NCBI GenBank assembly: GCA_947581645.1
Contig: CANPVF010000119.1
Location: 1-38,453 of the forward strand
Reading direction: 5' to 3'
From: Candidatus Caribbeanibacter nitroreducens
GTDB taxonomy: Bacteria > Gemmatimonadota > Gemmatimonadetes > Palauibacterales > Palauibacteraceae
Length of the DNA stretch: 38,453 nucleotides
Part shown: in pieces, positions 1-38,453 of the stretch
Layout: each line of letters opens with the position of its first letter
Numbering within the stretch: the stretch's first letter is position 1
Position numbers and translations under genes: made by a program
Notes under the pieces: generated by a model
Seen by the model: only the letters and a program-made list of their open reading frames with translations
What the model was told of the DNA's origin: nothing
The model's database searches: none

Positions 1-185
1 AGGAGCGGGCGACGCCGGAGCGGATGGCGGACGCGGTGGACCCTCTCCTCGCGCGGGGGCGGGAGCGCCGGCGCGTCCTGGAGGGCCTGGCCGAGGTGCG
101 CGGCCGCCTGGGTCGCCGGGGAGTGGCGAGCCGGGTGGCCGATCGCTGCGTGGGCCTGCTGGACCGGGGGCGCCGGGCCGCGTGA
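1..185 (+). CDS. lpxB: Lipid-A-disaccharide synthase, C-terminal end (partial)
   Basis: Only the last 60 codons are present; the frame is open to the left edge and stops with TGA at 183-185. The visible tail starts E-R-A-T-P-E-R-M-A and runs through a basic helical stretch to a G-V-A-S-R-V-A segment. This is the pattern of the LpxB C-terminus, where A/T-P-E is followed by a helix and a G-A-S-x-R-V-A-like end. LpxB condenses UDP-diacylglucosamine with lipid X to give the lipid A disaccharide. Its product is the substrate of LpxK, whose gene overlaps it by four bases (GTGA), which supports the call. With so little sequence the identification rests largely on this neighbour. Confidence 0.65.
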   Translation, partial: ERATPERMADAVDPLLARGRERRRVLEGLAEVRGRLGRRGVASRVADRCVGLLDRGRRAA

Positions 186-1219
186 CCCCGGCCCCCACGC
201 GGAGGGATCTCCGGCCGGCGGTGGAGCGCCGGATGCGGGAGGCCTGGAGGGGTGTCCCCTCCTCGTGGCTCCGGGCGGCCGGCGCCGTGTTCGGCCTGGG
301 CGCCGGCCTCCGGACACTGGCCCACGACGCGGGGCTGGCGGGGTCGTACCGGGCGGAGCTCCCGGTGCTCTCGGTCGGGTCGCTGGCCGTGGGCGGGAGC
401 GGGAAGACACCGATCTCGGCCGCGGCGGCGCGGTGGGCGCGGGAGGCGGGCGCCTCGCCGGCGGTGATCACGCCGGGCTTCCCGGACGAGATCGCGGTCC
501 ACGCCTCCCTCAATCCCGACGTGCCGACGCTGGGTGCCCGGGACCGGGCCGCTGCCGTCCGCCGCGCCCGGCGCGGCGGCGCGGACCTGGCCGTCCTGGA
601 CGACGGCTTCCAGCACCGGAGGGTGGCCCGGGACCTGGACTGGGCGGTGGTGGACGAGGAGCGCGCCGAACGAGGGGCCTGGCGCCTCCTTCCTGCCGGC
701 CCCGGGCGGGAACGCTGGGGCGCCCTGGGGCGGGCGGACGCCGTCGTCCTGACACGCCGTCGGAGGGGCGACGGCGCTTCGAAGTCTCGGGCCGGGGCCC
801 TGGCGGAGGGGCTGGAGCGCCAGTTCCCGTCGGCGGCGGTGGCCCGCTGCGAGCTGCGTGCCGGACCGCTGGTCCCGGCCAACGGCGTCGCGGCCGACGC
901 CGGCGAGCCGCGGCCGCTGCTGGCGTTTGCCTCCATCATGAAGGGGGAAGACTTTCTGGAGGCTCTGCGCGGGCGCCGGCCGGAGATCGAGCACGAGTAC
1001 CTGTTCCCCGACCACCGTCCCGTACCGGACGTCCGCCTGCAGGAGATGATCCGCCTGGCGGGAGAGGGAGGCATGGTGGGGACACGGAAGGACGTGGTGA
1101 AGGTGCAGGAACGCGTGGCCGACAGGACGCCGCTCTGGTGCGCCTCGGAGGAGCTGGTGTGGACGCGCGGGGCGTCGGTCCTGCGGCGCCAGGTGGAAGC
1201 ACTGGTGGGGGCGCCGTGA
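182..1219 (+). CDS. lpxK: Tetraacyldisaccharide 4'-kinase LpxK
   Basis: LpxK phosphorylates the 4' position of the lipid A disaccharide using ATP at the inner face of the cytoplasmic membrane. The 345-residue protein has the family P-loop, V-G-G-S-G-K-T-P at about residues 70-77, and the Walker-B-like D-D-G-F-Q-H at 140-145. F-P-D-H at 275-278 supplies the histidine thought to pair with the catalytic aspartate, and a T-R-K-D segment at 301-304 replaces the usual T-E-K-D. The segment between P-loop and Walker B is short: the usual R-G-Y-G motif is absent and only P-D-E (101-103) remains of the G-D-E motif. GTG was chosen as start because it overlaps the lpxB stop and the frame begins there. 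The end overlaps nadB by four bases. Confidence 0.9.
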   Translation: MTPAPTRRDLRPAVERRMREAWRGVPSSWLRAAGAVFGLGAGLRTLAHDAGLAGSYRAELPVLSVGSLAVGGSGKTPISAAAARWAREAGASPAVITPGFPDEIAVHASLNPDVPTLGARDRAAAVRRARRGGADLAVLDDGFQHRRVARDLDWAVVDEERAERGAWRLLPAGPGRERWGALGRADAVVLTRRRRGDGASKSRAGALAEGLERQFPSAAVARCELRAGPLVPANGVAADAGEPRPLLAFASIMKGEDFLEALRGRRPEIEHEYLFPDHRPVPDVRLQEMIRLAGEGGMVGTRKDVVKVQERVADRTPLWCASEELVWTRGASVLRRQVEALVGAP

Positions 1220-2790
1220 AGGACGTGGAGGCCGACGTCCTGGTCGTCGGCTCGGGAATCGCGGGCCTGGCCTTCTCCCTCCGTGCCTCCCGGTACGCCG
1301 ACGTGCTGATGGTCACGAAGAAGGACCGGGCGGACAGCAACACCAACTACGCGCAGGGGGGCATCGCCGCGGTCTTCGACCCCGAGGACTCCTACGAGGA
1401 CCACCGGCGGGACACGGTCCTCGCCGGGGCCGGCCTGTGCCATCCGGACTCCGTGGATCGCCTCGTCCGGGAGGGACCGGAGCGGGTCCGGGAGCTCATC
1501 GCCTGGGGCGTCGAGTTCAGCCGTCGCGACGGCGAGCTGGACCTCGCCCGGGAGGGCGGACACAGCCATCGCCGGATCCTCCACTCCGCCGACCTCACCG
1601 GCCGCGAGATCGAGGAGTCGCTGCTGCGGGCGGTATCCGAGGAAGAGCGGATCCGGACGGCCGAGGATCACTTCGTGTGGTCGCTCACCGCCTCCCACGG
1701 TCCCGCCGGAGGGCGGAGGCGGTGCACGGGCGCCGTGGTTCTGGACGTCCAGGAGGGCGAGTTCCTGCGGGTGCGCTCCCGGGCGGTGATGCTCGCCGCC
1801 GGCGGGTGCGGCAGGGTGTACCGTCACACGACGAACCCGGCCATCGCCACCGGCGACGGTGTGGCCCTGGCCTGGCAGGTGGGCGCCGCCGTGGCCAACC
1901 TGGAGTTCATGCAGTTCCACCCCACGGCCCTGTATCCCGCCGGCTCCCACGCCTTCCTGATCTCCGAGGCCGTCCGGGGGGAAGGGGCGGTGCTCCGGCG
2001 GCGCGACGGCGAGCGCTTCATGGAGCGCTACCATCCCTCCGGCTCGCTGGCGCCGCGGGACGTGGTCGCCCGGGCGATCCACGCCGAGATGAGGGAGGCC
2101 GGAGACGACCACGTGCTGCTGGATCTGGACCCACTCCCGGACGGATGCCTGGAGGAGCGGTTCCCGAACATCCGGCGCCGGTGCGCGGAGGAGGGGCTGG
2201 ACCTGCCGGCGCAGCCCATCCCCGTGGTCCCGGCGGCCCACTACCAGTGCGGCGGTGCCTACACGGACGCCGGAGGCCGCACCACGCTGCGGGGGCTGTA
2301 CGCCGCGGGCGAGACCGCCTGCACAGGCGTGCACGGCGCGAACCGCCTGGCGTCGAACTCGCTGCTGGAGGCCGTGGTCTACGCCGCCCGGGCGAGCCGG
2401 AGCGTCCGCCGGGAGCTGGCGGACCTGCCGCCGCCGCGGAGCGGGGGGCCGGAGGAGGAGCCGGCCATGGAGCGACCGGGAACGGATCCCGACGAGGTGG
2501 GCGACCGGGTCCGGGAGCTCATGTGGGAGGACGTGGGCATCGTCCGCTCCGACGAGGGGCTGACGCGGGCGCGCCGGGGGCTGGCCGAGCTGAGCGAGGA
2601 GCCGCTGGCCCGGGACGGGTCCCCCACCGGCGCCATGGAGGCCCGGGAGACGGCCTTCACGCTCCGGCTCGCGCGTCTCATGGTCCGCGCGGCGGGCCGC
2701 CGGGAGGAGAGCAGGGGGCTCCACTACACGCAGAGCCACCCGTACCGGGACAGCGAGAACTACCTGCACGACACGGTCCTGGCACCGTGA
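1216..2790 (+). CDS. nadB: L-aspartate oxidase NadB
   Basis: NadB oxidises L-aspartate to iminoaspartate with FAD, the first step of de novo NAD synthesis. The protein is 524 residues, close to the family length. It has the FAD-binding G-S-G-I-A-G-L at about residues 12-18, T-N-Y-A-Q-G-G-I-A soon after, and the E-G-G-H-S-x-x-R-I region near 113. M-Q-F-H-P-T-A-L-Y lies near 231, and H-G-A-N-R-L-A-S-N-S-L-L-E near 372. These distinguish it from the closely related succinate dehydrogenase flavoprotein, together with the absence of sdh partners next door. The GTG start is inside the lpxK stop (GTGA), and the end overlaps rlmH the same way. nadA and nadC are not in the window. Confidence 0.93.
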   Translation: MKDVEADVLVVGSGIAGLAFSLRASRYADVLMVTKKDRADSNTNYAQGGIAAVFDPEDSYEDHRRDTVLAGAGLCHPDSVDRLVREGPERVRELIAWGVEFSRRDGELDLAREGGHSHRRILHSADLTGREIEESLLRAVSEEERIRTAEDHFVWSLTASHGPAGGRRRCTGAVVLDVQEGEFLRVRSRAVMLAAGGCGRVYRHTTNPAIATGDGVALAWQVGAAVANLEFMQFHPTALYPAGSHAFLISEAVRGEGAVLRRRDGERFMERYHPSGSLAPRDVVARAIHAEMREAGDDHVLLDLDPLPDGCLEERFPNIRRRCAEEGLDLPAQPIPVVPAAHYQCGGAYTDAGGRTTLRGLYAAGETACTGVHGANRLASNSLLEAVVYAARASRSVRRELADLPPPRSGGPEEEPAMERPGTDPDEVGDRVRELMWEDVGIVRSDEGLTRARRGLAELSEEPLARDGSPTGAMEARETAFTLRLARLMVRAAGRREESRGLHYTQSHPYRDSENYLHDTVLAP

Positions 2791-3254
2791 AGGTCATGGT
2801 GGTGGCCGTCGGTTCGGCCGGAAGCGGTCCGGTGGCGGAGGCCGTCCGCGACTACGAGGAGCGTGCCTCCCGCTACTTCGACCTCGAGACGGTCGAGGTC
2901 CCGGCGGGGGGCGGCGGGGAGCCCGCCGAGGTCAGGAGACAGGAGGGCGATCGACTGTTCGATCGCGTCCCGGAGGAGCTTCACTGGTTCGCTCTCACCC
3001 GGAAGGGGCGCGGGATGCGCTCACGCCGCCTCGCCCGCTACCTGGAGGAGCTGGCCACCTACGGACGGGCCGGGGCCGCGTTCCTCGTGGGCGGGGCCCA
3101 CGGGCTGGACGAGCGAGTGCTCGAGCGGGCCCGGTACCGGCTCTCGCTCTCGCCCATGACGCTGCCCCACGCGCTGGCTCGACTGGTCCTCACGGAGCAG
3201 GTCTACCGCGCCGGCACGATCGCCCGGGGCGAGCCCTATCACAAGGAGCGGTGA
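2787..3254 (+). CDS. rlmH: 23S rRNA pseudouridine-1915 N3-methyltransferase RlmH
   Basis: RlmH is a small SPOUT-class methyltransferase that methylates pseudouridine 1915 in helix 69 of 23S rRNA on assembled 70S ribosomes. The 155-residue length equals that of the E. coli enzyme. The C-terminal half carries the trefoil-knot SAM site F-L-V-G-G-A-H-G (about residues 100-107). It then has the S-x-M-T-L-P-H-A-L-A-R stretch and E-Q-V-Y-R-A, and ends R-G-E-P-Y-H-K, the family signature. The start is taken as the GTG overlapping the nadB stop. An in-frame ATG three codons later is possible and would remove only three residues. Confidence 0.93.
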   Translation: MKVMVVAVGSAGSGPVAEAVRDYEERASRYFDLETVEVPAGGGGEPAEVRRQEGDRLFDRVPEELHWFALTRKGRGMRSRRLARYLEELATYGRAGAAFLVGGAHGLDERVLERARYRLSLSPMTLPHALARLVLTEQVYRAGTIARGEPYHKER

Positions 3255-3276
3255 TGCTCCGCTCCGGACCCCGGAG

Positions 3277-4083
3277 GTGTCACGTCCGTTGACGACGCAC
3301 GACGAGAGCCCGGCGGAGGGCGCCGGGGGCCCGGATCCGGCCCCGGACGCGGACGACGCCTGGTTCCGCAGGTGGTTCGGGCCCGAGTATCTGGCCCTGT
3401 ATCCCCACCGGGACCGGGAGGAGGCCGAGCTCGGGATCCGGCTCTTCCTGCGGGAGGCGGACGCCGCCCCCGGGGATCGGATCCTGGACCTGGGATGCGG
3501 ACAGGGACGGCACCTGGCGGCGTTCCGGGAGCGCGGCCTGGAGGGTGTGGGGCTGGACCTCTCGCGCCCTCTGCTCCGCCGGGCACGGGCGGCCACGGAC
3601 GGCCGAACGCCCCTGGTCCAGGCGGACATGCGCCGCGTGCCGCTGGCCGACGGCATCTTCGACGCGGTGACCAGCTTCTTCACGTCCTTCGGGTACTTCG
3701 CGTCGCGCAGCGAGGATCGGAGGGTGCTGAGGGAGGTCCGCCGGGTCCTGCGCCCCGGAGGCGCGTACCTGCTCGACTTCCTGAACGCGGAACAGGTCCG
3801 GGCGGAGCTGGTGCCCGAGGAGCAGGCCACGGTGGACGGGAAGACGGTGATACAGAGCAGGGAGATCCGCGAGGGGCACGTGGTGAAGCGAATCGAGATT
3901 CGGCCCGGGGGCGATGAGGCGCCGAAGGTCTATCACGAGCGGGTGCGTCTCTACGAGCCCGGCGAGCTCGTGGAGATGCTCGGTGAGGCCTCGCTTCCCG
4001 TGGAGGCCCGCTTCGGCGACTACGACGGCTCGGACTTCGAGCCGACGTCTCCCCGGTTCATCGCCGTCGGGCGGGCCGCGTGA
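3277..4083 (+). CDS. Class I SAM-dependent methyltransferase, coupled to bshC
   Basis: The protein is about 268 residues with a Rossmann-type methyltransferase core. Motif I, I-L-D-L-G-C-G-Q-G-R-H-L, lies at about residues 69-80, an acidic residue ends strand 2 (G-L-D-L-S), and Q-A-D-M-R marks motif II. Y-L-L-D-F after R-P-G-G is the post-motif strand. The C-terminal part (about 175-265) is beta-rich, as in small-molecule methyltransferases. The substrate cannot be read from sequence. Its stop overlaps the bshC start by four bases, so a bacillithiol-related substrate is a reasonable guess. The start is unsure: GGAGG at 3273-3277 runs into the GTG at 3277, so the in-frame TTG at 3289 may be the true start. 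Confidence 0.85.
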   Translation: MSRPLTTHDESPAEGAGGPDPAPDADDAWFRRWFGPEYLALYPHRDREEAELGIRLFLREADAAPGDRILDLGCGQGRHLAAFRERGLEGVGLDLSRPLLRRARAATDGRTPLVQADMRRVPLADGIFDAVTSFFTSFGYFASRSEDRRVLREVRRVLRPGGAYLLDFLNAEQVRAELVPEEQATVDGKTVIQSREIREGHVVKRIEIRPGGDEAPKVYHERVRLYEPGELVEMLGEASLPVEARFGDYDGSDFEPTSPRFIAVGRAA

Positions 4084-5693
4084 GCCCGGCCCCCTCCATC
4101 CGTCCCCGGGCCCCGGGAGCCGAGGGGTCGCTGGCCCGGGACCTGTCGCGGGCGGCGCCGAGGGCCACCGACCTCTTCCCCGAGGGCGTGCTCTCGCCCG
4201 GACGGCCCGGCGGGCCACGGGGGCGAGCGGCCCGGATCGACGCCGACGCCTTCGGCACCACCACGCCGGCGGCCCGGGAGCGCCTGGAGCGGATCCTCGA
4301 CGGAGACGGGGTCCTGGTGAGCACGGGACAGCAGCCGGTGCTCTTTACGGGACCGCTTTACGTGCTGTACAAGGCCCTCGGGGCCATTCAGCTGGCCGAC
4401 GAGGTGGAGGAGGCCACCGGGCGGCCGGCCCTGGCGTCCTTCTGGATCGCGTCGGACGACCACGACTGGGGGGAGGTCGGTGGGGCGCGGGTCCTGGACC
4501 GGGAGAACCGTCTCCGGTCGATCCGGATCGAGCCCCCCGCCGATCGCGCGGATCGGGCGGCGGGCCCCACGCGGCTGCCCGAGGCCGTCAACGATCGCCT
4601 CGACCAACTGTCCGATCTCCTTCCCGATTCGGAGTTTGTCGGTGAGTACCTGGAGCTGTTTCGAGACGCGTATCGCCCGGGTCGTCCGGTGGCCGAGGCC
4701 TTCGGACGAGCCCTGTCCGGGGTGCTCGGCCGGCGCCCCATGGCGTGGCTGGACACGGGCCGGGAGGAGGTGAAGCGCGCCTCGAGGCCGCTCCTCCGCC
4801 GCGCGCTCGAGGAGGCGGTCGAGGGGGAGGCGGCGATGCGGCGGGGCACGGAGAGGGTGCGGGAGGCCGGCTACGACGTGCAGATCCCGCTCATGGAGGG
4901 CGGGACCCAGGTCTTCTTCGACACCGGCGAGGCCCGCGTGCGCCTGTACCGAAGCGGATCGGGCGACTTCCTCCTCGGTCGCGACGGTGCGTCGAGGGCC
5001 GCGGAGGAGGTGCTGGGCGAGCTGGAGCGGGAGCCGACCCGGTTCAGCCCCAACGTCTCCCTGCGCCCGGTCCTGGAGTCCTGGCTCCTTCCGGTGGAGT
5101 ACTCCGTGGTCGGCCCCGGTGAGACGGCCTACTGGGCCCAGCTGCCGCCGCTGTTCGAGCACCGGGACGTCGAGATGCCCGCCCTCCGCACGCGCCCCTC
5201 CTGGGTGGTCGTGGAGGACAAGATCGGGAAGGTGCTCCGGAAGCTGGAGGCCGACGTGGAGGACTTCCGCGACGGCGGTGAGCAGCTCATCCACGAGGTC
5301 GTGTCCCGCTCCCGCCCCGAGGCAGTGGAGGCGGCGCTGGGAGAGCTCCGGGCCGCGATCCACGCCTCGACGGAGGAGGTCGAGGAGGCCCTGGAGCGGG
5401 AGCTTCCCGGGATTCGCTCCTCGGTGGGCAAGGCCCGGAGCGACCTGTTCGGGGCCGCGGACGAGCTGGAGGAGGCGGTCGACGGCCGGGTGGAGGAGCG
5501 CCAGGAGGTGCTGGTGCGGCAGATCCGGAAGGCCGCCGCCCACCTGTATCCGGACGGAAGCCCCCAGGAGCGGGTGCTGAACCCCCTGTACTACCTGGCC
5601 CGCTACGGCGCGGACTTCCTGGCGGCCGTGGAGGAAGCCGGCCGACAGCGTCCCCTCCGTCCCGGCCCCGATCCCGGCGGGTCGACTCCTTGA
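4080..5693 (+). CDS. bshC: Bacillithiol synthase (cysteine-adding enzyme) BshC
   Basis: BshC adds cysteine to glucosaminyl-malate, the last step of bacillithiol synthesis. The 537-residue length fits the family (about 540). Diagnostic segments are S-T-G-Q-Q-P-V-L-F-T-G-P-L-Y (about residues 81-94) and F-W-I-A-S-D-D-H-D-W (about 121-130), the counterpart of the usual F-W-x-A-x-E-D-H-D. R-P-V-L-E-S-W-L-L-P lies near 330, G-P-G-E-T-A-Y near 345, and the C-terminus has a coiled-coil region (about 365-490). Q-E-R near the end matches the family's closing motif. BshA and BshB are not in this window. The GTG start overlaps the methyltransferase stop, and the stop overlaps the murJ start. Confidence 0.9.
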   Translation: MSPAPSIRPRAPGAEGSLARDLSRAAPRATDLFPEGVLSPGRPGGPRGRAARIDADAFGTTTPAARERLERILDGDGVLVSTGQQPVLFTGPLYVLYKALGAIQLADEVEEATGRPALASFWIASDDHDWGEVGGARVLDRENRLRSIRIEPPADRADRAAGPTRLPEAVNDRLDQLSDLLPDSEFVGEYLELFRDAYRPGRPVAEAFGRALSGVLGRRPMAWLDTGREEVKRASRPLLRRALEEAVEGEAAMRRGTERVREAGYDVQIPLMEGGTQVFFDTGEARVRLYRSGSGDFLLGRDGASRAAEEVLGELEREPTRFSPNVSLRPVLESWLLPVEYSVVGPGETAYWAQLPPLFEHRDVEMPALRTRPSWVVVEDKIGKVLRKLEADVEDFRDGGEQLIHEVVSRSRPEAVEAALGELRAAIHASTEEVEEALERELPGIRSSVGKARSDLFGAADELEEAVDGRVEERQEVLVRQIRKAAAHLYPDGSPQERVLNPLYYLARYGADFLAAVEEAGRQRPLRPGPDPGGSTP

Positions 5694-7312
5694 AGCTCCG
5701 CTCCTCCAGCAGGGACGCCTTCTCGGTCGGGTCCGGGATCTTCGTCAGCCGGATCACCGGCCTGATCCGCGATCAGGTCATCGCCGCGTTCTTCGGCACG
5801 TCCCTGGTCGTGGACGCGTTCTACGCCGCGCTGCGGATCCCCAACATCATCCGGAACCTGCTGGGCGAGGGGACGCTCTCGGCGGCCTTCGTCCCCGTGT
5901 ACTCGAGCCTCCTCTCCCGCGAGGGCAGGGAGGAGGACGCCACCCGCCTCGCCCGGTCCATGCTCGGCGCCATGCTGGCGGCCGCGGCCCTGCTGAGCGC
6001 GCTGGGCATCGCCCTGGCCCCGTACCTCACGCGCCTGGTGGCCCCGGGCCTGGGCGCGGAGACCATGGAACTGGCCTCGTCCATGGTCCCCATCCTGTTT
6101 CCCATGGCCGGGGCCATGATGATCGGGGCCTGGGCCCTGGGCGTGCTCAACAGCCACGACGAGTTCTTCCTCCCCTTCGTGGCTCCGGTGGCGTGGAACG
6201 TGGCGCAGATCGGGGGCCTCCTCCTGGGGGCCTGGCAGGGCTGGGAGCCGCTGATCCACGTCCTCGCATGGTCGGCGCTGGCGGGGGGCGTGCTACAGGT
6301 CGCCGTCCAGCTCCCGGCCGTCCGCCGCCGGGTGGGGAGCCTGGCCCCCCGGCTCGAGTGGAGCTGGGAGCCCCTCCGGCGGGTGGTCCGGAACATGGGG
6401 CCGGTGGCCGGGAGCCAGGGCATCTTCCAGTTCTCGAGCTACGCCGACGTCTTCCTGGCCAGCTTCCTCGTGCAGGGCGCCGTGGGGGCGCCGGCCTGGC
6501 TCTCCGGGGCGGGATCCCTGGCCGCCCTCTACTTCGCGCAGCGGGTCGCCTACGTGCCCCTGAGCCTGTTCGGGGTCTCCGTGGCGGCGTCCTCGCTGCC
6601 GGAGATGTCGCGCAAGGCGGAGAGGCGGGACGCCGTGCGCCGCCGGGTCGTGAACGGATTCTTCCAGATCCTCTTCTTCGTCTTTCCGGCGGCGGTGGCC
6701 ATGATCCTCTTCGGAGACCTGGCCGTGCGGGTGCTCTTCCAGCGCGGCGACTTCGGTGCCGCAAGCACGGCGGTGGTGAGCGCGGTGCTGGTGGCCTACG
6801 CCGTCGGCATCGTGGCCAACAGCTCCGTGAAGCTCTTCGCCAGCGGCTTCCACGCCATGCAGGACACGAAGACCCCGATGAAGTACGCCGCCGTGGGCGT
6901 GGGTACGGGTGTCGCGGCCAGCGCCCTCCTCATGCGGCCGCTGGGGGTTCCGGGCCTGGCCCTGGGCGGGGCCCTCGGCGCCTGGCTCAACCTGGGGCTC
7001 CTGTGGAGCGGGCTCCGGGGCCGTCTGGGCGCCCTGTTCGATCGGGAGGCGCTCCTGGCGGTGGGACGGATCGCCCTGGCCGGGGTCGTGGCCGCGGCCG
7101 CGGGGCTGGGGGCGCGGGAGCTCCTGGCCGGGTGGATCGGCACCGCCGGCACCGTGAACGCGCTGCTGGTCCTGGCCGGAACGCTGGGGGTTGCGGGTGT
7201 ACCATACCTCCTGATCGTGAGCACGCCGCCGGTCGTGGTGCCGCCCCCCGACCGGGCTCCCGAGGAATCCCCACCGACGGACGAGACGGAACCGGACGAT
7301 GCCGCCACGTGA
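5690..7312 (+). CDS. murJ: Lipid II flippase MurJ
   Basis: MurJ is the MOP-superfamily flippase that moves lipid II across the cytoplasmic membrane for peptidoglycan synthesis. The 540-residue protein is hydrophobic throughout, consistent with the family's 14 transmembrane helices. The N-terminal signature is clear: S-R-I-T-G-L-I-R-D-Q, then D-A-F-Y-A-A-L-R-I-P-N and G-E-G-T-L-S-A-A-F-V-P-V-Y-S (about residues 19-69). A Pro/Glu/Asp-rich cytoplasmic tail of about 30 residues ends the protein. The start is a TTG overlapping the bshC stop (TTGA), an uncommon start codon supported by the signature beginning about 20 residues later. The last 14 bases overlap uvrC. Confidence 0.93.
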   Translation: MKLRSSSRDAFSVGSGIFVSRITGLIRDQVIAAFFGTSLVVDAFYAALRIPNIIRNLLGEGTLSAAFVPVYSSLLSREGREEDATRLARSMLGAMLAAAALLSALGIALAPYLTRLVAPGLGAETMELASSMVPILFPMAGAMMIGAWALGVLNSHDEFFLPFVAPVAWNVAQIGGLLLGAWQGWEPLIHVLAWSALAGGVLQVAVQLPAVRRRVGSLAPRLEWSWEPLRRVVRNMGPVAGSQGIFQFSSYADVFLASFLVQGAVGAPAWLSGAGSLAALYFAQRVAYVPLSLFGVSVAASSLPEMSRKAERRDAVRRRVVNGFFQILFFVFPAAVAMILFGDLAVRVLFQRGDFGAASTAVVSAVLVAYAVGIVANSSVKLFASGFHAMQDTKTPMKYAAVGVGTGVAASALLMRPLGVPGLALGGALGAWLNLGLLWSGLRGRLGALFDREALLAVGRIALAGVVAAAAGLGARELLAGWIGTAGTVNALLVLAGTLGVAGVPYLLIVSTPPVVVPPPDRAPEESPPTDETEPDDAAT

Positions 7313-9221
7313 GGACCTGCTGGAGGAGGTCCGTTCCCTCCCGGACCGCCCCGGCGTCTACGTCTTCCACGACGACGAGGGCGACGTCCTGTACGTGGGC
7401 AAGGCCAAGTCCCTGCGGTCCCGGGTGCGGAGCTACTTCGGCCGCGACCGGAACCAGTCCCTGAAGCTCCGGGAGCTGAAGCGTCGGATCCGCTCCTTCG
7501 ACACCTTCGTCCTGGACTCCGAGGCGGAGGCGCTTCTCCTCGAGGCCAACCTCATCAAGGAGCACGCGCCGCCCTTCAACATCCAGCTCCGGGACGACAA
7601 GACCTATCCCTACATCAAGGTCACCGTCGACGAGCCGTTCCCGCGGGTCTTCGTCACACGGCAGCTGGAGCGCGACGGCTCCCGCTACTACGGGCCGTTC
7701 ACCGACGTGGGCGCCATGCGGCAGGCGCTCCGTGCCGTGAAGCGCATCTTCTCGATTCGGACCTGCCACTGGGACCTGCCGGAGGACGCCCCGGACCGTC
7801 CCTGCCTGGACTACCACATCGACCGATGCGAGGCACCCTGCGTGGGGTACCAGTCCCGGGAGGAGTATCGGGAGATGATCGACCGCGTCCTGAAGGTGCT
7901 CGGCGGACAGACGTCGGAGGTGAAGGGGCAGCTCCAGCAGCGGATGGAGGAGGCCGTCGAGGAGCTCGAATTCGAGCGGGCCGCCACCCTCCGGGACACG
8001 CTCCGGGGGCTCGAGGCCTTCGAGCGGCGGCGGACGCCCGTGGACTTCCGGGGCGGCGACCGCGACGTGGTCGGCATCGCGCGAAGCGGACCGCGGGTGA
8101 GCGGAGTCGTGCTGAAGGTCCGCGAGGGCCGGCTCCTCGGACGGCAGGTGTATCATCTCCGGAACGCCGGCGAGGAGAGTGACGCCGATGTGACGGGGGC
8201 GCTGATCAAGGGGTTCTACCTCAGGCACGAGGACCTGCCGCCGGAGCTGGTGGTGCCGGCCGACTTCGAGGATCGGGACCTGGTGGAGGAGTATCTGTCC
8301 GTGAAGCGGGACGGCGTGTTCCGGATCCACGTCCCGCAGCGCGGACGGAAGCGTCGGCTGGTGGAGCTGGCGCGCGAGAACGCCACGCACCTGGTGGAGC
8401 AGGAGGAGCTGAGGGAGAGCTCCGACGGGGACGGCCCGGAGACGGATCGGGGGGACGGGGCCCCCGGAAATGGTCGACCCCGGCCCGCTCGGGGCGGGGA
8501 CGCGGTGGCCCGACGCGCGGGCGCCTCCCTGCAGGAGGCCCTGGAGCTCGAGGGGCCGCCCCGGAGCCTGGTCTGCTTCGACGTCTCCACCCTGGGCGGA
8601 CGCGAGTCGGTGGGGAGCGCCGTCTGGCAGGAGGACGGGGAGCCGCTCAAGGACGAGTACCGGCGGTTTCGCATCGAGTCCGTTCCGGACGGGGCCACCG
8701 ACGACTACGCCATGATGCAGGAGATCGTGAGCCGGTACTTCGACCGCCGCGTCCGCGAGGGGAGCCGCCTCCCGGACCTGGTCGTCATCGACGGCGGCAA
8801 GGGACAGCTCGGGGCGGCGCTGCAGGCCATGGAGTCCGCCGGGGCCTCGGACGTGCCGGTGGTGGGCCTGGCGAAGCGCGAGGAGGAGGTCTTCGTCCCC
8901 GGACGGAGCGATCCCGTGCGTTTCGGAGCGACCGACCCGGGCCTCCACGCCCTGCAGCGCGTGCGCGACGAGGCGCACCGGTTCGCGGTGAGCTACAGCC
9001 GCACGCTCCGCAAGCGCCGGACGCTGCGGTCGGAGCTGTCGGAGGTCCCGGGAGTGGGGCCGAGCCGGGAGCAGCAGCTCCTGCGGACGTTCGGCAGCCT
9101 GGACCGGGTCCGGGAGGCCGACGTGGACGAGCTCCAGGACGTGGAGGGGATCGGTCCGGCCACGGCACGGAAGATCCGGGAGCGCCTCTCCCGCCCCGAC
9201 GCCGCGGAGGCCGAAGCGTGA
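7299..9221 (+). CDS. uvrC: UvrABC excinuclease subunit C
   Basis: UvrC makes both incisions around a UvrAB-bound lesion in nucleotide excision repair. The 640-residue protein starts with a GIY-YIG nuclease domain (G-V-Y-V-F ... L-Y-V-G-K-A-K, about residues 19-37). A UVR motif at about 205-240 (E-F-E-R-A-A-T-L-R-D) follows. The RNase H-like endonuclease domain has C-F-D-V-S near 428, V-V-I-D-G-G-K-G-Q-L near 490 and R-D-E-A-H-R-F-A near 558. Tandem helix-hairpin-helix motifs close it (E-V-P-G-V-G-P and V-E-G-I-G-P-A). A Gly/Asp/Arg-rich linker of about 45 residues before the RNase H-like domain has no family counterpart I recognise. The ATG lies inside murJ; the stop overlaps gltX. Confidence 0.95.
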   Translation: MPPREDLLEEVRSLPDRPGVYVFHDDEGDVLYVGKAKSLRSRVRSYFGRDRNQSLKLRELKRRIRSFDTFVLDSEAEALLLEANLIKEHAPPFNIQLRDDKTYPYIKVTVDEPFPRVFVTRQLERDGSRYYGPFTDVGAMRQALRAVKRIFSIRTCHWDLPEDAPDRPCLDYHIDRCEAPCVGYQSREEYREMIDRVLKVLGGQTSEVKGQLQQRMEEAVEELEFERAATLRDTLRGLEAFERRRTPVDFRGGDRDVVGIARSGPRVSGVVLKVREGRLLGRQVYHLRNAGEESDADVTGALIKGFYLRHEDLPPELVVPADFEDRDLVEEYLSVKRDGVFRIHVPQRGRKRRLVELARENATHLVEQEELRESSDGDGPETDRGDGAPGNGRPRPARGGDAVARRAGASLQEALELEGPPRSLVCFDVSTLGGRESVGSAVWQEDGEPLKDEYRRFRIESVPDGATDDYAMMQEIVSRYFDRRVREGSRLPDLVVIDGGKGQLGAALQAMESAGASDVPVVGLAKREEEVFVPGRSDPVRFGATDPGLHALQRVRDEAHRFAVSYSRTLRKRRTLRSELSEVPGVGPSREQQLLRTFGSLDRVREADVDELQDVEGIGPATARKIRERLSRPDAAEAEA

Positions 9222-10682
9222 CGGTCCGGACCCGCTTCGCGCCCAGCCCGACGGGCGCGCTCCACCTGGGAAACGCCCGCACGGCGGTGCTCAACTGGCT
9301 CTTCGCCCGCCACGAGGAGGGGCGCTTCGTCCTCCGCTTCGAGGACACCGACGTGGAGCGAAACGTGGAGGCCGCCGAGGCGCAGGTCCTGGAGAGCCTG
9401 GACTGGCTGGGCCTGGGCCGCGACGAGGGGCCCGACGTCGGCGGCGAGTACGGACCCTACCGTCAGAGCGAGCGGGGCGGCCGGTACAGGGACGCGGCCG
9501 AGCGGCTCCTGGACCGCGGGCGGGCCTACCACTGCTACTGCCTGCCGGAGGAGCTGGAGGCCCGCCGGGACGCCGCGATGGCCCGGGGGGAGCAGCCCAC
9601 CTACGACGGCCGCTGCCGCGATCTCTCCGCCGACGAGGAGGCGGAGCTCCGGGCCCAGGGGCGGTCGCCCAGCGTTCGGCTCCGGGTGGATCCCGGCCCC
9701 GTCCGCTTCGAGGACCGGGTCCGCGGGGAGCTGTCGATCCGGGGCGAGGAGTTCGGCGACTTCGTGCTCCTCCGCTCCGACGGCCGCCCCACGTACAATT
9801 TCGCCGTGGTGGTGGACGACCTGCTGATGGAGATCACGCACGTGATCCGGGGGGCGGGGCACCTCTCCAACACGCCGAAGCAGGTCCTCCTCTACCGGGC
9901 GATCGGGCGGGAGCCGCCGGCGTTCGTCCACGTCCCGCTGGTGCTGGCCCCCGGCGGAGAGAAGCTGTCGAAGCGCGAGGGAGCGACCAGCGTCCTGGAC
10001 TACCGGGACCGGGGGTACCACCCCGACGCCGTGGTCAACTACCTGTCGCTGCTCGCCTGGTCCAGCGAGTCCGGGGACGAGTACCTGACCCGGGACCGCC
10101 TGGTGCGGGAGATCGACCTGGACCGGATCGGGGTGGCCGACGCGGAGCTGGACCCGGAGAAGATGAAGTGGCTCTCGGGCCTCCACCTCCGGGCGGAGCC
10201 GCCGGAACGGCTGGCGGACCGTCTGGTCCAGGTCGGCGACCTCGGGGACGAGCCGGAGATCTCGCGCGGAGAGCTGGTGCGGGGCGCCGAGCTCCTGGCG
10301 GAGCGGGTGCAGCTGGTGACCGAGCTGGCGGAGGAGATGGAACGCATCTTCCGGCCTCCCCGGCGAGAGACGTCCGAGGCCCGGGAGATCCTGGAGCGCG
10401 ACGGGGCGCTGGCCGTGGTCCGGGCGACCGGGCGGGCCTGGGAAGACCTGGAGTCGTGGTCGGGCGAGGAGCTCGACGCGGCCCTCCGGGAGGTCGGGGA
10501 GGCCACCGGCGCCTCGGGGCGGGACCTGTACCAGCCCGTGCGGGCAGCGCTCACCGGCGAGGCACACGGCCCGGCGCTCCCCACGGTGGCCCTGGTCCTG
10601 GGCCGGCGGCGTACCCTGGACCGGCTGCGGGACGCGGCCGCAGACGCGCAGACGAGCGGACGACACGAGGCGGGAGAGGGGC

Positions 10683-10702
<20 letters not shown>
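9218..10702 (+). CDS. gltX: Glutamyl-tRNA synthetase
   Basis: The enzyme charges tRNA with glutamate. At 494 residues it is a normal bacterial class I GluRS. The HIGH motif is H-L-G-N at 16-19, within F-A-P-S-P-T-G-A-L-H-L-G-N. The zinc site is Y-H-C-Y-C (104-108) with Y-D-G-R-C-R (129-134), and KMSKS reads K-L-S-K-R at 249-253. An alpha-helical anticodon-binding region follows. The conserved active-site segment normally R-G-E-D/E-H reads R-G-A-G-H at 211-215, an unusual loss of both acidic residues. Whether it also misacylates tRNA-Gln cannot be told here. The GTG start overlaps the uvrC stop; the end overlaps the next gene by 20 bases. Confidence 0.94.
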
Positions 10703-11846
<1,144 letters not shown>

Positions 11847-11881
11847 GCCGCCGGCCGCCGCCACGCGGAGGGCGCGATCGC

Positions 11882-11921
11882 GGGTCCCCGCCGCCCGGCG
11901 GGTGCAAGCAGGGGGGGACCC
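11882..11921 (+). terminator. GC-rich inverted repeat after the first operon
   Basis: GGGTCCCC at 11882-11889 is the exact reverse complement of GGGGACCC at 11914-11921, with a GC-rich 24-base loop that can fold further. It lies 35 bases after the stop of the threonine-synthase-like gene, in the 251-base gap before the TPR gene. There is no T-run, so it may act as a weak or Rho-assisted terminator or an mRNA-stabilising hairpin. Nothing else was recognised in this gap. Confidence 0.35.
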
Positions 11922-12097
11922 CGCCTCCGGCGAGAGCTGGCGCGCGGTCTGCATGAGATGAGGGTCCTCCGGGGGGAAGCGTGGAACGGCTCTCCCACGG
12001 AACGGTAGAGAAGGCGAGTTGGAAGGCGCCTGCGAGAAGTCAGGCGGTGCCCGTCAGACGTTCGGAGACAGGCCTCGAGTCACAACAGGGCGACAGG

Positions 12098-13465
12098 ATG
12101 AGAACCAAGCTCACGATCGGAATCGTTCTCGCATTCTTCCTCGCGCCGGCCGCGCTGCTCGGACAGGAGAAGGAACAGCAGTGCGAGCTCCAGGGTGCAC
12201 CGGAGCTCTCGCTGGCCCAGACCTTCCTGCAGCAGGCGCAGGACACCACCGTCTCGGAGTCCCAGCGGCAGACCGCGGCCGAGAAGGCGTGGTCCGAGGC
12301 GCTGCAGGAGCAGATCGAGAACGACACGGACAACCCCACCTTCTACTACTTCGGGGCGCTGGCCCAGGTACAGCTCGGGAACTACGCGAAGACGGACAGC
12401 CTCCTGAACACCTTCCTCGAGAAGGCGGGCGAGGGCTGCGCCCAGCGTGCCGAGCAGATCCGCTTCCAGGCGTGGGCGAACCTGTACAACCAGGCGATCC
12501 AGGCCTACAACGGCGGCAACCAGGACCGGGCGCTGAAGAAGTTCGAGCAGGCGAACAGCATCTACGACGACGCCCGCTCGCTGGTGAACGCCGCCACGCT
12601 GCACGAGCAGCAGGGCAACCAGAGCCGGGCCATGGAGCTGTACAGCCGCGCCCTGGAGACGGGCGGCGAGGCCCAGCAGATGCGGACGGCTCTCACCAAC
12701 CTGGCCAACACCCGCCTGAGCCAGGGGGACACCGCGGCGGCCATGGAGCAGTACCAGCAGTACCTGAGCAACAACCCGGACGACGTCTCGGTCCAGGCCA
12801 CGTACGCGCAGACGCTGGCCCAGACCGGACAGTCGGATTCGGCACAGGCGATCTTCTCCAGCCTCGTGGACCAGGGGGACCTGACCTTCGAGCAGTGGAG
12901 CCAGATCGGCGTCGGCCTCTACCAGGCCAGCAACTACGAGCAGGCTATCGAGGCCTTCCGGAGCGCGCGGGAGATGCGTCCCCTGAACAAGGAGACGATG
13001 GAGAATCTGCTCAGCGCCTATTCACAGGCGGAGATGTGGGAGGACATCCCGTCGCTCGCCGACACGGTGATCGACTGGTACCCCTACGACTCGAAGAACT
13101 ACCGCCCCGCGGTGCGGGCCTACGACAACATGAAGCAGCCGAAGGAGGCCCAGAAGCTGCTGACGGAGCTCCAGAACCTGCCGATCCAGGTCACGCGGCT
13201 CGGCATGACGCCGCAGGGGATGGTCCAGGGGCAGTTCCAGACCACCAGCGCGTCGGCCGCGGGACAGCAGATCACCATCCCGTTCGAGTTCCTGGACAGC
13301 CAGGGCAACGTGGTGGCCACCCATGAGTTCACCACCACGCTGCCGGGCGAAGGGGAGACGGCGACCATCGAGTTCCGCGTCGACGCCAGCGACCTGGCGA
13401 GCTTCCGGTACTCCAAGGACGGCAGCTTCACCGGATCGGGCTCGAGCTCGAGCGGCGGACGCTGA
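12098..13465 (+). CDS. Secreted tetratricopeptide-repeat protein
   Basis: The 455-residue protein begins with a Sec signal peptide (basic M-R-T-K, hydrophobic core to about residue 21, likely cleavage near L-L-G-Q), so it acts in the periplasm or outer envelope. At least five TPR-like helix pairs follow between about 80 and 365, for example G-N-Y-A-K-T-D-S-L and N-Y-E-Q-A-I-E-A-F. A beta-rich domain occupies about 375-440 (I-T-I-P-F-E-F-L-D, A-T-I-E-F-R-V-D), and the tail is Ser/Gly-rich. Two cysteines (about 29 and 114) could form a disulfide. Gln and Asn are far more frequent than in neighbouring proteins. The frame is open back to 11981, but the ATG at 12098 immediately precedes the signal peptide and was chosen. 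No specific function is recognised. Confidence 0.85.
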   Translation: MRTKLTIGIVLAFFLAPAALLGQEKEQQCELQGAPELSLAQTFLQQAQDTTVSESQRQTAAEKAWSEALQEQIENDTDNPTFYYFGALAQVQLGNYAKTDSLLNTFLEKAGEGCAQRAEQIRFQAWANLYNQAIQAYNGGNQDRALKKFEQANSIYDDARSLVNAATLHEQQGNQSRAMELYSRALETGGEAQQMRTALTNLANTRLSQGDTAAAMEQYQQYLSNNPDDVSVQATYAQTLAQTGQSDSAQAIFSSLVDQGDLTFEQWSQIGVGLYQASNYEQAIEAFRSAREMRPLNKETMENLLSAYSQAEMWEDIPSLADTVIDWYPYDSKNYRPAVRAYDNMKQPKEAQKLLTELQNLPIQVTRLGMTPQGMVQGQFQTTSASAAGQQITIPFEFLDSQGNVVATHEFTTTLPGEGETATIEFRVDASDLASFRYSKDGSFTGSGSSSSGGR

Positions 13466-13486
13466 CGGACGCCGACCGCACGCGCA

Positions 13487-13514
13487 CAGCGCGGGGGCGG
13501 GAGCGCCCGCGCTG
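13487..13514 (+). terminator. Strong stem-loop after the TPR gene
   Basis: CAGCGCGGG at 13487-13495 pairs perfectly with CCCGCGCTG at 13506-13514, leaving a 10-base loop that can itself pair partly. It starts 21 bases after the TPR stop and is a good candidate transcription terminator, although no T-run follows. The rest of the 228-base gap to der (13466-13693) is C-rich and shows no convincing promoter. Confidence 0.5.
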
Positions 13515-13693
13515 ACCGCCCACCGTACGGTCGTCCCGCCCGCGGCCACCCGCGCCGCGGGCGGTCGGCGACCCTCTTCCACCGACGGGCCGAATCCCTC
13601 ACCTTTTCCCCGGGGCCTGCCCGGCGGATCCAGCGGCCCCGACGATACGCCCGCGTCCTCTCCGGCCACTCGCCCCCACCACCGCTGAAGCAG

Positions 13694-15082
13694 ATGTCCG
13701 TCCAGGCAGAACGGGAAGAGAGCACCGAGGAGCGACGGGCCGAGGCGCCGGTGGTGGCCATCGTCGGCCGGCCGAACGTCGGAAAGTCGACCCTCTTCAA
13801 CCGGATCCTGGGCGAGCGGGTGGCGATCGTGGCGGAGCAGGAGGGCGTGACCCGGGACCGCCACTTCGCCCCGGCCGACTGGGCCGGGCGTCACTTCATG
13901 CTGGTGGACACCGGCGGCGTGGTGGACGTCGCCGATCGTCCCCTCGAGCAGGAAGTGCGGGACCAGGTCATGGCGGCCGTGGAGCACGCCGACGCCCTGA
14001 TCTTCGTCGTGGACGCCGAGTCCGGGCTCCATCCGGTGGACGCCCGCATCGCCGACATGCTGCGCCGTACGGACCGACCGGTCGTGCTGGCCGCCAACAA
14101 GGTGGACGAGCCGGTGGGGGCCACCGAGCACCTGGAGTTCTACGAGCTGGGGCTGGGCGATCCCATCCCGGTCTCGGCGGCCAACGGCAAGGGAAGCGGC
14201 GACCTCCTGGACGCCCTGGTGGAGGAGCTGCCGGGTGAGGCCGCCGGGGCCGCTCCCGGGGACGGTACCGAGCTGGAGGCGGACCTCCGGCTGGCGGTCA
14301 TCGGACGCCCCAACGTGGGCAAGTCGAGCTTCGTGAACCGGCTCCTGGGCGAGGAGCGGGTCGTGGTCCACGAGGAGCCGGGTACGACCCGGGACTCCAT
14401 CGACACCTACCTGGAGTACGGGGAGCAGCGAATCTGCCTGGTGGACACGGCCGGCCTGCGACGGCAGTCCCGGATCGACGACGACGTGGAGTTCTACAGT
14501 CGGGTCCGCACCGCCCGGGCCATCGACCGGGCGGACGTCTGCATCCTCCTCATGGACTGCGTGCGCGGGGCGGCGAACCAGGACTTCCGCATCGGGGAGC
14601 AGGCCTGGGACGAGGGCTGCGGGCTGGTCTTCGTGGCGAACAAGTGGGACCTGGTCGAGGACCGGGGGCCGGAGGTCGTGGACCGCTTCCAGGAGGCGCT
14701 GCGCGAGCGGGCCTCCTACCTCCGGCGGGTGCCCATCGTGACGGCCTCCGCCCGGACGGGCCTCCGGGTACGGAAGGTCCTGGATCTGGCACGCCGGGTC
14801 CAGGAGAACCGACGGCGGAGGGTGAAGACCTCGGACGTGAACGACGTCCTCCACCGGCTCCTCAGGCAGCGTCAGCCGCCGCAGGGCAGCACCGGGGACG
14901 TCCGGATCTACTACGGGACCCAGGTCGCCTCGGAGCCGCCGCTCTTCGTCCTCTTCGCCAACCGTCCGGAAGAGGTGGCGGAGCACTACGTACGGTACCT
15001 GGAGAACGGGTTCCGGGAGGCGTGGGACTTCACGGGTACGCCGGTCCGGGTCAAGCTGCGCGAGCGGGACAGGCCGGGCTGA
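13694..15082 (+). CDS. der: Ribosome-biogenesis GTPase Der (EngA)
   Basis: Der is a tandem-GTPase-domain protein needed for 50S subunit assembly. The first G domain has G-R-P-N-V-G-K-S at about residues 25-32, D-T-G-G at 72-75 and N-K-V-D at 135-138. The second has G-R-P-N-V-G-K-S at 204-211, D-T-A-G-L-R near 254 and N-K-W-D near 316. The C-terminal KH-like domain (about 365-455) ends with the F-x-G-T-P-V-R-V pattern. Length (462) is typical. An acidic N-terminal extension of about 18 residues precedes the first P-loop. The ATG at 13694 is the only start well placed before it. The stop shares one base with the plsY start (TGATG). Confidence 0.96.
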   Translation: MSVQAEREESTEERRAEAPVVAIVGRPNVGKSTLFNRILGERVAIVAEQEGVTRDRHFAPADWAGRHFMLVDTGGVVDVADRPLEQEVRDQVMAAVEHADALIFVVDAESGLHPVDARIADMLRRTDRPVVLAANKVDEPVGATEHLEFYELGLGDPIPVSAANGKGSGDLLDALVEELPGEAAGAAPGDGTELEADLRLAVIGRPNVGKSSFVNRLLGEERVVVHEEPGTTRDSIDTYLEYGEQRICLVDTAGLRRQSRIDDDVEFYSRVRTARAIDRADVCILLMDCVRGAANQDFRIGEQAWDEGCGLVFVANKWDLVEDRGPEVVDRFQEALRERASYLRRVPIVTASARTGLRVRKVLDLARRVQENRRRRVKTSDVNDVLHRLLRQRQPPQGSTGDVRIYYGTQVASEPPLFVLFANRPEEVAEHYVRYLENGFREAWDFTGTPVRVKLRERDRPG

Positions 15083-15705
15083 TGCGCGAGCTCTCGTTCC
15101 TGATCGCGGCGTACCTGATCGGGTCGATCCCGTCCAGCTTCCTGGCCGGGCGGGCCGTCGGCGTGGACGTCTCCGCCCGGGGGAGCGGGAACCTCGGGGC
15201 CACGAACGTGCTCCGCGTGGTGGGGCCCTGGTGGGCGTCGGCGGTGCTCCTGGTCGACGCGCTGAAGGGGTTCCTCCCGGTCTGGTTCTTCCCGCTCTGG
15301 GACGGCTCGGCGATGCCGGGTCTGGCGGTGGCGTACGGCGCGGCGACGGTGGCCGGCCACGTGTGGTCCGTCTTCCTGCGTTTTCGGGGAGGGAAGGGGG
15401 TGGCCACGGGCGGCGGCGCGCTGCTGGGCGTGGCGCCGCTGACGGCCCTGGTGACCGTGCTGGTCTGGGTGGGCCTGGTGCTGATCACCCGCACGGCTTC
15501 GGTGGCGTCGCTGGTGGCCGCCACGAGCGCGCCGCTGGTGGCCGCCTGGTTCGACGCCTCGTGGTCCGCCGTCGGATTCGCCGCCCTGATGGCGGCCCTG
15601 GTATGGTGGACGCACAGGGACAACATCCGCAGAATGCGGCGAGGCGACGAGCATCGATTCGGCGCGGCGTCCGCGGACGCCGGCAACGGAGAGGGGGCCG
15701 GATGA
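15082..15705 (+). CDS. plsY: Acyl-phosphate:glycerol-3-phosphate acyltransferase PlsY
   Basis: PlsY transfers an acyl group from acyl phosphate to glycerol-3-phosphate, giving lysophosphatidate in phospholipid synthesis. The 207-residue integral membrane protein has the three PlsY motifs: Y-L-I-G-S-I-P-S-S with R-G-S-G-N-L-G-A-T-N (about residues 11-42), F-R-G-G-K-G-V-A-T (101-109), and H-R-D-N-I-R-R-M-R-R-G near 178. The adjacent gene encodes GpsA, which makes its glycerol-3-phosphate substrate. It starts with TGATG at the der stop and ends with ATGA into gpsA. A polar cytoplasmic tail of about 18 residues follows the last motif. Confidence 0.95.
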   Translation: MRELSFLIAAYLIGSIPSSFLAGRAVGVDVSARGSGNLGATNVLRVVGPWWASAVLLVDALKGFLPVWFFPLWDGSAMPGLAVAYGAATVAGHVWSVFLRFRGGKGVATGGGALLGVAPLTALVTVLVWVGLVLITRTASVASLVAATSAPLVAAWFDASWSAVGFAALMAALVWWTHRDNIRRMRRGDEHRFGAASADAGNGEGAG

Positions 15706-16712
15706 GCGCGACGGTGGGAATCGTGGGGGCCGGGAGCTGGGGGACGGCGCTCGGCCACGTGCTGGCGCGCAACGGCCACGATGCCAGGCTGTGGTCCCAC
15801 GATCCGGCGGTGGCGGAGCAGATTCGCCGGGAGTCACGCAACAGAAAGTATCTCCCCGAGCACGAGCTGGACCCGTCCCTCGAGGCGCACGCCGACATGG
15901 CCCCGGCGCTGGCGGACGCGGAGATCGTGATCTCCGTCAGCCCGTCGCACGTGGTGCGCGAGGTCATGAACGAGGCCTCGCCCCACGTCTCCGCGTCGGC
16001 GCTGCTGGTGAGCGCCTCGAAGGGCCTCGAGATCGACACCCGCATGCGGATGAGCGAGGTGCTGGAGGAGGTGTTCGGGGACGAGCGCGCCCGGAACCTC
16101 GTGGTGCTCTCGGGGCCGAGCTTCGCGGTGGAGGTGGTGCAGGAGCTGCCCACGGCCGTGGCCGCCGCCTCCCGGAGCGCGGAGAACGCGCGCCGCGTCC
16201 AGGAGCTGTTCCAGAACGAGCATCTGCGCGTCTACACGCAGTCCGACGTGGTGGGCACGGAGCTGGGGGCCGCCGTCAAGAACGTCATCGCCCTGGCGGC
16301 GGGCATGAGCGACGGCCTGGGCCTGGGCAACAACGCGCGGGCCGCGCTCATCACCCGGGGGCTGGCGGAGATCGAGCGGCTGGTCCGGGAGATGGGCGGC
16401 GACGAGCTCACCCTGTCGGGCCTGGCCGGGGTCGGCGATCTCCTGCTCACCTGCACGGGAGACCTGAGCCGCAACCGCACCGCGGGCCTGGCCATCGGCC
16501 GCGGGGGAGACGTGGACCAGGTGCTCGGCGGCATGGAGCAGGTCGTCGAGGGCGTGCGCACGACCCGGGCGGTGCGGGACCTGGCGCGCCGACACGGGGT
16601 GGAGATGCCGATCGTGGAGGCCGTATTTTCCATCCTGTACGAAGACGTGGAGCCCACGGAAGCCCTGTCGCGACTGATGTCACGCCAGCCGAAACCGGAG
16701 CGCTGGAGCTGA
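15702..16712 (+). CDS. gpsA: Glycerol-3-phosphate dehydrogenase [NAD(P)+] GpsA
   Basis: GpsA reduces dihydroxyacetone phosphate to sn-glycerol-3-phosphate for phospholipid headgroup synthesis. The 336-residue protein opens with the dinucleotide-binding G-A-G-S-W-G-T-A-L (about residues 8-16). It contains S-A-S-K-G-L-E near 105, S-G-P-S-F-A near 139 and the active-site region A-A-V-K-N-V-I-A-L-A-A-G near 189. G-N-N-A-R-A-A-L-I-T-R-G follows near 209, with L-A-G-V-G-D-L-L-L-T-C near 246. The ATG start overlaps the plsY stop by four bases, so the two steps of lysophosphatidate synthesis are probably co-translated. Confidence 0.96.
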   Translation: MSATVGIVGAGSWGTALGHVLARNGHDARLWSHDPAVAEQIRRESRNRKYLPEHELDPSLEAHADMAPALADAEIVISVSPSHVVREVMNEASPHVSASALLVSASKGLEIDTRMRMSEVLEEVFGDERARNLVVLSGPSFAVEVVQELPTAVAAASRSAENARRVQELFQNEHLRVYTQSDVVGTELGAAVKNVIALAAGMSDGLGLGNNARAALITRGLAEIERLVREMGGDELTLSGLAGVGDLLLTCTGDLSRNRTAGLAIGRGGDVDQVLGGMEQVVEGVRTTRAVRDLARRHGVEMPIVEAVFSILYEDVEPTEALSRLMSRQPKPERWS

Positions 16713-17071
16713 TGCCCGACGATCGAATCGCCCCGAAGGAGTACTACTCCATCGGCGAGGTCTGCGAGGTGACGGGCCTCAAGCCCCACGTCCTCCGGTA
16801 CTGGGAGAGCCAGTTCTCGGCGCTCCAGCCGTCCAAGAACCAGGCGGGCAACCGCATCTACCGGCGCCGCGAGATCAAGCTGGTGCAGCTCCTCCGTCAC
16901 CTCCTGTACAACGAGAAGTACACCATCGAGGGGGCTCAGCAGAAGCTGGAGCAGCTGCGCGAGGAGGGGAAGCTGGACCGGGCGGCCCGGGTGGCGCTGG
17001 ACGGCGAGACGGTGACGGACCTCCGGAAGGAGGCCGACGATCTCGTGGACCTCCTGTCGCTGGAGGAATGA
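16712..17071 (+). CDS. Small MerR-family DNA-binding regulator
   Basis: The 119-residue protein has an N-terminal MerR winged helix-turn-helix at about residues 11-78. Visible landmarks are Y-Y-S-I-G-E-V, T-G-L-K-P-H-V-L-R-Y-W-E and G-N-R-I-Y-R-R-R-E. A predicted helical region with Leu/Glu repeats (about 80-119) could form the antiparallel dimer coil. There is no C-terminal effector domain and no metal-binding cysteine cluster, so the signal it senses, if any, is unknown. It is locked between gpsA (TGATG junction) and surE (ATGA junction). No dyad operator of the usual MerR spacing was seen inside the operon. Confidence 0.88.
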   Translation: MPDDRIAPKEYYSIGEVCEVTGLKPHVLRYWESQFSALQPSKNQAGNRIYRRREIKLVQLLRHLLYNEKYTIEGAQQKLEQLREEGKLDRAARVALDGETVTDLRKEADDLVDLLSLEE

Positions 17072-17889
17072 CCGGGTCCGGGGGACCGGAGGAGAGCTCC
17101 GGGTCCACAGAGAAGGGCGGCGGGAGTCGGACCCGGATCCTCGTCACCAACGACGACGGGATCCACGCCACCGGCATCGAGGTCCTCACGGCCGTGGCCA
17201 CCCGGCTGGGCGACGTCCGCGTCGTCGCCCCGGACCGGCAGCAGAGCGCCAGCAGCCATTCGCTGACGCTGCACCGGCCGCTGCGGGTGACCGAGGTCGG
17301 GAGCGGGAAGCACGTCATCGACGGCACGCCCACCGACTGCGTCCTCCTGGCGGTCAACCGGCTGCTCGACGCGGTGCCCGAGTTCGTCGTCTCCGGGGTG
17401 AACCACGGGCCGAACATGGGAGAGGACGTGCTCTATTCCGGCACCGTGGCGGCGGCCATGGAGGGGACGATCCTGGGGATTCCCTCCATCGCCGTCTCCT
17501 TCGTGGGCAGCGAGTACGCGCACCTGGAGCGGTGGGAGGAGTTCCTGACCGGCCTGATCGGAGGGCTCATCGACCGGGACGACTTCCCGGACGAGACCTT
17601 CTTCAACATCAACCTCCCGGACCGGGAGCCGGCCGAGGTCCGGGGGGTGAGGGTGACCAGCCTGGGACGACGGGTCTACTCCGACTCCCTGAGCAAGGCC
17701 GAGGACCCCCACGGCCGGGACTACTACTGGATCGGAGGCGGGGAGTCCCACTGGTCCGGCGGCGAGGACTCGGACTTCCGGGCGGTTCGGGCCGGCTACG
17801 CCTCCGTGACACCGCTTCACCTGGACCTCACCAACCACCGGCTGCTCGAGGAGGTCCGTTCGTGGCACCTGGAGGAGACGGGGGAATGA
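17068..17889 (+). CDS. surE: 5'/3'-nucleotidase SurE
   Basis: SurE is a metal-dependent phosphatase acting on nucleoside 5'- and 3'-monophosphates, linked to survival in stationary phase. The 273-residue protein has the metal-binding I-L-V-T-N-D-D-G-I (Asp 29 and 30), A-P-D-R-Q-Q-S-A-S-S-H-S-L-T near residue 54, and S-G-V-N-H-G-P-N-M-G near 109. Y-S-G-T-V-A-A-A-M-E-G follows near 124, as in the family. A polar N-terminal extension of about 20 residues precedes the fold. The gene is followed by pcm with an ATGA overlap, the same surE-pcm order found in E. coli. Confidence 0.94.
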   Translation: MTGSGGPEESSGSTEKGGGSRTRILVTNDDGIHATGIEVLTAVATRLGDVRVVAPDRQQSASSHSLTLHRPLRVTEVGSGKHVIDGTPTDCVLLAVNRLLDAVPEFVVSGVNHGPNMGEDVLYSGTVAAAMEGTILGIPSIAVSFVGSEYAHLERWEEFLTGLIGGLIDRDDFPDETFFNINLPDREPAEVRGVRVTSLGRRVYSDSLSKAEDPHGRDYYWIGGGESHWSGGEDSDFRAVRAGYASVTPLHLDLTNHRLLEEVRSWHLEETGE

Positions 17890-18521
17890 CGGCCCAGTAC
17901 CGGAGGGATCGCCGGCAGCTCGTGGAGAGGCTCCGCCAGTCCGGTATCCAGGACCTGGCGGTGCTTCACGCCTTCGACGAGGTTCCGCGTCACCGCTTCG
18001 TGCCGGAGGCCGTGCGCCATCGGGCCTACGAGATCGCGGCCCTTCCCATCGGGCACGAGCAGACCATCTCGCGCCCCACGGTGCACGCCACCCACCTGAG
18101 CCTGGCGCAGCTGGAGGGCGACGAGCGCGTCCTGGAGGTGGGCACCGGGTCCGGGTTCCAGACGGCGCTCCTGGCCCTGCTGGCCGACGAGGTCTACTCC
18201 ATCGAGCGCGTGGACCCTCTGGCCGAGCGGGCCCGGGATCGCCTGCGGCAGATGGAGGTGGAGGGTGTGCACGTCCGGACGGGGGACGGCAGCCGGGGCT
18301 GGCCCGGGGCGGCCCCCTTCGACGTGATCCTGGTGGGGGCGGCGGCACCGAGCGTGCCGTCGGCCCTGGAGGAGCAGCTGGCGGAGGGAGGGCGTCTGGT
18401 CGTGCCGGTGGGCGACGACGAGCAGCGCCTCCTCCTGATCCGGCGCCGCGGGGGAGAGCTCGAGCGCGAGGAAGTCGAGCGGTCTCGCTTCGTGCCGCTC
18501 GTGGGCGAGGAGGGCTGGTGA
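17886..18521 (+). CDS. pcm: Protein-L-isoaspartate O-methyltransferase
   Basis: Pcm repairs age-damaged proteins by methylating L-isoaspartyl residues with SAM. The 211-residue length is normal. Typical segments are P-R-H-R-F-V-P near residue 35, G-H-E-Q-T-I-S-R-P near 57 (usually G-Y-G-Q-T-I-S-Q-P), and the SAM motif V-L-E-V-G-T-G-S-G-F-Q-T-A-L near 83. L-V-G-A-A-A-P near 150 precedes a G-G-R-L-V-V-P-V-G end segment. It overlaps surE by four bases at its start, and the next gene by four at its stop. Confidence 0.92.
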   Translation: MTAQYRRDRRQLVERLRQSGIQDLAVLHAFDEVPRHRFVPEAVRHRAYEIAALPIGHEQTISRPTVHATHLSLAQLEGDERVLEVGTGSGFQTALLALLADEVYSIERVDPLAERARDRLRQMEVEGVHVRTGDGSRGWPGAAPFDVILVGAAAPSVPSALEEQLAEGGRLVVPVGDDEQRLLLIRRRGGELEREEVERSRFVPLVGEEGW

Positions 18522-19201
18522 CCGACGGTCAGACGACGGAGGAAGGAATGACGGCCGAGCAGGACGGCAGAGAGAGGGCGGCGGCGTCCCGGACGCGGGA
18601 GGCGACCGGGGATCGGGAGGGGCCGCTACGACGGCTGTACCACTGGGTCCTGGGTTGGGCCGACCGCCCGGGAGGGCCCGGGGCCCTGTTCGGCATCGCG
18701 GTGGCCGAGGCCTCGTTCTTTCCCATTCCGCCGGACGTCCTGCTCATTCCGCTGGCCATCGGCAAGCCGAAGCGGGCGTGGTGGTTCGCCGCCCTGTGCA
18801 CCGCCGGCTCCGTGCTGGGAGCCGCCGGGGGGTACGCCATCGGCGCCGGCCTGTACGAGGCCGTGGGCGAGCCCATCCTCCACTTCTACGGGTACTCGGC
18901 CGAGTACGCCCGTCTGGGTGAGCTCTACGACAGCAACCTGATTCTCACCCTCGGAACCGCCGGGTTCACCCCCATCCCGTTCAAGGTGTTCACCATCGCC
19001 GCCGGCGGTTTCAGCGTGTCGCTGCCGGCCTTCCTGGCGGTCTCGGCGGTCAGCCGGGGCGCACGCTTCTTCATCGTGGCCGGGCTCATTCGGGTCTTCG
19101 GACCGCAGATCCGGGACTTCATCGAGCGCCACTTCAACTGGCTCTCCGTGGCCCTGGCAGCGGCCATCGTGGGCGGCTTCCTGCTGCTGGGCCTCCTGTG
19201 A
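18518..19201 (+). CDS. DedA/YqaA-type membrane protein (VTT domain)
   Basis: This 227-residue membrane protein has a polar N-terminus of about 50 residues followed by a VTT (DedA-superfamily) domain. Visible signs are E-A-S-F-F-P-I-P-P-D near residue 68 and the amphipathic re-entrant segment A-G-F-T-P-I-P-F-K-V-F-T-I-A-A-G near 148. S-R-G-A-R-F-F near 178 and a closing hydrophobic helix follow. YqaA-like members are thought to support membrane-potential homeostasis or lipid-carrier recycling; the substrate is not known here. The GTG start sits in the pcm stop and is preceded by AGGAGG at 18508-18513. An ATG at 18548, also preceded by a GGAGGA, would give 217 residues. Confidence 0.85.
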   Translation: MTDGQTTEEGMTAEQDGRERAAASRTREATGDREGPLRRLYHWVLGWADRPGGPGALFGIAVAEASFFPIPPDVLLIPLAIGKPKRAWWFAALCTAGSVLGAAGGYAIGAGLYEAVGEPILHFYGYSAEYARLGELYDSNLILTLGTAGFTPIPFKVFTIAAGGFSVSLPAFLAVSAVSRGARFFIVAGLIRVFGPQIRDFIERHFNWLSVALAAAIVGGFLLLGLL

Positions 19202-19240
19202 GGGATCCGTCCCCCGGTCGGGACCGGGACGTGGCGCGCG

Positions 19241-19270
19241 TTGACGCTCCGTCCGAGCGTCGTCTACCTT
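19241..19270 (+). promoter_or_regulatory. Promoter-like site: TTGACG, 18-base spacer, TACCTT
   Basis: TTGACG at 19241-19246 and TACCTT at 19265-19270 match a housekeeping-sigma -35/-10 pair (the -10 in the loose TAnnnT form) with 18-base spacing. The expected start of transcription is around 19277, only about eight bases before an in-frame GTG at 19285. The site lies 40 bases after the membrane protein gene, where a new transcript would make sense. Confidence 0.5.
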
Positions 19271-19284
19271 CCCGGCATCGTCCG

Positions 19285-19785
19285 GTGGAACCCGGCCTGC
19301 TGGAGGCCGGCGTCTACGCATCCCGCCCCCTCCGGGGCCTCCGGGAAGCCGTCCTCGACGCCCTGGGCTCTCCCACCAGGGAGGACGTCGGACGGGGGCT
19401 GGACACCGGCCCGCTCTGGCGGGATCCCGTTCTCCGGGCTCGGCTGGTCCAGGCCGTGGGAGACCATGTGCGCCGCTGCGGCGCCGGCCGGATCGTGGCG
19501 GCCGACCCGGACGTGGCGCCGCTGGCGTCGGCGGTGGCCGAGCGGCTGGTGATGCCGATGGAGCGCCGCCGGAACGCCGGCGAGCAGGGAGGGGGCCACC
19601 GCGCCGCCTACCTCGTGGCCCGGGTGCTGCACGAGACGAAGGACGGGCGGTTCTTCTCCGGCGAGGGCCGGGGAGGACGTCGGCCGCCGGAGGGGGCGTC
19701 CGGAGCCGGTGCGCTGTTTCGCATCCGGGCGTCCGATGCCGGTGATACGAGCACCCGTAAGATAATGTATATTATAGACCTGTAG
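19285..19785 (+). CDS. Unrecognised protein, faintly phosphoribosyltransferase-like
   Basis: The frame codes 166 residues from the GTG at 19285 and has strong third-position GC up to about 19690, which favours a real gene. It could start as far back as 19198, overlapping the previous stop, but no Shine-Dalgarno sequence precedes that GTG and the region between is promoter-like. The segment R-I-V-A-A-D-P-D-V-A-P-L-A-S-A-V-A-E-R-L near residue 72 recalls the first sheet and helix of type I phosphoribosyltransferases. No PRPP loop (D-D-x-x-T-T-G type) is present, so the resemblance is weak. The last ten codons run through an AT-rich segment unlike the rest of the gene, so the native C-terminus is doubtful. 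Confidence 0.5.
   Translation: MEPGLLEAGVYASRPLRGLREAVLDALGSPTREDVGRGLDTGPLWRDPVLRARLVQAVGDHVRRCGAGRIVAADPDVAPLASAVAERLVMPMERRRNAGEQGGGHRAAYLVARVLHETKDGRFFSGEGRGGRRPPEGASGAGALFRIRASDAGDTSTRKIMYIIDL
19762..19775 (+). promoter_or_regulatory. AT-rich dyad upstream of the YfgM-like gene
   Basis: ATAATGTATATTAT is a near-perfect inverted repeat (ATAAT-N4-ATTAT) in DNA that is otherwise strongly GC-rich. It contains several -10-like hexamers (TATATT, TATTAT, TATAGA just beyond) and lies about 100 bases before the ATG at 19874. It is probably the promoter or an operator for that gene. No clear -35 element was found. Confidence 0.4.
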
Positions 19786-19873
19786 TCGTTCACCTCTTCT
19801 CGCTTTCAGAAGCCATGAGCCGGGAGACCGCCGACGGCGGTTCGCTCCCGCTTCCCCGAGGGAACTGCTTCCG

Positions 19874-20614
19874 ATGACACCACCCGATTCCAGACGTCAG
19901 CAGGATCCGGAGGACGTCGACGCCTTCCTGGCGGCCGTCCTGCGTACGGTCGAATGGATCCAGGCGAACACCCGGACGGTGACGATCGCCGCGGTCGTGG
20001 CCGTCGTGGCCGTCGCCGCCGGGATCTACTACAACAACTACCAGGAGGACGTCCGACAGCAGGCCGCCAGCCAGCTCCAGCAGCTCCAGAGTCAGCTGCA
20101 GGGCCAGCCGCCCGATACACTCGGAGCGGCGATCGAGAACTTCGTGAGCCGATACGGAGACACCCGATACGGCGACGAGGCTCGGCTCCTCATGGGGCGG
20201 ATCCAGCTGACCAACAGCGGCTGGCAGGAGGCCATCAGCACGCTGGAGCCGGTGGCCGGGGAGTATCCGGCCGACAGCCCCACGGGCTACGCGGCCCGTA
20301 AACTCCTGGCCGCCGCCCACGAGGGGGCGGACAACACGGATCGGGCGCTCGAGCTCTACGACGATCTGGCTTCGAACTCCCAGTTCGCCTTCCAGCGAAA
20401 CGAGGCGGCTGCGGATCGTGCCCGGCTCCTGGCCGAGCAGGGCCGGCTGGCGGAGGCGGAGGAGATCTACGCTCGCCTCGTCTCCGAGGCCGACACCTCC
20501 GCCGCCGGCGTGGCTTCGGCGGACCTGCAGAGCTATCGCCTCAAGCTGGGCGAGATCCAGGCCCGGGTGGCGGCGGGCGGCTCCAGCGCCGACACGGCGT
20601 CGGGAGGCGGCTGA
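19874..20614 (+). CDS. YfgM-like single-pass membrane TPR protein
   Basis: The 246-residue protein has a cytoplasmic N-terminus of about 36 residues, one transmembrane helix at about 37-54 (T-V-T-I-A-A-V-V-A-V-V-A-V-A-A-G), and a Gln-rich periplasmic stalk. TPR-like helices follow from about 95 to 230 (Y-G-D-E-A-R-L-L-M-G, W-Q-E-A-I-S-T-L, A-E-A-E-E-I-Y-A-R-L). This layout fits the YfgM/ancillary SecYEG translocon subunit family, which links the translocon to periplasmic chaperones. The repeat content alone is generic, so the family name is an inference. A GAGGGA about ten bases upstream supports the ATG. A stem-loop lies about 105 bases downstream. Confidence 0.75.
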   Translation: MTPPDSRRQQDPEDVDAFLAAVLRTVEWIQANTRTVTIAAVVAVVAVAAGIYYNNYQEDVRQQAASQLQQLQSQLQGQPPDTLGAAIENFVSRYGDTRYGDEARLLMGRIQLTNSGWQEAISTLEPVAGEYPADSPTGYAARKLLAAAHEGADNTDRALELYDDLASNSQFAFQRNEAAADRARLLAEQGRLAEAEEIYARLVSEADTSAAGVASADLQSYRLKLGEIQARVAAGGSSADTASGGG

Positions 20615-20720
20615 CGCCGACGGGCGGCGACTCCGGGCTCAGCCTGGCTCCCGCCCGATCTCCGCCACTGAATCTGCTTTCCGCCGCTCTCAGGCCGAAT
20701 CTCGCGCGGGCACCGACGAC

Positions 20721-20740
20721 GGCGTCTCCGCGGAGACGCC
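20721..20740. terminator. Perfect palindrome, probable terminator hairpin
   Basis: GGCGTCTC and GAGACGCC form an 8-bp stem around a CGCG loop; all 20 bases are self-complementary. On the plus strand it is followed by TCTCCGTGTTT, a weak T-containing tail. It lies 106 bases after the YfgM-like stop and could serve transcription from either side of the convergent region. Confidence 0.45.
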
Positions 20741-20894
20741 TCTCCGTGTTTGCTCTCGACGCGCTCCCCTTCGCGCTCCGCCTTCGGTCTCGGTCCTCGC
20801 GTTCTCCGCAGCTGGCCGGGCCAGTGAGACGAGACTGCGCTGACCGCCGATTCGGCCGATTCTGCCGGTGCGTCGCGTCGCCGACGAGAACGGC

Positions 20895-20912
20895 ACATAA
20901 GATATATTATGT
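20895..20912. repeat. AT-rich inverted repeat ACATAA-N6-TTATGT
   Basis: Perfect 6-base arms flank GATATA. It is one of the very few AT-rich spots in the window and sits in a gap where no gene starts on either strand. It shares TAAGATA with the AT-rich site at 19758-19764. It could be a regulator site, a promoter for an unseen RNA, or a nucleoid-protein site. Confidence 0.35.
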
Positions 20913-21042
20913 AAACTAGCGATCGAGAATGGTCGGTGCTCGGGCCCGGCCCGGTTCCCTCCTTCGGTGGCCCGGCCCTCGACGGTGTCGACGAATTCGC
21001 GCTCAGAGAGGCCGCAGCGGCGGATCTGCTTCACGGCTCCCC

Positions 21043-21759
21043 TCACAGGACGCCCAGCATGTCCATCAGGCGAAGCTTCCAGACCTTCCAGATGGCCTCG
21101 AAGACGATGGCCTTCGACATCTTGGACTCGCCGCTCTCCCGCTCCACGAAGACGATCGGGAGCTCGTGGATCTCGTAGCCGGCCTTCCAGGCCCGGAAGC
21201 TCATCTCGATCTGGAAGGCGTAGCCGTTGGATTCGACGGCGCCGAGGTCGATGTCCTGCAGCGCGGCGCGCGGGAAGCACTTGAAGCCGCTGGTCGAGTC
21301 GGTGACCGGGAGTCCGGTGGCGATACGGGCGTAGACCGTGCCGAAGTAGCTCAGGAGGAGACGCCGTATGGGCCAGTTGACCACGGTGACCCTGCCCTGG
21401 GTGTAGCGTGATCCGACGACGATACGGCCCTCGGAGGCGGCATCGAGGAAGTCGGGCAGATGCTCCGGGTCGTGGGAAAAGTCGGCGTCCATCTCGAGGA
21501 AGTAGTCGTAATCGCGGTCGAGACCCCACTGGAAGCCGTCGATGTATGCGGGGCCGAGTCCCCTCTTTCCCGTCCGGTGGAGCACGTGCACGCGGTCGTC
21601 ATCGCGGGCGAGACGGTCCGCGATCTCGCCGGTGCCGTCCGGAGAGGCGTCGTCCACCACGAGCACGTCGATGCGGTCGTCCTGGGCGAGGATCGCCGGC
21701 AGGATCTCCGGGAGGTTGTCGCGTTCGTTGTAGGTGGGGACGATGACCAGAAAGCGCAT
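21043..21759 (-). CDS. Dpm1-like polyprenol-phosphate glycosyltransferase (GT2)
   Basis: The 238-residue GT-A enzyme resembles polyprenol monophosphomannose synthases, which load a sugar from a nucleotide or GDP donor onto polyprenyl phosphate. Motifs are P-T-Y-N-E-R-D-N at about residues 8-15, V-V-D-D-A-S-P-D-G-T at 34-43, the metal-binding M-D-A-D-F-S-H at 90-96, and G-S-R-Y near 116. E-S-K-M near the end completes the set. It lacks C-terminal membrane helices, unlike the GT2 at 28170-29174, so it is a peripheral membrane protein. The ATG at 21759 follows an AT-rich 57-base gap after the preceding minus-strand gene. The sugar is unknown. Confidence 0.88.
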   Translation of the reverse strand: MRFLVIVPTYNERDNLPEILPAILAQDDRIDVLVVDDASPDGTGEIADRLARDDDRVHVLHRTGKRGLGPAYIDGFQWGLDRDYDYFLEMDADFSHDPEHLPDFLDAASEGRIVVGSRYTQGRVTVVNWPIRRLLLSYFGTVYARIATGLPVTDSTSGFKCFPRAALQDIDLGAVESNGYAFQIEMSFRAWKAGYEIHELPIVFVERESGESKMSKAIVFEAIWKVWKLRLMDMLGVL

Positions 21760-21816
21760 TATATCAGATAGTGTAGAGTCTTATACGACAAGGATATACG
21801 TTTAATTGCACGGCTG
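21760..21816 (-). promoter_or_regulatory. AT-rich leader before the Dpm1-like gene
   Basis: This 57-base gap contains the most AT-rich stretch in the window. On the minus strand it holds TTAAAC, TTGTCG, TATAAG and GATATAAT close to the start codon. A promoter is likely, but the -35/-10 pair cannot be fixed: TTAAAC to TATAAG has only 14 bases between them. No good Shine-Dalgarno sequence precedes the ATG, so a very short leader is possible. Confidence 0.35.
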
Positions 21817-22794
21817 CTATCCGTCGGCCGTGCCGTCGGCTGGCGGCCCGGGAGTCCCGTCGTCTCCGGGGCCGGCGAGGGACGGCCAGAGGAAGGAGAA
21901 GCCCAGGAAGAGGAGCTCCGACAGGGTGGTGACGATCCGGTAGGCCACCGCCATCACGGTGGCCACCCCCACCGAGAGGCCGCCCACCGAGGCCAGGAGA
22001 CCCACCATGGCCCCTTCCCGGACGGCCAGCCCGCCGGGGCTCATGAGGGCCAGGTAGCCCACCACGTAGCTGGCGGCGAAGACGGCGGTGAGCTCCAGCG
22101 GGCCGGGCACGGCGGGCCCGACGGTCCCGCGGAGCAGGCACCAGAGCGACAGCCCGTAGATTCCCCAGGAGAGGAAGATCGCCCCGGCGGAGGCGGCCAG
22201 CCCCCGGTTTCCGATGCGGTCGATCTCCACGTCTTCCTCCTTCATGGCGCGAGACGCCAGGCCGGCGGCCTTCCGGAGGAGACCCGGGTGGAGCGCCGCG
22301 GCCAGGAGGAGCAGGACGAGGCCCGTGGTCCAGGGCGACGAGCCGAGCACCGAGTCCGGCCGGCCCACGAGGACCGTGGCGGCCGTGGCGGCGCCCGTGA
22401 CCAGGATCAGGACCTGGAAGCCCACGGACGAGACGAGACCCGCGGCGCCCGATTCGCCGCGCTCCCGGAGGTAGACCGTGAGTCCGCCCAGGTGCCACAG
22501 CTTCCCCGGGATGTATCGGCCCACGTTGGTGGCGCTCCAGATCTTCCACCCCTCCCTGTAGCTCACGCTCCCCCCGCTCTCGCGGAAGAGCTTGACCCAG
22601 ACGCTGGACATCTCGAGCAGGTTCAGGGTGGCCAGCAGCAGGGACGCCGCGATCCAGCCCGGTCGCACCCTCCAGTCGAATCCCGTGATGGAGGCCTGCA
22701 GGCGCTCCCACTGGTCCCCGAGGACGAGGGCCAGGAAGACCAGCCCCGCCAGCACGAAGACCGTGGCCGCGATCCGTACCCATCGTCTCCGCAC
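21817..22794 (-). CDS. AglD/LPG-synthase-type integral membrane protein (putative lipid flippase family)
   Basis: The 325-residue protein has about eight hydrophobic segments. It matches the lysylphosphatidylglycerol-synthase transmembrane family (UPF0104/AglD/YbhN): N-V-G-R-Y-I-P-G-K-L-W near residue 90 and L-M-S-P-G-G-L-A-V-R-E-G near 253 are its two signature loops. Members lacking the catalytic domain are thought to flip or help position glycolipids and polyprenol-linked sugars. Sitting among glycosyltransferases fits such a role, but the substrate is inferred only from context. The GTG start lies 18 bases after the YfhO-family gene. Confidence 0.82.
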   Translation of the reverse strand: MRRRWVRIAATVFVLAGLVFLALVLGDQWERLQASITGFDWRVRPGWIAASLLLATLNLLEMSSVWVKLFRESGGSVSYREGWKIWSATNVGRYIPGKLWHLGGLTVYLRERGESGAAGLVSSVGFQVLILVTGAATAATVLVGRPDSVLGSSPWTTGLVLLLLAAALHPGLLRKAAGLASRAMKEEDVEIDRIGNRGLAASAGAIFLSWGIYGLSLWCLLRGTVGPAVPGPLELTAVFAASYVVGYLALMSPGGLAVREGAMVGLLASVGGLSVGVATVMAVAYRIVTTLSELLFLGFSFLWPSLAGPGDDGTPGPPADGTADG

Positions 22795-22812
22795 GGCGCG
22801 ACGCCCCGAGTG

Positions 22813-25221
22813 TCAGCCGTCCCGTCTCCGCCGGTAGCGTGCCGCTCCCAGGCCGAGAAGGGTGAGGACGGTGCCGCCGAGCGTGAGGCCGAGGCCGGCC
22901 CTGTAGCTGGTCGACTCGTAGCGGAAGGTCAGCGTGTGGCTCCCGGCGGGGACCACGACGCCCCGCAGGGCGGCGTCGGTGCGATAGACCGGCACCTCCT
23001 CCCCGTCGACGGTGGCCGTCCAGTTGGGATGATAGACCTCGCTCACCACCAGCAGGCCCCGCTCTTCCGCGTTGACGCGGAGCTCCATCCGCTCGGGGCT
23101 GCGCGACACGACGCTGGCCGATCCGCTCCCGGCCGGCGGCCGCGCGTCGGCCCCCTCCACCACGGCGGCCTCACGGTAGCTGGAGAGGTTCATGGTGCGC
23201 TGCCGGGCGGCGGAGCTGTCCGCCACGGTGATCACGGAACGGGGAAAGAAGGCGTGCGGGGCGTCGGCGCCGACGCGGTACACCATCTTCCCGGCTGCCT
23301 GGGTGGCCGGCGTCAGGAGCTCCGTGTCGAGGGTCTGGCGACTGGTGACGAACTTCACGTCCAGCAGCTGCCAGAGCACCGGCGCCCGGGCCAGGTTCCG
23401 GTAGCCGACGCCTCCGACCAGGTGGTCGTACCAGGCCAGGCGGAAGTTCTGGCTACCGGTCACCGCCGGCAGGTCGAAGTACATGAGCTCGTTCGGGCCG
23501 TACGAGCGCTGCACCGGCCACACCCGCTCTCCGACGCTCGTGTTCTCCTGCATGTACCGGACGGCGGCGTCGCGGCTGAAGGCCCGGTCCGGGTCCACGG
23601 TCTGGAGGAAGCGGGCGTCCACCCGCCACAGGTCCACGACCAGGAGCAGCATCGGAGCCGCCACGGCCCACCTCGGCACGCGGCGCTGCGCGACGGCCTG
23701 GGCCGTTCCGAGGGCGACGATCCACCCGACGAGCACGATCCATCCGGTGGTCCGGAGGGTGGCGGCCAGCTCGGTCCCCGGGCCCTTCTGGTAGTTCGCC
23801 GGGAACCAGGCGCGCCGGGCCCACTGCTGGAGCGATTCGGGCGACAGGGCGGCGGCCAGCGCGAAGAGGAGGAAGGGCGCCGACAGGAGCCACACGGCCC
23901 ACCACTCGACCCCGCCCCCTTCCCCGCTCCCGGCGTCGCCGTTTCCGCCCGCGTCGGCGCCAGCGCTCTCCCGGGCCGCCAGGACCCTGTGCCACCCCAG
24001 CCCGGCCAGCATGGCCACGAAGAAGGAGACCGGGCCGATCATCATCTCCGCGGCCCGGAAGCGGTCGATGAGCGGCACGACCTCGTAGAAGATCCGGTGC
24101 ACCGGCGTGGCGTCTCCCAGCGCGAACAGCAGGGCCAGCACCCCGGCCCCGCCGAAGAACCACGTCCTGCGGTCCCTGCGGGCGCCTACGACCGCGAGGC
24201 AGCCCAGCGCCAGGGGCACCGCTCCCAGGTACATGCTGTTGATCCGGAACGGGTTCGGGCCCCAGTACTGCTGGAGGAGCCCCATCAGGTCCGGGAGGAA
24301 GAGCGAGGCGATCTCCTGCGGGGGGACGTCCCAGGAGGCGGCGAACTCGTATCCCTCGAGCCCCCCGCCCCGCACGCCGTAGCCCATCATCTCCAGGGTG
24401 GGGAGCGCCTGCACGGCGCCCACGGCGGCTCCGATGACGAAGGTGAGGACCAGGAAACCGGCCGGCCGGGCCAGCGGGCGGAGGCTCCCCTCGCGCCGGT
24501 AGCGGTCCACCAGCCGGTAGAGCGCGTACAGGGCCACCGACAGCGACGAGAAGTACATGAGCTGCGCGTGGGGCGTCAGGAGCTGACAGCCCACCACCAG
24601 GCCCGCCGCCAGGAAGGGGCTGATCCGCTCGGTCCGGAACCCCCGCTCCACCAGGCCGAAGACCAGCGGCATGAGCACCATGACGAACATCCGGCTGTCG
24701 TGGCCGCCGTAGATCGTGGAGACCACGTAGCCGGCGAACATGAAGGCCAGGCCGCTCACCACCGCCGCCCACTTCTGCATCCGAAACTCCCGGGCGGCGT
24801 AGTAGGCGAAGAGCCCGGAGAGGAACATGTGCAGCGCGTAGGTCCACCCGATGGCTCGGAACAGCGGGAGCACCAGGTAGAGGAGCGAGGTCGGATAGAA
24901 GGCGGGCCCGGGGAGGATGGCCAGGTACGGGAGGCCGCTGTAGACGAAGGGATTCCAGAGCGGCATCCCGTTGCCGCTCTTCACCTGCTCCGCCCCGAAC
25001 TCCCGGAGCTGGTAGGCCTGGTCGACCATGTCCGTGCCGAAGACCATCTGACCCGGGTTCAGCACGAACTCCGAGTAGAAGCCCAGGGTCAGGAGCGCTG
25101 CCAGGCCGGCGAACAGGTAGGGGAGACGCCGCTCCAGGGCGGACTCGTCCTCCGGCGAGTCGCCGGCGGGGGGAGCCCCGCTCCACGGCGTCCGAAACTC
25201 GTCGATCCAGCCGGTGCTCAC
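22813..25221 (-). CDS. YfhO-family membrane glycosyltransferase-like protein (GT-C)
   Basis: The 802-residue protein has a short cytoplasmic N-terminus, about a dozen membrane helices up to about residue 520, a long extracytoplasmic domain (about 525-770), and a final helix before a basic R-R-R-R tail. Family landmarks include N-P-G-Q-M-V-F-G-T-D near residue 55, W-N-P-F-V-Y-S-G-L-P near 83, and G-P-N-P-F-R-I-N-S near 320. Near the C-terminus, Y-H-P-N-W-T-A-T-V-D-G is the typical YfhO beta-domain motif. In Gram-positives YfhO works with CsbB-type GT2 enzymes to glycosylate lipoteichoic acid; the acceptor in this diderm is unknown. The GTG start overlaps the GT4 stop by four bases. Confidence 0.85.
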   Translation of the reverse strand: MSTGWIDEFRTPWSGAPPAGDSPEDESALERRLPYLFAGLAALLTLGFYSEFVLNPGQMVFGTDMVDQAYQLREFGAEQVKSGNGMPLWNPFVYSGLPYLAILPGPAFYPTSLLYLVLPLFRAIGWTYALHMFLSGLFAYYAAREFRMQKWAAVVSGLAFMFAGYVVSTIYGGHDSRMFVMVLMPLVFGLVERGFRTERISPFLAAGLVVGCQLLTPHAQLMYFSSLSVALYALYRLVDRYRREGSLRPLARPAGFLVLTFVIGAAVGAVQALPTLEMMGYGVRGGGLEGYEFAASWDVPPQEIASLFLPDLMGLLQQYWGPNPFRINSMYLGAVPLALGCLAVVGARRDRRTWFFGGAGVLALLFALGDATPVHRIFYEVVPLIDRFRAAEMMIGPVSFFVAMLAGLGWHRVLAARESAGADAGGNGDAGSGEGGGVEWWAVWLLSAPFLLFALAAALSPESLQQWARRAWFPANYQKGPGTELAATLRTTGWIVLVGWIVALGTAQAVAQRRVPRWAVAAPMLLLVVDLWRVDARFLQTVDPDRAFSRDAAVRYMQENTSVGERVWPVQRSYGPNELMYFDLPAVTGSQNFRLAWYDHLVGGVGYRNLARAPVLWQLLDVKFVTSRQTLDTELLTPATQAAGKMVYRVGADAPHAFFPRSVITVADSSAARQRTMNLSSYREAAVVEGADARPPAGSGSASVVSRSPERMELRVNAEERGLLVVSEVYHPNWTATVDGEEVPVYRTDAALRGVVVPAGSHTLTFRYESTSYRAGLGLTLGGTVLTLLGLGAARYRRRRDG

Positions 25222-26453
25222 CCTGCGTTCCCTCCGTCGTCCCTGCGCGCCGACGCCGCCGCGCGGTAGATCCCCTCCAGGGACTCGGCGATGGCGTCGG
25301 ACGAGAAGTTGTCCAGCACGTAGCGTCTTCCCCGGGCGGCGATCTCCCGGGCCCGGTCCGGGTCGGAGGCGGCGTCCAGGACGGCCTCGGCCAGGGCCTC
25401 CGGGTCCCGGGGCGGCACCCGCCACCCCGTCTCGCCGTCCCGCACGATGTCGACGATGCCCCCCACGCCGGAGGCGATCACCGGCCGCTCGAAGAGGAGC
25501 GCCTCGAGGAGGACCACGCCGAGCCCCTCGGTGTCGCCCTTCTCGTCCACCACGGCCGGCAGGACGAAGGCGTCGCAGGTGCGGTACAGCGACTCCAGCC
25601 GCTCCGCGGGAATGTAGCCGGTGAGCTCCACCCGCTCCTCCACGCCCGCCTCGCGGGCGGCGGCCTCGATCCGGGGACGCCACTCCCCTTCCCCGACCAC
25701 CGTGACCACGGCCGAACGCTCTTCGAGAATCCGGGGGAGAGCGCGCACAAGGTATTCGACCCCTTTTCGCTCCACCAGCCGGCCCACGAAGAGCAGGCGC
25801 AGGGGCCCTTCGTCCTCGAACGGCTCCCGCGTCTCCGCGCCGGGCCCGGCGGACTCGTCGAACGGAGCCGGCGACGGGACGACGCGGACCTCCCGGTCGG
25901 TGTACTCCCGCACCTTCTCGGCGGTGGCGCTGGAGTTGGCGGTCATGGCGTCCGCCGAGCGCGTGGTCCATCGCAGGAAGGGCCGGAGCCAGGACATGCG
26001 CCGCTTCACCCACGTGAGCTCGACGCTGTAGTAGCTGGAGACCACGGCGGTGCGCCCCCCGGAGGCGAGACGGAGGGCCGATCCGAAGAGCGAATGCGGC
26101 ATGGGCCAGTGAACGTGGACCACGTCCCACTCGCCCGTGAGGCCCCGGCGGAGGGACGACAGCGTCCCTCCGGCCAGGTACAGCGGGACGAGGGAGGCGT
26201 ACCCTGCGGACCGGCGGATGCGGTCGGGCACCGTCTCGTCGTGGGTCAGGGTCTCCCAGGAGGCCGGCGCGTACCGGAAGCGATGGACCGGGATGCCGTG
26301 GACCTCGTGGTCGCCGTCGCCGCGGTAGGCCGAGGTGAGCACCTGCGCGTCGACCCCGCGGTCGCGCAGAGCGCGGATCAGCTCCACCATCCAGGGCGTG
26401 ATCGGGTCGTTCTCGTCCCTGGGGAAGGCCGTGGTGACGTGCAGGACCCTCAC
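25218..26453 (-). CDS. Family 4 (GT-B) glycosyltransferase
   Basis: The 411-residue protein has the two Rossmann-like halves of GT-B enzymes. The N-terminal half begins V-L-H-V-T-T-A-F-P-R and contains D-V-V-H-V-H-W-P near residue 107. The C-terminal half has L-F-V-G-R-L-V-E-R-K-G-V near 225 and the donor-binding E-G-L-G-V-V-L-L-E-A-L near 315. G-G-I-V-D-I-V-R-D-G-E-T-G-W follows. No membrane helix is present, so it acts on the cytoplasmic face with a nucleotide sugar. The donor and acceptor are unknown. The start is the GTG overlapping the GT39 stop; the stop overlaps the YfhO-family start. Confidence 0.88.
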   Translation of the reverse strand: MRVLHVTTAFPRDENDPITPWMVELIRALRDRGVDAQVLTSAYRGDGDHEVHGIPVHRFRYAPASWETLTHDETVPDRIRRSAGYASLVPLYLAGGTLSSLRRGLTGEWDVVHVHWPMPHSLFGSALRLASGGRTAVVSSYYSVELTWVKRRMSWLRPFLRWTTRSADAMTANSSATAEKVREYTDREVRVVPSPAPFDESAGPGAETREPFEDEGPLRLLFVGRLVERKGVEYLVRALPRILEERSAVVTVVGEGEWRPRIEAAAREAGVEERVELTGYIPAERLESLYRTCDAFVLPAVVDEKGDTEGLGVVLLEALLFERPVIASGVGGIVDIVRDGETGWRVPPRDPEALAEAVLDAASDPDRAREIAARGRRYVLDNFSSDAIAESLEGIYRAAASARRDDGGNAG

Positions 26454-28144
26454 GGCGTCCCCGGCGAGGCGGCGGGCGAGCGAAGGGCCACCGGCGGTTC
26501 CGGGCGGAATCGGAGAACGTAGGTGGGCGGCCGTCCCTCCTGGTAGAGCATCTCGAAGTGCCGCTGGTTCGCCCGGACGGCGGGCACCAGGTAGCGGGCC
26601 GTGGTGCCGCTGATCTGGTCCACGACCACGAAGTCGGCCCCGGCGTCCCGCAGGTCCTGCATCAGCAGGTCGGGCTCTCCGGTGAAGCGGTACACCCGGC
26701 CCCGGTGCCCCGAGATCCAGTAGAAGATCCGGGGCTTCCGGTTCACCACGGTGGCCCCGGGGGGGAGGTTGTCGCGGCTCCACCGGGCGGCGTCCAGGAA
26801 GCTGGCCCAGGGGGCCGGCACGCAGGGGGAGCCGTCGGCGTACGCCCGCAGGCAGCGGACCCGATCCGGGGCCCGGGTGCCCGCCGAGTGGAGGGCCGGG
26901 AGGGCCAGGAGCGCCGCGGCCCCGAGGGCCAGCGCCCCGCGCCCCGGGAGCTCCCACCGCCCGGCGGCTCGATCCACCGCGCCCGTGGCGTACAGCAGCA
27001 GGAGCGGCAGCACCGGGAGCAGGAAGCGCCGGTCCGTCCAGACGTCGGGCCAGACGGCGATGAGGCCGACGTAGAGGAAGGTGAAGAGCTCGGCCACCCC
27101 CACCCGCTCCCGCCCCCGGGCGAGCCAGCCTCCCAGCGCCAGCCCCGTGACGGCCAGCCCCAGGAGCGTGGTCACCGCCCCCCCGGCGTCGCCCTGCAGG
27201 CGCTGTCCGGTGAGCGCGCCGGGGAGCACGGCGCTCACGTAGGTCCAGAGGTTCACGGCGCCCCGCTCCACCAGCCCGGCCAGGCCCACCGTGCCGGCCG
27301 AGGGGTCGTAGGGATTCCGCATGAGGAGCTCGTTCAGGTAGCCCTCGCTGCCGCCGGCCATCTGCCCGTAGGCGATCCATCCGCCGGCCACCGCGACCAC
27401 CAGGGCGGCCGAGACGGCCAGCCTCCGCCACTCCCGCCGGAGGGCGTGGAACGCCAGCACCGCCAGGAGGAGCGGCAGGCCCGCGGTCCGAATCAGGAAG
27501 GCCAGCAGCGCCGCCCCCAGCCCCACGGCCCACGACGCCGGCGGCAGGACCCGCAGCCGGTCCGGGAGCGTCCCGGGGCCGGACGTGTGCTCGCTCCCCT
27601 CTCCGGAGGCCGCCGCGGCCCCTGATCCCGGGGCCGGGAGGCCGGCGTAGGCGGCCACGGAGAGGAGCACGGCGGCCCCGAAGAAGGCCTCCGACAGCAC
27701 CCAGTGCGAGTACTCGAGCAGCACCGGGTTCACGGCGAACAGGAAGGCCGCGGCCAGGGACGCCCGGGTGGAGAAGAGTCGCCGCCCCGTCCGGTAGATC
27801 AGCCACACCGCGGCCGCGGTGCACGCCAGCGAGAAGAGCTTGTAGGCCTGCAGGCCGCCGATGAGCCCCACCACGGCCAGCGCCGCCGGGTAGCCGGGCG
27901 GGTACTTGGTGTGGAGCGGGGTCTCCGGCAGGTGAAGGTCCAGGTAGCCCCGGAAGGAGCGCAGCGCGTCGCCGAGGATCATGTACCCGGCGTTGTCGCC
28001 GCCCGTGAAGAGCGTCGGGTCGTAGAGCAGCAGGCCCAGGAGCACGTGGAGGGCCACGGCGACCCCCGCCCACGCCGCCGGCGACAGGCCGCCGATTCGC
28101 CCGGCGTCCCCTTCCCCGGCCCGCTGCTCCGAGTCCCCGGTCAC
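26450..28144 (-). CDS. ArnT/GT39-like integral membrane glycosyltransferase (GT-C)
   Basis: The 564-residue protein has about ten to twelve membrane helices. The first periplasmic loop contains the likely catalytic aspartate in G-G-D-N-A-G-Y (about residues 48-54), followed by K-Y-P-P-G-Y-P near 80, both typical of the ArnT/PMT-2 family. A soluble extracytoplasmic domain of about 150 residues ends it (about 410-564). Such enzymes take a sugar from polyprenyl phosphate and transfer it to lipid A, protein or glycan outside the membrane. The GTG start follows GGGGAGAG by a good distance. The gap to the upstream GT2 gene is 25 bases, and the stop overlaps the GT4 start. Confidence 0.82.
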   Translation of the reverse strand: MTGDSEQRAGEGDAGRIGGLSPAAWAGVAVALHVLLGLLLYDPTLFTGGDNAGYMILGDALRSFRGYLDLHLPETPLHTKYPPGYPAALAVVGLIGGLQAYKLFSLACTAAAVWLIYRTGRRLFSTRASLAAAFLFAVNPVLLEYSHWVLSEAFFGAAVLLSVAAYAGLPAPGSGAAAASGEGSEHTSGPGTLPDRLRVLPPASWAVGLGAALLAFLIRTAGLPLLLAVLAFHALRREWRRLAVSAALVVAVAGGWIAYGQMAGGSEGYLNELLMRNPYDPSAGTVGLAGLVERGAVNLWTYVSAVLPGALTGQRLQGDAGGAVTTLLGLAVTGLALGGWLARGRERVGVAELFTFLYVGLIAVWPDVWTDRRFLLPVLPLLLLYATGAVDRAAGRWELPGRGALALGAAALLALPALHSAGTRAPDRVRCLRAYADGSPCVPAPWASFLDAARWSRDNLPPGATVVNRKPRIFYWISGHRGRVYRFTGEPDLLMQDLRDAGADFVVVDQISGTTARYLVPAVRANQRHFEMLYQEGRPPTYVLRFRPEPPVALRSPAASPGTP

Positions 28145-28169
28145 GACAGTCTCTCCCCGGCCCCGTCGA

Positions 28170-29174
28170 TCAGTCTCTGAGGTCGCGCCGCAGGTCCTCG
28201 ATCTCGTGCCGCAGCGTGGCCATCAGCTCCGCCAGGAACCCCACGGCGAAGAGCAGGACGCCCAGGACCATGAGGAGCACGATCAGGTTGAGCAGCGGCC
28301 GGTACCCCTGGTCGAGCACGAAGCGGAAGTAGAGCGCCACGGCCCCGACCACCCCGCCGAGCGTGAAGAGGCCCAGCCCGGTGACGCCGAAGAACAGCAT
28401 GGGCTTCCGGCTGCACACCACCTGGAACCACACCGTGACCAGGTCGAGAATGCCCACGAGGATCCGCCACTGCCCCGTGTACTTCGACTCGCCCCTCCGC
28501 CGGGGATAGAGCTCGATGTCGATCTCCGAGACCCGGTATCCCTGGGCGTGGGCCAGCACCACCAGGTAGCGGTGCCAGTCCTTCCGAAGGCGGATGTCGT
28601 CCAGCACCTCCCGCCGGAAGGCCTTCATGGAGTTCAGGTCGTGGGCCGGCACCCCGAAGATCACCCGGCAGAGCCAGTTGTACAGGCCGGAGACGAAGGG
28701 CTTCTGGTAGTCGCCCACCTTGCGGCCGGTGACGACGTCGAAGCCGGTCTCCAGCTCGTCGACGAAGCGGGGGATCTCCTCCGGGGAGTGCTGCAGGTCG
28801 GCGTCGTAGAGGACCAGATACTCGCCCCGGGCCGCCCGGGCGGCGGTGAGAAGCGCCTCGGTCTTCCCCCGATTCTGGCGGTGCTGCCGGTAGGTCACGG
28901 GGCCGAAGTCGGCGTCCTCCGCCGCCTCCCGCGCCGCCTCCAGCGTCCCGTCGGTGGACCCGTCGTCGACGAGCACCACCTCGGCGTCCAGGTCGTGGCT
29001 CCGGAAGGTCTTCGCCACCTCGGCGAAGAGCTCCGGCATGTTCGCGGCCTCGTTCAGGGCGGGGACGACGACGCTGATCCGCGGCGTCGCCCGATCCGGG
29101 GACCGGGTCCCGGAGTCGGAGAGTCGGTCGGGCTCGGCGGGGGAGAGGTCTGCGGAGGCGTCCGGCGGGCTCAT
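28170..29174 (-). CDS. GtrB/CsbB-like polyprenyl-phosphate glycosyltransferase (GT2)
   Basis: The 334-residue protein has a GT-A domain and two C-terminal membrane helices (about 258-285 and 293-319), the layout of GtrB, ArnC and CsbB, which load a sugar onto undecaprenyl phosphate. Motifs are V-V-P-A-L-N-E-A-A at about 36-44, V-D-D-G-S-T-D-G-T at 69-77, and N-R-G-K-T-E-A-L at 101-108. The metal site is Y-D-A-D-L-Q-H at 123-129, and R-R-R-G-E-S-K-Y lies at about 225-232. A polar N-terminal extension of about 30 residues is present. The ATG overlaps the rpoN stop (ATGA), so it is likely translated together with sigma-54. The sugar is unknown. Confidence 0.88.
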   Translation of the reverse strand: MSPPDASADLSPAEPDRLSDSGTRSPDRATPRISVVVPALNEAANMPELFAEVAKTFRSHDLDAEVVLVDDGSTDGTLEAAREAAEDADFGPVTYRQHRQNRGKTEALLTAARAARGEYLVLYDADLQHSPEEIPRFVDELETGFDVVTGRKVGDYQKPFVSGLYNWLCRVIFGVPAHDLNSMKAFRREVLDDIRLRKDWHRYLVVLAHAQGYRVSEIDIELYPRRRGESKYTGQWRILVGILDLVTVWFQVVCSRKPMLFFGVTGLGLFTLGGVVGAVALYFRFVLDQGYRPLLNLIVLLMVLGVLLFAVGFLAELMATLRHEIEDLRRDLRD

Positions 29175-30628
29175 ACCCGCTTGCGCATGCGGGCCGACAG
29201 GATGCCCAGCTGGTCCCGGTACTTGGCCACGGTCCGCCGCGCGATCTGGATGCCCTCCTCCTTCAGGCGGTCCACGATCTCCTGGTCCGTGTGCGGGTCG
29301 TGGGAATCCTCCTCGTCGACGATCTTCTCGATGCGGGCCCGGACGCCGCGGGCCGACACCTGGCCGCCGTCGTCGGTGTCCAACCCGCTGGAGAAGAAGA
29401 ACTTGAGGGGGAGCACTCCACGTGGAGTCTGGGCGTACTTGTCGTTGGTCACCCGGGACACCGTGGACTCGTGCATGTCGATGTGCTCGGCCACCTCGCG
29501 GAGCGTCAGCGGCTTCAGGTGCTCCACGCCCTTCTCGAAGTACTCCCGCTGCCGGTCGACGATGAAGTTCATCACCTTGAGCATCGTCTGCCGGCGCTGC
29601 TCGATGGCCTGAATCATCCACTGGGCGCTGTTGAGCTTCTTCGAGATGAAGCTCTTGTTCTCGCCCGAGAACTTGCTCTTGTCCTTCGCGACTTCCTTGT
29701 AGGCCTTGGACAGCTTGAGTCGCGGCAGGTTGTTGTCGTTGTGGAAGACGTAGTACTCGCCGTCGATCTTGTCGACGATGAGGTCGGGGATGACGTACTC
29801 GTCGTCGGCCTCGGCGTACTTGAGGCCCGGCTTCGGGTCCAGCTTCGAGATCTTGTCCGACGCCTCCTGCACTTCCTTCGCGTCGATCCCGTACTCCTTG
29901 GAGATCTCGCTCCACCGGTGGTTGACCAGCTCGTCGAAGTTCTCGTCCACGATGCGGTAGGTGAGCGAGTCGTCCTGCCCCCGGTCGCGGAGCTGGATCA
30001 GGATGCACTCCCGCAGGTCCCGGGCGCCGACGCCGCTGGGATCGAAGCGGTGAACCTCCTCCAGGAGCCGCTCGGCCTCGGCCATGGTGAACTGCTCGGT
30101 GCCCTCCCAGGTGGGGTTCTCCGGGTCCTCGAGGAACTCGTTCACGGACTCGACGATCTCCTCGAGGGAGCAGGTGAGGAAGCCCTCGCGGTCGATGTTG
30201 CCGATGATCTCCTCGCCCAGCAGGACGCCCCGCTCATTCAGGGGCAGCAGCTTGAGCTGGTCGCGCAGCTTGTCCCAGAGGTCCTCGCTCGTCTGGGGCG
30301 TCGGGCGGTAGATCTCCTTCTCCTCGTACTCGCTGCTGCTGTGACCGCCGCCGACGTCGAAGCCGTTGAGGAGGATCTCCTCCCAGTCGATCTCCTCCTC
30401 TTCCTCTTCCTCCAGCTGCTCTTCCAGCTCCTCCTCGGGCGTCTCCTGCTCCTCGCCGAGCTCGACGAGGTCCAGGAAGGGGTTGGACTGCAGCTCCTGG
30501 TTCAGGTGCTGCTTGAGGTCCATGAGGGGCATGTACAGGAGGTCCATCGCCTGGTACAGGCGTGGATTGACCTTCATCTCCTGTTTGGTCTCGACCTTCT
30601 GGGAGAGGTCGGTCTTCATGTTCGCCAT
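29171..30628 (-). CDS. rpoN: RNA polymerase sigma-54 factor RpoN
   Basis: RpoN directs RNA polymerase to -24/-12 promoters that need an AAA+ activator. The 485-residue protein has the Gln/Leu-rich activator-responsive region I (about residues 14-55) and a very acidic region II (Glu-rich, about 57-86). The core-binding region spans about 110-300, a helix-turn-helix region about 355-410, and the RpoN box A-R-R-T-V-A-K-Y-R-D lies at 463-472. Starts at 30628 and 30619 (both ATG) are possible. The 152-base upstream gap holds a promoter-like site. In enterobacteria rpoN also follows lptB, but there hpf and ptsN come next; here a glycosyltransferase overlaps its stop. Confidence 0.95.
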   Translation of the reverse strand: MANMKTDLSQKVETKQEMKVNPRLYQAMDLLYMPLMDLKQHLNQELQSNPFLDLVELGEEQETPEEELEEQLEEEEEEEIDWEEILLNGFDVGGGHSSSEYEEKEIYRPTPQTSEDLWDKLRDQLKLLPLNERGVLLGEEIIGNIDREGFLTCSLEEIVESVNEFLEDPENPTWEGTEQFTMAEAERLLEEVHRFDPSGVGARDLRECILIQLRDRGQDDSLTYRIVDENFDELVNHRWSEISKEYGIDAKEVQEASDKISKLDPKPGLKYAEADDEYVIPDLIVDKIDGEYYVFHNDNNLPRLKLSKAYKEVAKDKSKFSGENKSFISKKLNSAQWMIQAIEQRRQTMLKVMNFIVDRQREYFEKGVEHLKPLTLREVAEHIDMHESTVSRVTNDKYAQTPRGVLPLKFFFSSGLDTDDGGQVSARGVRARIEKIVDEEDSHDPHTDQEIVDRLKEEGIQIARRTVAKYRDQLGILSARMRKRV

Positions 30629-30696
30629 GATCGAGCCCCGATCGACTCCGTGTTGCAGTGTACGACGCGAGCGAACTGCGGCCCGCGTCCGCGTCC

Positions 30697-30725
30697 AATG
30701 TATCTTTTCGTGCGGATCCGGTCAC
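30697..30725 (-). promoter_or_regulatory. Promoter-like site upstream of rpoN: GTGACC, 17-base spacer, TACATT
   Basis: On the minus strand GTGACC (30725-30720) and TACATT (30702-30697) are 17 bases apart, about 70 bases before the rpoN ATG. The arrangement resembles the TTGACG/TACCTT pair at 19241-19270. It would let rpoN and the glycosyltransferases be transcribed separately from the lpt genes. Confidence 0.4.
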
Positions 30726-30780
30726 GCGCCGGGCTGCGCGGGACCGGAGGGGACGTCCCTCGTGGAGTCCGAGAAGACTC

Positions 30781-31584
30781 CTACAGCCGGAAGTCCTGTC
30801 CCAGGTACATCCGCCGTGCGTCCGGGTCGTTCACCAGCGTCTCCGCCGGGCCCTCGATGTGGATCCGGCCGTTGAACATCAGGTAGGCGCGGTCCGTGAT
30901 CGAGAGGGTCTCCCGGACGTTGTGGTCCGTGATGAGCACGCCGAGGCCCCGCTCCCGCAGCTCGGCGACGATGCGCTGGATGTCGTCCACGGCGATGGGA
31001 TCCACGCCGGCGAACGGCTCGTCCAGCAGCATGAACTTCGGGTCCGTCACCAGCGCCCGGGTGATCTCCAGCCGGCGGCGCTCCCCGCCCGACAGCGAGT
31101 GGGCCTTCTGGTCCCGCAGGTGCTTGATGTCGAGCTCGTCGAGCAGCTCCTCCAGCCGTTCCCGCTGCTCCCCCTCGTCCAGGTCCTGTGTCTCCAGGAT
31201 CGCCCGCACGTTCTCCTCGACGGTCAGCTTGCGGAACACCGACGGCTCCTGGGCCAGGTATCCGATGCCGGCCCGGGCCCGCCTGTACATGGGCACCTTC
31301 GTGAGCTCCCGCTCGTCCAGGAACACGCGTCCCTCGTCGGCCTGCAGGAGCCCGACGATCATGTAGAACGTCGTGGTCTTCCCTGCCCCGTTCGGGCCCA
31401 GCAGGCCCACGATCTCGCCCTGCTCGACCCTGAGGTCGACGTCGTCCACGACCTTCCGGCCGCTGAAGGACTTGCCGAGCTCCCGGGCGCGGAGGACGCT
31501 CGTGTCCGTCTGGCCCGCGGGCGAGTCCTCGTCCCCGCGGGGCCCGGCCTCCGTCGCATCGGCAGAAGTCGGCGTGCTACTCAT
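30781..31584 (-). CDS. lptB: LPS export ABC transporter ATP-binding protein LptB
   Basis: LptB powers extraction of LPS from the inner membrane through the LptFG channel into the Lpt bridge. After an unusual polar N-terminal extension of about 28 residues, the 267-residue protein shows Walker [10 protein letters not shown] (63-71), a Q-loop in Y-L-A-Q-E-P-S-V-F, and the signature L-S-G-G-E-R-R-R near 164. Walker B is [12 protein letters not shown], and the H-loop is I-T-D-H-N. The C-terminal Y-L-G-Q-D-F matches LptB proteins. The membrane partners lptF and lptG are not in the window. It overlaps the lptA-like gene by eight bases. Confidence 0.95.
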
Positions 31585-33241
31585 AAATCATGCCACCCGG
31601 GCGCCTTATACCGGGGATCGGGACCAGTGTGCCGCGGCCGGACTCCGTCCCGCCCTCCGGAGGCCCTGCCGTCGTGTCCGAGACGGCGGAGTCACGGGGC
31701 GGCGTCTCCGGGACGGACGTCTCTCCGGACGCGGTGTCACGGGCGGTGCCCGCCGCCGTGTCCGGCGCGGCGGCCGAATCCGGCGGACCCGTGTCCCCCG
31801 CCCCCTCCACCGGCTCCAGGAAGAGGCCGATGGACCGGGTGCCGTGCACGGAGAGGGGGTCGCCGTCCCGGAAGCGGATCGTGATGCGGTCTCCGATGAC
31901 GTAGTTCCGTGCCATTCGCCCCTCCTCGGGCGAGGCCTCCGGGCCGCCGGGTCCCGCCGTCTCGGCGCCGTCGCGGCGAATCCGGTAGAAGGAGCGCGCG
32001 TTGCCGATGGCCAGGAGCCTCTCCAGCTCGGTGGCGGCCGTGTCCCGGGCCGCGGCGGCGGTGTCCCCGGCAGCGGCCGGGGCGACCGCGGTGTCCGCGG
32101 CCACGGCCAGGCTGTCGGCCGCCGTGGTGTCGGCGGCGGCGGTGAAGAGCGCGCGAACGGTGTCCCCGCTGATCCAGCTGCGGTCCAGGCCGAGGCGGGG
32201 CGCCCGCCCCGCTCTCGCTTCCGCCGCGCTGTCCGTCGCCGGGGACTCGCCCGGGCGGATCTCCAGGGCGAGGGCCTCGCCCACGGCGTCGATCCGGCTC
32301 AGCTGCCCGCCCCCGAGGTCGAAGTGGAGCGAATCTCCCCGGATCTCCTGGCTCGCCGAGAAGGCCCGGGATCCTCCCGCGCCGTAGGCCCAGAGCTCGT
32401 CCGCCCGGCGCTCCACGACCCGCACGTCCACGTTGGGCCCTCGCACCTCCACGTCCTCGGTCTCGAGGTGGCCGTCGCCGCGGGCACGGACGGCCCGGAG
32501 CTCGCTCCCGGCGAACCGGACGAGGATCGTGTCCCCGGTCAGCGTATAGCCCTCCCCGGTCACCGACGGGGAGCGGGTCAGGAAGCCGGAGCCGTCCCGG
32601 ATCCGGAAGCGGGTGTAGCCGCCGCGGGCGGTGAGCGAGCCGCGGCGAATGACGACGTCGCCGAAGGCCTCGGCCGCCTCTTCGCCGAGGAAGACAGCGG
32701 TGTCGGCGACGACCCGGAAGGGGTCGCCGGCGGTGTCCCCGGGCGACGGGATCCGCATCCGGGGGCGCCGCGTGGCCACCGTCCGCTGCGGCCCCTCTCC
32801 CCGCACGGCGTTGTAGAACTCGACCCGGGGCCCCCGGAGCACCGCGCCGGTCTCCAGCTGCCGGAGTCGGACGCTGTCCTCCGCCAGGACCCGGTTGTCG
32901 CGCTGGAAGTAGGTGAGGCGGCGCGAGCGGAGGTCCCGGATCGTGTCCCGGTAGTGGACGGAGCCGATCATGACGACCTCGTCCCGCTGATCGTACTGCA
33001 CGGCGCTGTCCGCCGTCATCGTCGCCGGGTCGCAGAGCCACGTCATCCCGTTCCAGATGTCGGTGACGTAGGCGTCTTCCGCGACCTTCCGGCTCACGCT
33101 CCGGGTCGAGTCCGTGGGCTGGAGCGTCAGGGTGCACTCCTGGCCCCCGCCCGCCTCCTGGGCCGGCGCGGCCCGACCCGCGGAAAGGGCGAGGAGGACG
33201 GCGCCGACGGCTGTCGCCGCCCGGGAGGGTGTGGGGGACAC
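31577..33241 (-). CDS. lptA: Large LptA/OstA-like periplasmic LPS-transport protein
   Basis: LptA forms the periplasmic beta-jellyroll bridge that carries LPS to the outer membrane. This protein is 554 residues, against about 180-200 for typical LptA. After a signal peptide (cleavage near A-P-A-Q, residue 28) there are several OstA-like beta-repeat segments at about 70-145, 175-215, 225-275 and 295-330, and a further one at about 442-475. They are separated by Asp-Thr-Ala-rich linkers at about 335-405 and 480-535. The position between lptC and lptB supports the role. It could instead combine LptA with an LptD N-terminal-type domain. The GTG start lies three bases after the lptC stop. Confidence 0.75.
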
Positions 33242-33244
33242 GGC

Positions 33245-33937
33245 TCAGCCGCCGCCCGGTGCGGCGGACGAGGTGTCGGCCGCGGGGACGGTGTCTCCGG
33301 CGGCCGTGTCCGCTGCGGGCGTCGTGTCGGTCGGGGCGGCGGCGCTGTCCGGGGCGGGCGGAGCCCCCGCGCCGGGTGCCGGGGTCGACGGCCGGGTGCC
33401 GGCGGGCTGCTCGATGCGCACGTCGTTGAACGAGGGGTCGGTGAGCAGGCCGTTCCCGCGGACGACCTCCTGGCCGCGGCGCCACACGAAGGTCGTGTCC
33501 GTCCGGAGGTCGTTCGTAAGCGCCTCGTAGAGGAGTCGGGGCGTCTCGAGCCGCTGCTCCTCGGCGGTGTCGCGGACCACCACGTCGCCGTGGGCCTCCA
33601 TGTCGCCGGTCTGGAGGTTGTACTGGCCGCTGTCCGCGGTGAGGCGGGAGTCGGGCAGGCCGCGGTCGTCGTAGAAGGTGACGTCGACGCTCCGGAGGTG
33701 AACCGTGGAGTTGTCGCTGAAGATGTAGGCCGTGTCGGCCCGGAGCTCGCCCTGGAGCACCCCCTCACGGGTCATGTTGTGCGTCAGGCCCACCATCACC
33801 TGGTCGGCCCCCATGCCCATGAGGTCGGGCCCGGCCACCTCGACCTGCCGCTCCTCGTCCCCGCACCCCGCCAGGAGGAGCAGCGCCGCCAGCAGCAGGG
33901 CACCGGTGCCGGGCTGTGGACGATCGAACCGGCTCAT
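33245..33937 (-). CDS. lptC: LPS export periplasmic protein LptC (lipoprotein form)
   Basis: LptC couples the LptBFG transporter to LptA. The protein is about 230 residues and starts with a lipoprotein signal (L-L-A-G-C, Cys 25) instead of the single transmembrane anchor of E. coli LptC. The jellyroll domain covers about 35-178; it includes T-A-D-S-G-Q-Y near 101 and A-H-G-D-V-V-V-R-D near 116, the repeat shared with the OstA fold. The last 50 residues are a low-complexity Pro/Ala/Thr/Asp tail. With Gly at position 26 after the cysteine there is no Asp+2 inner-membrane retention signal, so its final membrane is uncertain. The ATG overlaps the kdsC stop. Confidence 0.8.
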   Translation of the reverse strand: MSRFDRPQPGTGALLLAALLLLAGCGDEERQVEVAGPDLMGMGADQVMVGLTHNMTREGVLQGELRADTAYIFSDNSTVHLRSVDVTFYDDRGLPDSRLTADSGQYNLQTGDMEAHGDVVVRDTAEEQRLETPRLLYEALTNDLRTDTTFVWRRGQEVVRGNGLLTDPSFNDVRIEQPAGTRPSTPAPGAGAPPAPDSAAAPTDTTPAADTAAGDTVPAADTSSAAPGGG

Positions 33938-34491
33938 TCCCGATCCGCCTCGGCCACGTACTCCTCCACCAGCGTCGACCACTCCCCCCTGGCGCGCAGC
34001 AGCGCCTCGGCGAACTCGCGCACGGCACCGTGCCCGCCGCGGGCCTCGGACCGCCACCGGGCCACGTCCCTGACCTCCCGGGTGGCGTCGGCCACGGCGG
34101 CCGGAAAGCCCACCCGACGGAGGAGGGCCAGGTCCGGCAGGTCGTCGCCCAGGCACGCGGCCTGGCCCCAGCCGAGACCGCGCGCCTCCAGCATCTCCCG
34201 CACCACCTCCACCTTACGGGCCGGGTGCACCTGGTGGACCTCGTCGATCCCCAGCTCGTACCCCCGCGCCCGGACGGCCGGCGAGTCCTTTCCGGAGACC
34301 AGGGCCACGGGAATGTCGGCGCCGCTCAGCATGTAGATCCCCATTCCGTCCCGGACGTCGAATCGCCGCACGCCGCGCGCCTCGCCGTCGACCGGGTCGG
34401 TCCAGTAGATGCCCGCGTCCGTGAGGACGCCGTCCACGTCGAAGACCACCAGTCCGACGTTCCGCGCGGTGTCCGGATCGATCGGCGTCAT
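33934..34491 (-). CDS. kdsC: 3-deoxy-D-manno-octulosonate 8-phosphate phosphatase KdsC
   Basis: KdsC removes the phosphate from Kdo-8-phosphate. The 185-residue HAD-superfamily enzyme has the nucleophile motif D-V-D-G-V-L-T-D (about residues 16-23), S-G-K-D-S-P near 61 (motif II region, usually T-G-R-x-S), and a motif III lysine in A-R-K-V-E near 88. Motif IV is G-D-D-L-P-D near 114, and G-G-H-G-A-V-R-E closes the protein as in tetrameric KdsC. It overlaps kdsA upstream and lptC downstream, each by four bases (ATGA), linking Kdo synthesis to LPS export as in many diderms. Confidence 0.92.
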   Translation of the reverse strand: MTPIDPDTARNVGLVVFDVDGVLTDAGIYWTDPVDGEARGVRRFDVRDGMGIYMLSGADIPVALVSGKDSPAVRARGYELGIDEVHQVHPARKVEVVREMLEARGLGWGQAACLGDDLPDLALLRRVGFPAAVADATREVRDVARWRSEARGGHGAVREFAEALLRARGEWSTLVEEYVAEADRE

Positions 34492-35329
34492 GGTACCGTC
34501 CTCTCTCCCTCGAGGTCGCCGCGGGCGGCCCGGCGCACGGCGAGGACCCGGCCCACCAGCGGCTCCAGCTGGTCCAGCGGGAGCATGTTCGCCCCGTCGG
34601 AGGGGGCGTCTCCCGGGGACGGGTGCACCTCCACGTACAGGCCGTCGGCCCCGGCGGCCACCGCGGCCCGGGCCAGGGGCGGGACGAACCGGGGCTCGCC
34701 CCCGGACTCTCCCCCGGCTCCGCCCGGGAGCTGCACCGAGTGCGTGGCGTCGAAGAGGGCCGGACAGGAGGCGCTCTCGCGCATGAGGGCGAAGGACCTC
34801 ATGTCCACGACCCACCGTCCGTAGCCGAAGGCGGTGCCCCGTTCGGTGACGGCGACCCGGCTCTCCCCTGCTCCGCGCACCTTCTCCACGGAGTGAGCGA
34901 TCTGCTCCGGGGCCATCCACTGCCCCTTCTTGACGTTCACCGGCCGCCCGCTCGACCCGGCCTCCAGCAGGAGGTCGGTCTGACGGCACAGGAAGGCCGG
35001 GACCTGCAGGACGTCGACGGCGTCGGCGGCCGCGGCCACCTGATCCGTCTCGTGGACGTCGGTGAGCACCGGGAGCCCGGTCTCCTCCCGGACGCGGCCC
35101 AGGAGGCGGAGCCCCTCACGGAGGCCGGGCCCGCGGGGGGAATCGGCGCTCGTCCGGTTGGCCTTGTCGTAGGAGGCCTTGAAGACGATCGGGACGCCGT
35201 GGCGATCTCCGATCTCCCGGAGGCGGCGGGCCACCTGCAGGTTCAGGGCGTCGTCCTCGAGGGCGCAGGGACCGGCGACCAGGAAGAAGGGGCCGTCCTC
35301 GCGGAAGAGGAGCCCCGGATCGTCCGCCA

Positions 35330-35330
<1 letters not shown>
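34488..35330 (-). CDS. kdsA: Kdo-8-phosphate synthase KdsA, metal-dependent type
   Basis: KdsA condenses arabinose-5-phosphate and phosphoenolpyruvate to Kdo-8-phosphate. The 280-residue protein contains F-K-A-S-Y-D-K-A-N-R near residue 51, P-A-F-L-C-R-Q-T-D near 110, N-V-K-K-G-Q near 130 and D-A-T-H-S-V-Q-L-P near 192. A-G-P-C at 19-22 places a cysteine where the metal-independent E. coli enzyme has asparagine. With the conserved His and Glu this marks the Aquifex-type metal-dependent class. The ATG shares one base with the pyrG stop. The isomerase kdsD, which supplies arabinose-5-phosphate, is not in this cluster. Confidence 0.94.
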
Positions 35331-37828
<2,498 letters not shown>

Positions 37829-37832
<4 letters not shown>

Positions 37833-38453
37833 CGGGGGATCGTCACCGTGAAGAAGCCCCGCGTCTCCTCGTCCTCATCGGCGCCCGGATTCCAGGCGAC
37901 CCCACCCTCGAAGATCAGGAAGCGGAGGCCGGCCACCAGGTTCTCGTGCAGGGCGGGATCCACGCCTCCCTGCCAGGCGGTTCCGGCGGCGGCCCGCAGG
38001 AGCAGCTCCGGCCCTCCGAGGCCCGGCACCCTGAGGACCGGGACCGGGATCACGTAGGTGGCCCGGCCGAACAGGAGACGCGGGCCGCGGAGCTCGAGCA
38101 GGTCCAGGGTGGGAAGCGTTCCGGCGCCGCCGAGGGCCGACCAGCGATGACCCGGGAGGTCGCCGGCCAGGTCGCCCCGGGCCCGGGCCTGGACGTTCAG
38201 CCTGTGGTTGCCCGCCGCCGGGAGGCGCCACTCCGCCGCCGCCTCGGCAAACAGGTAGGAGAAGTCCCCGGCCAGGGACGCGTCGGCGCCCTCCACCCGG
38301 AGGTCCAGCGTCAGGGAGTCGCCTCCCAGCTCCCGCCCGACCTCCGCGGCCAGGGAGGCGCGCCAGGCGTCGCCGGCGTCCACGGCGGGGTTCGGCTCCA
38401 CCGTGTCGTCGCCGAAGAGTCCGCCTCCGTGACGATCCTCGAACGGCAGGACA
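37829..38453 (-). CDS. Unidentified protein, C-terminal part, beta-rich (partial)
   Basis: The frame is open to the right edge and its start lies outside the window; at least 207 residues are visible, beginning V-L-P-F-E-D-R-H-G-G-G. The sequence shows alternating polar/hydrophobic stretches such as D-S-L-T-L-D-L-R-V-E and E-L-L-L-R-A-A-A-G, typical of outer-membrane beta-barrel strands. It ends F-F-T-V-T-I-P-R without the terminal aromatic residue usual for barrels assembled by BamA. An outer-membrane or surface protein is a reasonable guess, but no family is recognised. Its stop overlaps the kdsB start (GTGA), so it probably belongs to the Kdo/LPS operon. Confidence 0.6.

Follow-up and report, generated by a model that had tools for sequence, protein, structure and literature searches.

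The gene directly upstream of bshC in the 38,453-nucleotide stretch analysed here (contig CANPVF010000119.1 of Candidatus Caribbeanibacter nitroreducens, phylum Gemmatimonadota; henceforth the window) is very probably nmbA, encoding the bacillithiol N-methyltransferase, the assignment that best explains the evidence. The enzyme family is known already and the window gene is a further member of it; the useful additions made here are the operon linkage of nmbA to bshC, the complete gene clusters found in other phyla and a warning about a look-alike. The activity and substrate of the predicted enzyme in this lineage are inferred from homology, diagnostic residues, fold, the pathway genes of the same genome and the pairing of the two genes.

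In Chlorobaculum tepidum, deletion of CT1040 (nmbA) abolishes N-methyl-bacillithiol (N-Me-BSH) while bacillithiol (BSH) stays or accumulates in the mutant, and N-methyl-cysteine has never been seen (PMC6282198). Purified NmbA of C. tepidum and Paenibacillus polymyxa methylates BSH in vitro and gave no product with BSSB, GSH or glycine; the same work names Gemmatimonadota among the phyla that often carry nmbA (PMC12719100). The original prediction, of a methyltransferase coupled to bshC that would methylate bacillithiol or a precursor, is thus less novel than it implied; as for the substrate, published work favours bacillithiol itself and not a precursor. An operon, adjacency or synteny of nmbA goes unmentioned in the main texts of both papers, as does an operon in the published commentary, and the literature examined held no thiol measurements from Gemmatimonadota.

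Pfam assigns the open reading frame to the class I SAM methyltransferases (Methyltransf_25/11). In a phmmer search of all PDB chains the best match of its product was 9RI2, the NmbA of C. tepidum (CtNmbA; E 6.2e-43), far ahead of the second-best chain, 1WZN (E 4.9e-16). Aligned to residues 15–260 of CtNmbA, as taken from the 9RI2 alignment, it showed 37.7% identity over 247 columns, i.e. over the full domain (E 3e-44 in a small sequence set). This is the alignment with the Chlorobium-type enzyme that had been proposed as a check; among characterised homologues, the nearest has bacillithiol as its substrate and not an unrelated compound. The published thresholds for NmbA orthologs (>25% identity, >80% coverage, E <1e-20) are passed (37.7% over 247 columns; E 6e-43 against the PDB). 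All 34 near-invariant positions, defined as columns at least 90% conserved among 74 NmbA from outside Gemmatimonadota, are kept in the window protein (34/34), as they are in CtNmbA. Among them is the tyrosine-phenylalanine pair Y134/F135 (C. tepidum numbering), proposed to stack on or hold the adenine of SAM (PMC12719100).

The window protein contains motif I, its AlphaFold model (pLDDT 88.6) shows the class I SAM fold, and Foldseek also ranked 9RI2 first. Other beta-capped methyltransferases followed closely, some with higher TM-scores, so the fold alone would not decide the identity, and we gave no weight to the cap details of the model since AlphaFold is known to misplace the cap strands of NmbA (PMC12719100, 2025). 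In the tree, the window sequence fell within a Gemmatimonadota clade (support 99/95) placed among the NmbA of Chlorobiota, Paenibacillus and relatives of Polaribacter. The Paenibacillus sequences are close homologues of P. polymyxa NmbA (PpNmbA), which is NmbA by published assay. Very long branches lead to the outgroups, one of whose rows is misplaced, and the root split reaches only 91/89; the outer limit of the family therefore rests more on the residues and the score gap than on the tree. None of the curated methyltransferase families scored above its NCBIfam cut-off, the best being the DVU_1556 family (75 bits, where 155 are required); UbiE/MenG quinone, BioC, arsenite (ArsM) and other named methyltransferases were tried and rejected, with scores far below their cut-offs. 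The remaining methyltransferases of the same genome are distant from the window protein (best E 4e-14 at 30% identity).

Features of the nmbA-bshC region and bacillithiol synthesis genes elsewhere in the genome (window positions unless a contig, C128 or C142, is given)
Feature	Position	Strand	Remarks
lpxK	182..1219	+	operon context; PF02606; synteny
nadB-like FAD enzyme	1216..2790	+	operon context; PF00890, PF02910
rlmH	2787..3254	+	conserved upstream neighbour; PF02590, 145 bits; synteny
GGAGGTG	3273..3279	+	candidate ribosome-binding site for TTG 3289 (inferred from a reading of the sequence); contains the GTG 3277 start
nmbA	3277..4083	+	predicted bacillithiol N-methyltransferase; GTG start, 268 aa; probably begins at TTG 3289, giving 264 aa
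GTGA	4080..4083	+	stop-start overlap nmbA/bshC, 4 nt; sequence reading
bshC	4080..5693	+	cysteine-adding enzyme of bacillithiol synthesis; GTG start, 537 aa; TIGR03998, PF10079, PF24850
murJ	5690..7312	+	conserved downstream neighbour, 4-nt overlap with bshC; PF03023; synteny
uvrC	7299..9221	+	operon context; PF08459 and others; synteny
bshA	C128:2731-3852		534 bits, above curated cut-off
bshB1	C142:35398-36066		221 bits, above curated cut-off

The start of nmbA at 3277 reflects only the choice of the longest open reading frame and is uncertain, because GGAGGTG fits the in-frame TTG at 3289 better and residues 1–24 of the product are predicted to be disordered (pLDDT <50 in the AlphaFold model). 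The better placing of this motif makes TTG 3289 the likely true start. Compared with C. tepidum NmbA, the window protein carries an extra, probably disordered N-terminus.

The downstream gene scored 350.1 bits with the BshC equivalog TIGR03998 (curated cut-off 265.8), in addition to its two Pfam matches, and is accordingly a BshC. As originally described, the methyltransferase frame overlaps bshC through GTGA, the two sharing 4080–4083. The same 4-nt overlap occurs in the window at the lpxK/nadB, nadB/rlmH, bshC/murJ and uvrC/gltX junctions, and since these neighbouring genes are unrelated the nmbA/bshC overlap alone is weak evidence; we dropped it as an argument by itself. What goes beyond chance is the conservation of the nmbA-bshC pair, unlike a 4-nt overlap within this operon. 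Nine genes from lpxK to thrC (window 182–11846) lie on one strand, with overlaps of 4 to 20 nt at seven of the eight junctions; only rlmH/nmbA has a gap, of 22 or 34 nt. The nadB-like gene we take to be L-aspartate oxidase from its domains and general knowledge, and the NCBIfam RlmH models match the rlmH frame below their cut-offs.

The genome, which is about 96% complete, also encodes the rest of the pathway. With bshA and bshB1 located on other contigs, bshA, bshB and bshC co-occur with nmbA in one genome. Matches above the curated cut-offs were also obtained for a bacillithiol disulfide reductase of the YpdA type (413 bits) and for a bacilliredoxin of the YphP/YqiW family (204 bits). A glycosyltransferase within the window (25257–26132, minus strand) has a weak likeness to BshA (95 bits against a cut-off of 274) and was rejected as bshA, being below the cut-off and with bshA found on another contig.

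A survey of bshC neighbourhoods, also suggested at the outset, bore the pairing out. The searches detected nmbA in 47 of 60 relatives and bshC in 53. In the window and in 29 relatives the locus was read at the level of single bases; at all 30, bshC directly follows nmbA, with an overlap of 4 nt at 29 and 1 nt at one, and the overlap persists while the start codon varies between ATG, GTG and TTG. Of 101 genomes sampled evenly over the phylum, 43 carry an nmbA of the same class as the window gene, and in every one of them it adjoins bshC (43/43). Other lineages whose loci were read have the operon and no nmbA (L049–L055): lpxK and, where detected, rlmH lie upstream of bshC, and murJ downstream. 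Since these lineages keep the rest of the operon, nmbA has been gained or lost at one fixed place beside bshC. Searches of five of these genomes (L049 and L051–L054, in G057, G052, G058, G055 and G039) found no nmbA-like gene elsewhere, and these lineages are predicted to make only unmethylated bacillithiol. Gemmatimonadota with the nmbA-bshC pair, on the other hand, very likely make N-methyl-bacillithiol, for which there is now firm genomic support in the phylum. Because some lineages have nmbA at this operon position and others do not, they offer a natural comparison for the role of the methyl group.

A scan of genome contigs gave 80 NmbA loci. Outside Gemmatimonadota, bshC was again found after nmbA in two Hydrogenedentota, in one each of Calditrichota, Zixibacteria, Lentisphaerales and Planctomycetota, and in one further bacterium. 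Four of these loci are full nmbA-bshC-bshB1-bshA clusters (L086, L117, L122 and L126, from Hydrogenedentota, the further bacterium, Lentisphaerales and Planctomycetota) and a fifth, L134, has nmbA-bshC-bshB1; all the bshB1 and bshA genes in them score above curated cut-offs. Complete clusters thus occur in several little-studied phyla. A search with the proteins of the window found none of its lpxK-rlmH-murJ neighbours at the nmbA-bshC loci outside the phylum, and the pairing is therefore not explained by a shared operon history. At the Chlorobiota, Bacteroidota and Bacillota loci no bshC was found beside nmbA (up to 6 kb on each side, some ended by the contig). This sets the window apart from the Paenibacillus loci and from those of the Chlorobiaceae; in C. 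tepidum, the locus tags CT1040 and CT1558 are far apart. Two loci stand out for other reasons. For one nmbA, on a contig labelled Armatimonadetes (L067), the sister sequence comes from Chlorobiota (L066), which would mean a transfer or a mislabelled bin. Another, in a Sumerlaeota bin (L133:4090-5799), belongs to an open frame of 570 codons, some 330 of them extra and upstream, either a fusion or a mere open frame.

In the proposed mechanism, the precursor would come from BshA and BshB1, whose genes lie elsewhere in the genome; BshC would add cysteine to glucosaminyl-malate, and directly afterwards NmbA would methylate the cysteine amine of the bacillithiol, with SAM as the methyl donor, giving N-methyl-bacillithiol. 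nmbA and bshC, whose ends overlap, would be co-transcribed and co-translated from a single message, so that the enzymes for the final step of synthesis and for methylation are produced together, and the YpdA-type reductase and the bacilliredoxin would recycle the thiol in its methylated form and put it to use. Given the overlap of the two genes throughout the phylum, NmbA and BshC might also form a complex and channel new bacillithiol to methylation, so that nearly all of it would be methylated and N-methyl-bacillithiol would be the working thiol and no side form, although we consider this bolder version unlikely.

A point against the NmbA assignment is that the protein shares only about 38% identity with a characterised NmbA, in a kind of enzyme that switches substrate easily. 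An enzyme derived from NmbA could still work beside bacillithiol synthesis with a shifted substrate (glucosaminyl-malate, cysteine or a bacillithiol conjugate), and a divergent subfamily of the same phylum, located in another operon and with a probably changed role (see below), gives this some plausibility. We nevertheless judge it quite improbable, as the window protein has kept 34/34 NmbA residues, many of which are gone from the divergent subfamily, and as the C. tepidum results (no N-methyl-cysteine ever seen, accumulation of BSH in the nmbA mutant; PMC6282198) do not favour the alternative substrates.

It is highly improbable that the pair merely reflects a frozen gene order, with an unrelated housekeeping methyltransferase (of quinones, tRNA or rRNA) sitting in a compact lpxK-nadB-rlmH-bshC-murJ-uvrC operon. 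The conservation of the whole operon across the class and its dense 4-nt overlaps would agree with such a reading, but nmbA is present or absent at exactly one place while the rest stays (L049–L055), the pair occurs outside the phylum away from lpxK, rlmH and murJ, four times together with bshB1 and bshA, and the quinone, BioC and other equivalog models score far below cut-off. That the gene is a pseudogene or encodes an inactive enzyme is scarcely credible: its frame is open, its SAM motifs are complete, all diagnostic residues are kept and nothing was found in favour of this view. The idea of a methyltransferase acting on bacillithiol has thus gained support from the CtNmbA match, the fold, the residues, the pathway genes and the pairing, and the preferred reading remains NmbA.

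Not every NmbA-like gene of the phylum is NmbA, an assumption that we rejected on finding a second, divergent class (L057, L058 and L142–L151). In profile searches its members score about 145–178 bits, against at least 224 for the bshC-linked class. They share the superfamily and the SAM motifs with the window protein and show 27–33% identity to CtNmbA, but unlike the window gene they were never beside bshC in the 41 cases where the genome has a bshC, and most copies are without the NmbA residues R33, A38, Y134, D161, N164, K198, I200, E214, V216 and R254. Six genomes carry both classes. Because the identity of this look-alike to CtNmbA comes close to the published limit for orthologs, N-Me-BSH is possibly overpredicted from some genomes of the phylum; nmbA directly before bshC provides a simple genomic marker to tell true NmbA from it. 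At six loci (L057, L142, L143, L146, L149 and L151) the divergent gene separates the genes for the large and small chains of a split methylmalonyl-CoA mutase and has meaB and a carboxyltransferase gene close by, and three more (L145, L148 and L150) have part of this arrangement. The operon order, as at L142:5569-6648, is meaB, large chain, methyltransferase, small B12-binding chain and carboxyltransferase.
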